A DNA stretch of 64,000 nt from NCBI RefSeq assembly GCF_024298845.1, contig NZ_CP101160.1:62001-126000 (forward strand). Direction: 5' to 3'. This stretch comes from Natronosalvus amylolyticus (GTDB taxonomy: Archaea; Halobacteriota; Halobacteria; Halobacteriales; Natrialbaceae). Below the pieces are notes generated by a model, which had not been told where the DNA came from, ran no database searches, and saw only the letters and a list, made by a program, of their open reading frames with translations. How positions within the stretch are numbered: position 1 is the first letter of the stretch; every line of letters starts with the position of its first letter. A program made the translations under genes and the position numbers. This document shows, piece after piece, positions 1 through 64,000 of this stretch.

Positions 1-630
1 GGCCCCGTTCTCGACGGCCGACCGGAGGAAGTAGCCGATGAGCGCCGTTCCCATCGTGGCGATACCCTCCTCGCGTCGGCGGGTGATCGTCTCCCAGTCC
101 CACTCCTGTGCGGTGAACGCACCACCCCAGGTCAACAGTTCGTCGTTCGTCGCCCCGCCCGGGAGGTGTGGCGAGTTCGGTAAGTCGGCGGGGATTTCGT
201 CCCTGTCGAGTGGCTGTGGCTCGAGATAGCGCCCCTCGTCTTTCCCGCCGGGACCGTCACTGTGGTAATCCGGCATGTTTCGAATGCACTGCACCTCGAG
301 ACCGAGTTCGGCCTCGAAGTAGGCGACGGCTTCGGGGGCTCGCTCGACGTAGCGCCGGGCTGCCCCCTCGTCGGCGTAGTGGTCGCCAGCGAGGTGGGTC
401 AGGTAGTCAACTGCTTCCGTCACCGAGTCTTCGTGACCGAGATCGCGCATGTGGTCGTTTCCGGGTATCCACAACTGTGCACCCGAGAGCCCGCTCGAGC
501 CGCCGATGACGGCCCCCTTCTCGAGAATCGTTACCGAGGCACCCTTCGCCGCTGCTGTTGCGGCGGTTGCGACGCCGCCGACGCCCGACCCCACGACGAC
601 GAGGTCACTGGACTCTCTGCTAGCTGTCAT
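1..630 (-). CDS. FAD-dependent oxidoreductase (FAD_binding_2 type), C-terminus off the window
   Basis: The gene starts at 630 and runs off the left edge, so only the first 210 residues are visible. They begin with a Rossmann FAD-binding motif VGSGVGGVATAATAAAKG (residues 13-30), followed by GGSSGLSGA (43-51). This arrangement is usual in the fumarate reductase / 3-ketosteroid delta1-dehydrogenase superfamily. The family oxidises or reduces C-C bonds with bound FAD in the cytoplasm. The substrate cannot be told from this half. It stands next to an MBL hydrolase and beta-oxidation genes, which fits acyl or steroid-like substrates, but that is inference. Confidence 0.8.
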   Translation of the reverse strand, partial: MTASRESSDLVVVGSGVGGVATAATAAAKGASVTILEKGAVIGGSSGLSGAQLWIPGNDHMRDLGHEDSVTEAVDYLTHLAGDHYADEGAARRYVERAPEAVAYFEAELGLEVQCIRNMPDYHSDGPGGKDEGRYLEPQPLDRDEIPADLPNSPHLPGGATNDELLTWGGAFTAQEWDWETITRRREEGIATMGTALIGYFLRSAVENGA

Positions 631-711
631 GTGATATGCGCTCACGCGCCACGTACTAAGCAATTCCGAATGTGGGATGAGTCTGTCGTGAGTGACTGGG
701 CGTACGCCGTC

Positions 712-1686
712 TTAGGCGTCGATGAGCTCGTACGTACTCTGCTCATCACGTTCGACTTTTTCGACACGACTTGCGTCCTCAAGCACGTCCAGATGACCGA
801 TAATTTCGGACATCCCTGCAAAGGTTTCGGTCGCCGGGAGGTCGGGGAATTCCAGAGTCATCAGCTTGTAGGGCGTCATCGGTCCGTGATCGGCGAGCAA
901 TCCAGACACTCGGTCGCTTCGTTCGTCGTGATGAGCCACGATCTCCTCGACTCGATTCGGGATATCCGGAATGATATCCCGATGGCCGCCGTAGCCGGTC
1001 GTCACGTCCTCGGTCGCGATGCGCTCGAGGGCTGCCAGATAGTCCGGCAGACTCCGCGTTCGCTGGTCGGTCGTTCCCGGCTCGAGGGTGAGCAACGGGT
1101 TCGGGGAGATGTCGGCCATGACGTGGTCGCCGGTGAAGGCAGACTGGCGCTCGCGGTCGAGAAAACAGACCGACGCGGGTGCGTGACCTGGCGTATGGAT
1201 CGCTTCGAGGGTCGTCGTCTCATCGAGGACGATTTCGTCGCCCTCGGCGAGCGCCCTGTCGACGGCCACGGGCTCGCGGAATCGGTTGTACGATTCGGGC
1301 AAGGTGACGACGGTCTCGAGTAACTGTTCGGGGACGCCGACCGAGGCGAGATACGGCCGGAAAAACGCCTGTTCGCGCTCGAAGTTCGCCGTCGGGTCGG
1401 CGAGCACGTCGACGGCATCGCGGTGGGCACATATCGTTGCCTCGGACTCGTTTCGGATCCGATCTGCCAGACCGAAGTGATCGATGTGGGGGTGCGTGAT
1501 GAGGACTCGGTCGACGTCTTCGGTGGCGTAGCCGAGCCCCTCGAGGCTATCCGTCAATTCTGTGTACGCGTCGTCGGTCAGCGGGCCCGGATCGATCAGT
1601 GTGAGGCTCCCGCGGGTGATCGCATAACAGTTGACGCGGCCGATCTGGAACGGTGTGGGGATGGCGATGCGCTCGACGTCGTTCAT
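712..1686 (-). CDS. MBL-fold metallo-hydrolase
   Basis: A 324-residue metallo-beta-lactamase-fold hydrolase. The metal-binding motif HPHIDHFGLA lies near residue 65, and later histidines occur in HTPGHAPASV and FTGDHV. After the catalytic domain comes a C-terminal winged-helix-like tail of about 70 residues (MTPYKLMTLEFPDLPATETF), as in the LACTB2/glyoxalase II-like branch with a C-terminal winged helix. Such enzymes hydrolyse thioesters, esters or phosphodiesters. The neighbourhood of beta-oxidation genes makes a thioesterase role possible but unproven. It lies downstream of the gene starting at 4499 on the same strand but is separated from it by other genes. Confidence 0.88.
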   Translation of the reverse strand: MNDVERIAIPTPFQIGRVNCYAITRGSLTLIDPGPLTDDAYTELTDSLEGLGYATEDVDRVLITHPHIDHFGLADRIRNESEATICAHRDAVDVLADPTANFEREQAFFRPYLASVGVPEQLLETVVTLPESYNRFREPVAVDRALAEGDEIVLDETTTLEAIHTPGHAPASVCFLDRERQSAFTGDHVMADISPNPLLTLEPGTTDQRTRSLPDYLAALERIATEDVTTGYGGHRDIIPDIPNRVEEIVAHHDERSDRVSGLLADHGPMTPYKLMTLEFPDLPATETFAGMSEIIGHLDVLEDASRVEKVERDEQSTYELIDA

Positions 1687-1749
1687 AGTTCGGACTCTCG
1701 GGTCATCGTGATAACTCTGTGGTCAGGCACCGACGAATAGTGGCTGATT

Positions 1750-1965
1750 TTACGCGCAGTCGACGCGATAGTAGCCGGTGAATTTGACGTACTCACCGGA
1801 CCTGAGCCCACATCCATTGGCCGACGGATACCCGTTCGATTCACCGGTGAGCAAGGCTGTGACCAGTGACTGGTCGTCGTCCGATAGTTCGTCGTAATCT
1901 TTTACCCGGGCGTCGGCCGGTACGTAGTCCGTTTTCTCGAGGGCGAATGCTGAACACTGCCGCAT
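1750..1965 (-). CDS. small hypothetical protein (71 aa)
   Basis: A 71-residue protein with a conserved-looking core (KDYDELSDDDQSLVTALL) followed by a Cys- and Tyr-rich tail ending near SGEYVKFTGYYRVDCA. The composition is protein-like and acidic. A TATA-like GCATAACA stands roughly 20-30 nt before the ATG, suiting a leaderless transcript. I recognise the general type of short haloarchaeal proteins with a DELS/DDQ helix but cannot name a function. It is flanked by convergent and divergent metabolic genes with no operon partner. Confidence 0.5.
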   Translation of the reverse strand: MRQCSAFALEKTDYVPADARVKDYDELSDDDQSLVTALLTGESNGYPSANGCGLRSGEYVKFTGYYRVDCA

Positions 1966-2062
1966 GTAAGATAGTTACTGCCATGTTATGCTTATCCTTG
2001 TCATTGCGGCAATCTTCACCCGCCGCCCAAACGCTCATGGATCTCGGCTATGAGTGCTGACT

Positions 2063-2479
2063 ATGCCTACTGACTCCAGCGATCACCTCGAGATTCGAAG
2101 GCTCAGAGCGGCGTACGGCCACCATATCGACCGGGGCGAGTGGGATGCCTGGGTCGACTGCTTCACCGAGGATGCGGTCGTCGACTACGGTGCGTACGAC
2201 CGACTCGAGGGCCACGACGAACTGGCGACCTTTGCCACCGAGGTCATCGACGATCTGTTTACGTACAGCATGCACCTCGCCCTGATGCCGCTGCTCGAGG
2301 TCGAAGGGGACCGTGCGACCGGCCGATGGTACTTGCTGGTGCTCTATTCGACCGGCGACGGCGAGCCCGGTTGGCTCGCCGGGACGTACGAGGACACCTA
2401 CCGGCGGGTCGACGGTGAGTGGAAGTTCGCCGCAGTTGAAAACGTGGTCCACGCGGATACTGGCGCGTACGGTAATTGA
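2063..2479 (+). CDS. SnoaL-like / NTF2-superfamily protein
   Basis: A 138-residue protein of the nuclear-transport-factor-2 fold (SnoaL_4 type). Sequence marks are an N-terminal helix with the RRLRAAYGHHIDRGEWDAW pattern and FTEDAVVDYG, then a strand containing GRWYLLVLY, and a C-terminal DGEWKFAAVEN. Members are small dehydratases, isomerases or aromatic-ring oxygenase subunits, or ligand-binding proteins. A GTG at 2054 is in frame, but the ATG at 2063 gives the typical N-terminus (MPTDSSDHLE). It converges with the dehydrogenase/hydratase gene (gap 22 bp). Its substrate is unknown. Confidence 0.82.
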   Translation: MPTDSSDHLEIRRLRAAYGHHIDRGEWDAWVDCFTEDAVVDYGAYDRLEGHDELATFATEVIDDLFTYSMHLALMPLLEVEGDRATGRWYLLVLYSTGDGEPGWLAGTYEDTYRRVDGEWKFAAVENVVHADTGAYGN

Positions 2480-2501
2480 ACGTCTCGAGTCCGTACCCAG
2501 A

Positions 2502-4499
2502 CTACTTCCCTTCGAACGTTGGGTCCCGTTTGCCCGAGAACGCCGCTAACCCCTCGGCTAGATCATCCGTATTCATCAGGTGACCGAACGCCTGGGCTTC
2601 GACCTCGAGGCCGGCATCGAGATCGTCCCAGCCGACGTCCATCGCGCGCTTGGTCAGTTCCTGGGCGATCGGCGGGCCGGCTGCCAGCTCGAGTGCGAGC
2701 TCACCGGCACGGTCTTCGAGGTCCTCATCATCGACCAGTTCGTTCACGAATCCGTACTCGCTCATCGTTTCGCCGTCGAAGTGAGCGGCGGTGAAGATAA
2801 TCTCTTTGGCTCGACTCGCTCCGATCAGGCGCTGGAGTCGCTGAGTGCCACCCCATCCCGGGAGCAAGCCCAGATTGTGCTCGGGCTGGCCGAACGTCGA
2901 GTCGGGGGTCGCCAGCCGTAGGTCGACACAGGTGGCGAGTTCCATGCCGCCACCGAAGCAGTAGCCGTCGATGGCAGCCACGACCGGCATCGGGCACGTC
3001 TCGAGACGGCCGAAGACCGCCTGGCCGCGGCGGGACAGTGCTGCTCCCGCCAGTGGATCGCCGTCGCCGACGACCGTCTGGACTTCCGCACCTGCAGAGA
3101 ACGCCCGGTCGCCGGTTCCGGTCAGCAAGAGCGAGCGGGCACCCGAATCGATGGCGACGTCGAGGGCCGCGTCGAGGTCCTCGAGTAGCGTCGGCGTGAT
3201 CGTGTTCATCTTCGCGGGTCGGTCGATGGTAACGACCGCGACCCGTTCGTCGGTCACTTCCTCGCTCGTTTCGCCGTCACTCCCCAGCCACTCGAGGGTG
3301 AGCGACTCGAACTCGAGTTGCTCGCTCGAGGAATCGGTGTCGAAAAAGCCGCCCGCCGTCGCGCGCTCGGCAAGGTAATCGGCCACCTCGTAACGTGGGT
3401 GCCCCGTCTGTTCGCCGGCGTCCTCGAGCGTTTCGAGCAGGGCCTCGAGGCCGCGGTCGTCGGCCATTCGGGCCGGGCCGTTTGGGAAGCCACCGCCGAG
3501 TTCGACAGCTTCGTCGACGGTTGCGGCGTCGGTCACGTCACCGCCGACGAGTTTGGCGGTTTCGTTGGCCATCACGGCCAGGAGTCGGTCCTCGACCGCG
3601 CTGACACTGTCGGTTGGCGATATCTCGACCCCGCCGTCCTCGTAGTCGTAGAAACCGGCTCCCGTTTTTTTGCCGTAATCGCCCGTCTCGACCTGTTCGA
3701 TCAGCGTCGGGCCGGGTTCGTACCCGTCGCCGAGCGTATCGTGGAGGTGTTCGACCACGTCGAGAATGACGTCGACGCCGATCTGGTCGGCGAGTTCGAA
3801 ACAGCCCATCGGCAGTCCGAGTCCGAACTTGGCGCTCGCGTCGACTTCCGCAATCGTGGCCTCGTCCGTCGCCACCAGCCAGGCGGCTTCGTTGAGCAAG
3901 GGGACCAGAATTCGGTTGACGACGAAGCCGGGAACGTCCTTCGAGACGAGCACCGGCGTCTTGTCGATGGATTCGACGAACGTCTGGGCGGTCTCGAGGA
4001 TCGTCTCGTCGGTTTCGTCCCCGGCGACGACCTCGACCAGCTCCATCCGTACCGGCGGGTTGAAAAAGTGCAGCCCACACACCTGCTCGGGTCGACTCGT
4101 GACGGCCCCCAGTTCACTGATAGACAGACTCGAGGTATTGGACGCCAAAATCGCGTCCTCTGGCGCGTACTCGTCGACTTCCTCATACACCGATCGCTTG
4201 ATATCCATCCGTTCTGGGACGGCTTCGATCACCAGATCGACGTCTTCGAGTGCGCTTTCGATATCGACTATGGGAGTAATTCGCTCGAGCGTCTTTTCGC
4301 CGGTTTCTGCCTCGAGGTGGCCGCCTTCGACGAGTTTGTCGACGCTCCACTCGATCTTCTCGTAGCCGTTCTGTACCATTTCGTCGTTGATGTCCCGGAG
4401 TCTGACGGTGTAGCCAGCGATGGCAGCCACTTCGGCGATGCCGTGGCCCATGCTTCCCGCTCCGAGAACGCACAGCGTCTCGATGTCACTCGCGTCCAT
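2502..4499 (-). CDS. fused 3-hydroxyacyl-CoA dehydrogenase / enoyl-CoA hydratase
   Basis: A 665-residue bifunctional beta-oxidation enzyme. Residues 8-190 are the NAD-binding domain (GAGSMGHGIAEVAA near 12-25). Residues 190-300 are the 3HCDH C-terminal domain (DVPGFVVNRIL, GLPMGCFELADQIG). Residues about 405-655 are a crotonase domain with the oxyanion-hole motif FSAGAEV and CFGGGMELA. The order dehydrogenase-then-hydratase is the reverse of bacterial FadB/FadJ and is the usual archaeal arrangement. It would hydrate trans-2-enoyl-CoA and oxidise the 3-hydroxyacyl-CoA with NAD+. It is divergent from etfBA (gap 119 bp), which would accept electrons from the acyl-CoA dehydrogenase step. Confidence 0.94.
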   Translation of the reverse strand: MDASDIETLCVLGAGSMGHGIAEVAAIAGYTVRLRDINDEMVQNGYEKIEWSVDKLVEGGHLEAETGEKTLERITPIVDIESALEDVDLVIEAVPERMDIKRSVYEEVDEYAPEDAILASNTSSLSISELGAVTSRPEQVCGLHFFNPPVRMELVEVVAGDETDETILETAQTFVESIDKTPVLVSKDVPGFVVNRILVPLLNEAAWLVATDEATIAEVDASAKFGLGLPMGCFELADQIGVDVILDVVEHLHDTLGDGYEPGPTLIEQVETGDYGKKTGAGFYDYEDGGVEISPTDSVSAVEDRLLAVMANETAKLVGGDVTDAATVDEAVELGGGFPNGPARMADDRGLEALLETLEDAGEQTGHPRYEVADYLAERATAGGFFDTDSSSEQLEFESLTLEWLGSDGETSEEVTDERVAVVTIDRPAKMNTITPTLLEDLDAALDVAIDSGARSLLLTGTGDRAFSAGAEVQTVVGDGDPLAGAALSRRGQAVFGRLETCPMPVVAAIDGYCFGGGMELATCVDLRLATPDSTFGQPEHNLGLLPGWGGTQRLQRLIGASRAKEIIFTAAHFDGETMSEYGFVNELVDDEDLEDRAGELALELAAGPPIAQELTKRAMDVGWDDLDAGLEVEAQAFGHLMNTDDLAEGLAAFSGKRDPTFEGK

Positions 4500-4579
4500 A
4501 CGCGACTCTCACGCCGCGGGTACGTGAATGTTGACATCGAGGCCAGGTGTCTGTGGCAAAACGACGGGCGACTGTATAG

Positions 4580-4588
4580 GCTTATAAT
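4580..4588 (+). promoter_or_regulatory. TATA box for etfB
   Basis: The stretch GCTTATAAT stands about 30 nt before the etfB ATG at 4619. That spacing fits a TBP site with a leaderless or very short-leader transcript. It lies in the gap between etfBA and the divergent dehydrogenase/hydratase gene, so the two may be co-regulated. Confidence 0.5.
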
Positions 4589-4618
4589 CCTCCACTGCGC
4601 ATCTCCTACCCACACACG

Positions 4619-5410
4619 ATGAAGATACTGGTCACGGTCAAGGAAGTGGCAACTGTCGACGACGCGTTCGAAATCGACGGCACCGCCATCGACGAGCGCT
4701 ATCTGAGCGCCGATCTCAACGAGTGGGACGATTACGCCATCGAGGAGGCCGTCCAACTGTCCGAAGACGGCATCGTCGACGAGGTCGTCACCGTCACGAT
4801 CGGTGACGAAGACACTGAACAGACGATTCGGCAAGCCCTGGCGAAAGGCGCCGACCGCGCTATCCGGGTGTGGGACGACGCCCTCGAGGAGGTCGACCTG
4901 CTGGACGTCGGTGCGAAGGTCGCGATTCTCGAGGCCGTGGTCGCAGCCGAAGAGCCGGATCTCGTGCTGACTGGCGTACAGTCGGGCGACGACAGCTTCG
5001 GGGCGACGGGCGTCGCGCTGGCGGAAGCCGTCGGCACGCAGTGGGCGGCGGTCGTCAACCAGCTCGACCTGGATAACGGCGCCGACGTAGCGTCGGTTCA
5101 CCGTGAACTCGAGGGCGGCCTCGAGGAACTGACCGACGTCGACCTGCCGGCAGTACTATCGATCCAGACAGGTATCAACGAGCCGCGCTACGCCAGTCTC
5201 CGGGGGATTCGGATGGCCCAGCGCAAGGAACTGGACCACCAGACGCTGGCTGATCTCGGTGTCGACGCTGGCGACGTTGCTGGTGATTTGGAACTTACCT
5301 CGATGTACGAACCGGAGAGCGAGAGCGATACGACCGTGTTCGAAGGAAGCGCTGACGATACGGCTGGGCAGTTGGCTGAACTGCTGCGCGAGAAGGGGGT
5401 GGCCCAATGA
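4619..5410 (+). CDS. etfB: electron transfer flavoprotein subunit beta
   Basis: A 263-residue EtfB. The family pattern is clear: MKILVTVKEVATVDD at the start, LSADLNEWDDYAIEEAVQL, and a late TGINEPRYASLRGIRMAQ segment (the beta signature). With EtfA it forms a soluble heterodimer carrying FAD and AMP that takes electrons from acyl-CoA dehydrogenases and passes them to a membrane quinone reductase. It is the first gene of the etfBA operon, 58 bp before etfA. A good TATA box precedes it and little or no leader is expected. Confidence 0.96.
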   Translation: MKILVTVKEVATVDDAFEIDGTAIDERYLSADLNEWDDYAIEEAVQLSEDGIVDEVVTVTIGDEDTEQTIRQALAKGADRAIRVWDDALEEVDLLDVGAKVAILEAVVAAEEPDLVLTGVQSGDDSFGATGVALAEAVGTQWAAVVNQLDLDNGADVASVHRELEGGLEELTDVDLPAVLSIQTGINEPRYASLRGIRMAQRKELDHQTLADLGVDAGDVAGDLELTSMYEPESESDTTVFEGSADDTAGQLAELLREKGVAQ

Positions 5411-5413
5411 GTT

Positions 5414-5438
5414 CCATCGCCAACTCCGTGGGCGATGG
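5414..5438 (+). other. stem-loop between etfB and etfA
   Basis: Perfect 8-bp inverted repeat CCATCGCC / GGCGATGG with a 9-nt loop (5422-5430), starting 4 nt after the etfB stop. It has no T-run, so it is unlikely to be a full terminator. An intercistronic processing or stabilising hairpin is possible. Confidence 0.45.
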
Positions 5439-5468
5439 AGTCATTATCATCACCCGAGGTGAAAGCCA

Positions 5469-6425
5469 ATGAGCGATATCCTCACTATCGCCGAACACCG
5501 CCAGGGCGAACTCCGTGACGTCAGCCTCGAGTTGCTCACGGCGGGTGCGGAACTGGCCGAAGAGACCGGCGGCGATCTACACGTGGCGGTCATCAGCGGC
5601 GACGTAGACAGGTACGCCGAGGGACTCGACCGCGAGGGCGTAGACGCGATTCACACGGTCGCCTACGGCGAGGAGTTCAACCACGACGTCTATACGCAGG
5701 CGGTAACCCAGTTGGTCGACTCGCTCGAGGCGAGTTACGTGCTTGGGGCGAACAGCGTGAACGGCCTCGATTACCTGCCTGCGGTGGCGACCCGGCTGGA
5801 CGTGCCGCTGGTGACCGACGTGGTCGCCCTCGAGACGGCTGGGGAGACGCTGACGGCGACGCGCGAGATGTACGGCGGGAAAGTCGAAACGACCGTCGAT
5901 GTCGAGGGAACGCCGGTGGTCGTCTCCATCCGAGGCGCGGAGTGGCCCATCGCCGAAGGCGAGGGTTCAGCCGCCGTGGAGGCCTTCGACGCGGAGATCG
6001 ACGAGGACGCCATCGGCTCGAGCGTGAACGGGTTCGAGGAAGTCGCGGGCGGCGACGTGGACATCAGCGAGGCGGACCTGCTGGTGTCGGTCGGCCGCGG
6101 TATCGACGAAGAGGAGAACCTCGAGTTGATCGAGGAGTTGGCAGCGGCACTGGGAGCGACGATGTCGTCGTCACGGCCGATCGTGGACGCTGGGTGGTTG
6201 CCGGCGAACCGGCAGGTCGGCCAGTCCGGCAAGGTCGTCACGCCCGAGGTGTACATTGCAATCGGTATCTCCGGCGCTGTGCAGCACGTTGCAGGGATGA
6301 AAGGGTCGGAAACGATCGTGGCGATCAACACGGACCCGAACGCGCCGATCATGGACATCGCCGACTACGCGATTCACGACGATCTGTTCGACGTGGTGCC
6401 GGCATTGATCGAACAGTTCTCGTAA
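5469..6425 (+). CDS. etfA: electron transfer flavoprotein subunit alpha
   Basis: A 318-residue EtfA. The N-terminal domain starts MSDILTIAEHRQGELRD. The C-terminal FAD-binding domain (about residues 195-310) carries SVGRGIDEEENLELIEELA, GATMSSSRPIVDAGW, and the family signature VYIAIGISGAVQHVAGM with AINTDPNAPIMDIADY. It pairs with EtfB. The start is preceded by a plausible Shine-Dalgarno (GAGGTGA at 5457-5463), as expected for a downstream operon gene. No frameshift or missing residue is apparent. Confidence 0.96.
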   Translation: MSDILTIAEHRQGELRDVSLELLTAGAELAEETGGDLHVAVISGDVDRYAEGLDREGVDAIHTVAYGEEFNHDVYTQAVTQLVDSLEASYVLGANSVNGLDYLPAVATRLDVPLVTDVVALETAGETLTATREMYGGKVETTVDVEGTPVVVSIRGAEWPIAEGEGSAAVEAFDAEIDEDAIGSSVNGFEEVAGGDVDISEADLLVSVGRGIDEEENLELIEELAAALGATMSSSRPIVDAGWLPANRQVGQSGKVVTPEVYIAIGISGAVQHVAGMKGSETIVAINTDPNAPIMDIADYAIHDDLFDVVPALIEQFS

Positions 6426-6580
6426 GTTGCTCACGCGAGCTTATTTTGGTCGCGAAAAAAGGTCGGAGGAAATCGTTCTCGTCAGGGCTCTCGAGTGGAG
6501 TGACCGTGTTAGGAGGCGCACAGAGACGCTCGAGTTGGTAATAAAATGTTGACTTCTGAGTTAGTTGGAATCAGCCGTAG

Positions 6581-6588
6581 TTATATAG
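6581..6588 (+). promoter_or_regulatory. TATA box for the UspA gene at 6612
   Basis: TTATATAG sits 24-31 nt before the ATG at 6612, the classical distance for a leaderless haloarchaeal transcript. This decides the start in favour of 6612 over an in-frame upstream codon at 6546. Confidence 0.55.
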
Positions 6589-6611
6589 TCACGGCAACCG
6601 AACGCTCAGGT

Positions 6612-7013
6612 ATGTCTACAATACTGTTGTCAGTCGATAACGACGAATCGCGCGCGAAATCGCAGGCAGAGTCGCTGACACGACTGGATTTCGACCCCGA
6701 ATCGACACACGTCCGGCTCTTTCACGTCTTTACCGACAATCCGTCTGGGGCGTCGGTAACACAGGTCGGTTCAGTCCGCCGTGCGAAAGAGATACTCGAG
6801 AACGCGGGGTATGCCGTTTCACTCGAGGGACAGAGCGGCGAGCCGGCAGAAGAAATTCTGGCAGCGGCGGAAGAACACGATGTCGATGCAATCTCCATCG
6901 CTGGTCGAAAACGGTCGCCCACCGGAAAAGCACTCTTTGGCAGCGTCACCCAGGAAGTGTTCCTGAACACTGATCTGCCAGTGTTGCTGACGAGCGCCTC
7001 AAAGACAGAATAG
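6612..7013 (+). CDS. universal stress protein (UspA family)
   Basis: A 133-residue single UspA domain. It starts MSTILLSVDNDESRAK and ends with the family C-terminal pattern (GRKRSPTGKALFGSVTQEV followed by DLPVLLTS). The usual ATP-loop G-2x-G-9x-G-S/T is recognisable as GRKRSPTGKALFGS, but the first glycines are altered, so nucleotide binding is uncertain. UspA proteins are small cytoplasmic dimers induced by stress; specific functions are mostly unknown. It is one of six Usp genes in the window. Confidence 0.88.
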   Translation: MSTILLSVDNDESRAKSQAESLTRLDFDPESTHVRLFHVFTDNPSGASVTQVGSVRRAKEILENAGYAVSLEGQSGEPAEEILAAAEEHDVDAISIAGRKRSPTGKALFGSVTQEVFLNTDLPVLLTSASKTE

Positions 7014-7617
7014 CCTCTCAAATTTTTGCGACGAGATCATTTCCGGGCGGGGATCCTCGAGTCGGGACTGGTGGGAACTGAAAGAGATTGAGGATTCTCT
7101 CGCTAAAATATCAACTTTATTTGTATGAATGCTATTTTACCTATACTCATCTACGTGACCGCTCAGTAAAACCGATCGAGACACTAATTGGCGTTAGGAG
7201 TCGATATAGTGTACTAAGGCCACTATCTGTGTGGTGAGCACTATTGGAGGTCCAAACACTATCTTTTTGCCGTATGCATTGGAAAATCGACTATCGAGTG
7301 GTTTTATACAGTGAAAGCCGAGCATCCGGGTTGTATTGAGGAGATAAATCAAATAAGTAGCTAATATTATCTCATCTGTACTATAGTAACACGCTACAGC
7401 CACTTTTCAACTATTGCGTAATATATGACACTACTGGCCGGAACTAGTCAAGTTTTTCTCTATCTGATCTCCTCGAGCTAGGTCTCATCTCTCCCTAGCG
7501 GATTGCCAAACTGATAACCGACTCCATCCTGGTGGGCACTTAACTGACCCCTCATATGGGGGTTGTACACATTTGGGAGATAGAGCCCTCCTACTAGTTA
7601 GAGCGAGGTTAGTATCC
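7014..7617. other. 604-bp AT-rich stretch without a convincing gene
   Basis: The stretch from about 7100 to 7440 is clearly more AT-rich than its surroundings. Short open frames here have Tyr/Ile/Leu-rich composition unlike haloarchaeal proteins. A TACTATAGTA string at 7379-7388 matches the outer end of the palindromic element described at 27222, but no second arm is visible. I read it as decayed mobile DNA, with low certainty. Confidence 0.4.
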
Positions 7618-7755
7618 ATGCCTGAATACGAACTTACCTGTCCCGATTGCGGACAACAGTTGTCGGTGGACCGTGCGGTGTTAGAGGCAACGGTGGCACA
7701 CGGGTGTCCTCTGTGTGGCTCGAGTGTGTCCCAGGAGTATGCGACGCCCCTCTGA
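7618..7755 (+). CDS. small zinc-ribbon protein (45 aa)
   Basis: A 45-residue protein with two CxxC knuckles, CPDCGQ and CPLCGS, about 20 residues apart, which together would bind one zinc ion. It starts MPEYELTCPDCG. This layout matches very short haloarchaeal zinc-ribbon proteins annotated, from memory, as DUF7560. A paralogue lies at 18794-18946. Their role is unknown. The gene stands alone between an AT-rich stretch and an IS relic. Confidence 0.65.
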   Translation: MPEYELTCPDCGQQLSVDRAVLEATVAHGCPLCGSSVSQEYATPL

Positions 7756-8122
7756 GGGCGGTTGCATCTTCGCCTGATGCAGTTTAATCAATTGATGTCG
7801 CGTATCCACTCCCTGAAGGGCGTGGTATTGCGCCTGTTCGGCGTATAATTCTCGAGGGAGTTCTTTCAATATGGCTCTGTTGAACCCCTCACTACTTGAC
7901 AAGAGGGGCATGCTGAATACACAGCGCGAATGCAGCAGCGAGATATCTCACAGAGACCCAAAGTTGAAATAGAAGCTGATTCGCCGGGGACAGGGTGTTC
8001 GAAAGTATCTATGATCTTTCCGCTTGGCCGATGTGACGGTCGGGCCCCGAGGGGGTGGAGAATCGTTCCCAGATCGTTAGAGTAGACGACTGTTTTAACG
8101 GTTCTGGCCCCAATGGTTTGGT
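7756..8122. other. 367-bp intergenic stretch with an IS-end relic
   Basis: It contains the IS-end relic at 7873-7980 and, near 8088-8099, a TTTTAACGG TATA-like element for the next gene. A minus-strand open frame of 76 codons ending at 7681 reads LPRELYAEQAQYHALQG; it overlaps the zinc-ribbon gene and may be decayed transposase, but I cannot assign it. Confidence 0.4.
7873..7980 (+). repeat. IS-end relic A
   Basis: Starts GGCTCTGTTGAACCCC and continues to TGCTGAATACACAGCGCGAA and ATGCAGCAGCGAGATA. The same arrangement (GGCTCnGTTGAA...CCC, then TGAATACACAGCGCGAA about 40 bp later) recurs at 35555-35617. Partial versions are at 13673-13726 (minus strand) and 37453-37481. I take these as remains of one haloarchaeal insertion-sequence end; the element itself is not intact anywhere in the window. 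Confidence 0.5.
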
Positions 8123-8569
8123 ATGGATCTGCTCGTCGCTGTTGATGGATCCGAGGAGAGCAATCGGGCGCTTGCGTACGCCACAAATATTGCTAACGCG
8201 ACCGACGGATCAATCACACTAGTCCACGCGATTGAACCGGATATCTATGATACTGGCGGTGGAGAGCCGATATCCGAATCTGACCGTCGGGACAGGCTGA
8301 TCATCGATAGCTTTGACGCCGCGGAGGTGGACGGTCAAGAGATCTTGGACAAGGCAATCGAGTTTGCAGCGGAGCGGGGACAAACCGTATCGGGCGAACT
8401 ACGCTACGGACAACCAGCGAGGATTATAACGGATTACGCTGAGGAGGGAGCGTTCGAGACGCTCTACGTCGGTCACCGGGGTCGGTCGGAACGAGCCATC
8501 GAATTCTTGGGGAGCGTGGCACGAGATGTCGTCGAGCATGCTACCGTTCCAGTCACCGTTGTCAGGTAA
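8123..8569 (+). CDS. universal stress protein (UspA family)
   Basis: A 148-residue UspA domain starting MDLLVAVDGSEESNRALAYA. It carries a full ATP-loop pattern GHRGRSERAIEFLGSVA (G-2x-G-9x-G-S) followed by HATVPVTVVR, so nucleotide binding is likely. A TATA-like TTTTAACGG lies about 25-35 nt upstream, matching a leaderless start. It stands alone between an IS relic and the CBS-domain gene. Confidence 0.92.
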   Translation: MDLLVAVDGSEESNRALAYATNIANATDGSITLVHAIEPDIYDTGGGEPISESDRRDRLIIDSFDAAEVDGQEILDKAIEFAAERGQTVSGELRYGQPARIITDYAEEGAFETLYVGHRGRSERAIEFLGSVARDVVEHATVPVTVVR

Positions 8570-8869
8570 TACCACCAACGAAATTGCAGTTGCCTACCTT
8601 ACAAGATATATCCGCTGAGGGCGCAGCAACAATATTGATTTCACATTGGAGTAGGAGTACCAAATTCCCTGGTGCCGAATTACAAGGGAATTTCGATTTC
8701 ACCCCTTGTTACGATCCCCTCACCCTCTCTATCATGTAGTCGATTTCTGCCACCCCTGTTCCGTAATCGAATCATCCCACTGGAATTGAGTTTGAGCTCA
8801 CGGCTCCTCACCCCCGGTCGGTGGGACAGTCATAACCGTACGGCGAACCTCTACCAAGAGAGAGTCAAG
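8570..8869. other. 300-bp intergenic stretch with a 9-bp inverted repeat
   Basis: Contains AAATTCCCT (8662-8670) and AGGGAATTT (8685-8693), a perfect 9-bp inverted repeat with a 14-bp loop, either a terminator stem for the UspA gene or an operator for the CBS gene. An open frame extends upstream of 8870, but its composition (Ser/Leu/Pro-rich, no acidic bias) is unlike the real protein. Confidence 0.4.
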
Positions 8870-10087
8870 ATGGACATCACCGAGATCGTTTCCACGTCGT
8901 TCACCGAATTCGACGTCGGGACACCCCTCTCTAAAGTTGCAGGAGCGTTCGAGAATCAGGAACTAGATGCCGTTGTCGTTACGGACGGAGACGAGTATCG
9001 CGGCATCGTCAGCCGTAGACAGCTGGCATCCTCGTCTAATCAGCCTTCGAAGAAGGTCGGTTCCCAGGTCAAACACGTCCCGGCCGTTGAACGCACCGAG
9101 GACGTCCGCGAGGTCGCACGGCTCATGATCGGGAGCGACGCCAAGACACTTCCCGTGCTTGACGACGGCCGCGTCTACGGCGTCGTAACCGCAGATGCCG
9201 TCCTCGTGGCCGTCCGCCCGTTCCTCGACGCGGCGACCGTCACCGAGGCGTACTCGGGCGAGTTGATCAGCGTCCCCCCTGAGACCGGTATCGGGAAAGC
9301 ACTCAACACGCTACGGGAATCGGGCATCGCCCATCTCCCGGTTGTCGAGGACGACGAAGTAGTGGGGATGCTAAGTCTCTACGACGTCATCGAGTTCACG
9401 ACGCGAGGTGGGAGTCGGAGCCAGGGTGGTTCATCCGGCAACTTCGGCGGCGGCGGTGGGAAAGCCACCGGTGGGAGCCACGGGGGCTTCGGCGCGCGCG
9501 AGGGAGATTCCGATCGGATGCTCGATCTGCCGGTTCGGAATCTGATGTCCGATATGGTCGTGACCATCGGGCGAGACGCAACGCTCGACGAGGTGGTCGA
9601 GACGATGTTCGAGTGGGAAATCTCCTCGCTCGTCGTCACTGACAGTGAGACGGACAAGCCCATCGGCATCGTTACGACGACGGACGTCATTGAGGCGCTC
9701 ACCTGGGAGCGGGACAACGGACGCCACCCCGTGCAAGTATTCGGTATCGACTTGCTCGATAGTATTGACTACGACGGCGTCTCGGCATTGATCGAGAGCG
9801 TGACCTCGAAGTACGGCGAAATGCAGGTGATCAAGGCCAGCATCGAACTACAAGAGCACAAGGAACAGAGGCGGGGCGTGCCGCTCGTGCTGGCACGGAT
9901 CCGGCTGGTCACCGATCGGGGCTACTTCACCGCCGATGGCGAGGGCTACGGCGCTACACACGCGATCCGCCTCGCCGCGAACGCCGTCGAACGACAACTC
10001 CTGAAGGGGAAGACCTACGACAGATCGATGAAGCAACCCGACGTCGAGGAACAGGAGAAGCTCTACGGCTGGTGGCTCGGTGGATGA
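8870..10087 (+). CDS. CBS-domain protein with C-terminal ribosome-hibernation-like domain
   Basis: A 405-residue protein. Residues 5-115 are two CBS motifs and 120-178 a third. A glycine/serine-rich linker spans 179-212 (SRSQGGSSGNFGGGGGK). The fourth CBS lies at 218-280. Residues 285-385 resemble the HPF/RaiA (S30AE) fold: alternating strands followed by a basic C-terminal helix HAIRLAANAVERQLLKGK. CBS pairs usually sense adenine nucleotides; HPF-type domains bind the 30S decoding centre in dormant ribosomes. A nucleotide-gated ribosome-silencing factor is a reasonable inference. The start is at MDITEIV because the upstream extension is not protein-like. Confidence 0.85.
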   Translation: MDITEIVSTSFTEFDVGTPLSKVAGAFENQELDAVVVTDGDEYRGIVSRRQLASSSNQPSKKVGSQVKHVPAVERTEDVREVARLMIGSDAKTLPVLDDGRVYGVVTADAVLVAVRPFLDAATVTEAYSGELISVPPETGIGKALNTLRESGIAHLPVVEDDEVVGMLSLYDVIEFTTRGGSRSQGGSSGNFGGGGGKATGGSHGGFGAREGDSDRMLDLPVRNLMSDMVVTIGRDATLDEVVETMFEWEISSLVVTDSETDKPIGIVTTTDVIEALTWERDNGRHPVQVFGIDLLDSIDYDGVSALIESVTSKYGEMQVIKASIELQEHKEQRRGVPLVLARIRLVTDRGYFTADGEGYGATHAIRLAANAVERQLLKGKTYDRSMKQPDVEEQEKLYGWWLGG

Positions 10088-10675
10088 CGGTATTAGGCAC
10101 ACTTACCGAACAACGTGAGCCGAGACGACAGGGGGACGACCGACGTACGTCGATTGCTTTCAGAAATTTGTTTTACTACCGGTTCCTACCTATCCCCCTC
10201 GGGCTGGTACGGCTCACCCTGCACGAATGGGTTCAGGTAGGATCTTGTCGAACTCGGATTAGACAATTTCTAAGATAGGTTTACTGAATATGCGCCCCCG
10301 ATCAGCAAAATTCGTGGAAATTGCCACAATGTTGCCAGAATCTGCGTGACCGACTTTGAGCATCGGTTCAGCGTTTTGGCTTCGATCGTTTCAAACTAAT
10401 TCGATCGATCTTTGAACACTCTAGTGGTTCGTCGAACGGATTCCGATCTTTCATCGTCCAGAAACCATCGAAATCGATAGTCAGATCCGAGAGAATTTCG
10501 AAATCCACGCGTTGTTGCAATGCCGGGAAACACGACCCCTCCCAATTCTCCCCTCCCGAATCGCAGCGACTCGACAAATAGGCCCACCTTTCTTCACTTG
10601 GCGAAGAACACCAGATGCTAAATAGGTGAACTAAGTTTGAAACTGGAGCTACTCATTTTCAACCACACCCGTTTC
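10088..10675. other. 588-bp intergenic stretch, no supported gene
   Basis: A 69-codon minus-strand frame (10368-10577) exists, but it has no TATA box at a leaderless distance and no recognised family. Several short inverted repeats of 5-6 bp occur, none convincing. The stretch separates the CBS gene from the regulator group and may be decayed coding DNA. Confidence 0.3.
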
Positions 10676-11083
10676 TCACTTGTGGACGTCGTACGACTCG
10701 ACCAACGTGAGGAGATCTCGTTCCAGTTCACCGCCAATAAACTGGACGCGCCCCGTTTCAGCCTCATAGTCGATTATCCGAGCCTCGTCCAGTTTTGGAA
10801 GATGGGTATGGTGAAGTGTGATCCGGACGCGTTGTCGGTGTTCGGCTGACTCCCGTTTCGTGTCATCGTCCCGAACCCGGTCTGCAACGCGATCTACGAG
10901 CACATCGTATTCCAGTGTCTTCTCGGAGGCGGTGTCCAACGCGTCGAGGATGGCACGTCGATGTTCGTCCGCTACTGCTGACAGAACCGTATTGGGGGAG
11001 ATCGCTCTCTCATGCCTTGAAGAACCGGAAACCGCATCAATTGACTGGATATCACGTGTCCCCAGCTCTCGACTCTCATCCAT
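10676..11083 (-). CDS. winged-helix protein, DUF7344-like
   Basis: A 135-residue protein starting MDESRELGTRDIQS. Residues 25-130 form a winged helix: LSAVADEHRRAILDALDTA, a linker with DDDTKRESAEHRQRVRITLHHTHLPKLDEARIIDYE, and a beta-wing. This is the layout of the DUF7344 haloarchaeal regulators, named from memory. The frame stays open to 11197, but the extra residues cover the 14-bp motif at 11122-11135, so 11083 is preferred. The motif lies 38 bp before this start and also precedes both HTH_10 genes, suggesting joint control. Confidence 0.75.
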   Translation of the reverse strand: MDESRELGTRDIQSIDAVSGSSRHERAISPNTVLSAVADEHRRAILDALDTASEKTLEYDVLVDRVADRVRDDDTKRESAEHRQRVRITLHHTHLPKLDEARIIDYEAETGRVQFIGGELERDLLTLVESYDVHK

Positions 11084-11121
11084 ACTCTCATAACGGAGGC
11101 CCAATTGCCTGGCTCTGTCCC

Positions 11122-11135
11122 ATGGTGTATAATGG
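11122..11135 (-). promoter_or_regulatory. 14-bp shared motif, copy 1
   Basis: On the minus strand it reads CCATTATACACCAT, 38 bp before the ATG at 11083. It differs by one base from the copies at 11853 and 11947. Orientation relative to the gene is the same in all three cases. Confidence 0.6.
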
Positions 11136-11141
11136 AATCGG

Positions 11142-11807
11142 TCAGTCCATGTTCGCCGCTGACTCGGGCGTGAGAAGCGCGTGTCTTCCGAACGCACCGA
11201 TGGCCCGACGCAGTCGCTCCGTCACTGCCTGATCGGAAATTCCGAGTTCGTCAGCTAACTTCGCAGTCGTACAGCCTCGTGGAATGTCGTAGTATCCCAT
11301 TCGGATGGCAAGTGTAAGCGCTTCTCGTTGGGGCTCACTCAAACCGTACCACGGGCCAGCATCGGGGTCTGTCGGATTATATATACGGGTTATCTCCAGA
11401 GAGATGTGCGCATCCTCACAACAGGTCTGGCACTGACTCAATGCTTCGCGGTCTGCGAATCGAATCTCGAAATTCCAGCCTTCCGGTGATCCAGTTGCAC
11501 TCAGTATTTGCCCTTCGTGTTCCAAAATGCACTCAAAAAGGTGATCCTGGCTCGCATCCCAGTCGAGTCTTAACAGCGTCCGGTCGTCGAAGACGTCCAC
11601 ATCTGTGACGCTATTGACCGTTGGATAGCGCTCGACGGAATCGAGAAAGCCGTTTTCGACCGGTTCGTAGACCCAGAAAAGTGGCACGGTAGCGCCCCCA
11701 CTCGGGACGAGCGTTTCGAGTTCGACCGCCGACGCTCGCTCTAAACTGAGAATTTGGCCGAGTTCGAAGTCGTCGGATGGAATGCGAATCTCCGTTATTA
11801 CACTCAT
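11142..11807 (-). CDS. HTH_10 (bacterio-opsin-activator type) transcription regulator
   Basis: A 221-residue regulator. Residues 1-150 are a GAF/Bat-like sensory half (LERASAVELETLVPSGGATVPLFWVYEP). Residues about 160-215 are the HTH_10 domain: LSEPQREALTLAIRMGYYDIPRG then TTAKLADELGISDQAVTERLRRA. A cysteine cluster (CQTCC near residue 130) could bind metal or sense redox state. It is divergent from the related gene at 11999. Both have the 14-bp motif upstream, which fits auto- or cross-regulation. Confidence 0.9.
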   Translation of the reverse strand: MSVITEIRIPSDDFELGQILSLERASAVELETLVPSGGATVPLFWVYEPVENGFLDSVERYPTVNSVTDVDVFDDRTLLRLDWDASQDHLFECILEHEGQILSATGSPEGWNFEIRFADREALSQCQTCCEDAHISLEITRIYNPTDPDAGPWYGLSEPQREALTLAIRMGYYDIPRGCTTAKLADELGISDQAVTERLRRAIGAFGRHALLTPESAANMD

Positions 11808-11852
11808 GCTCGCTTATGAGACTAGATTGGTCGGTCGTACAAAAGGAGGCGA

Positions 11853-11866
11853 CATGGTGTATCATG
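11853..11866 (-). promoter_or_regulatory. 14-bp shared motif, copy 2
   Basis: ATGGTGTATCATGG on the plus strand, that is CCATGATACACCAT toward the gene starting at 11807, 45 bp away. It is an exact inverted match to the copy at 11947-11960; the two flank the centre of the divergent promoter region. Confidence 0.65.
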
Positions 11867-11946
11867 GCCACCTGGGTGCCAAACGGACACTTCGTTCCCA
11901 GAGCACGCGGTGCCGACCAGCACCGGTGCATTGGTTCATCTCGAAG

Positions 11947-11960
11947 CCATGATACACCAT
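11947..11960 (+). promoter_or_regulatory. 14-bp shared motif, copy 3
   Basis: CCATGATACACCAT, 38 bp before the ATG at 11999, the same spacing as copy 1 has to its gene. Together with copy 2 it makes a perfect 14-bp inverted repeat with arms 80 bp apart. Confidence 0.65.
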
Positions 11961-11998
11961 CCCCGTCGATTATCCGCCTGCTAGACGAAGGGTTCCGC

Positions 11999-12643
11999 AT
12001 GGCGACTGTAATGGAGTTTACAAGTCCGACAGAGGAGTTTCCGCTGGGGAGTGTGTTCGAGGACTTGCCCGGAGTAACGGTCGAACTGGAGCGCCTTATC
12101 CCACACGAGACGCTCATTATCCCGTACTTCTGGGTGCGTGGTGCAGAAACGGAGGATATCGAAGCTGCGTTCGAACCACACGCCGGCGTGACCAATATCC
12201 GAGTGGTTGATAGCGTCGAAGACGAGTATCTCATGCGTGCCGAGTGGGAACAAGAGTACTTCGGCATTCTGAGTGCTTTGGCCAAAGCCAACGTCGTCGT
12301 GCTCTCTGGAATCGGTACGAAAGACGAGTGGCGATTCGAGGTGCGTGGCGAGAGCCAGGAGACAATCGCCGAGTTTCGAGAGTACTGCCAGGAAAACGAC
12401 ATCCCGATAGCGATCACCGCTGTCCACGCCATGCTTCCGATCCAGGGGGAGGGCTACGAGTTGACCGAGACCCAACGCGAGGCACTGATATTGGCCTACG
12501 AGCGAGGATATTTCAACACCCCACGCGAGGTGTCGCTTGAAGAGGTCGCTGACGAGCTCGGCATCACCCAGCAGTCACTCTCATCACGCCTTCGACGCGG
12601 ACATCGACGCCTCATTGGAGCGACGCTCAGTAGTTCGGTGTGA
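11999..12643 (+). CDS. HTH_10 (bacterio-opsin-activator type) transcription regulator
   Basis: A 214-residue regulator, paralogous to the divergent neighbour. The N-terminal half (FTSPTEEFPLGSVFEDLPG) is the same sensory type. The C-terminal HTH_10 domain (about 155-205) reads LTETQREALILAYERGYFNTPR then EVADELGITQQSLSSRLRRG. An open frame extends upstream to 11777, but ATG 11999 gives the family N-terminus and leaves the 14-bp motif intact at 38 bp. Unlike the neighbour it lacks the cysteine cluster in the sensory half, having only an EYCQEN there. Confidence 0.9.
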   Translation: MATVMEFTSPTEEFPLGSVFEDLPGVTVELERLIPHETLIIPYFWVRGAETEDIEAAFEPHAGVTNIRVVDSVEDEYLMRAEWEQEYFGILSALAKANVVVLSGIGTKDEWRFEVRGESQETIAEFREYCQENDIPIAITAVHAMLPIQGEGYELTETQREALILAYERGYFNTPREVSLEEVADELGITQQSLSSRLRRGHRRLIGATLSSSV

Positions 12644-12726
12644 TCACTCGGTTAGATGCCCTTATTTAAACCCATTGTATAATCAGTGCCTCTATTAAAC
12701 TGACTCAGACGGCTAGACAAGCCAAG

Positions 12727-13092
12727 ATGGACACAACGGTATCTGGGGTTGGGGTCGAAGCAGTCGAGTACTCTCGGGAACCTGGGGCTGTTCGTACCCA
12801 GTTCGATCAGGAGAAGACGCCTGCGAGCATAGCTGTTATCGCAACACTGGCGGATCTAATGGGGACTGATCCGGTTGAACTCGACCCGCTCCATTCCGCT
12901 GTTGACCCCGACGAATTAGATGCGCTCGTCCGCGTTCGCAACGGGACGAACGGAAATCCCCACAACGGGGATACCCACGTCACATTCACGCACGAGGGGC
13001 ACGCGATAACCGTACACAGCTACGGTGTAATCACCATCACACCAGCACACGAACTTACAGCAAAGAAACACGAAAGGGGCGCAGGAAGATGA
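12727..13092 (+). CDS. HalOD1 output-domain protein
   Basis: A 121-residue protein built around the haloarchaeal output domain HalOD1 (residues about 30-110: SIAVIATLADLMGTDPVELDPL, then VTFTHEGHAITVHSYGVITITP). Family members are thought to be output modules of signal transduction, often as stand-alone proteins; the biochemical action is not known. It overlaps the next gene by 4 nt (ATGA), so the two are translationally coupled. Confidence 0.85.
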   Translation: MDTTVSGVGVEAVEYSREPGAVRTQFDQEKTPASIAVIATLADLMGTDPVELDPLHSAVDPDELDALVRVRNGTNGNPHNGDTHVTFTHEGHAITVHSYGVITITPAHELTAKKHERGAGR

Positions 13093-13274
13093 CGTCTGAG
13101 GAGACCTCGCTTACGTCGAAGGAGGAATTGAACGCGGAGCTGAAAGCCCTCCTTCGCAGGGCCTACGAGAGTGGTGTCGATGTGGAAGGCGGATTCGAAT
13201 GTCGGAATGGGGTCGAACATCCTGACTGGGACGTGATCGTCACGGAAGTCGAAAAGAACGAACATTCGGAGTGA
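13089..13274 (+). CDS. small conserved-type haloarchaeal protein, partner of HalOD1
   Basis: A 61-residue acidic protein, TSKEELNAELKALLRRAYES followed by GGFECRNGVEHPDWDVIV. The helix-then-CRNG...PDWDV layout is familiar from small proteins next to HalOD1 genes; I cannot give a function. The 4-nt overlap with the HalOD1 gene supports a two-gene transcript and possibly a complex. Confidence 0.75.
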   Translation: MTSEETSLTSKEELNAELKALLRRAYESGVDVEGGFECRNGVEHPDWDVIVTEVEKNEHSE

Positions 13275-13383
13275 CCGACGACGGGGGTTACCGGCCGTCG
13301 CGGATAACAGATTCGTGAGAGACTCTTAATCCGGGGAGTACCTCACGATATGTTGCGAACTCCATTACGTTCTACTTCCCAAA

Positions 13384-13491
13384 CTAGCGGACATGAGACT
13401 CGTCGAGTCCGATAGATTCCAAGACGAGGGATGACGGGGACTGAAATTCGACGAGATGCGTCGATTTCTCGGCCAGATCGCTGACGGTCAT
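13384..13491 (-). CDS. possible micro-protein (35 aa)
   Basis: MTVSDLAEKSTHLVEFQSPS then SLVLESIGLDESHVR. It is acidic and protein-like, with a TATA-like CTTATAGG about 25-30 nt before the ATG, exactly where a leaderless gene would have it. No family is recognised. It could equally be chance; a longer frame upstream lacks haloarchaeal composition. Confidence 0.3.
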   Translation of the reverse strand: MTVSDLAEKSTHLVEFQSPSSLVLESIGLDESHVR

Positions 13492-13672
13492 GACAAGTGA
13501 TATGCGCCTATAAGCGCTCCGCTGCTGACTATGCGCCCTGGACTTGCACGACGCTACGAACAACATCCATAGCTGGTAGATATTTCAGCGGTCAGTTCGC
13601 ATCTGTGTCCATCGATTGGTTTCTTTTTGAGACCGCGTAATAAATGAGGTGATCGTGCTGCACTAGTCCTCT

Positions 13673-13726
13673 GTATTCAGCAAGGTTGCTGAAACCTATC
13701 ACCTACTTGGGGTTTCAACAAGGCCT
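13673..13726 (-). repeat. IS-end relic C
   Basis: Read on the minus strand: GGCCTTGTTGAAACCCC, then GGTGATAGGTTTCAG, then CTTGCTGAATAC. The GTTGAAACCC and GGTGATAGGTTT blocks match relic B at 35555, and TGCTGAATAC matches relic A at 7873. Confidence 0.5.
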
Positions 13727-13803
13727 TCAATATGATACTATCACAGCTTGCTAGACAATGTAGCGACCGCTTTCCTTTATCCGCCACTCGTGATGAGACG
13801 CTA

Positions 13804-14496
13804 ATGGTTCGAAACCTGTCCGGGCGACTCACGATGGGAATCGTCGTCATCCTCATCGGCGTCATATTGCTGCTTTCGACGACCGGGGCCCTGGAGTTGC
13901 GGTCGGTGTGGGGACTGGTGGCGCTGCTGTTCGTGTTCGTTGGTCTCTGGACCCTTATTCGTAGCGAGTTTCGTAATCTCGTCGGTCCAGTCATGGTTAT
14001 CGCCATCGCAGGCACGTTCTTCCTTCGAAACGTAGGTATTCTTCCAGACGAGGTCATCAGCGTCTGGTGGCCGCTATTCATCGTTCTGTTTGGCCTGTTG
14101 CTCGTGATCAATCGGTCACGTAGACAACAGCGACGCAGACTCGAGGGCGATGCCAGCGGCGAAATCGCCGCCGCAGCTATTTTTGGTGGAGATAGCCGCC
14201 GACTGGTAACGGATACGTTCACCGGAGCCGAACTCATAACGATATTCGGCGATACCATGGTCGACCTTCGCGATAGCGATATCCGATCTCGTCCGGCAAT
14301 CATCGAGACAGTGACGCTGTTCGGCGACACTGAAATCCGCGTTCCGGACGACTGGACGGTGCGGGTTGAGACGCTGAACGTCTTCGGCGAGACGATCGAT
14401 CGACGCCCGCGGTCGGCTGGACGGGGGAGCGACTCACCCCCAGATCTGATCGTGACCGGGGTCACGCTGTTTGGCGAGACTGAAATCTCGGATTAA
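13804..14496 (+). CDS. LiaF-like membrane protein
   Basis: A 230-residue protein with four membrane segments (about residues 10-29, 34-51, 58-74 and 88-102), then a cytoplasmic beta-rich half with repeated LFGDT/VFGET strands (TIFGDTMVDLRD, TLFGDTEIRVPD, NVFGETIDRRP, TLFGETEISD). This is the layout of LiaF/VraT-type cell-wall stress proteins (DUF5668 plus DUF2154). In bacteria LiaF restrains a stress kinase. No kinase is adjacent here, so the archaeal role is open. The start at MVRNLSG avoids overlap with the IS relic. Confidence 0.8.
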   Translation: MVRNLSGRLTMGIVVILIGVILLLSTTGALELRSVWGLVALLFVFVGLWTLIRSEFRNLVGPVMVIAIAGTFFLRNVGILPDEVISVWWPLFIVLFGLLLVINRSRRQQRRRLEGDASGEIAAAAIFGGDSRRLVTDTFTGAELITIFGDTMVDLRDSDIRSRPAIIETVTLFGDTEIRVPDDWTVRVETLNVFGETIDRRPRSAGRGSDSPPDLIVTGVTLFGETEISD

Positions 14497-14559
14497 GACT
14501 AGTGAGAACGTCGGTTTCGACTCCTCGAGTGCTTACACTTCCTGAGAACACTGCCCGGA

Positions 14560-15021
14560 TCAGGAGTCGTCGCGTTCAATCTCGGTTCGGCGTCCGCTCA
14601 ACACCGTTGGCTCGAGTGCGTAGAGCTCGATGTCGAGTTGGTCTTTGGATTTCCCCCAGATCTCGAACAGAGGCTTTTTCGCGGCACCGTACTGTTCGAT
14701 GTGTTCGACGGTGAGTTCGTCCGGATCGATGTGCTCGAGTGTGCCTTCTGCAACGACACTGCGGTAGGTTTGGCCTTCACCGGCTTCCTCGTACACGACG
14801 AGTCGGGCGTCAGGCGTGGATTCGAGGAAGGCTCGCTTCTCGCTTTCCGGCGTCGATACCAGCCGCATATAAAATGTCTGTGCACTCGAATTATAGCCAT
14901 ACGAGATGGGTATCGCATAGGGTGCTTGCGCGCCTGAAAGGGCTAGAACGCCAGTTTCGTGCCGACTGAGAAAGCCATCGATTTCGGCTTCCGTCATTTC
15001 GGTTTCCTCGGCTAGTGGCAT
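14560..15021 (-). CDS. pyridoxamine 5'-phosphate oxidase family protein
   Basis: A 153-residue split-barrel flavin-binding protein of the PPOX type, starting MPLAEETEMTEAEIDGFLSR. It has the typical FLSRHETGVLALSG and PYAIPISYGYN strands, then RLVVYEEAGEGQTYRSVVAEG. Such proteins bind FMN or F420 and act on heme precursors, flavins or small oxidised molecules. The exact substrate is unknown. A second copy of the same type lies at 46014-46466. Confidence 0.85.
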   Translation of the reverse strand: MPLAEETEMTEAEIDGFLSRHETGVLALSGAQAPYAIPISYGYNSSAQTFYMRLVSTPESEKRAFLESTPDARLVVYEEAGEGQTYRSVVAEGTLEHIDPDELTVEHIEQYGAAKKPLFEIWGKSKDQLDIELYALEPTVLSGRRTEIERDDS

Positions 15022-15212
15022 CGTCGTATACGCAGTGATGGATGATCAGTCATTAAACGATTTCTGTTGGCGTCGGCTGGGATGGCTCCAACGCCAGGGT
15101 AAATTACGGAACATTGACAGTGGGTGTTGATTCATTCGGGACACTCGAGTGAGACACCGACTGGAAAGCCTGCCGGTGTTTCTCAGTACCACCATTGACA
15201 ACACTAGCCGAC

Positions 15213-15872
15213 TCAACTATCGCGTCCGAGAACGTCACCGAGCAATTTCCGCTGTGCAGTGATCAGATGTTCGGTCACTGTCGAGGGCGCGATATCGAGC
15301 GTTGCAGCGATTTCGGTCGCGTTCGCTCCTTTCGGGCGTTCGAAATAGCCCATGTCGAACGCCGTCTCGAGGACCTCTTCCTGCCGATCTGTGAGTTTCC
15401 CGCGGTTGACGAACACCCGCTCTTCGGGCGTTCCCTCGAGTGGCGGTCGCAGGAGTTGTTGGACGTCGACACCATCGAAGTGTTCGCGGAAGTCGGCCAT
15501 GATGGACTGCAGCTGTTCGAAGGTTTCAGCGTGGAAGACGACAGTGAGGATACCGTCCTCGACATCGTACCGGTGAATCGGACAGCCGTAGGAACCGAGA
15601 CAGGTACAGGGGCACGTTGTGTCGGTTTCGTGTTCGAAACGATAGATTGCGGTGTCTCCGTAGGAAAATATCGGTCCTCTAATCGAAGCGGGTTGTGCGT
15701 CGGTAGCCCGAACGGAGGGGGCCAAAAACTCGGTCGTACTCCCGACGTCGTCAGCGGGTACATTGCTGGTCGAAACCTGGGTAATACTCGTTTCGACCGC
15801 TCGAGAAAACTCGACGAGTGGACAGCTTTCCGGTGTCGTCACCGCTACGGTCGCACGTATACCCGACGACAT
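15213..15872 (-). CDS. HTH_10 transcription regulator
   Basis: A 219-residue regulator starting MSSGIRATVAV. The N-terminal half is a ligand-type domain containing CPCTCLGSYGCPIHRY (about residues 88-103), a cysteine/histidine cluster that could hold a metal or sense oxidation. The C-terminal part (about 160-215) is HTH_10: LTDRQEEVLETAFDMGYFER then TEIAATLDIAPSTVTEHLI. It resembles DmsR/Bat-type proteins. It lacks the 14-bp motif of the regulators near 11.8 kb. Its targets are unknown. Confidence 0.88.
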   Translation of the reverse strand: MSSGIRATVAVTTPESCPLVEFSRAVETSITQVSTSNVPADDVGSTTEFLAPSVRATDAQPASIRGPIFSYGDTAIYRFEHETDTTCPCTCLGSYGCPIHRYDVEDGILTVVFHAETFEQLQSIMADFREHFDGVDVQQLLRPPLEGTPEERVFVNRGKLTDRQEEVLETAFDMGYFERPKGANATEIAATLDIAPSTVTEHLITAQRKLLGDVLGRDS

Positions 15873-16117
15873 ACATCCGAGATTGCTCCTGTGCCCTCTT
15901 GAAGATACGGATGTTCGAGGCCGTCTAGAGCAACTAGGATACCCGTTGTAGGTGCAATACCGCATGCACTCGAGGTGCTACCGCGAAACCAGCGTCGATG
16001 CCCTCGGCGGAATCATCACTATCGGTTTATCGAAAACTCAAGCAGCCGTTGAGCGAACCGATAGCGTTGACAAACAACTGCTCCTGAAAAGCGGTGGTTG
16101 TAGTACTACACCAGTAT

Positions 16118-16411
16118 CTAGCTGGCTTCTTCTTCGTCGTCTCTGTCTGACAACCGTTTCGATAATCGATCCAATTTCGCTCGAGTAGACTCACGACGTT
16201 CCTTCGTCTCCTCAGGTTGGTACGCCATCGATTCCACGTCTCCGCACTCGAGCGTCACTGACACCACACTGCCGTCGTTCTGTGCGTCCGTAGGCAACCG
16301 TCCTACGGGCAAATCGAGTTGTTCGATTGTCTCGCCATCTTCTTCGAGCAAGATCACCGCAGTCTCGCCGTCGACGATTCGATCAACCACGCCGGTATAG
16401 GTCCCATCCAT
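16118..16411 (-). CDS. DUF3006 family protein
   Basis: A 97-residue protein: a short beta-barrel (YTGVVDRIVDGETAVILLEE, then LPVGRLPTDAQNDGSVVSV) followed by a charged helix rich in Arg/Asp/Glu. This is DUF3006, regularly found beside secreted ComEC-like MBL proteins in Firmicutes and haloarchaea. It starts 5 bp after the stop of the MBL lipoprotein gene at 16417, so the pair is an operon. Its function is unknown; a partner or chaperone of the hydrolase is an inference. Confidence 0.8.
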   Translation of the reverse strand: MDGTYTGVVDRIVDGETAVILLEEDGETIEQLDLPVGRLPTDAQNDGSVVSVTLECGDVESMAYQPEETKERRESTRAKLDRLSKRLSDRDDEEEAS

Positions 16412-16416
16412 TTTGA

Positions 16417-17967
16417 TCAGCCAAAGGCAGGCGCTTGCACCGTATGAATCACGGGGCTTGTAGTGATCGAACTCGTCTCACCATCGTCTTCGCTGGGTTT
16501 CTCCTCGAGTATGTCCTGGGCATCGTTCGAGAACGATTCGGCGGTCGCCACCTCGATCGTTGTCCCGTCAGTCGAAACGAGGATATCGCCATGCACAGCT
16601 GTCCAGTACGTGTCGATATTGTGCGCTGCAAATCGCTCGAGGACTTCATCGGCGGGATGGCCGTACTGGGAATCGTAGGCACTCGAGATAATCGCGATCT
16701 CCGGGTCCACGGCATCCATGAACGGCTCGGTCGAAGAGGTAGCTGAACCGTGATGGCCAGCGTGATACACGTCGGCGTCGATCTGGTTGGCCCACGCATC
16801 GACCAGTCGCTGTTCGGCGGCTGTTTCAGCATCACCGGTCGTCAAATATCGGAAGTCACCGAATTCGAAGACGATACTGACACTGTTATAGTGTAGATCA
16901 CTCCCCGAATCACCGTCTGGCGGATTTACTACTGTCGCCGTAAGGTCGCCATCTATCGGGAGTTCTTCGCCCTCCTCGACGATGAACAGGTCAACGTCGT
17001 ATTCATCGACGGCATCGAGGTAGTTCTCATACGTATTCGAGGTAGCCGGAACGCCTGAATCGTAGGCTGCACCGATGCCTTCGCCCTGCGTTTCGAAGTG
17101 CTCGATTACGCCAGCGTGGCCGCCGACGTGGTCTGCGTGTGCGTGTGTGGCGACGAGATGGTCGATTCGATCAATACCCAGATCCTCGAGAGACGCAATC
17201 ACTTCTGATCCGTCTTGTCGCCAATCTCCGGTGTCGATCAGGATGGTCTCGCCTTCGGGCGTGATGATCAACGTCGAATCTGCTTGCCCGACATCGAGGT
17301 GATGAATCTCGAGTTCGCCGTCGACGTCGATTGGCTCAGCGTCGCCGCCGTCAGTCTCGTCCACTTCGTCCGAATCGTCGCTTTCCTCGTCTCCTTCGCC
17401 TGTCTCGCCGTCCCCCTCGAACTCACCGTAGCCATACTCGAACACGACTTCACCGTCTGGACTCGTGAGTGTCACCACGTCACCACTCCCACTCCAGATA
17501 TTGACGCCGTAGCCCCAGTAGCGGTCACTATCAGTATCCTCGCCGGTGCCGGTCCAAACGGTCACGGTAGCTCCGGCCTCGAGTACGAACCCGGAGGGAA
17601 ACACGAATGCAGATAGTCCACCATCGATCTGTCCGCCGTCGTGATCGCGCAGTTCGTACCCTGAGAGGTCGATGTCCTGGTCGCCGGTATTCTCGATAAC
17701 GATATACTCTTCATCTGCGGAGACGCCTTCGACCTGTAACGCAGCCACTGAGAGCGCGTCACCGATTGCAACGTCGGTGTCTCCGGTTTCGTTCTCATCT
17801 GCACCTCCACTATCGTCGGTATCGTCTGTGTCGTCGCCTTCGTCTGTCGCCTCCTCATCGTTGCCGTCTGTCTCGAGGGCGTCGTCACCGACGTTATCGG
17901 TCCCCCCGGAACAGCCGGCGAGCACGATCATCAGTGCGACACAAATAACGAGAATCGCCCGTTTCAT
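16417..17967 (-). CDS. secreted lipoprotein: lamin-tail domain plus ComEC-like MBL hydrolase
   Basis: A 516-residue exported protein. The signal peptide MKRAILVICVALMIVLAGCS ends in lipobox LAGC (Cys19). An acidic Asp/Glu/Thr linker spans about 20-65. A lamin-tail domain follows (about 70-185; EEYIVIENTGDQDIDLSGYE). After a second acidic linker comes an MBL domain (about 225-480) with HHLDVGQADSTLI and the metal motif THAHADHVGG, plus GHHGSATSS. It matches the extracellular nuclease-type half of ComEC. An outer-surface DNA-degrading or DNA-uptake role is plausible but inferred. An in-frame upstream extension was rejected because it would bury the signal peptide. Confidence 0.88.
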   Translation of the reverse strand: MKRAILVICVALMIVLAGCSGGTDNVGDDALETDGNDEEATDEGDDTDDTDDSGGADENETGDTDVAIGDALSVAALQVEGVSADEEYIVIENTGDQDIDLSGYELRDHDGGQIDGGLSAFVFPSGFVLEAGATVTVWTGTGEDTDSDRYWGYGVNIWSGSGDVVTLTSPDGEVVFEYGYGEFEGDGETGEGDEESDDSDEVDETDGGDAEPIDVDGELEIHHLDVGQADSTLIITPEGETILIDTGDWRQDGSEVIASLEDLGIDRIDHLVATHAHADHVGGHAGVIEHFETQGEGIGAAYDSGVPATSNTYENYLDAVDEYDVDLFIVEEGEELPIDGDLTATVVNPPDGDSGSDLHYNSVSIVFEFGDFRYLTTGDAETAAEQRLVDAWANQIDADVYHAGHHGSATSSTEPFMDAVDPEIAIISSAYDSQYGHPADEVLERFAAHNIDTYWTAVHGDILVSTDGTTIEVATAESFSNDAQDILEEKPSEDDGETSSITTSPVIHTVQAPAFG

Positions 17968-18099
17968 ACTCGAGTGTTTCGAGGGAGTTGCTTCAGTGTT
18001 CCGTCCATCAAGTGCTCGAGAGGTAAACTCTGCTGAAACCACAAACTGTTAAATTTCACCGATGACTAAAAGATGCAAACAGAACATGTTTGGATTATG

Positions 18100-18624
18100 T
18101 CAGTCACTAAGCTCGCTTCCGAGTTTCTCGTTCAGGTTCCGGGTTTCGATATCTGATTCGATGAGTTCACAGCATGCTCCAACGAATTCTGTGTTTTTCA
18201 TCCTCCCGGCGAAGACCTGGGATTCGCCGTCATTGGTTCTAACAGAAGCGACGATGACGTCGCATTCTTCACCGTTGAGGTAATTATACGTTGTGGCGAT
18301 TCCTCCTATGATCAGGAACAGCAAAAAGACTGCTTCGATTTCGAGTCCTGAGGGGTTTGTCCCAGCGAAATAGAACATGTAGACGGTCACGATGAGTACG
18401 ATAGTGATCCCGCCGAAAAACCATCCGAGAAACCTGTTGCCGAGAAGCGTGGTGTCGCGCTTGAAAGTGACGCTGGTAATCTCATCGATTGGAATGGTTA
18501 CCGACTGGGAGATCTCGGGGTTATCCGGGGTGTACGTGATGCTGGTGTCATCTCCGGCGAAGATTCCAGTATTTTCTCCATCGATGACGTACTCACCGAT
18601 ACACGCTTCAGTTTCAAAATTCAT
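18100..18624 (-). CDS. hypothetical membrane protein with two TM helices
   Basis: A 174-residue protein. The first 60 residues look like a beta-rich PH-like domain (TSITYTPDNPEISQSVTIPI, then EITSVTFKRDTT). Two membrane helices follow (about 65-86 and 96-113). The C-terminal part (YNYLNGEECDVIVASVRTND, then a Cys-Cys pair) mirrors the N-terminal domain. Composition is slightly less acidic than the neighbours. I do not recognise a named family. Confidence 0.6.
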   Translation of the reverse strand: MNFETEACIGEYVIDGENTGIFAGDDTSITYTPDNPEISQSVTIPIDEITSVTFKRDTTLLGNRFLGWFFGGITIVLIVTVYMFYFAGTNPSGLEIEAVFLLFLIIGGIATTYNYLNGEECDVIVASVRTNDGESQVFAGRMKNTEFVGACCELIESDIETRNLNEKLGSELSD

Positions 18625-18793
18625 TCAGTCTGATTTTGAGAGTACTCTGTTTTTAGATTTTTGGCCCCCTGTGGAATCTACTGGAAAATTCGATAGCCCC
18701 ATTCTCTTCCCCTGGTCTGATCGTTCCCGTATTCTCACTTCGTTAGAACGAGAAAGAGTAATTTAATACCGAACGCCGAAGGATTAGGTACTA

Positions 18794-18946
18794 ATGGGAA
18801 GCAGCGAGGAGTACACGTTCGTTTGCCCTGACTGCGCTCAGTCGATTTCGGTCAACGTTTCGATGCGCGACGCACTCGTTGCCAACGGCTGTGTCGTCTG
18901 TGGTAGCGCCGTCTCCGAAGACGATTTCGAGTGTCTGTGTGCGTGA
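18794..18946 (+). CDS. small zinc-ribbon protein (50 aa)
   Basis: MGSSEEYTFVCPDCAQS then CVVCGSAVSEDDF: two CxxC knuckles for one zinc. It is a paralogue of the 45-residue protein at 7618, of the type I recall as DUF7560. A TATA-like AATTTAATACC lies about 25-37 nt before the ATG. It ends in a ECLCA tail with two further cysteines. Function unknown. Confidence 0.65.
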   Translation: MGSSEEYTFVCPDCAQSISVNVSMRDALVANGCVVCGSAVSEDDFECLCA

Positions 18947-19020
18947 CCGGACACACTGAGTCTCTTTTCTCGAGGATGGGGTGCATCGATTTTGTTCCGA
19001 ACTACTGGTGGATAGCTACC

Positions 19021-19030
19021 CCTATATAAA
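19021..19030 (+). promoter_or_regulatory. TATA box upstream of the regulator at 19086
   Basis: CCTATATAAA, the best TATA match in this part of the window, 56 nt before the ATG at 19086. The expected start of transcription near 19048-19055 leaves a leader of roughly 30-38 nt. Confidence 0.5.
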
Positions 19031-19085
19031 ACACCCACGATATCAGTGGTGTACACTGGTACCGAAACGATGGCTACAATGAAGT

Positions 19086-19460
19086 ATGAGTCAGGCACTG
19101 ACGGCAGGGACGAGCCGATTTGGACACGAAGAGCTTGCTGACGGACGACAGACGATTGCTGACTCCGACGGCGTTGACGCCATCCTTACAGCCCTGAACG
19201 ACGACGATTGTCGAACTATCTTACAGACGGTGAGTGACAGTGACGAACGGCTCTCGGCAGCAGAACTCTCCGACCGGTGTGACGTGCCGCTCTCGACGAT
19301 GTACCGCAAACTCGAGATGCTGACGGATGCAGCACTGCTCGAGGAACGGCTTCGAATCAAACGCTCTGGTAAACACACGAGCGAATACGGTCAGCGGATC
19401 GCGGACGTTCGCGTCTCCGTCGATTCGGGTGCGGGAATCGAACTCGAACTCGCACAGTAA
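19086..19460 (+). CDS. winged-helix regulator (ArsR/MarR-like)
   Basis: A 124-residue protein with one winged helix at about residues 35-105: ALNDDDCRTILQTVSDSDER, then LSAAELSDRCDVPLSTMYRK (recognition helix) and LEMLTDAALLEERLRI. The type is the common haloarchaeal ArsR-like helix-turn-helix protein. The CDVPLSTMYR helix resembles TrmB/ArsR readers. No adjacent target operon is obvious. A strong TATA (CCTATATAAA) lies at 19021-19030, giving a leader of some 30 nt. Confidence 0.8.
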   Translation: MSQALTAGTSRFGHEELADGRQTIADSDGVDAILTALNDDDCRTILQTVSDSDERLSAAELSDRCDVPLSTMYRKLEMLTDAALLEERLRIKRSGKHTSEYGQRIADVRVSVDSGAGIELELAQ

Positions 19461-19520
19461 TCCCTGGCGAATATTCTTTCTGACGGGTCTGTTGATGATC
19501 TAAAGAAAACAGCGAGAGTT

Positions 19521-19542
19521 CCACGGGTCACCCGACCCGTGG
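19521..19542 (+). other. 9-bp stem-loop after the regulator gene
   Basis: CCACGGGTC / GACCCGTGG, perfect, with a 4-nt loop ACCC, 60 bp after the gene stop. The sequence around it (GAGAGTTCCACGGG ... CCCGTGGTCG) resembles the hairpin seen at haloarchaeal IS200/IS605 right ends, compare 52428-52447. It may be a solo IS end or a terminator stem. Confidence 0.4.
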
Positions 19543-19680
19543 TCGTTTACGCAATTGGTACAAACTGCGTGCTAACTACAGGGCGCGAATGTTGCATCCC
19601 ATTTCGCTAGAGTAGATTGAACAGATAAATGACGACTCGTTCGGCCGTTGGAACTGGTAACTCGGACGAAGAAACTCTTA

Positions 19681-20130
19681 CTATCTACTGTCAATAAACA
19701 CTACTATACCAGTAACGAGAACAACGGTACCCCCGAGGATAGTCAATAGACTGCCAATCTGGGGAATAAACTCGCCTCCATACACGGCATAAATATCGAG
19801 TAGAAGGTACGAAGGGAGCGCTATCGCACTCAACCCTGTAAGAACTAAAATCATTGCTGTGAACTGTGTGTATCCGACAAGGATACTCATACCCACCGAG
19901 ACGGCGATGAGCAAGAGAAGGACAAGTGTTACGTCAACTTCAAGCCCCGATGACATTCCCGGCAGGTATACAAGGCGGATCACCTCACGCGCGGGATTCG
20001 ATTGGAGCCACGGAAGGTAAATACCAACACCGATGCTAATGGCACCAAGGAGTGTAGCCCCAACTAACCGAATATCATCAATCGAAGACTGACAACGTTG
20101 AAAAAGAGCGACGGGCGATTTGTGCCTCAT
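19681..20130 (-). CDS. hypothetical membrane protein with four TM helices
   Basis: A 149-residue hydrophobic protein with membrane helices at about 22-40 (LVGATLLGAISIGVGIYL), 68-86, 90-110 and 122-145. The N-terminus (MRHKSPVALFQRCQSS) is basic. No conserved motif is seen. GC content is lower than in the neighbours, which hints at transferred or fast-changing DNA. No family is recognised. Confidence 0.5.
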   Translation of the reverse strand: MRHKSPVALFQRCQSSIDDIRLVGATLLGAISIGVGIYLPWLQSNPAREVIRLVYLPGMSSGLEVDVTLVLLLLIAVSVGMSILVGYTQFTAMILVLTGLSAIALPSYLLLDIYAVYGGEFIPQIGSLLTILGGTVVLVTGIVVFIDSR

Positions 20131-20265
20131 AAGAGTATAGTAGATAATACCTCTCCTCCGAGAAAAAAGTTCTGCTAATTAACATTTATTTTCCTCGGTT
20201 GGACGCACCTCAACAGGGCGTGGAACAAGTGTCCCTTCAATCTGGATTCCATTCACGACCGAAAC

Positions 20266-21060
20266 TCAGAGCTCGAAGAGCGAGTGTTGAACCTGGATTT
20301 CGGTAACAGATCCAGGGTCACACCGGTGGTACGGAAAGTAGAAGGTCTCTGTCTCACCCGGCCGAAGTTCCACGCTTCCCTGCTCGTTATGGACGACGGT
20401 TCCGTCATTGAGGACCGCTTCAACGATGACCTGTCCTTCGCCCGTGACGGACGACGCATTTCGGATCGTAACGGCAGCCCCGTAGACGGACACCCCATCG
20501 GCCTCCCCAAGTTTTCCCCATCCCTCTTTTACCAGTTCAGTACCGTCCTCGACGGTCGGCCCGGGGTCGGCCGTGGCTCCGTCCGGGGCGTCCAGTTCGT
20601 ATCGTTCGACAGCCGCATGATTACCCTCCGGAGCGACGATCGTAAACAGGTACGCTCCCGGAGTAACCTGGTAGAACTCGCGGTCGGCAACGGTGATTTC
20701 GGTTGACGAGCCGACGAATGTCGCTCGCGTACGCTGGAAGTACCCGCCGCCGTGGAACTCTATGCGACCGCCGAGGCCGTACCTGCCGGTCGAGCCGTCG
20801 TAAAAGAAGTGGTGATCCGTGATCGTCGCTCCGGGTTGGTTCTCGACGGTCCCGTCGCGCTCTTCACCGTCGACGCAAATCGGCGTCGCCGATTCGTCGA
20901 ACGCGGTATCGGCAATCTCCTCGTCGGTCCAGTTCTCGGACGGAACCAGCTTCGAACCTGTTACGTTGCTCGTGTTCGGTCCGTCACCCTCCGTGCGTTC
21001 CGAGAGACAACCACCGAGTCCGCCGGCGACGAAAGCTGAAAGATATGTTCGTCTTTTCAC
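20266..21060 (-). CDS. Tat-type lipoprotein of unknown function
   Basis: A 264-residue exported protein. The N-terminus MKRRTYLSAFVAGGLGGCLS has a twin-arginine and a lipobox (GGC, Cys18), as in many haloarchaeal lipoproteins. The middle (about 85-155) is beta-rich. The C-terminal 90 residues (GVSVYGAAVTIRNASSVTGE, then ELRPGETETFYFPY) resemble FxLYD-type immunoglobulin-like domains, which often bind or shield at the cell surface. No catalytic motif is seen. Confidence 0.7.
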   Translation of the reverse strand: MKRRTYLSAFVAGGLGGCLSERTEGDGPNTSNVTGSKLVPSENWTDEEIADTAFDESATPICVDGEERDGTVENQPGATITDHHFFYDGSTGRYGLGGRIEFHGGGYFQRTRATFVGSSTEITVADREFYQVTPGAYLFTIVAPEGNHAAVERYELDAPDGATADPGPTVEDGTELVKEGWGKLGEADGVSVYGAAVTIRNASSVTGEGQVIVEAVLNDGTVVHNEQGSVELRPGETETFYFPYHRCDPGSVTEIQVQHSLFEL

Positions 21061-21178
21061 AGTACATCTCTACCCGGAACGACCCTAAAAAAGCTCAGTT
21101 CGGTGACAAAGTGACTTTACCTACCAACAAAACTGTATACCCGTCAAACGCTTTTCCGTCCTCGAGCCGATTCCGAGT

Positions 21179-21808
21179 TCAGGCGAACGGAACTGGTTCG
21201 GGAAGTGGGAGCATCGTCACGACGAACAGTCCCAGCACGGTGACGACGCCGATAAGGACCGGGAATATCACGATGGCGAAGTTGGTCGAGCCGATGACGC
21301 GGCCCAGATCACCGGTCATACTCGAGAGCTTTGGGGTGGAGCTTTGTTTGAGGATGCCCAGCTCGAGGCCGAACAGGATGACGGTCGCAGATGCCGAGAC
21401 CATGCAGAACGGGCAGATCTCGCCGATCGGGACCAGTTGCAGCCACACGAAGTACGATGATGCGAGGACACCCGTCGCTGTGATTGGCGTCAGGATTTTG
21501 ATGATCAGTGGGTGGCGCGTGTCGAACCACCAGAGCGTGAGTCCGATGGTCGTCAGGTAATAAAACGCTCCGAGGGTTGCCAGCGGAACGCCGAAAACGT
21601 ACGCGTATGGACTCGTGATCACTTCGATTGAGCCTTGCACTGGTGCATCAGCCGGTATTGCCGGGAGGGCGAAAAAGTGGATAGCGGTGAGCATCATGCT
21701 GACCATCCAGCCGACGATTGCAACTCCCATGAACACGCCAAACAGCGTGGACACGCTCGAATTATACCCCCATTCGTAGTCGAACAGGTTCGTTGATTGT
21801 GTTGCCAT
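21179..21808 (-). CDS. vitamin K epoxide reductase (VKOR) family protein
   Basis: A 209-residue membrane protein with about five helices. The active-site pair is CPFC (C132, C135) within PIGEICPFCMVSAS, near the start of a helix, as in VKOR. In prokaryotes VKOR homologues recycle DsbA-like thiol oxidases, using quinone to form disulfides in secreted proteins. The loop cysteine pair of the family is not obvious here, so electron transfer from a partner may be indirect. The start MATQSTN is preferred over an upstream in-frame ATG because the latter would overlap the GTATTGTGC motif. No dsbA is adjacent. Confidence 0.85.
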   Translation of the reverse strand: MATQSTNLFDYEWGYNSSVSTLFGVFMGVAIVGWMVSMMLTAIHFFALPAIPADAPVQGSIEVITSPYAYVFGVPLATLGAFYYLTTIGLTLWWFDTRHPLIIKILTPITATGVLASSYFVWLQLVPIGEICPFCMVSASATVILFGLELGILKQSSTPKLSSMTGDLGRVIGSTNFAIVIFPVLIGVVTVLGLFVVTMLPLPEPVPFA

Positions 21809-21815
21809 ATCTGGA

Positions 21816-21861
21816 GTATTGTGCGGGTTGCACATAAGTATTGGGTATGATGCCCAATACT
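21816..21861 (-). promoter_or_regulatory. GTATTGTGC motif and 9-bp palindrome before VKOR
   Basis: GTATTGTGC at 21816-21824 stands 7 bp before the VKOR ATG. Then AGTATTGGG (21837-21845) and CCCAATACT (21853-21861) form a perfect 9-bp inverted repeat with a 7-bp spacer, overlapping a TATA-like AATACTTAT on the minus strand. The position is typical of a repressor site. Confidence 0.5.
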
Positions 21862-22041
21862 ATGGAATGCCGAGGTCAAAACCTCACCTTACATACCTCT
21901 CAAATCTGCATAACACATTTCTTGATTGATGGCGACATTTGACGGTCATTTCTATGTTTCTATCTTGCACCCTATCTGAAATTCTATAACTGGGCCCAAC
22001 GCGAGTAGGTGACTCGAGTGAACGAGAAATTGACGATCAGT

Positions 22042-23112
22042 TCATTCTTCTTTTTCGTAGGGTTCGCCGACCGATGACGGCATTCGCGTTTTCCCCCAGA
22101 CGGTGAGTACAATAATGACGCCAATGTACGGCGCTAACCCGATGAGTCGGGCAGAAATGTCTCGGCCGAAAAAGGTGATATCAGTCGTCTGGAACTGCAC
22201 TTGCAGCATGTCTAGCCCGGAGAACAGTAATGCGGCACCTGCTGCACCGAGTGGGTTGTAGTTTCCGAACAGGTAGGCGACGATGGCAATCCATCCACGA
22301 CCATCGACCATCGTCTCGCCGGTCCCGACGAAATCCCCCGCATGTGCGAGCAAGACTGCACCACCGAGTCCGGCCATAGCCCCCGAAAAAATAACGGTCG
22401 CATACCGCACTCGATTGACGTCGACACCGGCCGTATCGAGTGCTTTCGGATTATCGCCGGCGGCTTGTATCCAGTAGCCGTACTGGGTACGGTACAGAAA
22501 CACCCAGGAGACAACGACCACGATGACGGTAAAAAGAACCAGGGGTGATTGGTTGAACACGATAGTCCCGATGTACGGAATATCCTGGAGATACGGGACT
22601 GCATAGTTGTTGATGCTCGCCAGCCCTGGACTCCGAACCGTGTCCCAGAGCAAGGAGGCGGCAAAGGGTGCAAATCCGAGACCCATGAACCAGATAGCGA
22701 GTCCGGCGACGATCTGGTCAGCTTTGTACCGGATCAAAAGCACCGCGTAAAGCACGGTGAGTGCGAGTGTGAAGGCCACTGCGATCGCGATTGAGAGCCA
22801 GATATGTGGTTGACTCGGCGAGGTCCCGCCCATCCCGTACATGACGGCTGCTGCGGTGATCGCTCCAAAGATCATGAACCCCTCGAGACCGATGTTGAAC
22901 ACACCACTTTTTTCGGCGTAGAGACCGCCGATTGCGGCGAGGGCGATTGGCGATGCGCCGACGAGTGTTCGATTGACGAAGCCCACGGTGAATATTCGAT
23001 CGAGGGGAATGTCGAACAGTAGCACGGCGATTCCAGCGAGGGCAATGAGGGCTATGAGCGCCAATCCTCCCAGGCGAACGCTCCGCTTGGCCGTATAATC
23101 TGCAACGCTCAT
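22042..23112 (-). CDS. ABC transporter permease, BMP/nucleoside type (second permease)
   Basis: A 356-residue integral membrane protein with 8-10 helices of the BPD_transp_2 family (branched-chain amino acid/sugar/nucleoside permeases). Family marks are EKSGVFNIGLEGFMIFGAI near residue 67 and ANNPLG-like YNPLGAAGAALLFSGLDML near the end. It would form the membrane channel with the other permease. The start overlaps the previous gene by 4 nt (ATGA, 23109-23112), so translation is coupled. Last gene of the operon. Confidence 0.92.
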   Translation of the reverse strand: MSVADYTAKRSVRLGGLALIALIALAGIAVLLFDIPLDRIFTVGFVNRTLVGASPIALAAIGGLYAEKSGVFNIGLEGFMIFGAITAAAVMYGMGGTSPSQPHIWLSIAIAVAFTLALTVLYAVLLIRYKADQIVAGLAIWFMGLGFAPFAASLLWDTVRSPGLASINNYAVPYLQDIPYIGTIVFNQSPLVLFTVIVVVVSWVFLYRTQYGYWIQAAGDNPKALDTAGVDVNRVRYATVIFSGAMAGLGGAVLLAHAGDFVGTGETMVDGRGWIAIVAYLFGNYNPLGAAGAALLFSGLDMLQVQFQTTDITFFGRDISARLIGLAPYIGVIIVLTVWGKTRMPSSVGEPYEKEE

Positions 23113-24242
23113 TTGTCCTCACCCCCGAGCCCCGTCCGTTGGGCAATCATTCTGAATAGCTCCGGCGCAGCGACGAACAGCACGACCAGGCCGACGATCC
23201 CGTCGATTAACTGCACGGGAACACCGCTGTGAATCTGTACGTACGAACTCGAGGAATCGAGTGCGCCGAAAAGCAGTGCTGCAGGAACGACGCCCAGGGG
23301 GTTGTTCGCCGCGAGCAAGCTCACGGCAATAGCGTCGAAACCGTAGTTACCGATGCCAGTGGGATCGATAAAGTAGCCCTGGACCATAATAGCGAAGACT
23401 GCGCCGACCAGGCCGGCAATCATCCCCGAAATGGTCATCGTCATGACGATCATACGTTTTGAGGCGACCCCAGAGAAGGTGGCCGCAGGCTGTTGATAGC
23501 CACTGGTCACCATATCGTATCCGAGACTCGTTCGTGTCATCACGATAGAGACGATGACCACGACCGCGATGGCGAGAGCGAGCCCGACGATAGAGAAGTT
23601 CGGGTTTTCGAAAACGAGCTGTGGAAAGCCGACGTTATCAGGGAGATACGCCGTCCGAACGGACCGGGCATCGTCGGGACGGAGCGGACCGTCGACGGCC
23701 CAGCCGACGATACCGATGGCGATAAAATTCAGCATAATCGTAGTGATAATCTCATTTGCCCCGTAGTAGGCTTTCAATGCGCCCGGAAACGCTCCATAGA
23801 GGCCACCGGTGACAGCGGCAACGACCAATCCAAGGATAATCAAAACGATGCCCCCTCCCGTCCCGTTTGGCAAGATCGGAGCGACCCAGATCATCGCGAG
23901 GGTCGAGGAAATACCGCCGATAATCAACTGTCCCTGAACACCGATGTTGAACACACCGGCTCGAAAGGCGACTGCGACCGCGACGCCAGCGAGAATAAAC
24001 AGGGTCGTAAACTGGAGGGTCCGAGAGAACGCTCGCTGGCTGCCAAAGGCCCCAACGGCCAGGTCGCGTGCAAACTGGAACGGGTCGTGACCGACCGCGG
24101 CCACGATGATTAGTCCGATAGCCAGCGCCAGCAGAGTTGACCCAACCGCAATACCGATGCGTTCTAATACAGTCGCATTGAGCATTCGGTTCGCTGCCCA
24201 ATCTAGCACACCGCGAAATCGGCCGGGTTCTGCATCGCTCAT
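23109..24242 (-). CDS. ABC transporter permease, BMP/nucleoside type (first permease)
   Basis: A 377-residue BPD_transp_2 permease. Family marks: FRAGVFNIGVQGQLIIGGI (near 95-113) and LLAANNPLGVVPAALLFGAL (near 315). It pairs with the shorter permease to form the pore. It overlaps both neighbours by 4 nt (24239-24242 and 23109-23112). Homologues in bacteria (NupP/YufP) carry purine nucleosides; the specificity here is set by the binding protein and is not proved. Confidence 0.92.
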   Translation of the reverse strand: MSDAEPGRFRGVLDWAANRMLNATVLERIGIAVGSTLLALAIGLIIVAAVGHDPFQFARDLAVGAFGSQRAFSRTLQFTTLFILAGVAVAVAFRAGVFNIGVQGQLIIGGISSTLAMIWVAPILPNGTGGGIVLIILGLVVAAVTGGLYGAFPGALKAYYGANEIITTIMLNFIAIGIVGWAVDGPLRPDDARSVRTAYLPDNVGFPQLVFENPNFSIVGLALAIAVVVIVSIVMTRTSLGYDMVTSGYQQPAATFSGVASKRMIVMTMTISGMIAGLVGAVFAIMVQGYFIDPTGIGNYGFDAIAVSLLAANNPLGVVPAALLFGALDSSSSYVQIHSGVPVQLIDGIVGLVVLFVAAPELFRMIAQRTGLGGEDK

Positions 24243-25828
24243 GAATTCACCTCGCTATCGGTTTCGACTGTTTCGGCGATGCTATCGGATAGCTCATCTT
24301 CGAGCGTCTTCCCGGCCATCAACAGCCCGAGTTCTTCCTCGGTCACGGATTCAGGATCGACGGTGTGAATAAATTCTCCCTCGTACATGACTGCGATTCG
24401 GTCGGCGAGTTTCTGAATCTCATCCAGCTTTGAGGAAATAACGATGATACCGAGTCCCGCATCCCGGAGTTCGATCAACCGATTGTGGATAAACTCGATC
24501 GATCCGATGTCGACTCCTCGTGTTGGTTGGGAAGCTACCATCACGTCTGGGTCGTGTCCGATTTCACGTCCGACGATGAACTTCTGCTGATTGCCGCCGG
24601 AGAGTGAGGTTGCGCTCGCTCGCGGGTTCTGTGGTTGAACGTCGAACTCGTCGATAATCTCGTTTGCGTGTCTGGAGACCTCGCCCCAGTCGAGCCACCC
24701 ACTTTTCGAATACGGCTCGATAGTCTGATTTCCGAGGAGTGCGTTTTTGACCAGGTCGTAGTTTTGGACGAGCCCTTCTACTTGCCTATCTGAGGGGATG
24801 TAGCCGATACCGAGTTCGATCCGTTCGCGACGACCGGTCCCCGTGATATCGGTGCCCCGAAAGCGAATGGTCCCGGACGCAACGGAGCGCAAGCCAGTGA
24901 GCGCTTCCGCGAGTTCGCTCTGGCCGTTTCCTTGCACCCCAGCGATACCAAGGATCTCGTTTTCGTGAAGTGTGAGGTCGATATTTGTTACCTGTTCGAG
25001 TCCCCTATCTCCAGTGACACTGATCGACTCGGCGTGGAATACTGGGTCACCAACAGTCGCGTCGCGATCCAGTCGGTCAAATAGGACCTCGCGTCCGACC
25101 ATCATCCGAGCCAGTTCCTGCTCGTTGGTGTTGGCGGCGTCAACGGTTCCAACGGCGGCACCGTCGCGTAAGACGCTAATCTCGTCAGCAACACCCAACA
25201 CCTCGTCGAGTTTGTGTGAGATGAATATAAGCGACCGCCCAGCCGCTTTGAGGTCTTCCATCAGTCTCATGAGCCCGTCAACCTCCTGCGGAGTAAGTAC
25301 TGCAGTTGGCTCGTCCAGAATCAGGATTTCTGCCCCTCGATAGAGGCTTTTTACGATTTCGATCCGTTGTCGCGTACCCAGGTCGAGTTCTTCGACCGGC
25401 GTGTCGAGATGCTTGTCGACGTTGAACCCGTATCGGTCACAGATTTCCCGAATATCGACTCGAGCGGTCTCTTCATCGACGAGGCCGCTACTTGTTGGTT
25501 CGTGCCCCAGGATGACGTTTTGTAACACCGTCATCGGTTCGACCAGTTGGAAGTGCTGGTGTATCATGCCGATTCCCGCATCCATCGCATCCTGTGGCGA
25601 ATTGATTGTCCTGGGTTCGCTGTCGATGTAGATCGTCCCCTCGTCCTGTTCGTAAAGCCCGTACAAGACGCTCATCAGCGTCGTCTTTCCGGACCCGTTC
25701 TCGCCCAGTAATGCGTGGATGCTTCCGCTTTCGAGCGAGAACGTCACATCGTCGTTAGCCACCACGTCGCCGAAGGTTTTCGTGATACCCTCGAGGCGGA
25801 CCGTCGGCGGCTCACCGCTTACAGCCAT
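24239..25828 (-). CDS. ABC transporter ATP-binding protein with two nucleotide-binding domains
   Basis: A 529-residue double ATPase (RbsA/NupO/YufO type). First domain: Walker A GENGSGKTTLM near residue 41 and Walker B ILILDEPTAVL. Signature motif is LDLGTRQRIEI, a known variant in this family. The second domain has the degenerate Walker A GVQGNGQSELAEAL and signature SLSGGNQQKFIVGRE, as usual in double-domain sugar/nucleoside ATPases. The start MAVSGEPPTVRLEG is preferred over an upstream in-frame Met. Gap to the binding-protein gene is 54 bp. Confidence 0.93.
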   Translation of the reverse strand: MAVSGEPPTVRLEGITKTFGDVVANDDVTFSLESGSIHALLGENGSGKTTLMSVLYGLYEQDEGTIYIDSEPRTINSPQDAMDAGIGMIHQHFQLVEPMTVLQNVILGHEPTSSGLVDEETARVDIREICDRYGFNVDKHLDTPVEELDLGTRQRIEIVKSLYRGAEILILDEPTAVLTPQEVDGLMRLMEDLKAAGRSLIFISHKLDEVLGVADEISVLRDGAAVGTVDAANTNEQELARMMVGREVLFDRLDRDATVGDPVFHAESISVTGDRGLEQVTNIDLTLHENEILGIAGVQGNGQSELAEALTGLRSVASGTIRFRGTDITGTGRRERIELGIGYIPSDRQVEGLVQNYDLVKNALLGNQTIEPYSKSGWLDWGEVSRHANEIIDEFDVQPQNPRASATSLSGGNQQKFIVGREIGHDPDVMVASQPTRGVDIGSIEFIHNRLIELRDAGLGIIVISSKLDEIQKLADRIAVMYEGEFIHTVDPESVTEEELGLLMAGKTLEDELSDSIAETVETDSEVNS

Positions 25829-25882
25829 GGTGCTCCAGTAAATGTGTGCATGCGTATAGACTACCAAAAAGTGTGTGGCTTG

Positions 25883-27070
25883 CTAACAACCAGTCGGACC
25901 GCAGGTGAGTTCGATTTCGTCGTCGATGAACGCCTGTCTGGCGGCTTCGATGTTCTCGTCGAGCGAGTCTGGCAGTTCTCCGACGAACTCCTGGCCGACG
26001 ATGAAATCGATTCCTTCGTTTTCGATACTCAGGTTCTGTTCACCAGAGACGTCTTCCCAATTATCTTCGACGACCGCCTCGGTCACCATGTAGGTGGCCT
26101 CATTGAGCGCTTTGATTGCAGAACCGAGGATTACATCGGCGTATTGTTCGTCGCCGACAGACTGGTCGGTGTCGACGCCGAGAGCGAACCGATCGTTATC
26201 CTGCGCTGCGGAGAACGCGCCAGCGCCCGCGGCGGCCGCGGCGTGCCAGACGATATCCGCACCGTCGTCGAACTGTGAACTGGCTACCTCGTTGAGCGCC
26301 TCGACGTCGGAGAAACTCCCGCCGTAGCCTGTGAGGACGTCGATACTGTCATCAATCCACTCGACACCTTCGATATAGGACTGTTCGAAGGCGTTGATGA
26401 GATCGATATCCTCCCCCCCAGCGAATCCAACGACTGATTCGTCCGGGTCAGTCGAACTATCTCCGTGCTGAATATCCTCCTGCGTGAGGGTAGCTGCTGC
26501 AACGCCAGCGAGGAACGACATCTCGTTGTTCATCTCGATCCAACCGGACACGTTTTCCGCACCCTCGACGTGGTCGTTAATTAACATCCAATACTGGTCG
26601 GGGTACTGCTCTGCATTTTCGGCCAAGCCTTCCCAATGTTGGTAGCCAACCATCACGATGAGGTCGTAAGCCCCTTCGGCGGCCAGATCTTCCTGTCTCG
26701 CGGCGAACTGTGCGGTTTCGGTCTCCTCGACCTGTGTGACCTCGAGACCGAAGTCCTCGGCGGCCTCTTCGAGACCGGCTAGGGCGTTGTCATTGAACGC
26801 GTTGTCGCCGAATCCGGCGTCACTTGAAATGATGGCGACCTGTCCACCGTCAGCTTCACCATTGCCGTTTCCATTCCCGTTCCCGTCATCGTCGCCGGTC
26901 CCATCGTCGTCGCCGTTTCCGTCGTCGTCCCCGTTGCCGAGACAACCGGCAATCGTAATCGCACCAAATGCCGCACTCGAGCCCAGTACGCGTCGTCGGC
27001 TGATTCTTCCCCTTAGATCTGTTCGTGAGGCGTTCCCTTCCCCTTCGTGTTCACAGCTATCTTGCACCAT
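25883..27070 (-). CDS. BMP-family substrate-binding lipoprotein
   Basis: A 395-residue exported binding protein. Twin-arginine SRRRVLGSSAAFGAITIAGC (residues 24-43) ends in a lipobox with Cys43. An Asp/Gly/Asn low-complexity linker follows (about 44-72), then the BMP domain (73-390): QVAIISSDAGFGDNAFNDNA and GYQHWEGLAENAEQYPDQYW. BmpA/PnrA proteins bind purine nucleosides or related ligands. First gene of a four-gene transport operon with its own promoter (a GTTTAATG element about 30 nt upstream). Confidence 0.93.
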   Translation of the reverse strand: MVQDSCEHEGEGNASRTDLRGRISRRRVLGSSAAFGAITIAGCLGNGDDDGNGDDDGTGDDDGNGNGNGNGEADGGQVAIISSDAGFGDNAFNDNALAGLEEAAEDFGLEVTQVEETETAQFAARQEDLAAEGAYDLIVMVGYQHWEGLAENAEQYPDQYWMLINDHVEGAENVSGWIEMNNEMSFLAGVAAATLTQEDIQHGDSSTDPDESVVGFAGGEDIDLINAFEQSYIEGVEWIDDSIDVLTGYGGSFSDVEALNEVASSQFDDGADIVWHAAAAAGAGAFSAAQDNDRFALGVDTDQSVGDEQYADVILGSAIKALNEATYMVTEAVVEDNWEDVSGEQNLSIENEGIDFIVGQEFVGELPDSLDENIEAARQAFIDDEIELTCGPTGC

Positions 27071-27221
27071 GTGAATGAAGTCATTACCCGAACATTAAAC
27101 TTTTTCGACATATTTTACACCTGTTGGGGGTGCTATATTATCTACCTATCGACCAATATCGCTGCTGTATATTATGTGGATTTTATGAATAGCCCATCAA
27201 ATTAAATGATTGCTGATTGAT

Positions 27222-27309
27222 ACTATAGTAGCCAGTGAAACGATTTACACACCTATCCCGACGTAGTCTTGCGGTAGGGTGTGCAATGACTTTCACTGGC
27301 TACTATAGT
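27222..27309 (+). mobile_element. palindromic element P1, copy 1 (88 bp)
   Basis: The ends are ACTATAGTAGCCAGTGAAA and its exact reverse complement (19 bp each, 27222-27240 and 27291-27309). The inner part continues an imperfect stem (TTACACACC opposite GGTGTGCAA). Two more copies are at 45265-45340 (left arm degraded) and 62928-63011 (inverted). It has no coding capacity and its size fits a MITE or PATE-type palindrome moved by an unknown transposase. Confidence 0.6.
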
Positions 27310-27394
27310 GGCTTCCCAAACCTGCACGGATGCGTGAAATCGATAGCTGTGTTCCGGTTTCACGCATGGGTCGACGTTTGGGAGGGTACTATAG
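27303..27394 (+). repeat. palindromic element P2
   Basis: Outer arms CTATAGTGGCTTCCCAAAC and GTTTGGGAGGGTACTATAG match at 16 of 19 positions when reverse-complemented. Inner arms ATGCGTGAAA (27330) and TTTCACGCAT (27358) are a perfect 10-bp stem. It shares the CTATAGT end with P1. A matching right end, GTTTGGGAGGGTTCTATAG, occurs alone at 45197-45215, again next to a P1 copy. Confidence 0.55.
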
Positions 27395-27407
27395 AGGTCG
27401 AACGGAC

Positions 27408-27650
27408 TTACTGGAACTGCTCAATGACTCCCTCGAACACTCCTTTGGGAAGCTGGTAGATCTGTTCGCTGCCGGTGATGACGTCGGTTTCTCTCACCAA
27501 CACCAGTTCGTTTTCCACGTACTCGGCGTCGACGTTCGAGACGAACTTGGCTTCGTACCGTGGGAATTGCTGACCGTGTTCACCGACCGTAAAATCACGA
27601 ACGGTCGTCCATTCGTCGCTAGTGAGTCTGTTCGTTGTAGTTTGTTGCAT
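27408..27650 (-). CDS. hypothetical protein (80 aa)
   Basis: An 80-residue protein starting MQQTTTNRLTSDEWTTVRDF and ending QLPKGVFEGVIEQFQ. It is acidic and beta-strand rich, and looks genuine by composition. A TTTAACACC element about 25-35 nt upstream could be its TATA. The stop lies only 14 bp from palindrome P2. No family is recognised. Confidence 0.5.
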   Translation of the reverse strand: MQQTTTNRLTSDEWTTVRDFTVGEHGQQFPRYEAKFVSNVDAEYVENELVLVRETDVITGSEQIYQLPKGVFEGVIEQFQ

Positions 27651-27743
27651 GATTGTTGGACAAATAGGAGGGACAGGTGTTAAATACGTCCATAATAGGA
27701 TATCCCAGTGGGGATATTGCTTAAGGAAGTATATATTCGGGTT

Positions 27744-28850
27744 CTACAGCGCCTCGAGTAGCGCGTCGATATCTCCGCGGGTGTTGAACGCGTGGACCGA
27801 CACTCTGATACCGTCCGGGAACGGCAACGAGCGAACGGTGATGTCGGCATCCGAGAGCCTCGAGACAGTCGCTTCCGGGTCATCGACGTCGAGCGTCACC
27901 AGCCCGGACTCGAACGAACGAGGGCTCAACAGTGTCTCGTCGTCGAGACCCGATTTGAGTCGGTCGGTGAGCGTTTCGATGCGCGATTCGATGGCCTCCG
28001 TGCCGAGTGACTGGTGAATATCGATAGCTGCCTCGAGGCCGGCATACGGGGCTGGCGTCGTCGTGCCGAATTCGAAGCGGCCAGCTCCGTCGATGTACTC
28101 GTAGTCGGGGTCGGTGGGGGTGACCACACTTTTGTATCCGATTGCCGATGGGACACACCCTTCTTCGACACCGGGTTTCACATAGAGGAAGCCGGCCCCG
28201 AACGGGCCGAGGAGCCACTTGTGGCCAGCACCGACGACGAAATCGGCGTTCCACTCGGTTACGTCGACAGTGGTCTGGCCTGGCGACTGGACGGCATCGA
28301 CCACGGCGAGTGCCCCGGCGTCGTGGGCGATATCGACGAGTTCGGCGACTGGCAACCGCGTGCCGTGACTCCAGGTGATCGAGCTGAAGAAAAGCACTCG
28401 GGCGTCTTCGACGGCATCTTTGACCGCGTCGATGTCGACCCGACCGCGTTCCGTCTCGAGGACGCGAACCTCGACACCGTGGGCCCGCTCGAGTTTGGCC
28501 CAGGGGAGCATACCGGCAGGGTGCTCGAGGTCGGTGCGGACGACGACGTCACCTTCTTGCCAATCGAAGGCCCCAGCGATGCGGTTGATGCTGTCGGTGG
28601 TGCTCTCGGTGAGCGCGATTTCCGATTCGCTGGCGTTGAGCAATTCGGCGACACCCGTTTTCGCCCCATCGATTCGCTCGCCAGCGGCGGCGTACATACC
28701 GGTGTCGACCGGGTCGTTGTACTCGTGGGCCTCGAGTGCTTTCGTTGCGGCGTCGACGACTCGACGTGGGCTCGGGCCGCCTGCGCCGGTGTTGAGGTAA
28801 ATGCCTCGCTCGAGTGCCGGGATATCGGCACGGAGTGTCTCGAAGTTCAT
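27744..28850 (-). CDS. PLP-dependent aminotransferase class V
   Basis: A 368-residue fold-type I PLP enzyme. The cofactor lysine is K211 in VVGAGHKWLLGPFGAGFLYV. Other marks are YLNTGAGGPSPRRVVDAA at the start, HPAGMLPW near 110, and DAVQSPGQ near 186. The layout is that of cysteine-desulfurase-like/isopenicillin-epimerase-like enzymes (haloarchaeal class V group). It lacks an obvious catalytic loop cysteine of IscS/SufS, so a true desulfurase role is less likely. It stands alone. Confidence 0.88.
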   Translation of the reverse strand: MNFETLRADIPALERGIYLNTGAGGPSPRRVVDAATKALEAHEYNDPVDTGMYAAAGERIDGAKTGVAELLNASESEIALTESTTDSINRIAGAFDWQEGDVVVRTDLEHPAGMLPWAKLERAHGVEVRVLETERGRVDIDAVKDAVEDARVLFFSSITWSHGTRLPVAELVDIAHDAGALAVVDAVQSPGQTTVDVTEWNADFVVGAGHKWLLGPFGAGFLYVKPGVEEGCVPSAIGYKSVVTPTDPDYEYIDGAGRFEFGTTTPAPYAGLEAAIDIHQSLGTEAIESRIETLTDRLKSGLDDETLLSPRSFESGLVTLDVDDPEATVSRLSDADITVRSLPFPDGIRVSVHAFNTRGDIDALLEAL

Positions 28851-29075
28851 CGTTGTGTCAATAGTTGTGTGGGGGGTGGTAATCGTTTGCCTCGATCAAC
28901 GAGCGTGTGCGATACGGGGCTCGCCGAATAGCGGGTGACGAGTGGAGCGGGGAGAACGGACCACGTCCGTGCTCGACAGGGCGAGTGATAGGGATAATTG
29001 AAAACGTTTCCCGGTCAGTGACCACCTCGGTTCGTCGCTGACCAGCAAGCGAATACAACAAACCCTATGAACCGT

Positions 29076-30107
29076 TTAGAGCTGTGGGCTGGCTGCTTCC
29101 GTTTCGGGCTCGGCAGCTGATTCGGGCTGTTCGTCGAGCCAGCCTTCGGCGTCGAGGGCGGCCATGCTGCCGGTCCCCGCGGCCGTAATCGCCTGTCTGT
29201 AATCGGGGTCCATGACGTCACCTGCCGCGAAGACGCCTTCGACGGCAGTTTCGGTCGTCATGCCCTCGAGCGTGACGATGTATCCGGTTTCGTCTCGGTC
29301 GACCCCGGTTTCGGCGAGGAAGTCGGTGTTCGGGACGTGGCCGACACCGTAGAAGATGCCCCCGACCTCGACGTCCTCGAAGGTGACGCCGTCGTCTTTC
29401 GCCGTCGGATGCCCGTCCGGATGGCTCACCAGCCTTGCGCCGGTGACGCCGGTTTCGGTCGAGCCGTGGATCTCGAGTAGTTCAGTGTTCCAGCGGAACG
29501 AAATATTCTCGTTCTCGCGGGCACGCCGGGCCATGATGTCAGAGGCCCGAAGTTCGTCCCGTCGGTGGACGACTGTCACGCTGTCGGCGAACTTCGTGAG
29601 GAAGAGCGCTTCTTCCATCGCGCTGTCGCCGCCGCCGATCACCAGCACGTCGTCTCCGCGGTGGAACGCACCGTCACATGTTGCACATGTCGAAAGCCCA
29701 TACCCCATGAGTTCGCTCTCGTTTTCGGCACCGACCCAGCGGGCGCTCGCCCCCGTGGCGACGATCAGGGCCTTCGTGTGAATCACGTCGCCCGTGGCCA
29801 ACTCGAGGGCGAATGGGCGTCCCTCGAGGTCGGCCTGTTCGACTTCGCCGTGGGTAAATTCGGCACCGAATCGCTCGGCTTGCTGTTTGCCGCGCTGGAT
29901 GAGTTCCATCCCGCCGATGCCATCGGGGAAGCCCAGATAGTTCTCGACCTCCGTCGTGAGCGTCAGCTGTCCGCCCGGTTCCGGCCCCTCGAGAACCAGC
30001 GGCTCGAGGTCGGCGCGGGCCGCGTAGACGGCTGCGGAGAGGCCGGCAACGCCCGAGCCGACGATGACGAGTTCTCGTGGGGTGTCCTGATGGGGTGTCT
30101 CTGTCAT
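29076..30107 (-). CDS. trxB: thioredoxin-disulfide reductase
   Basis: A 343-residue low-Mr thioredoxin reductase. FAD motif VGSGVAGLSAAVYAAR (16-31), redox pair CATC (C141, C144), and a second Rossmann motif IGGGDSAMEEALFL with VVHRRDELRAS, whose arginines suggest NADPH. The late FAAGDVMDPDYRQAITAAG is the FAD-domain signature. A C-terminal Glu/Ala-rich tail of about 20 residues is extra. It lies 10 bp downstream of the thioredoxin gene on the same strand: a trxA-trxB operon. Confidence 0.93.
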   Translation of the reverse strand: MTETPHQDTPRELVIVGSGVAGLSAAVYAARADLEPLVLEGPEPGGQLTLTTEVENYLGFPDGIGGMELIQRGKQQAERFGAEFTHGEVEQADLEGRPFALELATGDVIHTKALIVATGASARWVGAENESELMGYGLSTCATCDGAFHRGDDVLVIGGGDSAMEEALFLTKFADSVTVVHRRDELRASDIMARRARENENISFRWNTELLEIHGSTETGVTGARLVSHPDGHPTAKDDGVTFEDVEVGGIFYGVGHVPNTDFLAETGVDRDETGYIVTLEGMTTETAVEGVFAAGDVMDPDYRQAITAAGTGSMAALDAEGWLDEQPESAAEPETEAASPQL

Positions 30108-30117
30108 TTCGCGGAGT

Positions 30118-30483
30118 TTAGTTGGTGTAGTTATCGATCAGCTGTCGCATCTGTGCCTCTGGCAGGACGCCGACGTGCTGTTCGACCTGCTGGCCGTCCG
30201 CAAAGAGCAAGATCGTTGGGACGCCGCGGACGCCGTAGTGGGCGGCCAGCTGCTGGAGCTGGTCGACGTCGACTTTGGCGATTACCGCGTCCGTTTCTTC
30301 TGCTAGCGTCTCGAGGACTGGCTCGAGCATCTGACACGGACCACACCAGGTGGCGAAAAAGTCGACGAGGACGACGTCGTGCTCGTCGACGACCTGGGAG
30401 AGGTGGTCTGCGCTTTCGATATACACTGGCGACGACGCCGGGTCTGTCGCCGTCGTATCGTTCGTAGTTGAATCAGTTGTCAT
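30118..30483 (-). CDS. trxA: thioredoxin
   Basis: A 121-residue thioredoxin with active site FFATWCGPCQM and the cis-proline loop GVRGVPTILLF. Residues 1-20 are a Thr/Ser/Asp-rich leader common in halophilic proteins. ATG 30483 is chosen because TTTAAA (30509-30514) lies 26-31 nt upstream, a leaderless spacing; a longer frame lacks halophilic composition. It reduces protein disulfides using TrxB of the same operon. The motif GTATTGCAC lies 47 bp upstream. Confidence 0.93.
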   Translation of the reverse strand: MTTDSTTNDTTATDPASSPVYIESADHLSQVVDEHDVVLVDFFATWCGPCQMLEPVLETLAEETDAVIAKVDVDQLQQLAAHYGVRGVPTILLFADGQQVEQHVGVLPEAQMRQLIDNYTN

Positions 30484-30508
30484 CACATCCACGTATGAGC
30501 TCACAGTG

Positions 30509-30543
30509 TTTAAAGGTTTTGTGTTCACTGTGCAATACAGCAC
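30509..30543 (-). promoter_or_regulatory. TATA box and GTATTGCAC motif before trxA
   Basis: On the minus strand, GTATTGCAC (30530-30538, flanked as GTGC...GCAC) is followed by the TATA CCTTTAAACAC, then 26 nt to the ATG. The motif sits just upstream of the BRE position, a typical activator site. Similar strings precede VKOR, TusA, rhodanese-MBL and the regulator at 32426. Confidence 0.5.
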
Positions 30544-30781
30544 CTCCCTTTCATACACTCCTCCGAATCCGTTTTTTCCTCTACTGTTGAAAACACGCCT
30601 CAAAATCAAGCTCTGGCCATTATACTGGGTGGGAAATTGGCCGCCCCCTTCGTTTGCGGTCGAACGTGGCTCGCTTCGACGAATCGACTATCTCTGGTGT
30701 TTTGCTCAAATAGTGCTATATTGCTTGTCGATCAAGATGTGCAATTCGGGGAGTCACGGGACGTCACCGTTCCTTGAGGTG

Positions 30782-32017
30782 TCACGCCAATTGCTCCGCA
30801 AGTACCGCAGGCAACGAGTGATAGACTGCCGCCGTCCGAGCGAGCGCATCGACAGTGATGTACTCATCACAGGCATGCACTGTATCCGTCGCCACGGCGA
30901 ACTCCACGGTGGGAATGCCTGCCTGTCGTAATCGCTTTGCGTCACCGCCGCCGGTCGCACTTCGTTTGAATACACGGGTCTCGAGGACGGTTTCAGCCGC
31001 CTCAGTGAGGGCTGTCACGAGCGGACTATCCGGCCGTTCGGAGGAACCGACACTCCAGCTGACGTCGGCGATGGTGACACCCTCGACGTCGGCCACCCAC
31101 GAACGGATTTGTTCGAGGAGACTCTCGGTATCGACACCGGCGCTCAATCGCACGTCGAGTTCCGCTCGAGCGAACCGGGGAACGCTGTTGACGGCATCAC
31201 CGCCCTCGATCGTTCCCAGATTGATCGTCGGATACCGAAACAGGTCGCGCGCGACCTCCCGCCCCATCGATGGTGCGTAGTACTCGAGTGACTCCTCGAG
31301 AATCGGTTCTACCTCGGGCGGAATCGACAGCGGCTGATCCTCGAGCCCGGTTCGCACTTTCGTAATCGCCCCCCAGAGGCGATCGATCGCGTTGGTCCCG
31401 AGCATTGGTCGCGAGCCATGTGCCGACTCGCCCGTGGCTTCGAGGGTGAGCCAGATGCTGCCCCGGTCAGCCACCGTCACCGAGTGCGCATCGCTGGTAC
31501 AGGTCGGTTCTCCGATAACGCAGGCGTCCGCCTCGAGTTTGTCGGCTTCGAGCAGTGCCTTCACACCGGCAGGGCCGCCGACTTCTTCATCACTCACGAA
31601 CGCAAAGGTGAGCGTGAGTGGTGGCTTCTCGTCGCTCGTCGCGTAGTATCGTGCGAGTTCGACCATCGCTGCAACCGCTCCTTTCATATCCGTCGTCCCG
31701 CGTCCGTACACCCTGTCCTCGACGCGTTCGCCGAGCGGGTCGTACGACCATCCGTCAGGATCGTAGGGGACGGTGTCGAGGTGGCCGCTATACAACACGG
31801 TTTCCTCGCGCGTTCCGGGTATCGTCGCGAGCAGGTTTGGCTTGGCTGGATCGCTTGCAAATCGTTCGGTCTCGAGACCGGACGCTGAAACGGTGTCCTC
31901 GAGCGAGCGAACGATCGCACGGGTGTCACCCGGCGGGTTCGACGTCTCGTGGCCGACTAACTCGAGTGTTCGTGTGACGAGTTCGTCTCGAGTAACCGGT
32001 GACAGATCGAAGGCCAC
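30782..32017 (-). CDS. M20 family metallopeptidase (ArgE/DapE/ACY1 type)
   Basis: A 411-residue zinc amidohydrolase. Metal motifs: SGHLDTVP (near 82), GRGTTDMKG (near 109) and DEEVGGPAG (near 142), plus the late GGDAKRLRQAG and a C-terminal histidine (VHACDEYI). A dimerisation domain lies at about 185-300 (ESAHGSRPMLGTNAI). Members remove acyl groups from amino acids or succinyl-diaminopimelate; the substrate is not clear. It starts only 4 bp after the stop of the regulator at 32022, so they probably share a transcript. Confidence 0.9.
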   Translation of the reverse strand: MAFDLSPVTRDELVTRTLELVGHETSNPPGDTRAIVRSLEDTVSASGLETERFASDPAKPNLLATIPGTREETVLYSGHLDTVPYDPDGWSYDPLGERVEDRVYGRGTTDMKGAVAAMVELARYYATSDEKPPLTLTFAFVSDEEVGGPAGVKALLEADKLEADACVIGEPTCTSDAHSVTVADRGSIWLTLEATGESAHGSRPMLGTNAIDRLWGAITKVRTGLEDQPLSIPPEVEPILEESLEYYAPSMGREVARDLFRYPTINLGTIEGGDAVNSVPRFARAELDVRLSAGVDTESLLEQIRSWVADVEGVTIADVSWSVGSSERPDSPLVTALTEAAETVLETRVFKRSATGGGDAKRLRQAGIPTVEFAVATDTVHACDEYITVDALARTAAVYHSLPAVLAEQLA

Positions 32018-32021
32018 GACC

Positions 32022-32426
32022 CTAGCTGTTCGCTTGTAACTGTCGTTCGATGTTCTGGTCGTATTTGTCCTCGAACTCCTGGATCAACTGGCCCATTTTG
32101 GCGTACCAGTCGTTGAGCATGCGCTGCATGTCGTTGGCGATCTGCTCTGGATCGGTTGGCCGGTAGACGTGGTAGTATCCACCCTGTTCGTAGTTGATCT
32201 GTTCTTTCTGGATGAAGCCACTCTGGAGCAATCGCTGAATTGCCCGATAAGCCGTCGAGCGTTCACGGTCCACTTTCTCAGCGACTTCGTCGATCGTCAG
32301 CGGGTCATCGCTCTGGACGAGCGCCTGAAAACACTCCTTATCGAGTTGCTTGAGCCCGTGGATACACTCCAGCAGGCCTTCACACTGCATATCCTGCTGC
32401 AGTTGTTCTGCCATCGAGTTTGCCAT
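32022..32426 (-). CDS. winged-helix regulator (TrmB/MarR-like, possibly redox-sensing)
   Basis: A 134-residue protein. Residues 25-85 form a winged helix with ALVQSDDPLTIDEVAEKVDR and ERSTAYRAIQRLLQSGFIQK. The C-terminal 45 residues are an amphipathic helix (MLNDWYAKMGQLIQEFEDKY) for dimerisation. Two cysteines (C15 and C21) precede the helix-turn-helix; a thiol switch as in the haloarchaeal regulator OxsR is possible, from memory. The start MANSMAEQL is preferred. A GTG-type palindromic motif (32459-32478) and a TATA (CCTTATACC) precede it. Confidence 0.82.
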   Translation of the reverse strand: MANSMAEQLQQDMQCEGLLECIHGLKQLDKECFQALVQSDDPLTIDEVAEKVDRERSTAYRAIQRLLQSGFIQKEQINYEQGGYYHVYRPTDPEQIANDMQRMLNDWYAKMGQLIQEFEDKYDQNIERQLQANS

Positions 32427-32458
32427 GAGTAGCGATACGAACCCCACTGGTATAAGGG

Positions 32459-32478
32459 TTGTGTGAATATTGCACAAT
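32459..32478 (-). promoter_or_regulatory. inverted-repeat motif before the TrmB-like regulator
   Basis: The plus strand reads TTGTGTGAATATTGCACAAT: a 5-bp inverted pair TTGTG/CACAA, containing TATTGCAC. On the gene strand it lies about 33-52 bp before the ATG, just upstream of the TATA. It shares the TATTGCAC/GTGCAATA core with the trxA, VKOR and TusA promoter regions, fitting autoregulation. Confidence 0.45.
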
Positions 32479-32618
32479 CCCGATGAGCTGCGGTTTTTGT
32501 CCTGATAGGGCGACTTGCAGACTCCGAAACTGGTGTTCGGTCGAGTACCACTCGAGGGACCAATCGCAACTTGTGTTTCCCAATTCGGCTCCGTTGGAAT
32601 CGTTACTCAATTGCGCCC

Positions 32619-32873
32619 TCAGACTCTAGAACGCTTCGATGACCGGTTGCTGACCGTCTCGAAGTCTGCCATCGCCTCGAGTTCTTCGTTTACGCTCTCG
32701 AGGTCGATGGTTCCAGAGATGGCATCGGCGGGGCGGAGCTTACCGGTATCGAGCATTCGAAAGATCTCTTCGTACCGCGTCGGCGGCATCTCGAGCGAGC
32801 TGTAGAAATCGATTATCTGCATCACCATGGTGCCGGTAGGCAACGCCACCAGGGCTATAGCTACGTGCTGGTT
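32619..32873 (-). pseudogene. C-terminal relic of a zinc-type alcohol dehydrogenase
   Basis: The visible protein end reads LPTGTMVMQIIDFYSSLEMP then RYEEIFRMLDTGKLRPADAI and LEAMADFET, the C-terminal part of Zn-dependent alcohol dehydrogenases, where a quinone/NADPH binding fold leads to the ...MADFETVGIPVID tail. Here the tail changes to SNRSSKRSRV and there is no N-terminal catalytic domain. About 75-85 of some 350 residues remain. It faces away from the lipid-kinase gene. Confidence 0.65.
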
Positions 32874-32945
32874 CCGAACCTGTTTTGACTGGTGCCGAGG
32901 TCCCGTTACGCGGTTTTATCTGCGTCGCCACACGATATACTGTCG

Positions 32946-33920
32946 ATGGAGCGATCGCGGGACGGCAAGGGAGAGACGTGCCGTAGCCGCCGGGTAGAGG
33001 GTTCGGATGCGTTCGGTTCCGAGCGAATCCTCGTTTTGAACCCGGTGAGCGGGAACGAAGATCACGCCCTCGCTGTCGAGTCTCGTGCAATAGAACACGG
33101 ATTCCAGGTTCACGAGACAACAGGCCGCGGCGACGCCGAACAGATCGCGCGTCGAGCTGCGAACGCGGGCGTTTCCGCGATCGCAGTCGCGGGGGGCGAC
33201 GGCACGGTACACGAAGTCGTCGCCGGACTCTACGACGTCGGAGCTATTGCGGAGGTAGACTGTGCGGTCGTCCCTGCTGGGACCGCGAATGTCTTTGCGA
33301 GACGGCTCGGGATTGCCGACATCGAGGAGGGATTTCGCACGATCGAGCGGGGCAAGACCCGGCGGATCGACGTCGGAGTTGCGAACGACGAACCGTTCGT
33401 CGGGACCTGTCTCGTCGGGGTGACTGCGGAAGCGAACACGACAACGACGGACGAAGCAAAGCGTCGGCTGGGTGTGTTCGCATATGCTCGGACGGCGCTC
33501 CGGTTGCTCTCCGACTACGAGGGGCGGCCGTTGCGAGTGACGATACGCGACGAGGGGAGAGCCGACGACCGGTGGTCCGGCGACGTCTTCCTGTTGTTTG
33601 TCGGAAACGCCGCTGGATTCCCGGCTTTTCGGGGGCTCGCGGCGACGAATCCCGAGGATGGGCGGTTCGACGTTTTGATCGTCGAAGATCGTCCGAGGGC
33701 CGATCTGTTGGACTCGCGGACGATGGCTGGAATATTCGGCGACGGCCCGATAACCCGCCGCGAAGGATCGGCGCTTACGATCGCCGCCCGTCAATCCGAC
33801 CCCATCCCGTTCAGTCTGGACGGCGAGCTCCGATTGGCGACTGAAATAGAGGTCCGGATGCTCGCGCAACAACTATCTGTCTACGTCGGGCGCGATTACG
33901 ATTTGGTATCCGACTATTGA
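32946..33920 (+). CDS. diacylglycerol-kinase-family lipid kinase (YegS/DagK type)
   Basis: A 324-residue lipid kinase. Motifs: LVLNPVSGNEDHA (N-terminal nucleotide loop), VAGGDGTVHEVVAGL (the GGDGT catalytic motif) and PAGTANVFARRLGI. The C-terminal domain has the usual FSLDGE pattern. It phosphorylates lipid hydroxyls at the inner membrane face; in archaea the natural substrate could be an archaeol precursor, not established. An upstream in-frame ATG at 32892 is less likely because it lies in the alcohol-dehydrogenase relic. Confidence 0.88.
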   Translation: MERSRDGKGETCRSRRVEGSDAFGSERILVLNPVSGNEDHALAVESRAIEHGFQVHETTGRGDAEQIARRAANAGVSAIAVAGGDGTVHEVVAGLYDVGAIAEVDCAVVPAGTANVFARRLGIADIEEGFRTIERGKTRRIDVGVANDEPFVGTCLVGVTAEANTTTTDEAKRRLGVFAYARTALRLLSDYEGRPLRVTIRDEGRADDRWSGDVFLLFVGNAAGFPAFRGLAATNPEDGRFDVLIVEDRPRADLLDSRTMAGIFGDGPITRREGSALTIAARQSDPIPFSLDGELRLATEIEVRMLAQQLSVYVGRDYDLVSDY

Positions 33921-34039
33921 TACGGACGGTGGTGATCCTTTCGTCCACGTGGTCGTCTCGTCCGTCGTAGCGGATCGGAGGATCGAGCGAAAAGCTATAC
34001 ACTCGTGGACCGTCTGTCTTGCCGTTTGGGCGCGCACCG

Positions 34040-34495
34040 ATGTACGAAACAATTCTCATTCCGACGGATGGAAGCGAAGGGACGGACCCCGCGATCGGCA
34101 ACGGGCTCGACATCGCCCGGAAGTACGACGCGACCGTCCACGCGTTGTACGTGATAGACGTCGCCGAACTACTCGAGATCGGGTATCTCGGGGGTGACAG
34201 CGCAGACTTCGAGGAGACGATCGAACCGCTCGAAGACGAGGCGAAACGCGCCGTCGAGGCGATCGAAGAACGGGCACGACGCGAGGGCGTCGACATCGTC
34301 ACGGTCGTCCGCCAAGGAACGCCCTACGAGGAGATACTGGAATACGCCGAGGACGCCGCCGCCGATCTGATCGTGATGGGGACACACGGGCGCAGCGGTC
34401 TGTCGCGTTATCTCATCGGGAGTGTGACGGAGCGGATCGTGCGCACGAGCGACGTTCCCGTACTCGTGGTTCAGCTGTCCGAAGACGGGGAGTAA
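34040..34495 (+). CDS. universal stress protein (UspA family)
   Basis: A 151-residue UspA domain starting MYETILIPTDGSEGTDPAIG. Full ATP-loop GTHGRSGLSRYLIGSVTER and then VPVLVVQL. It stands 119 bp after the lipid kinase. The start at 34040 gives the canonical MYETIL N-terminus; the earlier frame lacks acidic residues. No partner gene is seen. Confidence 0.93.
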   Translation: MYETILIPTDGSEGTDPAIGNGLDIARKYDATVHALYVIDVAELLEIGYLGGDSADFEETIEPLEDEAKRAVEAIEERARREGVDIVTVVRQGTPYEEILEYAEDAAADLIVMGTHGRSGLSRYLIGSVTERIVRTSDVPVLVVQLSEDGE

Positions 34496-34867
34496 GGAGG
34501 ACATCTATCGACGGCTGTCGGACGTCGAGGCGGTGATCGCCGGCGACGTCGAATATCGTTGAGGACCTCACGACTACCGATGGACCGGCGAGGAGAGCGA
34601 TGAAAGTGGGATCTACGACCCGACTGAGGAGTTATAGGCCATAACTGCGCTCCTCGACAGAGACTCCAAGTTCGAAAACGAAATATTTCGGGTCACCTCA
34701 TCCGTCGTACTCTACAAAAAAGCAGGCCGAGTGCCTCGGGATCGTTCGGAATATCTTCGATCTTCCGTGACTGAGCGAAGCAAAGCTTCGCGATGTCCGC
34801 GAAACCGATGGTTTCGCTTGATGACGAAAGGCCCGAGGCCTTTCGAACCACTTGACCCCGAGGCGGT
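34496..34867. other. 372-bp non-coding stretch with three hairpins
   Basis: No supported gene. The right half carries the hairpin cluster at 34775-34845. The left half (34500-34700) is plain, with an ATAGGCCATAACTGC stretch and no clear promoter. It probably holds debris of mobile DNA. Confidence 0.4.
34775..34845 (+). repeat. cluster of three perfect short-loop hairpins
   Basis: GCGAAGC-AAA-GCTTCGC (34775-34791), GCGAAACC-GAT-GGTTTCGC (34799-34817) and CGAAAGGCC-CGA-GGCCTTTCG (34825-34845). Each has a 7-9 bp perfect stem and a 3-nt loop, and all fall within 71 bp. The regularity of loop size is unlikely by chance. A related hairpin is at 35632-35650. Confidence 0.55.
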
Positions 34868-35446
34868 TCACGTAATGTACAATCCACTCACGACGACATA
34901 CCCACCAACACAGACGAGCACAGTGGGAACGAGCCAACGGTCGACCCGGTCAGAAATCCCGTCGAATGCAACGCGATAGACGAGCAAGGCAGCGGTGAGA
35001 AACAGGAGTAATCCACCTACCAAGTAGACGCCAACGACCGCCAGCAACTCCCTCGAGGAGAGGTCGGCGAAAAACGGAATAAACACCGCGAGGTTTTCAC
35101 CCGTCAGACCGATTCCGGTGATGGTCACTACACTGATACGCCCAACGGTGTTCGGCACGGCCTGGATGTGCTCGACACTCGTCTCTGGCGGTCGACGGAT
35201 GAGTCCCCAGAGGCCGATACCGAGGGGTATGACTCCCAATATGAACGTCCACTCCCTGAGGAATTCGGCAGCGACGATAGCTCCGATGACCGCAGCGACC
35301 AGGCCGATACTGAAACTCACGTAGTGCCCGATGAACACCTCCCAGATCTGGTAATCGTTGTCCGCACAAAATGCCCCCATAACGAGTAACGCATCAAGAT
35401 GGGTTAGGATAAACAACCAGACAGCCAGAAGTAAGACGGTCTCCAC
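34868..35446 (-). CDS. CadD-like cadmium-resistance/LysE-type transporter
   Basis: A 192-residue integral membrane protein with five or six helices. Family marks: LTHLDALLVMGAFCADND (first helix and loop), VFIGHYVSFSIGLVAA and LGLIRRP-like WGLIRRPPETS. It belongs to the CadD group of the LysE superfamily, which exports Cd2+ or related ions in bacteria. The archaeal substrate is unknown. The next upstream gene on this strand is SelO at 37361, and the space between is filled with IS relics. Confidence 0.82.
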   Translation of the reverse strand: METVLLLAVWLFILTHLDALLVMGAFCADNDYQIWEVFIGHYVSFSIGLVAAVIGAIVAAEFLREWTFILGVIPLGIGLWGLIRRPPETSVEHIQAVPNTVGRISVVTITGIGLTGENLAVFIPFFADLSSRELLAVVGVYLVGGLLLFLTAALLVYRVAFDGISDRVDRWLVPTVLVCVGGYVVVSGLYIT

Positions 35447-35554
35447 GGGATACTCGAGGTTTTATATCGAAATCATATATTGGTTCCCCTCTATGTCATT
35501 CAGCTCTGTTGTTCCATTGACTACTTTTGCGAAACCGTCGAATTTAAAATCGGC

Positions 35555-35617
35555 GGCTCCGTTGAAACCCTTTGTTGGTGATAGGTTTTAGGAGTCGTGA
35601 TGAATACACAGCGCGAA
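35555..35617 (+). repeat. IS-end relic B
   Basis: Starts GGCTCCGTTGAAACCC, continues GGTGATAGGTTTTAGG, and ends TGATGAATACACAGCGCGAA. Same arrangement as relic A at 7873-7930 (58 versus 63 bp), and it shares GGTGATAGGTTT with relic C at 13673-13726. Confidence 0.5.
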
Positions 35618-35631
35618 CTTTTTCCACCTCG

Positions 35632-35650
35632 GGTTCGCCACAGGCGAACC
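35632..35650 (+). repeat. perfect 8-bp hairpin with 3-nt loop
   Basis: GGTTCGCC-ACA-GGCGAACC. Same design as the three hairpins at 34775-34845, 0.8 kb away on the other side of the CadD-like gene. Confidence 0.5.
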
Positions 35651-35966
35651 ACTCGGTGCAAAAACTTCGATGAAAAAGGCGGACAGCTCGGCCTTCGGCC
35701 TCGCTGCCCGGGAACCGCGCTCGCTTCGCTCGCGCGGAGACCAGTGATACATACATGCTCTGGATGTTGCACGCCAGTTGTGACACTTGGGGCATAGGTT
35801 GAGCGAGGCGTGCAAGATACAAGGCGCGAGTCTTGCATTTTGAATACTGCTCTCTCGATTGGCGATGCCCAGCAGTTCATCAACAGTAACTACTGTTTGC
35901 CCGATGATAGGGTCCTCGTCTGAGCAATGGCGAGTTGATGAGTATACCTACTTTGGTACTATTGGC

Positions 35967-37361
35967 TCACGTATTACAGTACGTTGTATACTCCGTATCG
36001 AATTCTCGTGGCGGTGGTTGCTGGAATTGTGAACCGATATCCTTCGATGTATAGGGATTTTCCAACACGGTCAATAACCGTTCGAATTTTGATAGCGTCC
36101 CAGTTTCGAGATACTCGTCCAGTGCCTCTTCAACCAGGTAGTTGCGGGGAATGTACCGCGGATTGGCTTCCTGCATCAACTCCTCATCTAGGCCGACAGC
36201 AGCCAGTTCATCCCTGAGTTGTTCGAATTCTGCAGTTGCAAACGCTGGGTCATCAAACGTACCGGGCGTCTCTAATTCGAGGAACGTATTGGTATAGTCT
36301 GCGTTCGACTTGCGGAGCCACTCCAGGAATTCATCGACGAGCGTTTCCCCGTCATCCGAGGTGATACCCAGCTTCTTTCGCATCATCGTGTAGTATTGGG
36401 CATCGAATCGATCGTCAAATTCGTCCAGTTTACCTTCGATCTCATCATACGTGAGCGCCGTTCGTGTACACAGCGGTTGGAGCGCCTCTGCGAGGCGTTC
36501 GAGATTCCACCGCAAAATGGGTCGCTGATTGCCGAACGCATATCGCCCGTGCTTGTCGATCGAGCTGAAGACCGCCTCATCATCATAGTAATTCATGAAC
36601 GCACAGGGTCCGTAATCAAGTGTTTCTCCATCGATACTCATGTTGTCCGTATTCATTACGCCATGGACGAATCCGACACGCAGCCAGTCGACAACCATCT
36701 CGATCGACGACTGCATGACAGCATCAAAGAAATCGATGTACGGACGATCCGTTGCAGTTAGCTGTGGGTAGTGTCTGTCAATAACGTAGTCAGTGAATCG
36801 CTGTAGCTCATCGGCTGCTCGGCCTGCAACGTACTGGAAGGTCCCGTATCGAATGTGGCTGTTCATCACCCGGACGAGAATGGCTCCAGGTTCCGTCCGT
36901 CGTCGTCGGATCGCTTCGTCAGTTTCGACGACCGCTAGACTCCTCGATGTTTTGATCTGTAGATTCTGCATCGCATACGAATACAGATACTCTCTAAGCA
37001 TCGAGCTGACAGTTGCGTTGCCGTCGCCTCTCCCCGAGTACGGCGTTCGACCGGAACCTTTCAGTTGAATATCGTATCTACGACCCTCGTGTACATGTTC
37101 GCCGAGTATCATCGCTCTGCCGTCGCCCAGGACGGTAAAACTCCCATACTGGTGGCCTGCATATGCCTGGGCGATTGGTTCTTCTAAGAGGTCTTGGCCT
37201 GCTAGAACGGTAGCATTGAGTTCCGCTGGATCCAATCCAAGGTCAGCACAGAGCCCGTGATTACGAATCAAAATTTCTGGGTTAGCGATACTTTTCGGCG
37301 TTACTCTCGAATAGAGGGTTGCGTCCAAATTTTTGTAAGTGGTGTCAAATGAAAAGGTCAT
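35967..37361 (-). CDS. selO: SelO/YdiU family protein adenylyltransferase
   Basis: A 464-residue pseudokinase-fold AMPylator. Key parts: MTFSFDTTYKNLDATLYSRV at the start, AQAYAGHQYG (substrate loop), LKGSGRTPYSGRGDGNA (nucleotide loop) and FVHGVMNTDNMSIDGETLDYG, the DYGP-type active site. SelO transfers AMP to proteins in stress response. The C-terminal end YTTYCNT keeps the cysteine that is selenocysteine in animals. The family is common in bacteria and sporadic in archaea. A low-GC upstream region suggests separate transcription. Confidence 0.92.
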   Translation of the reverse strand: MTFSFDTTYKNLDATLYSRVTPKSIANPEILIRNHGLCADLGLDPAELNATVLAGQDLLEEPIAQAYAGHQYGSFTVLGDGRAMILGEHVHEGRRYDIQLKGSGRTPYSGRGDGNATVSSMLREYLYSYAMQNLQIKTSRSLAVVETDEAIRRRRTEPGAILVRVMNSHIRYGTFQYVAGRAADELQRFTDYVIDRHYPQLTATDRPYIDFFDAVMQSSIEMVVDWLRVGFVHGVMNTDNMSIDGETLDYGPCAFMNYYDDEAVFSSIDKHGRYAFGNQRPILRWNLERLAEALQPLCTRTALTYDEIEGKLDEFDDRFDAQYYTMMRKKLGITSDDGETLVDEFLEWLRKSNADYTNTFLELETPGTFDDPAFATAEFEQLRDELAAVGLDEELMQEANPRYIPRNYLVEEALDEYLETGTLSKFERLLTVLENPYTSKDIGSQFQQPPPREFDTEYTTYCNT

Positions 37362-37452
37362 ATTGTCTTATGTAGTGTTATCTTGTTCGTTTTAATAAAC
37401 TTGCCCTTGAGAATGTTAAGAAGCAGTCAGTAGAGAGATTCAAATCGGCGCG

Positions 37453-37481
37453 TGCTGCATACACGCTCTGTATGCAGCAGC
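37453..37481 (+). repeat. IS-end relic D / 10-bp stem-loop
   Basis: TGCTGCATAC and GTATGCAGCA form a perfect 10-bp stem with a 7-nt loop (37463-37469). The string matches relic A (TGCTGAATACAC ... ATGCAGCAGC) at most positions. It lies between SelO and the antiporter gene and could also act as a transcript end. Confidence 0.45.
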
Positions 37482-37609
37482 CGAATTCTATCAGCCATTG
37501 AGGATCTCAACAGAGCCACATCGTCCAATATCTCAATCGAGAGATGCCTCTCGAGCTTTGTGGCTGGATACAAATACACACTGGCTAGAGAAAGGGTCAA
37601 ATACTCGGA

Positions 37610-39463
37610 TTAGTCGTGGGGATGGAAGCGCTTGATAGCCTGGTCGACAGCCCCGGACTGGCCCAGGAAGGTAACGCGGTCGCCGGGGCGCAGTTCGTGA
37701 TCGCCCGTGGGGACCTCCGTATCGCCCTCCTTGTGGGTCAACAACCCGACGATACAGCCGTCAGGAATTTCGGCATTGACCTCGGCAATCGAGTGGCCGA
37801 CGAGGTCCGTCGCCGTTACCTCGATTTCTTGAACGTCGCCGGTTCGGCCCAGTTCGTTCATCCAGGCCGACAGCGAGGGCCGCTCGAGGACGTTCTCGAG
37901 CGACCAGGCGGTCGCCATCGAGAGGTCGATGGCCTGGACACCGAGCGCTTCGAACGCGTCCATATTATCCGGGTGGTTGACCCTCGAGGCGACCGTTTCC
38001 GTATCGAACGTGGTTTGGGCGAGCTGACAGACGAGCAAGTTGACGTCGTCGTCGGGCGTCGTGGCGATGACCGTTTTGGTGTTCTCGATACCGGCTTCTT
38101 TGAGCGTCGCGGCGGTTGATCCGTCCCCTTCGACGACTCTGAAACCCCGCTTTCGAGCCGCGTGAACGGCGTCGGGGTCCGAATCGACGAGCAGGACGTT
38201 CTCTCCATCTGCTTCGAGTCGTTCGGCGAGGGACAGGCCAACCCGTCCCGCGCCAATGATGAGTGTGCGCATGGGTGAAACGTTGAGGGCTCGTGCAATC
38301 TGTGGTGCCAGGCCGGCCTGGAGGATAACCGTCGCGAAGATGATGAGGAAGACGGTTCCGGCCAGCAACTGGGCTTCCTGTTGGCGACCGAGCGCCTGGA
38401 GTTCGACGGCAAACAGCGTGGCGACGCTTGCGGGGATGATGCCCCGCGGGCCGACCGCGCTCAGGAAGAGGCGCTCGTTTCGCGTGAATCGTTCGTGGGT
38501 CGTCGAGAGGTAGATGACCGCCGGCCGAAGGATGAGGGTGATTGCGATCACGATTGCGACGCCGGCGACACCGAGTGCGAGGATGTCCGAAAAGTCGATC
38601 AGGGCAGCGAGCGCGACGAAGACGAACGACAGGACGACGACCGACAGGTCATCGAGGAAGTCGATGACGTCCTCGTGGTGGGGCAGATCGACGTTACCGA
38701 GTGCGAACCCGGCCATCGCGGCAGCGGCGATTCCCGTTTCGCTCGCGACGAGTTCTGCGCCACCGTAGGCGACGACGACTGCCGCAAGGACGATGAGTCG
38801 CGAGTGAAGTGGTGCGTCACCGGGGGCGAGTCGACCGCGAGTGAGTACTAGCCAGACGGCGGCAGCGACGAGGAGTCCCACACCCAGGCCGATAGCTAGA
38901 CGTATGGCGAAGTCCCCAAATAGAGCGAAGACACCGCCACTGCCGACGATGAGTACCTCGAACACGACGACAACGAGGATGGCAGCCGTTACGTCGTTGA
39001 TCACACCTTCGCCCTCGAGAACCGCTGCAACGTGATCGCGGACGGTTACGACCTGCAAGATTGGGCCGATCACCGTTGGTCCCGTCGCGATGAGAAGTGC
39101 GCCAACGAGCAAGCCGACCTCGAGGGAGGTCTCGAGGAAGTAAACGACGGCGACTGCTGTTCCGAGCCAGGTGATCAGTGCCCCGATCGTCGTCAGCCGC
39201 AAGAGAGCTGTTGGGCTATCTCGAAGCTTGTGGCGGTGGAGGTGATACCCACCTTCGAACAGGATGATCGCCACGCTGACACCGACCATCGCGGAGAGGC
39301 CGCCGCCGAAGGTATCTCGAGTGACGATACCGAGGACTTCGGGTCCGATTGCGATGCCGGCGATGATCAGGAACAACACGCTGGGGATGCCAACGCGGTC
39401 AGCGATCACTCGAGAAGCGACACCGAGCGCCAGGATGAGGGCAACGACGGCGATCAGCATCAT
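37610..39463 (-). CDS. cation/proton antiporter (CPA1/NhaP type) with TrkA-type regulatory domains
   Basis: A 617-residue protein. Residues 1-390 are 12-13 helices of a Na+(K+)/H+ antiporter (GVGIPSVLF-like DRVGIPSVLFLIIAGIAIGP, then GTGPT-like ATGPTVIGPILQVV and SAVGPRGIIPASVA). About residue 396 begins TrkA-N: MRTLIIGAGRVGLSLAERLE, an NAD-binding fold. TrkA-C follows at about 540-617 (LRPGDRVTFLGQ). The regulatory part gates transport with NAD(H) or cyclic dinucleotides. In halophiles such antiporters control internal K+/Na+ and pH. Confidence 0.92.
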   Translation of the reverse strand: MMLIAVVALILALGVASRVIADRVGIPSVLFLIIAGIAIGPEVLGIVTRDTFGGGLSAMVGVSVAIILFEGGYHLHRHKLRDSPTALLRLTTIGALITWLGTAVAVVYFLETSLEVGLLVGALLIATGPTVIGPILQVVTVRDHVAAVLEGEGVINDVTAAILVVVVFEVLIVGSGGVFALFGDFAIRLAIGLGVGLLVAAAVWLVLTRGRLAPGDAPLHSRLIVLAAVVVAYGGAELVASETGIAAAAMAGFALGNVDLPHHEDVIDFLDDLSVVVLSFVFVALAALIDFSDILALGVAGVAIVIAITLILRPAVIYLSTTHERFTRNERLFLSAVGPRGIIPASVATLFAVELQALGRQQEAQLLAGTVFLIIFATVILQAGLAPQIARALNVSPMRTLIIGAGRVGLSLAERLEADGENVLLVDSDPDAVHAARKRGFRVVEGDGSTAATLKEAGIENTKTVIATTPDDDVNLLVCQLAQTTFDTETVASRVNHPDNMDAFEALGVQAIDLSMATAWSLENVLERPSLSAWMNELGRTGDVQEIEVTATDLVGHSIAEVNAEIPDGCIVGLLTHKEGDTEVPTGDHELRPGDRVTFLGQSGAVDQAIKRFHPHD

Positions 39464-39509
39464 CGATACTCACCCTGGCGTTCGGTCACTGGGTGGAGAG
39501 AGCAGGTCG

Positions 39510-40532
39510 TCACTCGCCCCCTCCCGCAGGCGCGGCTGCACGGTGTTCGTTCGTTCGAACGGACTTGATCGCGTAGTAGAAAATCACGACCGTGACGAAC
39601 GCTGAGGAGCCGACAAGGAGGACGAAGCTGACTCGATTCAGCACCGGCATGTTGAGCCAGTTCGACAGTTCGCCGAACGCGACACCGATACTGGCCAATA
39701 TGAGCATGATACCGAAGTAGATCGTCACATCGTCCTCATCGACGTAGGCTGTCGAGGCGGAGCCAATTCGTGCCCCGAGTGCGCTCCCGGCGAGTAATGC
39801 CGTCACGATGCCAAGGTCGACGACACCGTCGAGACCGTACGTGAACGACCCGACAGCACCGGACATGAGTGCACCGAAGAGACTGGTCCCGACGGCTGCC
39901 GCGAGGGGCACACCGATCAGGTAGTAAATCGCGGGCATGCGAAGGAATCCGCCACCAACGCCGAGGAATCCTGAGACGACACCGACGCCGCCACCGACGC
40001 CGGAAATGGTCCACATCGAGGCCTTCGAGCCGTCGGTGAGCGTCACCATCGGCGGGATGTTGTACGATTTAATCGTTTTCGCGATTTCGGGGATATCGTC
40101 CTCGTCTTTTGGCTCGTCATCGTCGTTATCTTCAGCGGCGAGTGCACTGCGAAGGAACAGCGCACCGATGGCACCCAGTAACAACACGTACGCGGTGCCG
40201 ACGACGATTTCTGCCTGGCCGAGTGTCTCGAGGAAGTAGACGCCCATCTTTCCGGCTTCGATGCCGAGAGCGATCCCGACGAACATCAGCGCGCCGAGTT
40301 TGTAATCGACTTGACCGACGTCGTGGTGTTTCATCGTGGCGATAATGGCCGTCCCGAAGACGAATGCCATCGAACTGCCGATAGCGACGGGAGCAGGGTA
40401 TCCGAGAATGAGCAAGGCTGGCGTGACCAAAAAGGACCCGCCCATCCCGAAGAACCCGAAGAAGACTCCGACCATGAAGCCGAAGGCGACGAACAGGATC
40501 AGTAGCTCGATCGTGAGCCCGAGTACAACCAT
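39510..40532 (-). CDS. sulfite exporter TauE/SafE family protein
   Basis: A 340-residue permease with two repeated halves. Each half carries the family's glycine-rich motif: GFFGMGGSFLVTPALL (near 27) and GFLGVGGGFLRMPAIYY (near 190). A soluble acidic loop (about 132-160, AAEDNDDDEPKDEDDIPE) joins them. TauE/SafE proteins export sulfite or sulfoacetate or move sulfur species. It starts 3 bp after the stop of the small gene at 40536, and a sulfur-relay cluster lies 6 kb to the right. Confidence 0.9.
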   Translation of the reverse strand: MVVLGLTIELLILFVAFGFMVGVFFGFFGMGGSFLVTPALLILGYPAPVAIGSSMAFVFGTAIIATMKHHDVGQVDYKLGALMFVGIALGIEAGKMGVYFLETLGQAEIVVGTAYVLLLGAIGALFLRSALAAEDNDDDEPKDEDDIPEIAKTIKSYNIPPMVTLTDGSKASMWTISGVGGGVGVVSGFLGVGGGFLRMPAIYYLIGVPLAAAVGTSLFGALMSGAVGSFTYGLDGVVDLGIVTALLAGSALGARIGSASTAYVDEDDVTIYFGIMLILASIGVAFGELSNWLNMPVLNRVSFVLLVGSSAFVTVVIFYYAIKSVRTNEHRAAAPAGGGE

Positions 40533-40535
40533 TGC

Positions 40536-40691
40536 TTAGACGTTCTCCACTGTCTCGATAATCGACGGTCCGACCACTCGCTCGAGGGCACCGTACCCAG
40601 CGTAGAGGCCTACGGCCTCTACGAGGACGATTACGACGAGGAGTGCGGCTTGCACGACGGGAGGGACTGAGATAACATCGATCATCGACAT
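40536..40691 (-). CDS. small membrane protein (51 aa) paired with TauE/SafE
   Basis: MSMIDVISVPPVVQAALLVV then a second hydrophobic half (VEAVGLYAGYGALERVVGPS). One membrane helix, residues about 10-32. I recall such proteins as DUF7512, regularly next to TauE/SafE in haloarchaea. A strong Shine-Dalgarno GGAGGTGGG lies immediately upstream (40692-40700), unusual in this mostly leaderless window, so the gene has a leader. The stop is 3 bp before the permease ATG, so they form an operon. Its role is unknown; a subunit or regulator of the permease is inferred. Confidence 0.7.
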   Translation of the reverse strand: MSMIDVISVPPVVQAALLVVIVLVEAVGLYAGYGALERVVGPSIIETVENV

Positions 40692-41074
40692 CCCACCTCC
40701 ACGGTTCGCAGTAGTGTACGGATCATGGTTTCTTACTCACTACTGGATACTCCGAGCATACGTATAACGCTTTTGGGACTGGAGCACAATATTACTGCAG
40801 AGTATGGGATTGGTATCCTATAGAAATATTCCCATACGTTATTTGAATATAGAGGTGCTGTACATCGAATACAGTATATCTGGCGCGCAACTGGTCGTGA
40901 GAACGTTTCACAAGCGAGGATGAAGATGAGTTTCGTCCCATTAGTATATTTTCGCGCTCATGGAGGTGCTCTCATGCGTGATTCACTGATGATAACCGAA
41001 GAAGATGCACCTACGGCAACGGGTGTGTATTGGATAAACCAAACAATATTATAGCTCCAGTTCGTAGATGCACT
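40692..41074. other. 383-bp divergent promoter stretch
   Basis: AT-rich and without a gene. It holds the Shine-Dalgarno and TATA (AGCGTTATAC on the minus strand, near 40760-40770) of the small gene, the motif/palindrome block at 40783-40837, and the TATA (AATATTATAG, near 41045) of the UspA gene. Confidence 0.45.
40783..40837. promoter_or_regulatory. GCACAATA motif and 8-bp inverted repeat
   Basis: GCACAATA (40783-40790) is followed by GTATGGGA (40802-40809) and TCCCATAC (40830-40837), a perfect 8-bp inverted repeat with a 20-bp spacer containing GGAT/ATCC. The arms resemble those at 21837-21861 (AGTATTGGG/CCCAATACT). It could serve the small gene/TauE operon or the divergent UspA. Confidence 0.4.
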
Positions 41075-41917
41075 ATGAAAGCGGTCTGTGCCACTGACCT
41101 GTCGGCTGCGAGTGAGGCGACCATCGAGAGCGAGACCTGCCTCCAGTGTCTCGGTCGAATCGGCATCGAGGAGATACACCTCGTGACAGTTATTCCCTCG
41201 AACGTCTATGCGGGTATGCCCGGAATCGATTTCGAAAAACGTCGCAAGCGCGCACTCAAACGGTACAAGAAGGTTATCACCGACCACGGGTTCGACGTCG
41301 AAACCCACGTCGTGCGCGGCACCCCACACCGACGAATCAACGGCATCGCCGAAACGATTGGAGCGAGTCTCACGATTATCGGCTCACGCGGGAAGAGTCC
41401 GCTCGAGAACCGTGTGATCGGCTCGACGGCGCGAAACCTGTCGCGGTCGACGACGAAACCGTTACTCGTCAACCGAATCGAACGCGAAGCCGAGGATCCG
41501 GACGTTCTCCGACAGCATCTGTTCCAGCGAATGCTCTTTGCCACGGACTTTTCGGACAACGCCGAACAGGCTTTCGAGTGGTTTACACAATTGCGGCATG
41601 CGACCAAGGAGGCGCACCTGGTACACGTCCAGACGCCCAAAGACCCCGGCCTGCCCGAGGATGAAGATCCCGAAGCGGAACTCGCAACCCTCGCTGGTAC
41701 CCTCGAGGACTGGGGTATCGAAACGACATACGAAGTGCGGTCGGGTGACCCGTCGGACGAAATCCTGGCCGCCGAAGCCGAGTTCGAACCGACGACGACG
41801 CTGGTCGGCTCTCGAGGGCATAGCCGCCTGCGCCGACTTTTGCTCGGCAGTGTCTCCGAGGACATCATCGTCCGTGCGAACGGGAACGTGTTGCTGGTGC
41901 CGCCGGGACAGCGTTGA
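41075..41917 (+). CDS. tandem universal stress protein (two UspA domains)
   Basis: A 280-residue protein with two UspA domains (about 1-140 and 145-278). Domain 1: MKAVCATDLSAASEATIES and the loop GSRGKSPLENRVIGSTARNL. Domain 2: MLFATDFSDNAEQAFEWF and the loop GSRGHSRLRRLLLGSVSEDI. Both keep the G-2x-G-9x-G-S ATP-loop, so both may bind nucleotide. The TATA AATATTATAG lies about 24-30 nt upstream, supporting ATG 41075 as a leaderless start. Confidence 0.92.
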   Translation: MKAVCATDLSAASEATIESETCLQCLGRIGIEEIHLVTVIPSNVYAGMPGIDFEKRRKRALKRYKKVITDHGFDVETHVVRGTPHRRINGIAETIGASLTIIGSRGKSPLENRVIGSTARNLSRSTTKPLLVNRIEREAEDPDVLRQHLFQRMLFATDFSDNAEQAFEWFTQLRHATKEAHLVHVQTPKDPGLPEDEDPEAELATLAGTLEDWGIETTYEVRSGDPSDEILAAEAEFEPTTTLVGSRGHSRLRRLLLGSVSEDIIVRANGNVLLVPPGQR

Positions 41918-42188
41918 GTCCATTCCCGGTAAAACGGCAGCTAGTCGAACGGAGACTCGTGGAAGTGTCTGTGACGGGTGTCACTCGAGGTAATCGGAGA
42001 CGAAAGCTGATCGAGGCGCCGTGTCCTCACAAAGAATTGCTCGGAAGGACGTTCGCCTGGCTCCACTCTGATGATTGTAGTTCAATAGCACTTGATCCAA
42101 AAACAATATTAAATTGCTACTGAAAACAGACCAATTGAACGGTCAATCGACAGTAGGTATATGTCGTCCGTGTGTGTATTCTCGAGCG

Positions 42189-42611
42189 ATGAACGCTGAT
42201 CAGCGGAGCCCGGTTCTGCTCGTGGTACTGGTCGGTTCGATACTGGTAACGGGTCTCGTCCATCTTGTGTTTCTTCCTCGAGTGTTCCCCGAGGAACTGT
42301 TCGTCGCTTCTGTGTACCTCTTTGCTGGCTGGATCGGCTTCACGCTCGTTTTCTATAGCCTCGGGCGTCTCTTCTCGAACCCCGATCCGATGCCTCGACT
42401 GGGAGCGACCGATTACGGTGCCGGGCTGTTCGTCCTCTCGATTCTCGGCAGCCTCTTTCTGGATACGCTTGGATTTTCGTTGTCCGCCGTCCCCGTCGGA
42501 CATCTTCCGTTCGCAGTCGGTGTTTACGTGGGCTTGGCGCTCATCGGCTGGTCTGTCGGTGAGCGAACGGTGGCGATAAATCGGGCCGTTGCCTCGAGCG
42601 AGGATTCCTGA
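42189..42611 (+). CDS. hypothetical membrane protein with four TM helices
   Basis: A 140-residue protein with helices at about 8-28 (LLVVLVGSILVTGLVHLVFL), 38-58, 78-98 and 108-126. The start MNADQRSPV is acidic/basic mixed. It has no motif that names a family. It lies between the tandem Usp gene and the toxin-antitoxin pair. Confidence 0.6.
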   Translation: MNADQRSPVLLVVLVGSILVTGLVHLVFLPRVFPEELFVASVYLFAGWIGFTLVFYSLGRLFSNPDPMPRLGATDYGAGLFVLSILGSLFLDTLGFSLSAVPVGHLPFAVGVYVGLALIGWSVGERTVAINRAVASSEDS

Positions 42612-42709
42612 TACGGTCTAGCGTGTCCTAGGATCGTTCACCACGATCCATAGAGCTGCGAACTGACCGAAATACCTTTACGATACAACCGACTACATCT
42701 GGGTACACT

Positions 42710-43114
42710 ATGCCGGTACTCCTCAAAGACCACGACTCCGAACTTACCCTTCGGCCAGGAACCACGAAGTCAGACATTGTGGCGTACCTGTACCAAAATC
42801 CTGAGTGGGGATACTCCCCACAGGATCTCAAGGAAGCCCTCGACATCCCCCGAGGAACCGCTACAACCACACTCAAACGTCTCTACGACGACGGCTATAT
42901 CGGGAAAACGGACGACGGCTACTACTACGCTCTGAGCGAACGGGAAGACATCCGACGGTACGTCTCTAGTCTCAACCAAGTAGATATGATGTTCGGTCAC
43001 CACCGCGATGCGGACGCCACTCCCGAAGAACCCGAGAAACAAATTGGTGAGGGTCGCACTGACGAGGAACTCGATGCAGAACTCGCAGAGTTGGAAGACG
43101 AGTTAAATGAGTAA
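42710..43114 (+). CDS. winged-helix antitoxin-type regulator
   Basis: A 134-residue protein starting MPVLLKDHDSELTLRPGTTK. Residues about 18-80 are a winged helix (SDIVAYLYQNPEWGYSPQDL, then EALDIPRGTATTTLKRLYDD). The C-terminal 55 residues are acidic and likely disordered or helical (RTDEELDAELAELEDELNE), as expected for the toxin-binding part of an antitoxin. It overlaps the broken toxin gene by 8 nt. A MarR-like fold serving as antitoxin is seen next to PemK/MazF toxins in haloarchaea (from memory). Confidence 0.75.
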   Translation: MPVLLKDHDSELTLRPGTTKSDIVAYLYQNPEWGYSPQDLKEALDIPRGTATTTLKRLYDDGYIGKTDDGYYYALSEREDIRRYVSSLNQVDMMFGHHRDADATPEEPEKQIGEGRTDEELDAELAELEDELNE

Positions 43115-43200
43115 ACTATCAGCAGGTGATGTTTGCTGGGCACAAGACCCAACAGGTGCTCATCCTCAGAGACCAATTGTTGTCTTAGCTGAAGTAGAGG
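43107..43200 (+). pseudogene. PemK/MazF-type toxin, 5' part (split by TnpB element)
   Basis: MSKLSAGDVCWAQDPTGAHP then QRPIVVLAEVEG matches the start of PemK/MazF RNases (a GDV-W...D...RP-VVL pattern). After VEG the reading enters the mobile element and the frame ends at 43304 in element sequence. The 3' part resumes at 44700. The 8-nt overlap with the antitoxin gene is the classical toxin-antitoxin layout. The toxin is inactive unless the element leaves precisely. Confidence 0.75.
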
Positions 43201-44699
43201 GCGCTAAGCCCCCTTCCTCAGGGAACGAGCCGAAGGCGAGTGAGCAGGGAGGGGATACAGTGCCCGCCCGACTCACAACCACTCTAATCAGAGCAGTTAA
43301 CTAACTATAATCCAAAGACGAAAGCAAGTCACATGGTGTACAGTCCAAAATACCGACTCTTCCCGACGAGCGAACAGCGGGAGAGACTCGACTGGACTCG
43401 TAACACCGTGCGACAAGTGTACAACCACGCACTCCACGAATTCAACAAGCTACCAGAAGACGACGGCACGCTTCGACAGCGCGTCTGGCAAGTCCGAGAC
43501 GACCTCCCCAGACTCAAACAACAGTGGAGCGACCTGAAACAAGTCTACTCCACCGTGTTACAGAAAGCCGTCGAACGCATCCGAACCAACATCAACAACC
43601 TCGGCAAACTGAAAGCCAAGGGATACAGCGTTGGCTCGTTGAACTGGAAGAAACCGCGTGAGTACCGGAGTTTCACGTATCGGCAATCGGGCTTCGAACT
43701 CGACACGAAGAGTGGCCCGAGAGACCGAGCAATTCTGCGACTCAAAAAGGTTCGCGGTGAAACCCTCGAAATTCCAATCCGACTCCACCGAAACCTGCCA
43801 GAGCACGACGCTATCAAAGAGGTCACGGTGAAGAAAGAGCCGACAGGAGCGTGGTATGCCTCGTTCTGCATCAGCACCGATGAACCAGAGAAACCAGACC
43901 CAGAAGCCATCGATGCAGAGGACACGGTTGGTCTCGACCTCGGTGTGCTCAACTTCGTTCACGATTCTGACGGGCTTTCCATTGGGCGACTCGACTTATC
44001 AGATGAGCGAGAGCGACTCGAACGCGAGCAACGCTCGCTCTCTCGCAAGCAATATGAGTCGAACAACTGGGAGAAACAACGCCGTCGAGTGGCCGAGGTT
44101 CACGCTCGGATGTCGAACAAAAAGCGCGATTACAAGCACAAGCTCGCGCACTTCTACGCGACAGCGTACGACGCTGTGTTCGTTGAGAACCTCGACGTGC
44201 AGTCGATGCTCGAATCCGAGGGGAACGCTCGGAACAAATCCGAGGTCGGATGGAGCGATTTCCGTTCGATTCTTGAACACCACTGTGACAAGCACGGCAC
44301 ACACTACGTGGAAGTGACTGCTCGCGGCACGACTAAAGAGTGTGCGTGTTGTGGGGTAGAGACTGCGAAGCCGCTGTGGGTTCGCGAACACTCGTGCCCA
44401 TCGTGTGGGTTCGAGTTGGATAGAGATTGGAACGCCGCATTGAACGTGAAATCGCGTGGTCTGGAGAAACTAGGAGTGGTTCACTCCAAAGGTACGCCTG
44501 TGAAGACTGCGACTGTCCTCAGAACCGTCGGTTCTGATGGGCCACACGAGAACGGAGTTCTCGTGGACGCTGTGGACGCTCGTTCTGTGTCTGCAAGTCG
44601 TGTCGTTGAAACAGGAAGCTCCTGCCTCAAGGAAGCCGTGAAAGCGGCTGAGTAGGCAGGAGTAGTTCACCTCACGATACACACCCGTTTAGTGCCACT
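43201..44699 (+). mobile_element. IS1341-type (IS200/IS605 group, tnpB-only) element inside a toxin gene
   Basis: About 1.5 kb with tnpB but no tnpA. The left end has an imperfect hairpin (CCCCCTTCCTC ... GGGAGGGG, 43209-43254). The right end overlaps the tnpB 3' end: stem CTCCTGCCT/AGGCAGGAG (44619-44627 and 44654-44662) with an inner AGCCG/CGGCT stem, the expected shape of an omega-RNA scaffold. No target duplication is seen, as normal for the group. The exact ends are inferred from where the toxin reading frame resumes, so they carry a few bases of uncertainty. Confidence 0.8.
43333..44655 (+). CDS. tnpB: RNA-guided endonuclease TnpB
   Basis: A 440-residue TnpB. The three RuvC acidic residues are present: D202 in VGLDLGVLNF, E285 in VFVENLDVQ, and D363 or D365 in ELDRDWNAAL. 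The four-cysteine zinc finger reads CACCG and CPSCG (about residues 338-359). Together these indicate an intact nuclease. TnpB cuts DNA matching a guide at the 3' end of its omega-RNA, helping retain the element after transposition. Mobility itself needs a TnpA from elsewhere. The last 60 residues overlap the omega-RNA region. Confidence 0.92.
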   Translation: MVYSPKYRLFPTSEQRERLDWTRNTVRQVYNHALHEFNKLPEDDGTLRQRVWQVRDDLPRLKQQWSDLKQVYSTVLQKAVERIRTNINNLGKLKAKGYSVGSLNWKKPREYRSFTYRQSGFELDTKSGPRDRAILRLKKVRGETLEIPIRLHRNLPEHDAIKEVTVKKEPTGAWYASFCISTDEPEKPDPEAIDAEDTVGLDLGVLNFVHDSDGLSIGRLDLSDERERLEREQRSLSRKQYESNNWEKQRRRVAEVHARMSNKKRDYKHKLAHFYATAYDAVFVENLDVQSMLESEGNARNKSEVGWSDFRSILEHHCDKHGTHYVEVTARGTTKECACCGVETAKPLWVREHSCPSCGFELDRDWNAALNVKSRGLEKLGVVHSKGTPVKTATVLRTVGSDGPHENGVLVDAVDARSVSASRVVETGSSCLKEAVKAAE

Positions 44700-44930
44700 G
44701 ATTGTACCGTGATGTGTATCGGGACAAGTGCCGGAAAGTACCAACAAACGACCCCTGAACTCAAAGACGAACATCTCACCGGCATCTCATTCAACGATAC
44801 ATCGTACCTGATGCCGTGGGCACTCTACACGATCGCGCCGGGCTCAATCATGAACGGAAAAACAAAGGGCGAACTGACGGAAGATGGACGAAGGCTGGTA
44901 AAAAAGTCACTCATCTCTCTCATCCCGTAA
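44700..44930 (+). pseudogene. PemK/MazF-type toxin, 3' part
   Basis: In frame with the 5' part if 43201-44699 is removed, it reads DCTVMCIGTSAGKYQQTTPE, then LTGISFNDTSYLMPWALYTI and ends VKKSLISLIP. The TVMCIGTSA strand and the LMPWALYTI helix fit a PemK/MazF fold. Joined to the 5' part it gives a protein of about 107 residues, normal for the family. The break is clean, with no extra frameshift, so the insertion is probably recent. Confidence 0.75.
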
Positions 44931-45196
44931 CCGATAGTCAGTGGGAACCAGCACAGTCTAGTTAACCCAACTCGAGACGTGGAGAGGTCGTAGTGAGACG
45001 AATTATGCACTGAGTGATACGTGTACCACCTGTATTGATCGTTTTCAAAGTCCGTGCAAAGCTTCATGTGGTGCGCTCGGTACGGTCTGTTATAATTTTG
45101 TCAGTGGTATTCCATACCGGTTCGGAGACCACTGAAAGCGATTTCAGTAGACCGTATGAGATTCGGCACTGTCCGTACTCGGAGTCTGTACTCGTG

Positions 45197-45255
45197 GTTT
45201 GGGAGGGTTCTATAGGCGGTGCAGGACGAGAACCTCGACCCTTGAGGTCGAGGTT
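45197..45255 (+). repeat. P2-like end and a 10-bp hairpin
   Basis: GTTTGGGAGGGTTCTATAG (45197-45215) differs by one base from the right arm of P2 at 27376. Then AACCTCGACC-CTTGA-GGTCGAGGTT (45231-45255) is a perfect 10-bp stem with a 5-nt loop, of the type found at IS200/IS605 right ends. The left arm of P2 is not found here. Confidence 0.45.
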
Positions 45256-45264
45256 GTTGACACG

Positions 45265-45340
45265 AGCCATTGTGCGATTTACACACCTATCACGACGCCG
45301 TCTTGTAATAGTGTGAAAAATGACTTTCAATGGCTACTAT
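45265..45340 (+). mobile_element. palindromic element P1, copy 2 (degraded left arm)
   Basis: Reads AGCCATTGTGCGATTTACAC then ACCTATCACGACG and ends TTTCAATGGCTACTAT. The interior GATTTACACACCTATC is identical to copy 1. The outer left CTATAGT is lost and the arms carry several substitutions. Confidence 0.5.
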
Positions 45341-45348
45341 GGGGACCG

Positions 45349-45774
45349 TCACTCGAGTGATGGGACGTACACGTCGATATCGCCGAACCGAATGACGTGG
45401 TCGGTGACGCTCCCGATAGCGAGTTTGTGGACGCCACCTCGGCCTCGAGTCCCCATCACGATCAAGTCGGCGTCGATTTCGTTTGCGTACTCGAGCAGTT
45501 CGGTTTCTGGTGGCCCGGTCCGGACCGCAGTCGTGACGGGCAGATCACCGGCCCGGTCGGCCACTCGAGAAACGAAGGTTTCGGCCTGTCTGTGCATGGC
45601 GTGTTCGGCACTGTCGGCATCGCCGGGCAATCGGACGTGCCCGAGGAGGCCGGTTTCGGCGACACAGAGGACGTGGACCTCCGCGTCGTGTATCTGCGCT
45701 AACTCGAGGCCAGCGTCGGCGGCCGATTCGGCATCCTCGCTGCCGTCAGTTGGAAGTAAAATCGTCTCGAACAT
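45349..45774 (-). CDS. universal stress protein (UspA family)
   Basis: A 141-residue UspA domain: MFETILLPTDGSEDAESAAD, a cysteine in VHVLCVAE, and the ATP-loop GTRGRGGVHKLAIGSVTDHV, then DIDVYVPSLE. The loop is complete. It converges on the repeat debris left by the TnpB region and is divergent from nothing close. The usual TATA is not clear upstream. Confidence 0.92.
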   Translation of the reverse strand: MFETILLPTDGSEDAESAADAGLELAQIHDAEVHVLCVAETGLLGHVRLPGDADSAEHAMHRQAETFVSRVADRAGDLPVTTAVRTGPPETELLEYANEIDADLIVMGTRGRGGVHKLAIGSVTDHVIRFGDIDVYVPSLE

Positions 45775-46013
45775 ACGTTCATATCATCGGGCTGGGTGAT
45801 ACGCTTTTGGACAGTCAGTGTGCAACTCTCAGCCCGGAGATGTACCGTCCAGTGCTGTCCGCAGAAAGAATCGTCCACTACTCTCCCGCCGAGTGCCGAC
45901 TCGGGGTGAGAGCCGGCACGTGACATCAACACTCTCGTTTAGAGTTCTCTCAAACGTCGAGAAGGGAACCGAAGCCATCGGGTTGGCTCACCCGTTCAGG
46001 CGCGGGGAACCAC

Positions 46014-46466
46014 TCAGCCTTCGGTTTCGATTTCTTTCCGGCCGGTTAGCCTATCGGGAACCAGCCGGAAATCACGGAATGTGATTTCGTCACGAGGTCG
46101 TTCGAACACTTCGACTTCGGGGATTTCGACGCCCCACATGGCCTGAACTGCCATCGACTCGTAGGGAGCCTCGTCGATTTCCTCGAGCGTACCGCTTGCG
46201 ACGACGCTTCGCCATCCTTCCTCGGGGTGGGTGTACACGACGAAGGTCACTGGATTGGTGAGCAATTCCGCTTTGGTACTGTCGTCCTGTGGGAAGGCGA
46301 GGTGGAAGTAGAAACTGTCATCTTCGGGGTAAAATCCGTAGGAAACCGGGATCGAAAACGGTGGCTTCCCTGCATCCGTCGCGAACGAGAGGACGCCGAC
46401 GCCCCCCGTCCCCAGGACCGAGTCGATCTCGTCTCGAGGGAGTTGCACCCAGCGGAGTGACTGCAT
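46014..46466 (-). CDS. pyridoxamine 5'-phosphate oxidase family protein
   Basis: A 150-residue split-barrel flavin-type protein: RDEIDSVLGTGGVGVLSFAT, then PPFSIPVSYGFYPEDDSFYF, TFVVYTHPEEGWRSVVASGT. It is the same type as the gene at 14560-15021, about 35-40% alike by eye, so the two are probably paralogues. Substrate unknown. It stands next to the sulfur-relay cluster but 185 bp away, with no shared transcript expected. Confidence 0.85.
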   Translation of the reverse strand: MQSLRWVQLPRDEIDSVLGTGGVGVLSFATDAGKPPFSIPVSYGFYPEDDSFYFHLAFPQDDSTKAELLTNPVTFVVYTHPEEGWRSVVASGTLEEIDEAPYESMAVQAMWGVEIPEVEVFERPRDEITFRDFRLVPDRLTGRKEIETEG

Positions 46467-46651
46467 GGGTATGTCGACGACCTGGAGATAAAAATACGGC
46501 TTTCACCGTTCGGTGTACAGTATACTAAACGAGAACGTCAGCATGGACTGGTTTTGTGTCAGTAGCGACTGGTGTGGGTGTATTCCGGGGGTGTGATGTG
46601 TGTCGAATCACTCGTGTGAACCCGTTATCGCTCGAGGCACACGATTCGCGT

Positions 46652-47227
46652 CTAGACGAGCAATTGGACGTCGGATTCGGCCATGTGCTGAATCGCGGTT
46701 GCCGCGCCGACACCGGTCGTCACGCCGTCGTAGAAGTCGCCTTCGTCGTAGCCCATCAGTTCGATGGTCATCTGGCAGGCCTGCAAGTCGACGCCCTGGT
46801 CGAGCGAGAGGTCGATCAGTTCCTCGATGGTTGCTGTCCCGTTCTCGTCGATTTTCTTCTCCATCATCTTCGTCGCCATCGCGTCCATTCCGGGGAGCGC
46901 GGCGAGCGCGTTCGGCATCGGCATGTTCGGGTTGCCAACGGCACTCAGTTTGAGGTCCTGGGATTTCTCCTCGTGGAGAATATCGAGGCCCCAGAACGTG
47001 TGGAAGACGACGACCTCCCAGCCGAAGGCCGCGGCCGTGCTCGCGAGGATTAACGGCGGGTACGCCATGTCGAAGCTCCCCTGCGTAGCGACGATGGTCA
47101 TCTTCTTCTGGTCGGTTTCCATCGCTGCGACGGTATCCTCGAGTTCGTTCACGCGGTCGCGTAGCGCTGCTAACTCGGCAGCGTCGAACTCTCCGTCACC
47201 TGGCTGTGGGGCGTTATCGGCACTCAT
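46652..47227 (-). CDS. DsrE/DsrF/DrsH-like family protein
   Basis: A 191-residue protein. A coiled-coil N-terminus (AALRDRVNELEDTVAAMETD, about 20-40) precedes the DsrE-like domain: KKMTIVATQGSFDMAYPPLI and LDILHEEKSQDLKLSAVGN. The single cysteine in DLQACQMTIELMGY near residue 150 is the likely sulfur carrier. This is the membrane-free peroxiredoxin-like DsrE group (DsrE2) that passes sulfane sulfur to or from TusA. It starts 1 bp after the TusA stop. Confidence 0.88.
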   Translation of the reverse strand: MSADNAPQPGDGEFDAAELAALRDRVNELEDTVAAMETDQKKMTIVATQGSFDMAYPPLILASTAAAFGWEVVVFHTFWGLDILHEEKSQDLKLSAVGNPNMPMPNALAALPGMDAMATKMMEKKIDENGTATIEELIDLSLDQGVDLQACQMTIELMGYDEGDFYDGVTTGVGAATAIQHMAESDVQLLV

Positions 47228-47228
47228 T

Positions 47229-47474
47229 TTATGCAGTCTTTTTCACGTAGTGGGTGTACAGTTCGTCGCCTTCGACCTGGTCGAGGAGTTCGACGCCGTC
47301 GGTTCCTTCTGCCCAGCCCTGAATGTCGCTCATCGAGCCGGAGTCGGTCGAAACCACTTCAAGCACGCCGCCAGCCTCGACATCGTCAATCGCCTGTTTC
47401 GTTTTGACGATGGGCATTGGGCATGACAGTCCTTTCACGTCGAGCGTCTCGGTCACGTTGTATTCTGAACTCAT
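47229..47474 (-). CDS. TusA-like sulfurtransferase
   Basis: An 81-residue protein with the TusA signature KGLSCPMPIVKTKQAI; the cysteine of CPMP carries persulfide sulfur. The rest (GGVLEVVSTDSGSMSDIQGW) is the usual fold. The start MSSEYNV is chosen over an upstream in-frame ATG at 47561 because the extension would overlap a palindromic motif and a TATA (TTTTATGT near 47522-47529). It is upstream of and in one transcript with the DsrE-like gene. Confidence 0.9.
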   Translation of the reverse strand: MSSEYNVTETLDVKGLSCPMPIVKTKQAIDDVEAGGVLEVVSTDSGSMSDIQGWAEGTDGVELLDQVEGDELYTHYVKKTA

Positions 47475-47490
47475 TGGTATCAGTTGGTCC

Positions 47491-47513
47491 GTATTGGACT
47501 TGGAACACAATAC
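47491..47513 (-). promoter_or_regulatory. 6-bp palindrome GTATTG/CAATAC before TusA
   Basis: GTATTG at 47491-47496 and CAATAC at 47508-47513 form an inverted repeat with an 11-bp spacer, 17 bp before the TusA ATG. The gene strand shows GTATTGTGT at its outer end. It overlaps the expected transcription start, a repressor-like position. Confidence 0.5.
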
Positions 47514-47636
47514 CGACCCTGGACATAAAAGTATATCGATTATTGCACCAGACTCGAACAACAGCGAGTGAATATTTCGCTCTACTGGCGCCCACAGGCG
47601 TAAAGAAATATACTCTGGGAAAATCTACCGGGAGTA

Positions 47637-47645
47637 GTATTGTGC
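47637..47645 (+). promoter_or_regulatory. GTATTGTGC motif before the rhodanese-MBL gene
   Basis: GTATTGTGC, 59 bp before ATG 47705, upstream of a TATA (TTTATGTA, about 47670). An AGTAGT ... ACTACT pair flanks it (47634 and 47655). The same nine bases occur before VKOR at 21816. Confidence 0.5.
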
Positions 47646-47704
47646 TTTAGGGGAACTACTATGCAAATGTTTATGTATCCGGGGCCAATACTGGTTGATG
47701 TACA

Positions 47705-48898
47705 ATGGACGAGATGGATTTCCCAACTCCTGATGTGCCGATCGAATCAATCACCCCTGCAGACCTGAAAGCGGACATCGACGCCGGCAACGCGGTCACC
47801 CTGCTCGATGCGCGGATGGGAAGTGATTACGAGGAATGGAAGATCGAGGGCGACAGCGTCGAATCGATCAACGTTCCGTACTTCCACTTCCTCGACGATG
47901 AACTCGACGATGACATCATCGAGCCGATCCCGGACGACCGCGAAGTGACGGTCCTCTGTGCGAAGGGAGGTGCAAGCGAGTACGTCGCCGGTCGACTCAA
48001 AGAGCGTGGCTACGACGTCAACCACCTCGAGGAGGGCATGAACGGTTGGGCGCGAATCTACGAAGCTGTCGAGGTCGAACGCTACGACGGCGCGGGCACG
48101 CTTATTCAGTACCAGCGGCCCTCCTCGGGCTGCCTCGGCTACTTCGTCTACGACGGTGACGAAGCTGCCGTCATCGATCCGCTCCGTGCCTTCACGGACC
48201 GGTACCTCGAGGACGCCAACGACCTCGGTGTCGAACTGCAGTACGCCATCGACACGCACATCCACGCCGATCACATCTCGGGCGTTCGCGCGCTCGCTGA
48301 GGAAGGTGTGGAGGGCGTGATTCCTGACGCCGCCGTCGACCGTGGTGTCACTTACGCCGACGAGATGTCGCTGGCGGCAGACGGAGACGAGTTCGCGGTC
48401 GGTGACGCAACCATCGAGACGGTCTACACCCCAGGGCACACCTCCGGGATGACCTCGTACCTGATCGACGACTCGCTGCTCGCGACCGGTGACGGGCTGT
48501 TCATCGAGAGCGTTGCCCGACCGGACCTCGAAGAAGGCGACGACGGCGCACCCGAGGCCGCGAGCCAGCTCTACGAATCGCTCCAGGAGCGAGTGCTGAC
48601 GTTGCCCGAAGAGACCCTCATCGGCGGCGCACACTTCAGCGACTCGGCCGTGCCGGCCGACGACGGCACCTACACGGCCACGATTGGTGAGCTCCGCTCG
48701 AACATGGCTGCACTCACGATGGAAGAAGACGACTTCGTCGAATTGATCCTCTCGGATATGCCACCACGTCCGGCCAACTACGTGGACATCATCGAGACCA
48801 ACCTCGGCCAGCAGGAGGCCGACGACGACGAAGCATTCGAACTCGAGCTCGGCCCGAACAACTGTGCCGCAAGTCAGGGCTCGTTGGCTGATGACTAA
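47705..48898 (+). CDS. rhodanese / MBL-fold hydrolase fusion (persulfide-dioxygenase-like)
   Basis: A 397-residue protein. Residues about 15-115 are a rhodanese domain (VTLLDARMGSDYEEW; active cysteine in VLCAKGGAS). Residues about 125-370 are a metallo-beta-lactamase domain (THIHADHISGVRAL, TPGHTSGMTS, GGAHFSDSA). The order rhodanese-then-MBL is the reverse of the bacterial Blh/CstB order. CstB-type enzymes oxidise persulfide to sulfite and thiosulfate. A C-terminal tail with NNCAASQGS adds another cysteine. It is divergent from TusA/DsrE and upstream of the YeeE/YedE halves. Confidence 0.9.
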   Translation: MDEMDFPTPDVPIESITPADLKADIDAGNAVTLLDARMGSDYEEWKIEGDSVESINVPYFHFLDDELDDDIIEPIPDDREVTVLCAKGGASEYVAGRLKERGYDVNHLEEGMNGWARIYEAVEVERYDGAGTLIQYQRPSSGCLGYFVYDGDEAAVIDPLRAFTDRYLEDANDLGVELQYAIDTHIHADHISGVRALAEEGVEGVIPDAAVDRGVTYADEMSLAADGDEFAVGDATIETVYTPGHTSGMTSYLIDDSLLATGDGLFIESVARPDLEEGDDGAPEAASQLYESLQERVLTLPEETLIGGAHFSDSAVPADDGTYTATIGELRSNMAALTMEEDDFVELILSDMPPRPANYVDIIETNLGQQEADDDEAFELELGPNNCAASQGSLADD

Positions 48899-48909
48899 CC
48901 AACGTAACC

Positions 48910-49467
48910 GTGATTACTGAATCAACGATTCCGCTACTGACTGCCGAGCTGTTCCCGAACGGCATCTCCAGATATGCTGTCGGTGGACTGCTGGTCGGTC
49001 TCGGGGCCGTCGTCATCTACGTCGGGACGGGCATCGCCGCCGGGGCAAGCACGTTCCTCGAGTCCACGCTCTCGTACGTCTCCGATCAGTCCCGATTTCA
49101 GCGCTATCGCTCATCTCGTGACTGGCGGATCGTCTTCACTCTCGGCATCATCATGGGGGCGATGGTCTACGCACTCACCTTCCAGTCGGGTGTGCTGTCG
49201 AGTTCGCTCTACCAGCCTGGATCGACTGGCGAAGTGTTCGAACTCGGTGGGTTCACCTTCTGGCTCACCGACGTCCAGCCTTGGCGGCTGTTCCTGGGCG
49301 GGATCCTCGTCGGGATCGGCACGCGAATCGGGAAGGGCTGTACCTCTGGACACGGCGTGTGTGGCGTTGGCTCGGCCTCAAAGACATCGATCGTCGGCGT
49401 GATGACGTTCCTCGCCGTCGCGATCGGTACGGCTCAGATCGTCGTGGCGCTGGGGGTGTCACCATGA
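48910..49467 (+). CDS. YeeE/YedE (TsuA-like) half permease, N-terminal type
   Basis: A 185-residue membrane protein with GTG start (MITESTIPLL). Helices occur at about 22-45, 72-92, 115-140 and 155-180. The conserved cysteine motif GKGCTSGHGVCG (about 145-156) is the sulfur-relay site of thiosulfate transporter TsuA. In bacteria TsuA is one chain; here it is split with the next gene. The gap to the rhodanese-MBL gene is 11 bp and the overlap with the next gene 4 nt. Confidence 0.88.
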   Translation: MITESTIPLLTAELFPNGISRYAVGGLLVGLGAVVIYVGTGIAAGASTFLESTLSYVSDQSRFQRYRSSRDWRIVFTLGIIMGAMVYALTFQSGVLSSSLYQPGSTGEVFELGGFTFWLTDVQPWRLFLGGILVGIGTRIGKGCTSGHGVCGVGSASKTSIVGVMTFLAVAIGTAQIVVALGVSP

Positions 49468-49931
49468 GCGGCGAGCCAGGGGGACGCCATCCCGCGTTCA
49501 TGCCGCTTATCTTCGTGGGCGGCCTGATCTTCGGGTTCGGCCTCGGTTTCAGCCACATGGCCAGACCCGAGGTCGTCCTCGAGTTCCTGCAGTTCACGGA
49601 CTTCGGCCTGCTGTTCGTCATGTTCGGGGCTGCCATCGTCACGGGACTGGCGTTCGCCATCGTCCCGCGCCTTCGAGGCCGGGCGCCCCTCACTGGCGAC
49701 ACGTACGGTCGTCGACTCAAGTCATTCGACAAGAACGTCCTGATCGGTGGCTCGATCTTCGGGGTTGGGTGGGGCCTCTCGGGTATCTGCCCTGGGGCCG
49801 CCTACGCCAGTCTCGGTATCGGTAACCTGACCATCCTCTGGGCGCTCGCGGGGATGTTCGTTGGCGCGTATCTGCAGGGGGTCTGGCGAAGTCAACAGGC
49901 CAGTGCGGCATCTATGGCAAACGCCGATTGA
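49464..49931 (+). CDS. YeeE/YedE (TsuA-like) half permease, C-terminal type
   Basis: A 155-residue membrane protein: FMPLIFVGGLIFGFGLGFSH, then LSGICPGAAYASLGIG, whose cysteine matches the second TsuA site. With the preceding gene it would form a pseudosymmetric thiosulfate permease. An in-frame ORF runs further upstream (to 49281) but the ATG at 49464, in the overlap ATGA, gives the family N-terminus. The C-terminus (SQQASAASMANAD) is short and soluble. Confidence 0.88.
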   Translation: MSGEPGGRHPAFMPLIFVGGLIFGFGLGFSHMARPEVVLEFLQFTDFGLLFVMFGAAIVTGLAFAIVPRLRGRAPLTGDTYGRRLKSFDKNVLIGGSIFGVGWGLSGICPGAAYASLGIGNLTILWALAGMFVGAYLQGVWRSQQASAASMANAD

Positions 49932-50094
49932 ACGACGATTTTCCCAGTAGCCATCCTGATTTCCCCAGTGAAGCTCCCCTCGAGCGAACGGTTTCGAGCA
50001 TTTTTCGTCCGAACGAGTAGCGACTCTTGTGATCTCCGCGGGGGACCGACGCTCGTGGGGGAACACTTTGTATGTTCCTCGAGAATACTCGCGT

Positions 50095-50643
50095 ATGTCC
50101 AGTCGCGACACAGGCACGTTGACGATACTTGTCCCACACGACGGATCGGATCCGGCGCAGGCGGCATTCGAGTACGCCATCGAGACGTTCCCCGGAGCCG
50201 ACCTCGTCCTTTTTCACGCTATCGACCCGTTTGACTTGCCACACGCCACCGACGAACGAACGCCGCTAACAGATAGGTGGCTCGAGGTCCAGCACGCTCG
50301 CGCAGCCGATCTTTTCGAGGCGGCGATTGCGGATTTACCTGTGGACGTCGTCCGGAAATCGGACCCTGAGCTCGGTGATGATGAATCGAGCAACGAGGGG
50401 AGTGAAGAATCGACAACCGGTACGTCGGCGAACCGACAATATACACTCGAGTCGCACTCGGTAGCGACGGCGACGTCGGTAGGCTCACCTGCACAGTCGA
50501 TTGTCGCCTACGTCGACGACAACGATATCGACCAGGTGGTACTCGGGAGTCGTGGTCGAGGCGGAGTACCAGCCCCACAAATTGGGAGCACGGCAGAAAT
50601 AGTCGTCAAACGGGTTGAGGTACCAGTCACAATTGTTCGATAA
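50095..50643 (+). CDS. universal stress protein with an acidic insertion
   Basis: A 182-residue UspA protein starting MSSRDTGTLTILVPHDGSDP. An acidic, Ser/Glu-rich insertion (about residues 92-118: GDDESSNEGSEESTTGTSAN) splits the domain between the usual helix and strand. The ATP-loop region reads GSRGRGGVPAPQIGSTAEIV, complete, and then VEVPVTIVR. The insertion is unique among the six Usp genes here. It follows the thiosulfate permease but in a separate unit. Confidence 0.88.
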   Translation: MSSRDTGTLTILVPHDGSDPAQAAFEYAIETFPGADLVLFHAIDPFDLPHATDERTPLTDRWLEVQHARAADLFEAAIADLPVDVVRKSDPELGDDESSNEGSEESTTGTSANRQYTLESHSVATATSVGSPAQSIVAYVDDNDIDQVVLGSRGRGGVPAPQIGSTAEIVVKRVEVPVTIVR

Positions 50644-51023
50644 GACTACCGTACTCAGTTTTGGACTGAGCCAGCCGGAAAGGTAGTGATCTCTGCTCGG
50701 CGGAGGAATAATTTTCAATCTTCCAAAATCTTTGAAACTCGCCACGCTGCTGTCTCCCTCAACATATTATGGCAAAACATCACCAGTAATGGGGTGTATC
50801 GGTTATTTTCACCCTCATTTCTATTGGATTCAGGTCGGTGTTGATCTGCAGGACTCTGTCTTCCAAATCGGACGGGATGTTCACAAATTTGATATAGCGT
50901 TATTTAGTTTATGGCGGTCTTCGTACCAGTTCTCTGTATTTTACTTATTCCCGTTGTCTCAACTGCGACAAACCAATAAGCAGTAGTTTTATTAGAATGT
51001 CACGTATGCTGTAATACGTGAAA
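50644..51023. other. 380-bp AT-rich non-coding stretch
   Basis: AT-rich from 50740 on, with an 84-codon frame (50732-50986) rich in Tyr/Phe/Ser, not halophilic; I do not call it a gene. A TATA-like TTTTATTA near 50987 could start the leader ORF and recombinase transcript. Confidence 0.35.
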
Positions 51024-51086
51024 ATGCGAGATAAGGAATACACCAGAACAGAAGATTTCGGGTTACTCGAGGTGGTAGAACGGTGA
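51024..51086 (+). CDS. 20-residue leader ORF before the recombinase
   Basis: MRDKEYTRTEDFGLLEVVER, with its stop overlapping the GTG start of the recombinase by 4 nt (GTGA). A TATA-like TTTTATTA lies about 30 nt upstream. The overlap suggests that ribosomes finishing this ORF restart on the recombinase, so it may be a translation control. Evidence is position only. Confidence 0.35.
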   Translation: MRDKEYTRTEDFGLLEVVER

Positions 51087-52306
51087 GTCAGTCAGATCAG
51101 ATCAACTGGTCACGAATGTCGCTCGAGGAACTACAGGATTACTGGAACACTCACGTCGAACTCGAACTCAAGCGCGAGGGATTCGACCCAGAGCGCAAGC
51201 CGACCTACGAGGAGATTACCGAAGCAGGCTACTCTGGGATTGCGTACGCGCTCCGAGAGCACCACGATATGACGCTCTCGCAGTTTCTCGCCACAGTCGG
51301 CTATACAGACGCCTCTTCGGACGCTTACACCTGGGGTATAGACGACGAAACGACCATCGACGAACTCGAAGCGTACGTCCGAACGATTGATCGGCGTCGA
51401 GGGCTCGCCCAGTCGACCGTCGACACCAAACGAGCACGACTCGCTCAGTTCGCCCGCGTGTACGCGGATATCCACGGCCAGGCCGACCTGGTAGCACGAG
51501 TGGGTGATGGGACAAATCGGCAGGAAGAAATCCAGCGCCTCCTCGCTGTCTTCGATGCGTTTCACCACGACCTCGAGAGCGACGCATCGAAGTTGAAGTA
51601 CTACGGTGACGTGAATCAGTTCTACGACCACCTCGAGCGACGGGCGAAAGCGGCGTTCAACCCTGTCGCGGGAATCAAAGCCGAGTACAACTGGCAACGC
51701 GGCGATCCGAACAACCAGCCGCTCACTACGCGACAGGTTCGTCGTCTGTACAAAGCAGCCGTCGATCCGGGGGAGAAACTTATCGTCTTGGGCCTGTGTG
51801 CCTGGGGGCTCAGGCGAAACGAGGTGGCCTCGCTGCATCACTCCCAGCTCGTCCTCGAGACCGACGACCCACATATTGCGTTCGAGAACCGAAAGAACGG
51901 CCCTGGTACGGTTGCCCTGTTGTACGGCGTCGATGAACTGGTTGATCGAATCGACTGGCTGGGTGGCCGTGATCGGGACTGGAACGGGTACGTACTCCCC
52001 TCGAGGGCTTCCAACAGTGGTCATATCATCGGTGAGACTGTACAACGTCGATTCCAGAAACTCGCCCATCGAGCCGAGGTGCGGGTTGATGGAGAGGTGC
52101 CCACCTCTAAGATGGGACGTCGGTTCTGGTACACGACGTATCTCAAGGCGCAGAAGCAACTGCTCGACAGCCTCAATGTCATCGCTGGCGAGCAGGGGAG
52201 TTCGGACCCCTCCGTCGTGTTGAACAATTATCTCTCGGAAGCCGAACGACGGAGGTATCGGCGTAAATTTATGCGTGATCGGTTGGAAGATGCGTTCGGA
52301 CGGTAG
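51083..52306 (+). CDS. tyrosine-type site-specific recombinase/integrase
   Basis: A 407-residue protein. An N-terminal DNA-binding part (SAM-like, about 100-205) is followed by the catalytic fold (about 225-390). Arg I is in CAWGLRRNEVASL; the beta-hairpin lysine in ENRKNGPGTV; the second Arg in MGRRFWYTTY; the Tyr in VVLNNYLSEAERR. The two usual histidines (HxxR and H/W) are replaced here by M and E/Q, so activity may be altered. GTG start with a GAGGTGG Shine-Dalgarno (51070-51076). No tRNA or att site is seen nearby. Confidence 0.82.
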   Translation: MSQSDQINWSRMSLEELQDYWNTHVELELKREGFDPERKPTYEEITEAGYSGIAYALREHHDMTLSQFLATVGYTDASSDAYTWGIDDETTIDELEAYVRTIDRRRGLAQSTVDTKRARLAQFARVYADIHGQADLVARVGDGTNRQEEIQRLLAVFDAFHHDLESDASKLKYYGDVNQFYDHLERRAKAAFNPVAGIKAEYNWQRGDPNNQPLTTRQVRRLYKAAVDPGEKLIVLGLCAWGLRRNEVASLHHSQLVLETDDPHIAFENRKNGPGTVALLYGVDELVDRIDWLGGRDRDWNGYVLPSRASNSGHIIGETVQRRFQKLAHRAEVRVDGEVPTSKMGRRFWYTTYLKAQKQLLDSLNVIAGEQGSSDPSVVLNNYLSEAERRRYRRKFMRDRLEDAFGR

Positions 52307-52379
52307 TTCGTGATAAATATATTATCGCTATATATTTTCCATAACCGCCTCGAGCGACTCCTTTACTCGTTTCCTCTCG

Positions 52380-52454
52380 CACCCAGGGCGACAAGGGCCA
52401 CGTCCTCACAGAAATGCGAGGAGGAAGCCCACGACATCAGTCGTGGGTCGATGA
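52380..52454 (+). mobile_element. solo IS200/IS605-type right end
   Basis: CACCCAGGGCGACAAGGGCC leads to CTCACAGAAATGCGAGGAGG and the stem CCCACGAC-ATCA-GTCGTGGG (52428-52447), then GTCGATGAC. This is the right-end/omega-RNA type seen in haloarchaeal IS1341 elements. No tnpB is attached. It ends immediately before the stop codon of the giant surface gene (52455-52457). Confidence 0.6.
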
Positions 52455-55400
52455 CTAATCCTGCCGATGTCTGGACAGCAGTGCGACGAGAGACAGTGCG
52501 AGCAGCGCTGCCAACGCGCCGAAACCGGGAATACTGGAGTCGCGATCGTGATCGGTTTCGGTGTCGTGTTGACTCGTCGTATCCGTATCTCCATCGTCTT
52601 CCTGTTCGGTGTCGTGTTCGCTTGTCGAATCCCCATCCGTATCAGTGGCATCTTCGGATACCGAATCGGAATCTGATACAGGGAACGTGACGGTCGTCTC
52701 GTACGTCGCGTCGTTGCCTGCGTTATCTCCCACGACAACCGCAATTGTGTGTGAGGTGCCGGCGGTAGATTCGACGGTGTACTCGGCGGCGGACGACGTA
52801 ATCTGCCCGTTTGCAGTCACGTCAGTCCCGTCCTGTAGCAGGGACACCGAGCGCACGTCCACGCCCGATAGTGCATCCTCGTACTCGAATCGGACAGTGA
52901 CGCCGTCGGCCGACTCGAACGTCGAGATATCGACGAGTCGAGGCGGTTCATCGTCGGCGATCAACGCACCGTACGTCGAGAAGTGCGTCACTGTCGAAAC
53001 GAGGAACGGTGTATCATCGACGACGGTAACCTCGGTTTCGACCGGGTCCCACTGGTCTGTGGATGCATCGTAGTAGTGCATCTGTGCGGCGTCGGCACTG
53101 ACACCGGATGGAAGCGATTCCTCGTCGATAGCCATCGAGATCGTCGCGCTTTCGATTGTCCCTTCCTCGAGGTAGTAATCGATGAAACTGTCCATATCGG
53201 CCGTCATGAATCCGACGCCGAGGTCACCACCATTGACGTTCGGATTCATCTCATTTTCCGACAGTGCCAGGAACAGCTCCTGGGACTTGATCGCCTGGTC
53301 GGCGTCGTCGATCAGATCGAAATCGATCGAGGAACCGGACGGGAACGTTATCCGCCCGTCTGCGAGGGTGAACTTCGTGTGGACGACGACTGAGGCTTCG
53401 TCGGTCGCCTCGTTTCCGGCCCTGTCGGTTCCGGTGACGGTCACGACGTACTCACCGGGCTCGTCCACTACGAGGGTGCCGGTGAAACGCGTCGGCGAGG
53501 GACCAGCGTCGTCCATCGTCACCGTTGCGGGCGAGGTCGTGCCGTCCGGGGCGACGAACTCGGCGACGACCGTCGGGACGCCAGACAGCGGCTCGTCACT
53601 CTCGACGACGAGTGTCGCATCCGACATGGTGACGTCTTCGAGACTGGCGGCCATCGAAGGGCCGTTGCGGTCGACGACGAGTATCTCATCGGCGACGTCC
53701 ATGCCAGCCGTTCCGATGACATCCACGGCGAACACCGACAGCGAGTAGCGGCCGTCATCCGGTATGTTCCATATCGGGACGTCGATAATCCATCGGTCCC
53801 CGTCCTGGTGGGTTCCAGCGGTGCTGACGGCGTAGCTGGTCTCGAGCGACTCGACGAGCAGCGTCACGTCGGCCACGTCGAGATCCGCCGTCACGTCTAC
53901 TTCGACGGTTGCCTCGTCGCTCGCGAAGACGAGTTCGTCGCCGGTGTCGAGGTCGATGCCTGTCGAATGACCGATGACGGCAGCAACCGACGGATCGATG
54001 CTCGCTGGCGTGACCGTCACGGTGCCTGCATCACGTTCGCCGAGTTCGAGATCGTACGTTCCCACGGTGGTGATCTGGGCGGAGACGTTGAGCGCGCCCA
54101 GGTGGTAAAATCCGGGCCTCAGGCTCACTTTTTGCGTGCCCACGACTGCAGACTCGCCGGTATCGACGTTGGTCGCGGTGAGTTCGATCGTCTCGGGACC
54201 TTCGACGGTTCCCGCCTGATAGATACTGCCGATGACGTACAGCTGTTCGCCCGCGACCGTTTCTATCGCGGAGGGCGACGCCGCGATCACTCTGATATCG
54301 GAGACGGCGGGCTGGACCTCGACGGTACCAGCCGAGCGGCCACCGAGCTCGAGGTCGTAGGTCCCGGGGGCGTCGAACTGAGCGGAGACGTTTAGCGCGC
54401 CGAGGTGATAGAACCCGGGTGCCAGGCTCACGTCCTGCGTACCGACGACTTCCGTCTCATCGGTGTCGACGTTGGTCGCGGTGAGTTCGATCGTTTCAGT
54501 GCCTTCGACCGTACCCGCCTGATAGATGCTCCCGATGACGTACAGTTGTTCGCCTTCGATTACCTCGATCGCGGAGGGTGACGCCGCGATCACTTTGATA
54601 TCGGAGAACGCTGGCTCGACCTCGACAGTGCCAGCCGATCGGCCACCGAGCTCGAGGTCGTAGGTCCCTGGGGCGTCGGGCTGGAAGGTGACGTTGAGTG
54701 CGCCGAGGTGGTAGTAGCCGGGCGCGAGACTCACGTCCTGGCTCCCGACGACCGTTGTCTCGCCGGTTTCCTGATTCGTTGCGGTGAGCTCGACCGTTTC
54801 AGTGCCTTCGACCGTTCCGGCCTGATAGATGCTCCCGATGACGTACAGCTGTTCGTCTGCGACCAGCTCGATCTCGGAGGGAGACGCCGCGATCACTCGA
54901 ATGTCGGAGAACGCCGCTTCGACCTCAACCGTTCCGGCGTTGCGGTCACCGAGCGAGAGCTGGTAGGTGCCGGCGCTCTCTGGCTGATAGGTGACGTTGA
55001 GGGCACCGAGGTGGTAGTAGCCGGGCGCGAGGCTCACGTCCTGGCTTCCGACGACGGTCGTCTCGCCGGTGTCGACGTTGGTCGCGGTGAGCTCGATCGT
55101 CTGGGTTCCTTCGACGTTACCGGCCTGGTAGATGCTCCCGATGACGTACAGCTGTTCACCTTCGATCAGTTCGACGGCCGAAACCGAGGTCCCGATCACC
55201 TGAATGTCGGTGAGCGCTTCGTCGACCGCGACGGTTCCTGCTTCTCGGCCGCCGAGTTCCAGCTCGTACGTCCCGGCACTCTCCGGCTGGAAGGTGACGT
55301 TGAGCGCGCCGAGGTGGTAGTAGCCGGGAGCGAGCGTTACCTGCTGGCTCCCGACGACTTCCGTCTCGCCGGTGTCGACGTTGGTCGCGGTGAGTTCGAT

Positions 55401-58400
55401 CGTTTCTGGACCCTCTGCCGTGCCTGCCTGATAGATGCTCCCGATGACGTACGTCCCCTCGCCCTCGATCAGTTCGACGTCCGACACTGACGCGGCGATG
55501 ACCACGATGTCGCTTTCGGATTCCGCGACGGTGACCGTCCCCGCGTTTCGTCCGCCGAGCTCGAGGTCGTAGGTTCCGGGATGGTCGGGCTGATAGGTGA
55601 CGTTGAGCGCACCGAGATGGTAGTAGCCGGGCGAAAGGCTCACGTCCTGGCTTCCGACGACCGTTGTCTGGCCAGTATCGACGTTGGTCGCGGTGAGTTC
55701 GATCGTTTCGGTCCCTTCGACAGTTCCGGCCTGATAGATACTCCCGATGACGTAGGCCGCTTCGCCCTCGACCAGCTCGACTGCCGAGACCGATGCTGCG
55801 ATCACCTGAATGTCCGAGATGGCCGCTTCGACCTCCACGGTTCCGGCGCTCCGTCCACCGAGCTCGAGGTCGTAGGTCCCAGCACTCTCCGGCTGGAAGG
55901 TGACGTTGAGGACTCCCAGATGGTAGAAGCCGGGCGAAAGGCTCACGTCCTGGCTTCCGACGACCGTTGTCTGGCCGGTGTCGACGTTGGTCGCGGTGAG
56001 CTCGATCGTCTCGGGCCCTTCGACGGTTCCCGCCTGGTAGATGCTCCCGATGACGTACAGCTGTTCGCCTTCGACCAGTTCGACCGCTGAGGCCGATGCT
56101 GCAATCACTTGAATGTCCGAGACGGCCGCTTCGACCTCCACGGTTCCGGCAGAGCGGCTACCGAGCTCGAGGTCGTACGTTCCAGCACTCTCCGGCTGGA
56201 AGGTGACGTTGAGTGCGCCGAGGTGGTAGAATCCCGGTGAGAGCGTTACCTCCTGGGTACCGACGACCGCAGTCTCGCCGGTGTCGACGTTGGTCGCGGT
56301 GAGCTCGATCGTTTCGGGACCCTCGATAGTGCCCGCCTGGTAGATGCTCCCGATGACGTACAGCTGTTCGCCTGCGACCAGCTCGATTGCGGAGGGTGAC
56401 GCTGCGATCACCTGAATGTCGGAGAACGCTGGCTGAACCTCCACGGTGCCGGCCGAGCGGCCACCGAGCTCGAGGTCGTAGGTCCCAGCATGCTCCGGCT
56501 GGAAGGTGACGTTGAGTGCGCCGAGGTGGTAGAATCCAGGCGAGAGCGTTACCTCCTGGGTACCGACGACCGCAGACTCGCCGGTATCGATGTTGGTCGC
56601 AGTGAGTTCGATCGTCTCGGGACCCTCGATAGTGCCCGCCTGGTGGATGCTCCCGACGACGTACAGCTGCTCGCCTGCGACCAGCTCGACTTCGGATGCG
56701 GAAGCAGCGATAACCCGAATGTCCGTGTACTGGTGTTCGACCGTCACTGTCTCGACGAACAGCCCGTCGACAGAGAGCGTCACGTCCATGGTGTCCTCAC
56801 CGGCTGGAAGGTCGTCTTCCTGGGGTGTCCAGACGAGTTCGACGCCGCCCCGGGCGATTCCAGGACGGACGGTGACTGTCGTCTCGTCGACGACGTCGCC
56901 GTCAACCGAAAGCGCGATGGTCCGGCTCCCGGCGAGGTCTCCCGCATTGTAGAGGTCCGCCGTCACGACGACTGACTGGCCGATCGTCACGTGATCGCGG
57001 TCCGCGCTTGCGCCGTAGAGGATGATGTTCGCTTCGGGATCGACATCCTCGACGACCACGGTGGCCGAATCGACGTCGTCGTCACTCCTGACTTCGATAT
57101 CGACCTCGTCTCCCGCATCCGGAGTTGTCCACGACAGCGGGAGCTGTGCCGACTCGCCCGTATCGAGCGTGAGGCTCGTCGCGTCCACGACGGTTCCGTC
57201 GACGACCAGTTCGATCGTCTGTGTGCCTGCGGAGTCGCCGGTGTTCTCGACCGTCGCGGTGACGGCGAGGACTTCACCGCTGAGGATCGGGGAGGGAGCA
57301 TCGTCGATCGTCACTGCGAAGAACGCGGGATCGGGCGAGGGTGTTGGTGACGGCGTCGGGGCGGATGCCGCCCCGGTAACGGTCACTGTCGTGGTTGCTG
57401 TGGCATCGTTGCTCGTGACGGCGAGTGGAATATCTTCACCCGCGTCGCCGTCCGCAGTCGCCCACGAGAGCGTGAACGACGTTTCCTCGCCCGGATCGAG
57501 CGAGACGCTCTGGGAATCGAAAGCATCCACGATCGCTTCTCCGTTATCGGGCACCAGCAACACCGTCTGCGTCCCGGCAACGGTACCGGTGTTCTGGACG
57601 GTCACGTCCACCTCGAGCGCGTCGCCTTCGGTTACCGGCGTGTTGGTGCCGTCGATCGTCACCGCGAAGAACGGCTCCTGTGCACCAGCCATCACGTCTA
57701 TCGATCCCAGACTAATGCCGTCGACGGCGATGGGGTAGGTGCCCGGGTCGTCGAACTGGTGGGTGAGCGTGAGGGTTACGATCTCTCCGGCTTCGATCGT
57801 CGCAGTCTCGGTTGCGACGGGGACCCCATCGACCTGCAGTTCAGCCGTGTACTCGCCCGCTGAGCCACCCTGGTTCATTACCTGGACGGTGGTGTCCACT
57901 GACTCGCCGACGACTACCGTCCGGTCCGAGACGAAGGCCTCGATGATCGTAAACGCCGCTGGAAGCTCGCCTTCGCCGATTGCGTAGAGGCGACCGTCCT
58001 GGCTACCGACGTAGACGACGCCGTCGAGCACGGCTGGTGAGGACCAGACGCTGTCTCCGGTCTCGAATGCCCAGAGTTCGTCGCCGGTGTTCGCGTTGAG
58101 CGCGTAGAGGTGATCGTCGAAACTGCCGACGTAGACGACACCGTTCGCCACCGCAGGCGAGGATCGAACGTCGCCACCGGTCTCGAAGCTCCACAGCTCG
58201 GTTCCGGTGTCTACCTCGAGTGCGTAGACGTGGTTGTCGTTGCTGCCGACGTAGACGACGCCCTCGGCGACGGCCGGTGCGCCGTTGATCGCGCTCGCGC
58301 TTACTGGCGAATCCCACAGCAGCGTGCCGTCTTCCGCATCGTACGCGTAAACGATTCCGGTGAAGTCTGCGACGTAGACGACGCCGTCGACGGTGGTCAG

Positions 58401-61400
58401 TGCCGTATTGACCAGCACCGGTTCGTCAGCATTCCACAGTTCCGTTCCGCTTGCCGCCTCGATGGCGTACACTCGCTCGTCTATCGGCTGCCCCGATCTG
58501 GGGCTGGTCGCGACGTAGACGACGCCGTTCGCGACGGCAGGTGTCGTGTCGATTTTTCGGTCCGTGTCGAAGCTCCACAGCTCCGATCCGTCCACCGGGT
58601 CCAGCGCGTAGAGGCTCCCGTCCTCGCTGCCGACGTACAGCTCTCCGCCGACGATCCGCGGCGAGGTGAGCGGTTCGCCGATCGACTCGCTCCACAGGAT
58701 GGTTCCATCGTCGACGTCGATCGCGTAGACCGTTCCGAGGTTGCTCGTCGCGTAAACGACGCCATCAGCGACTGCGGGCGCGGTGACAACCGCTCCATCG
58801 GTGTCGACGGTCCAGATGGCCTCGCCGGTTGCCGCGTCAACGGCGTGGACCATCGGTGGCCAGCTTCCGACGTAGACGACCCCGTCAACGACGGCGGGAG
58901 CGGAGCGGACGTAGTGCCAACTCTGGCTGCCCGCAGTGTATTGCCACTGCTCGTCGGGCGAGAGGACTGGCCCAGTTAGCTCAGCGCCGTGGCCGACGTT
59001 GTTGTCACCAAAGCCCTCCTGGGTCCACGCGGCCGTTACGGTAACCGTCTCCGCCGGAAGGTCGGCGACCGTGACCTCGATTTCGCCGCTCGTCTCGAGC
59101 TGGGTGAAGAAGGTCAGCGTTCGCGACTCGCCGGGGGCAAGTGTTCCGCTCTGTTGGTCAACGACCGTGCCATCGGCGCTCAGGAGCGATTCGTAGGAAC
59201 CGTCCTCGCTTCCCTCGTTTTCCACGGTAGCGCTCACGACCACCGTCGAGCCGGTGTACAGATCCGTCGACGAGAGGCTGAGATCGGCGTACGTGATGTC
59301 GACCGATTCGGCCACGACGGTGACGGTTCCAGCCGCGACGCCGTTGACACTCACGACGTACTCACCGTCCTCACCGAAGCTATGGACGAACTCGGCGGTA
59401 TCGGTCTCGCCTGCGTCCACCGGGACGCTCAGGCTATCGACAGTTGCCCCATCGACTTCCAGCGAGAGCGTGATGCTCGCCGTCTCGCTGCCGGTGTTCT
59501 CGAGGATCGTCGTAACGAGTACGTCTTCGTCGACTCCAACCTCGGTCTTGTCCAGTGTAACGTCGACGATCGCCACGTTGTCTCCGACCCACGGCTCGAA
59601 CCGAACGTTTTCGGTGACGCTATCGCCGTCGCCGTTCGCTACCGTTCCGGTGACGGGATCTGTGACCCCGCCGCTCGGGCCGTTAGCTGCGCCCCACCAG
59701 TTGTTGGTCGCATCCACCGGCTCGTAGTTGCTCCACGTGCCGCGGTCGTAATCGACGCCGATACCGTTGTTCTCGAGTTCGTTTCCGTTAATCTGTATCC
59801 CGTCGGGCTGGAATGACACGAGTATCCCGGCATCGACGTTGTCGGCAATTACGTTGTCAGTCACGACGACGTCGTTGGTTACCCTGACCCCGATCTGGTT
59901 GCCGCTGACGGTGTTCGACGTGAGCTCGATCCCTTCGATTCCACTCCACCCAAGGTCGATTCCCGTTGCGGCGTTACCGGTGACGCTATTGTCGGATAGG
60001 GTTGCGTAGTCCGCTCTAGTCGCCCGGACGCCGCTGTTTCCGCTGTCTGTGATCGTGCTGTTCTCGATGTGGGTCCCAGTACCGCTGCCAAGCGAGAGGC
60101 CATCATTACCGCTTGCGACGATCGTTAACTCGCGGATCGTCGCTTGCCTGTCCAGAGAAACCCCGTCACCACCGCTGTTCTCGACGGTGACGCCGTCGAG
60201 TACGAGACCGGCACTTCGTTCGGCGTAGAGTCCGCGTGAGCCGACGTTGCTGATCGTATCGTTGGTAATAGTCGTGTTCGTCGCACCCTCGAGGCGGATC
60301 CCGTTTCGATCGCCGTCGGTAACCGTGTTTCGCGCGAGGTCGACACCCTCACTCTCGACGACTCGCAGGCCGTCGTACGCACTCGAAGTCACCACGTTGT
60401 CGGCAACGAGGCTGTTATCGGACGCCCAGAGCGTGATCGCTCCCACTCGCTGGACGGTAGAGCCCGTGCTGTTGGAGACCGTGTTGTTCGTGACGGTCGC
60501 GTCACTGAACGCGATCTGAATCGGTGCCGTCACGCCATCGAACTCGAGGTCGCTCACCGTAACGCTGGTTGAGTTAACGATGATTACTTGTCCGGGGTCG
60601 GCGGGAATTTGGGGATTGTCCACGCCCGTCTCGTAGTACAGTTCCTTGCCGGCAACGGTGTTCCCGCTGAACGAGTGAGTCGAAAGATCCTCCTCGAGCG
60701 TCGAGTAAGGGTTCGAACTCGAGATCAGCAGGACGCCCGTCTCGAACGTGTTGTCCCGAACGGTGACGGCTTCGGTTTCGAAGATGACCAGGTCGGTATC
60801 GTGGCCGCTAATATCGTTGTTCTCGATGATCTGGTCACCAAAGTATCGAAGGAAAATCCCTGCACCTTCGCTGTCGGTGATCGTGTTGTCGCGGACGACA
60901 GCGTTCCGATTGACCATCACGCCGTTCCCGGCGTTGTTATGGACGAGGTTCGCCTCGACGAGCGACTCGTGCGAGACGTCGATCCCCGCCCCCGAGTTGT
61001 GTTCAACCGTATTCTCAGTGACCGTGGCTCCGAAGGGCCCGGCGATCCCGGCCCGGTCGTTGTTCGAGACGGTGTTGTTGGTGAACGTCGCATCGCGACT
61101 GTTCCGCCAGTAGATACCGTCGTTTCCGTTATTCGTGATGACGTTGTCAGTCATCACGGCATATCGCGCGCCAGGACCGCGGTTGTCGTGGATTCCGTTC
61201 CCGGCGTTGTCGTGGATGTGGTTACCCGTGAACTGAATTCGTTCGCCGCTGGTCACGAGGATCGCAGATCGGAAACTCCCGACGTTACCGCCGCCGTGGT
61301 GAGTCCCTGAGATCGTGTTATCCGCGACCGTCGCGTCATCAGAACCGGACAGGAATAGCCCGCCGTAATTGTCGGTGAGTGTGTTCCCCCGGATTTCCGC

Positions 61401-62792
61401 GTTCGAAGAACTCGTTACCCTGAGCGCTCGTCCGTCAGTCTCCGTGATGTCGTTGTTGGCGACCGTTGCACCCGAGGACCCGCTGACACCGATTGCCGGG
61501 CCCGAAGTATCCGATCCGAGCATTGCATGGCTGACGACGTTGTCTTCGACGACTGCCCCGCTCGAGGCCCAGAGCCGGATGCCGTGTCCGGTGGTGTTCG
61601 TCACGGTGTTGTCCGTGACGACGACGCCGGGGCTGTACGCGATCTGGATCCCCGCGGCGACTCCATCGATCTCGAATCCACTGACGTCGACGTTCGTCGA
61701 ATCGACGACGATGATCTGTCCAGCGTCAGTCGGGATCGCAGGGTCGTCCTCTCCGGTCATGTAGACGAACGGACCGCCGCCGATCGTGTTTCCGGATGCA
61801 TCGTGATCGAAGTGGGCGAGCGTACCTCCGCTGAGTAGAATTCCGGTCGAAAAATCGTTGTCAATAATCACGGCGTCCCGGACCGATCCGAAATCAACGT
61901 CGGTCCCCTGTCCTGAGAAGGTGTTGTTCCGGACCTCCGTATTCCGGACCGACGACGCCTGGATGCTCGTTCCCTCGTTGTCGAAGGTGTTGCTCTCGAC
62001 GACGGCGTCGTGTGCGTTCTGGGAGTTTAGCCCAGTTCTGAGGTTGATGCCGTACACCGTGTGATCGGTGATCGTATTTTCGCTGATTACTGCATTGGGC
62101 GTCCAGACGGAGAGCCCCCCGTCGTGGTTCGCGATCGTGTTCCCTTCGATCGTGACTTCCTCACCACCGGCCCCGCCTCGAATGTAGATCCCGAGTCCCG
62201 TGCCGGATGCCGAGTTACCGTTCGCCTCGAGGTGGTTCCCGGTGATCTGGACGCGATCGCTTCCCTGGATAGAGACGCCCCGAATCGGATTGTGTTCGAT
62301 GACGTTGTCGACGATCACCATATCGTGTGAGGTGGTATCGAAGTCGCGAATCGCCTGATCGTTCTCGGTGATCGTATTCGATGCGATGGTCGCGTTCGGA
62401 CTGTTCTCGATCCGGACCCCGGTAGCGTACCCGCGGATCTCGAGGCCCTCGACGGTGACGTTGGATGCACCGTCGATGTGGACACCCGTCCCTGAAGAAC
62501 CCTGCAACACCGGGTTGGCTCCCGATGTCGCCGCAATGGTGACCCCCTCAGTCGTCACCTGCAGGTTCTCGTCGTACGTTCCCGTCCCCACGCAAATCGT
62601 GTCCCAGGGGTCTGCCGCGTCGATGGCGTCCTGGATACTCTCACCCGGACCCACGACAAGACAGTCCTCTGTGATGTTGGCAGAACCAGTAATAGATACG
62701 AAAGGAACGACGATAGAGCCGACCATGAGAACCGAAAATACGATGGCAAAAATCCGGATCAGTAATGGGGTTTGCTTCTCCTGATAATACAT
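52455..62792 (-). CDS. giant surface protein: beta-helix, CARDB-like, PQQ propeller, nine tandem repeats, PGF-CTERM
   Basis: 3,445 residues. Order: signal-anchor helix (about 10-35, FAIVFSVLMVGSIVVPF); right-handed beta-helix with many NTI/NTVS parallel strands (about 40-1065, NosD/PbH1 type); CARDB-like domains (1072-1260); an eight-bladed PQQ-type propeller (about 1285-1612, blades ending LYALD/VYAI); CARDB-like domains and a Pro-Thr-Ser linker (1613-2023); nine 101-residue repeats (2024-2932); further Ig-like domains (to about 3370); an acidic linker; and the tripartite PGF-CTERM end SIPGFGALAALLALSLVALL then SRHRQD. It would be exported and anchored at the S-layer by archaeosortase ArtA. 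Adhesion or matrix binding is inferred; no enzyme site is evident. Confidence 0.88.
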   Translation of the reverse strand: MYYQEKQTPLLIRIFAIVFSVLMVGSIVVPFVSITGSANITEDCLVVGPGESIQDAIDAADPWDTICVGTGTYDENLQVTTEGVTIAATSGANPVLQGSSGTGVHIDGASNVTVEGLEIRGYATGVRIENSPNATIASNTITENDQAIRDFDTTSHDMVIVDNVIEHNPIRGVSIQGSDRVQITGNHLEANGNSASGTGLGIYIRGGAGGEEVTIEGNTIANHDGGLSVWTPNAVISENTITDHTVYGINLRTGLNSQNAHDAVVESNTFDNEGTSIQASSVRNTEVRNNTFSGQGTDVDFGSVRDAVIIDNDFSTGILLSGGTLAHFDHDASGNTIGGGPFVYMTGEDDPAIPTDAGQIIVVDSTNVDVSGFEIDGVAAGIQIAYSPGVVVTDNTVTNTTGHGIRLWASSGAVVEDNVVSHAMLGSDTSGPAIGVSGSSGATVANNDITETDGRALRVTSSSNAEIRGNTLTDNYGGLFLSGSDDATVADNTISGTHHGGGNVGSFRSAILVTSGERIQFTGNHIHDNAGNGIHDNRGPGARYAVMTDNVITNNGNDGIYWRNSRDATFTNNTVSNNDRAGIAGPFGATVTENTVEHNSGAGIDVSHESLVEANLVHNNAGNGVMVNRNAVVRDNTITDSEGAGIFLRYFGDQIIENNDISGHDTDLVIFETEAVTVRDNTFETGVLLISSSNPYSTLEEDLSTHSFSGNTVAGKELYYETGVDNPQIPADPGQVIIVNSTSVTVSDLEFDGVTAPIQIAFSDATVTNNTVSNSTGSTVQRVGAITLWASDNSLVADNVVTSSAYDGLRVVESEGVDLARNTVTDGDRNGIRLEGATNTTITNDTISNVGSRGLYAERSAGLVLDGVTVENSGGDGVSLDRQATIRELTIVASGNDGLSLGSGTGTHIENSTITDSGNSGVRATRADYATLSDNSVTGNAATGIDLGWSGIEGIELTSNTVSGNQIGVRVTNDVVVTDNVIADNVDAGILVSFQPDGIQINGNELENNGIGVDYDRGTWSNYEPVDATNNWWGAANGPSGGVTDPVTGTVANGDGDSVTENVRFEPWVGDNVAIVDVTLDKTEVGVDEDVLVTTILENTGSETASITLSLEVDGATVDSLSVPVDAGETDTAEFVHSFGEDGEYVVSVNGVAAGTVTVVAESVDITYADLSLSSTDLYTGSTVVVSATVENEGSEDGSYESLLSADGTVVDQQSGTLAPGESRTLTFFTQLETSGEIEVTVADLPAETVTVTAAWTQEGFGDNNVGHGAELTGPVLSPDEQWQYTAGSQSWHYVRSAPAVVDGVVYVGSWPPMVHAVDAATGEAIWTVDTDGAVVTAPAVADGVVYATSNLGTVYAIDVDDGTILWSESIGEPLTSPRIVGGELYVGSEDGSLYALDPVDGSELWSFDTDRKIDTTPAVANGVVYVATSPRSGQPIDERVYAIEAASGTELWNADEPVLVNTALTTVDGVVYVADFTGIVYAYDAEDGTLLWDSPVSASAINGAPAVAEGVVYVGSNDNHVYALEVDTGTELWSFETGGDVRSSPAVANGVVYVGSFDDHLYALNANTGDELWAFETGDSVWSSPAVLDGVVYVGSQDGRLYAIGEGELPAAFTIIEAFVSDRTVVVGESVDTTVQVMNQGGSAGEYTAELQVDGVPVATETATIEAGEIVTLTLTHQFDDPGTYPIAVDGISLGSIDVMAGAQEPFFAVTIDGTNTPVTEGDALEVDVTVQNTGTVAGTQTVLLVPDNGEAIVDAFDSQSVSLDPGEETSFTLSWATADGDAGEDIPLAVTSNDATATTTVTVTGAASAPTPSPTPSPDPAFFAVTIDDAPSPILSGEVLAVTATVENTGDSAGTQTIELVVDGTVVDATSLTLDTGESAQLPLSWTTPDAGDEVDIEVRSDDDVDSATVVVEDVDPEANIILYGASADRDHVTIGQSVVVTADLYNAGDLAGSRTIALSVDGDVVDETTVTVRPGIARGGVELVWTPQEDDLPAGEDTMDVTLSVDGLFVETVTVEHQYTDIRVIAASASEVELVAGEQLYVVGSIHQAGTIEGPETIELTATNIDTGESAVVGTQEVTLSPGFYHLGALNVTFQPEHAGTYDLELGGRSAGTVEVQPAFSDIQVIAASPSAIELVAGEQLYVIGSIYQAGTIEGPETIELTATNVDTGETAVVGTQEVTLSPGFYHLGALNVTFQPESAGTYDLELGSRSAGTVEVEAAVSDIQVIAASASAVELVEGEQLYVIGSIYQAGTVEGPETIELTATNVDTGQTTVVGSQDVSLSPGFYHLGVLNVTFQPESAGTYDLELGGRSAGTVEVEAAISDIQVIAASVSAVELVEGEAAYVIGSIYQAGTVEGTETIELTATNVDTGQTTVVGSQDVSLSPGYYHLGALNVTYQPDHPGTYDLELGGRNAGTVTVAESESDIVVIAASVSDVELIEGEGTYVIGSIYQAGTAEGPETIELTATNVDTGETEVVGSQQVTLAPGYYHLGALNVTFQPESAGTYELELGGREAGTVAVDEALTDIQVIGTSVSAVELIEGEQLYVIGSIYQAGNVEGTQTIELTATNVDTGETTVVGSQDVSLAPGYYHLGALNVTYQPESAGTYQLSLGDRNAGTVEVEAAFSDIRVIAASPSEIELVADEQLYVIGSIYQAGTVEGTETVELTATNQETGETTVVGSQDVSLAPGYYHLGALNVTFQPDAPGTYDLELGGRSAGTVEVEPAFSDIKVIAASPSAIEVIEGEQLYVIGSIYQAGTVEGTETIELTATNVDTDETEVVGTQDVSLAPGFYHLGALNVSAQFDAPGTYDLELGGRSAGTVEVQPAVSDIRVIAASPSAIETVAGEQLYVIGSIYQAGTVEGPETIELTATNVDTGESAVVGTQKVSLRPGFYHLGALNVSAQITTVGTYDLELGERDAGTVTVTPASIDPSVAAVIGHSTGIDLDTGDELVFASDEATVEVDVTADLDVADVTLLVESLETSYAVSTAGTHQDGDRWIIDVPIWNIPDDGRYSLSVFAVDVIGTAGMDVADEILVVDRNGPSMAASLEDVTMSDATLVVESDEPLSGVPTVVAEFVAPDGTTSPATVTMDDAGPSPTRFTGTLVVDEPGEYVVTVTGTDRAGNEATDEASVVVHTKFTLADGRITFPSGSSIDFDLIDDADQAIKSQELFLALSENEMNPNVNGGDLGVGFMTADMDSFIDYYLEEGTIESATISMAIDEESLPSGVSADAAQMHYYDASTDQWDPVETEVTVVDDTPFLVSTVTHFSTYGALIADDEPPRLVDISTFESADGVTVRFEYEDALSGVDVRSVSLLQDGTDVTANGQITSSAAEYTVESTAGTSHTIAVVVGDNAGNDATYETTVTFPVSDSDSVSEDATDTDGDSTSEHDTEQEDDGDTDTTSQHDTETDHDRDSSIPGFGALAALLALSLVALLSRHRQD
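53997..56723 (-). repeat. nine tandem 303-bp (101-residue) repeats
   Basis: Each unit starts at the same D-I codons (56723, 56420, 56117, 55814, 55511, 55208, 54905, 54602 and 54299), always 303 bp apart and with no indel. Each reads like DIQVIAASPSAIELVAGEQL, YVIGSIYQAGTIEGPETIEL and so on to AGTVEVE. The fold looks like CARDB. DNA identity between neighbours is high at constant positions but falls in the first 25 residues (S-A-I-E-L-V-A-G region), the likely variable face. Confidence 0.85.
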
Positions 62793-62810
62793 GCTGGGAT
62801 AACTCTCTCA

Positions 62811-62820
62811 AAAGATATAG
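62811..62820 (-). promoter_or_regulatory. TATA box for the giant surface gene
   Basis: CTATATCTTT on the gene strand, 19-28 nt before ATG 62792, a leaderless spacing. It supports ATG 62792 as the start. Confidence 0.5.
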
Positions 62821-62927
62821 CTTCACGCTAACCAGGAAGTAACTGACACAGTCACCACATGGTAACTGTCCCGCCTCGAGTGTGGTTAATCGTCATACGT
62901 TGACGACGGGGGTTCCCAGTCCTCATC

Positions 62928-63011
62928 TATAGTAGCCAGTGAAAGTCATTGCACACCCTATCGCAAGCGGGTGTCGCGGTAGGTGTGCAAATCGTTTCAC
63001 TGGCTACTATA
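62928..63011 (-). mobile_element. palindromic element P1, copy 3 (inverted)
   Basis: TATAGTAGCCAGTGAAA (62928-62944) and TTTCACTGGCTACTATA (62995-63011) are a perfect 17-bp inverted repeat. The interior matches copy 1 reverse-complemented at about 40 of 50 positions (GTCATTGCACACCCTA identical). It lies between the two surface genes, 135 bp upstream of the giant gene's ATG. Confidence 0.6.
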
Positions 63012-63058
63012 TTTGCACCCACTCCCTCGAGTCCAGACTCCCTTTGAACAATCTCTCG

Positions 63059-64000
63059 TTACTCGGAATCGTTGTTGAACCGTCGTCTCATCATGTAGGC
63101 AGCGCCGCCCAGTCCGGCGAATGCGCTACCGATACCGAATCCTGGGAGTCCATCGTCTGGCTCACTGTCATCGGTCACTCCGTTTCCATCACGGTCACTA
63201 CCGGCTGTTTCTCCGTCGTCTGTGTCGTCGCCACTCGGTGTACTCTCGTCGGAACCATCGGAATCAGTTTCCGTTTCGGCAGTAGCGGCGACACTGGCCC
63301 ATTCGTCGTGGTGTCCCAGGGAACCCTGTGCTACTCGAGAGCACTCACTCGAGCCCGAGACACCCGCGTCCAGTGCGTACACGTTGCCGTCGCGACTGCC
63401 GACGTAAAGTACTCCGTCGGCCACTGTCGGTGACGAATCGACCTGACCGCCGGTTTCGAACGACCAGACCTCCGCTCCGTCTGTTGCATCGAGTGCGTAC
63501 ACGTGGCGATCGTGACTACCGATGAAGACCGTTCCATCTGCTACCGTTGGCGACGAATAAACCCAGCGGCCGGTTTCGAAGGACCAGACCTTTGCTCCAT
63601 CGCTGGCGTCCAGCGCGTACACATTGGCGTCTGTACTCCCGACGTAGACTGTCCCGTCTGCCACCGTCGGCGAGGAATCTAATGGACCGTCGATCTGGAA
63701 CGACCATAGCTCTTCACCCGCAGTTACGTCAGCCGCATAAACATGGTCAAAGAATCCGAAATAGACAGTTTCACCGACTACTGTTGGTGTGCTGGGTATT
63801 CCACTCTCGAGTTCGAACGACCAGTTTTCGTCGCCAGTGGTTGTATCCAGGGCGTACAGTGTATGATCGTTAGAGGCGACGAACACTGTCTCGTCCACGA
63901 CCACGGGGGCATCGGAAAACCAACTATCGGTTTCGAACGACCAGTCCTCATCGCCGGTTGTCGAATCCATGGCGTACGCGTTACCATCCTGGCTAGTGAC
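63059..64000 (-). CDS. PQQ-propeller surface protein with PGF-CTERM, N-terminus off the window
   Basis: The gene comes from the right edge; only the last 313 residues are visible. At least five PQQ-like blades (LYALDTTTGDENWSFELESG, VYALDASDGAKVWSFETGRW and so on) each end near VADGTVYVGS. An acidic Ser/Asp/Glu linker then leads to the PGF-CTERM end LPGFGIGSAFAGLGGAAYMM then RRRFNNDSE. The blades resemble those of the giant protein (ELWSFETGGDVRSSPAVANG), so the two share an ancestor. It would be exported and sorted by ArtA. Ligand unknown; no quinone ligand residues could be checked. Confidence 0.85.
   Translation of the reverse strand, partial: VTSQDGNAYAMDSTTGDEDWSFETDSWFSDAPVVVDETVFVASNDHTLYALDTTTGDENWSFELESGIPSTPTVVGETVYFGFFDHVYAADVTAGEELWSFQIDGPLDSSPTVADGTVYVGSTDANVYALDASDGAKVWSFETGRWVYSSPTVADGTVFIGSHDRHVYALDATDGAEVWSFETGGQVDSSPTVADGVLYVGSRDGNVYALDAGVSGSSECSRVAQGSLGHHDEWASVAATAETETDSDGSDESTPSGDDTDDGETAGSDRDGNGVTDDSEPDDGLPGFGIGSAFAGLGGAAYMMRRRFNNDSE

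Follow-up and report, generated by a model that had tools for sequence, protein, structure and literature searches.

A conserved dyad before an HTH_10 regulator clade of haloarchaea is a candidate operator for autoregulation, both within and outside a mobile cassette

Introduction

In the haloarchaeon Natronosalvus amylolyticus, three neighbouring regulator genes are each preceded by a copy of a 14-base motif whose strand follows the gene, raising the question of whether the three sites belong to one circuit and, if so, which protein reads them. The initial annotation of this stretch (the window: 64,000 nucleotides, C5:62001-126000; the genome comprises 4.2 Mb on five contigs) had proposed a small self-contained circuit, perhaps with autoregulation by one of two HTH_10 proteins. 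Comparison with other genomes supports this proposal, as the site tracks homologues of one of the two proteins, HTH_10-A, including those encoded by solitary genes. It also makes the circuit specific: HTH_10-A is paired with a candidate dyad operator, and homologues of HTH_10-B that have no HTH_10-A gene beside them have no box.

Three boxes in one cassette

The elements of the locus, in order of position, are the following.

10676-11083, (-) strand: DUF7344 protein, 135 aa (PF24035), with a weak ArsR-like HTH match (weak NCBIfam)
11121-11134, (-) strand: dyad box before the DUF7344 gene, CATTATACACCATG, between the HTH_10-A stop and ATG 11083
11142-11807, (-) strand: HTH_10-A, a BAT + HTH_10 regulator of 221 aa (PF15915, PF04967)
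11837-11845, (-) strand: TATA-like element of the A promoter, CTTTTGTAC, 7 nt after the box, from alignment and kept in relatives
11853-11866, (-) strand: dyad box before HTH_10-A, CATGATACACCATG; the perfect dyad CATGGTACACCATG in relatives
11948-11961, (+) strand: dyad box before HTH_10-B, CATGATACACCATC, from sequence and alignment
11968-11973, (+) strand: TATA-like element of the B promoter, GATTAT, 6-7 nt after the box, from alignment
11999-12643, (+) strand: HTH_10-B, a divergent BAT + HTH_10 regulator of 214 aa, from Pfam matches
12727-13092, (+) strand: HalOD1-domain protein, 121 aa (PF18545), downstream of B
13089-13271, (+) strand: 61-aa protein, conserved as the final gene of the cassette; its start overlaps the 3' end of HalOD1

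All three sites lie at the places and on the strands first described. In the 14-mer register, positions 11122-11135 (-) read CCATTATACACCAT, and positions 11854-11867 (-) and 11947-11960 (+) both read CCATGATACACCAT. The sites stand 38 bp (ATG 11083), 46 bp (ATG 11807) and 38 bp (ATG 11999) from the start codons; both values of 38 bp had been reported correctly, while the remaining gap is one base longer than the 45 bp first given. A pattern search of the whole genome (4,217,547 bases) with CCATKATACACCAT returned three exact matches, every one in this window, and no match with one mismatch; matches with two mismatches numbered 20, against 14 in all for the reversed-pattern control. These two-mismatch sites elsewhere in the genome are near background, and many fall within open reading frames. 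Together, the three exact copies, the lack of one-mismatch copies and the near-control number of two-mismatch sites exclude a chance origin of the boxes, as the initial annotation had argued; the motif is far from being common genome-wide, the outcome named there as speaking against a circuit. Among the two-mismatch sites checked, no convincing further target emerged in this genome besides a second cassette and a chromosomal site at C1:1536695, both described below. The sole other promoter-like candidate noted in this genome is a two-mismatch match, TCACGATACACCAT, apparently between two divergent open reading frames (L014, G000:C1:2591077-2591090).

The dyad and its promoter geometry

The underlying element is a dyad, CATGGT-NN-ACCATG, of which the 14-mer represents one register. 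This dyad occurs in perfect form in relatives and consists of two six-base arms around two free bases, the latter mostly R-Y. The boxes in the window match 10 (DUF7344), 11 (A) and 10 (B) of the 12 arm bases, and typical boxes of orthologous cassettes are CCATGGTACACCATGT for A, CCATTATACACCATGG for DUF7344 and CCATGGTACACCACCC for B. A position table of 67 sites has strongly conserved arms and nearly free flanks, a pattern that is descriptive and no test of arm conservation, as the sites were chosen by arm match. The A box is more regular than those of B and DUF7344, and some B genes lack a clear box (e.g., L138 and L140).

In 16 aligned A-B intergenic regions, the boxes stand out as conserved islands amid variable DNA, and the DUF7344 box is kept in 17 aligned A-DUF7344 gaps. 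Two genomes carry insertions, of ~50 and ~200 bp, between the divergent A and B genes, with the A and B starts intact; in the shorter insertion, which can be aligned, each box remains with its own promoter. The BRE/TATA region follows immediately after the box, and the gap between box and TATA-like element is 6-7 nt in the A and B promoters. The B element reads GGTTAT or similar in relatives, and the DUF7344 box has no clear TATA after it. A pair of boxes is frequent before solitary A genes, with a start-to-start distance that is mostly 26-28 or 33 bp; the inner box often lies just before TATATTTA-like elements. In some solitary A genes (e.g., L283, L313 and L333), a conserved TRCCG stands a few bases before the distal box (TGCCGTTTTGCATGG, TACCGAAAAGCATGA).

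The dyad tracks homologues of HTH_10-A

Within the same family, the exact dyad occurs in 43 of 125 genomes, compared with 5 for the reversed control. It accounts for 49 places, 44 of which lie within 250 bp upstream of an HTH_10-A homologue, and the remaining five equal the number predicted by the reversed-pattern background. Matches distant from A genes in other genomes are scattered, at a family rate equal to that of the reversed pattern.

The association extends across the order, where the A clade was found in 133 of 392 sampled genomes (E <= 1e-50). When a match is defined as 10 or more of the 12 arm bases in the 200 bp upstream, the dyad precedes 80% of the order-wide A homologues at 43-58% identity (n = 81, mostly solitary) and 18 of 18 closer ones; 179 shuffled dyads averaged 0.6%, with a maximum of 7%. 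Below ~53% identity, A homologues are mostly solitary, with no B and mostly no DUF7344 gene found beside them, and the box is still present. In the named genomes, 69 of 80 A homologues follow a dyad, including those of Haloferax elongans, Halorubrum, Haloarcula and Natronorubrum, and several of those that fail carry CATGATGTGTCATG-type variants at the same 46 bp distance. No recognisable box was seen before some of the A homologues (L305, L335, L345 and L348). The sites are thus kept in orthologous promoters across many genera and several families, removing the second outcome that had been named as counting against a circuit; the comparison had been suggested for Natrialbales, and the range of the box proved wider, spanning the order.

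The same search gave a dyad before none of 38 B homologues (52-57% identity) from loci with no A neighbour. The A homologues of Halosimplex and of a Halobacteriales MAG (L395, L403, L409 and L410) keep the recognition helix and are preceded at -46/-47 by variant dyads (CATGATGTGTCATG, or with a CAGG end). At L265 and L266, in two genomes with no close A nearby, CATGGTCTACCATG (box at 1501) overlaps the predicted start of a lipoprotein-like gene, possibly another target or a chance match.

HTH_10-A as the candidate binding protein

HTH_10-A and HTH_10-B are distant paralogues, about 30% identical and encoded head-to-head. Both match the HTH_10 domain (PF04967; 64.6 bits for A and 66.5 for B, cut-off 23.1) and the BAT domain, which is GAF and HTH_10 associated (PF15915; 37.7 and 52.9 bits, cut-off 25.8). 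B has additional, overlapping sigma-r4 matches. In Pfam searches, PAS, GAF and DmsR_N domains were absent from both proteins, so A consists of BAT and HTH_10 only. DmsR_N is present in another HTH_10 regulator of the window (15213-15965, (-) strand; L084), ~2 kb beyond the cassette and without a box. The AlphaFold model of A (pLDDT 80) has an HTH that matches sigma region 4 (3hug); its N-terminal part gave only a weak match, to Ta1207 at 8% identity.

The recognition helix of A, SDQAVTERLRR, is nearly invariant over ~98 proteins whose whole-length mean column identity is 64%. The corresponding helix of B reads TQQSLSSRLRR, and box-less relatives of B mostly have SQQAVASRLRR. This genome contains 38 HTH_10 domain matches; among the 30 domains inspected, only cassette members had a box of at least 11/12 within 1.5 kb upstream. 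Because the box tracks solitary A genes, the A helix is nearly invariant and that of B differs, comparative genomics points to A as the likely box-binding protein, with its own promoter as the primary target.

A cassette that appears to move between families

The cassette has the order DUF7344-A<- ->B-HalOD1-61 aa and recurs with its boxes in other haloarchaeal families, often on plasmids; annotated plasmids of Halomontanus, Halostagnicola and Halorubrum show this gene order. The Haladaptatus cassette has no annotated DUF7344 gene, yet the DUF7344 box is present, and on unannotated Natribaculum plasmids A and B boxes were found with cassette parts separated or duplicated. The placement of the HalOD1 gene downstream of B is likewise repeated in relatives, and this gene is probably on the B transcript. 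The HalOD1 protein (12727-13092) matches the NCBIfam model DdfA (disk-determining factor) with 50 of 70 bits, below the cut-off, a hint of a link to cell shape.

A is 86-89% identical between this genome and relatives in Haladaptatus, Halorubrum and Halovenus. Since identity across families is about equal to that within the family, the sequences point to spread of the cassette by horizontal transfer. No relative of A was found in viral contigs, which thus give no sign of a viral cassette.

A second, diverged copy of the cassette lies on the same replicon outside the window (L152, G000:C5:382497-384805), with identities of 67% for DUF7344, 83% for A', 75% for an extra B-like gene and 91% for B', and with a box before each of DUF7344, A' and both B genes. 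A solitary chromosomal A homologue of 50% identity (L156, G000:C1:1536696-1537419) is preceded by a perfect copy of the dyad, CATGGTACACCATG, together with a weaker one, GTTGGTGCACCAGG, that stands before TATATTTA. The genome has three A paralogues, two on the 417-kb replicon and one on the chromosome (C1:1536781), with the same box and the same recognition helix. We tentatively suggest that the cassette is a regulatory module spread by horizontal transfer, with A proteins that read the same operator code as the A paralogues resident on the chromosome; a copy arriving on a plasmid might then be connected to the host circuit at once.

Proposed mechanism and alternatives

We propose that the three boxes are candidate operators for HTH_10-A, which would bind them, probably in dimeric form, by way of the sigma-region-4-like HTH at its C terminus. 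A would control its own promoter and, in the cassette, co-control B and DUF7344, so that one protein may set three transcription units. The feature that speaks for autoregulation is a candidate operator in A's own promoter, conserved together with A, and on these comparative data A-dependent autoregulation through the box is quite probable. If it operates, activation is the somewhat likelier sign: from a box immediately 5' of the BRE/TATA region, A may recruit TFB/TBP, perhaps in response to a signal received through the BAT domain. In this proposal we infer that A is the binder and that it binds as a dimer, as well as the direction of regulation, the BAT signal and what B, DUF7344 and HalOD1 do.

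A variant that differs in sign alone has A bind the boxes as a repressor, with negative autoregulation by blocking TFB next to the BRE and release by a BAT ligand. The abutment of box and BRE region would suit it, as would an extra dyad at about -16, between TATA and ATG, in some A promoters, a repressor-like place. The position upstream of the BRE leaves the sign unfixed, as CsmR of Haloferax volcanii binds there and yet its deletion raised target transcripts (PMC13286277). However, the characterised HTH_10 proteins Bat, NarO and DmsR are activators (PMC11218638), the GvpE upstream activating sequence (UAS) beside the BRE is an activator site (PMC4390858), and B and DUF7344 have weak TATA-like elements, in keeping with activator-dependent promoters; repression by A is possible but rather doubtful.

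The remaining explanations take A out of the binding role, or the box out of regulation by A. HTH_10-B could bind the same box, given that A and B share the HTH_10 fold, and B is a cassette member with a box in its own promoter; with B or the DUF7344 protein as binder, A would merely be a target. This is improbable, as most A homologues in the order are solitary and keep the box without B or DUF7344, B homologues lacking an A neighbour have no box (0/38), and the invariant recognition helix belongs to A. Haloarchaea have many TFBs, and the box, which contains TATACA near -45, could serve as an alternative core-promoter element, e.g., for a particular TFB/TBP paralogue, and be neither an activator nor a repressor site. 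We regard this as very unlikely in view of the separate TATA-like element at a fixed distance in the A and B promoters, the dyad symmetry and the confinement of the box to one regulator clade, with no broad gene set. Least credible is the idea that the box has no regulatory role and is a relic of A/B promoter duplication, a repeat or an integration site: the head-to-head arrangement of two distant paralogues would fit such an origin, but the box is an island among diverged flanks, persists across many families in which the proteins share ~45% identity, and is found before DUF7344, an unrelated gene, as well.

Comparison with known systems

The placement of the box beside the BRE in the A and B promoters has a parallel in the GvpE UAS of gvpA/gvpD in Halobacterium and Haloferax mediterranei, which, like the box, is two-part and lies next to the BRE of divergent promoters. 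This UAS must be close to the BRE to activate and serves divergent promoters (PMC4390858). One of these drives the unit of the regulator itself, as proposed for A, and GvpE is dimeric (PMC4390858). GvpE, however, resembles a leucine-zipper protein and A is a BAT + HTH_10 protein, hence not of the GvpE family; the UAS has two 8-nt elements with a 4-nt spacer, whereas the box has six-base arms and two free bases.

Among HTH_10 proteins, Bat (bacterioopsin activator) shares with A the HTH_10 domain and a BAT-associated domain, and the bop UAS differs in sequence from the box. NarO is associated with a palindromic site. PAS and GAF domains are present in Bat and lacking in A, and NarO and DmsR are, like A, short HTH_10 regulators without PAS/GAF (PMC11218638); A differs from them in carrying BAT and no DmsR_N. 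The semi-palindrome of Haloferax mediterranei denitrification promoters, CGAAYATDKTYG (PMC10062603), differs from the box. CsmR has a semi-palindromic motif upstream of BRE/TATA in haloarchaeal promoters, but this motif, TATCA(N4)TGATA, is unrelated to the box, and an HTH is unmentioned in its description (PMC13286277).

Significance

In the open-access literature subset searched, no description was found of the candidate operator, the A clade or the mobile cassette. The circuit type is already known; what is new is limited to a widely distributed regulator-operator pair and the mobile cassette. Haloarchaea encode many HTH_10 regulators; a DNA site is known for few of them. Sequence alone now provides the A clade with a specific candidate operator, a candidate protein that would bind it and a constant promoter geometry, bringing archaeal autoregulation, dimeric HTH_10 recognition and plasmid-borne regulator wiring within reach of small experiments.
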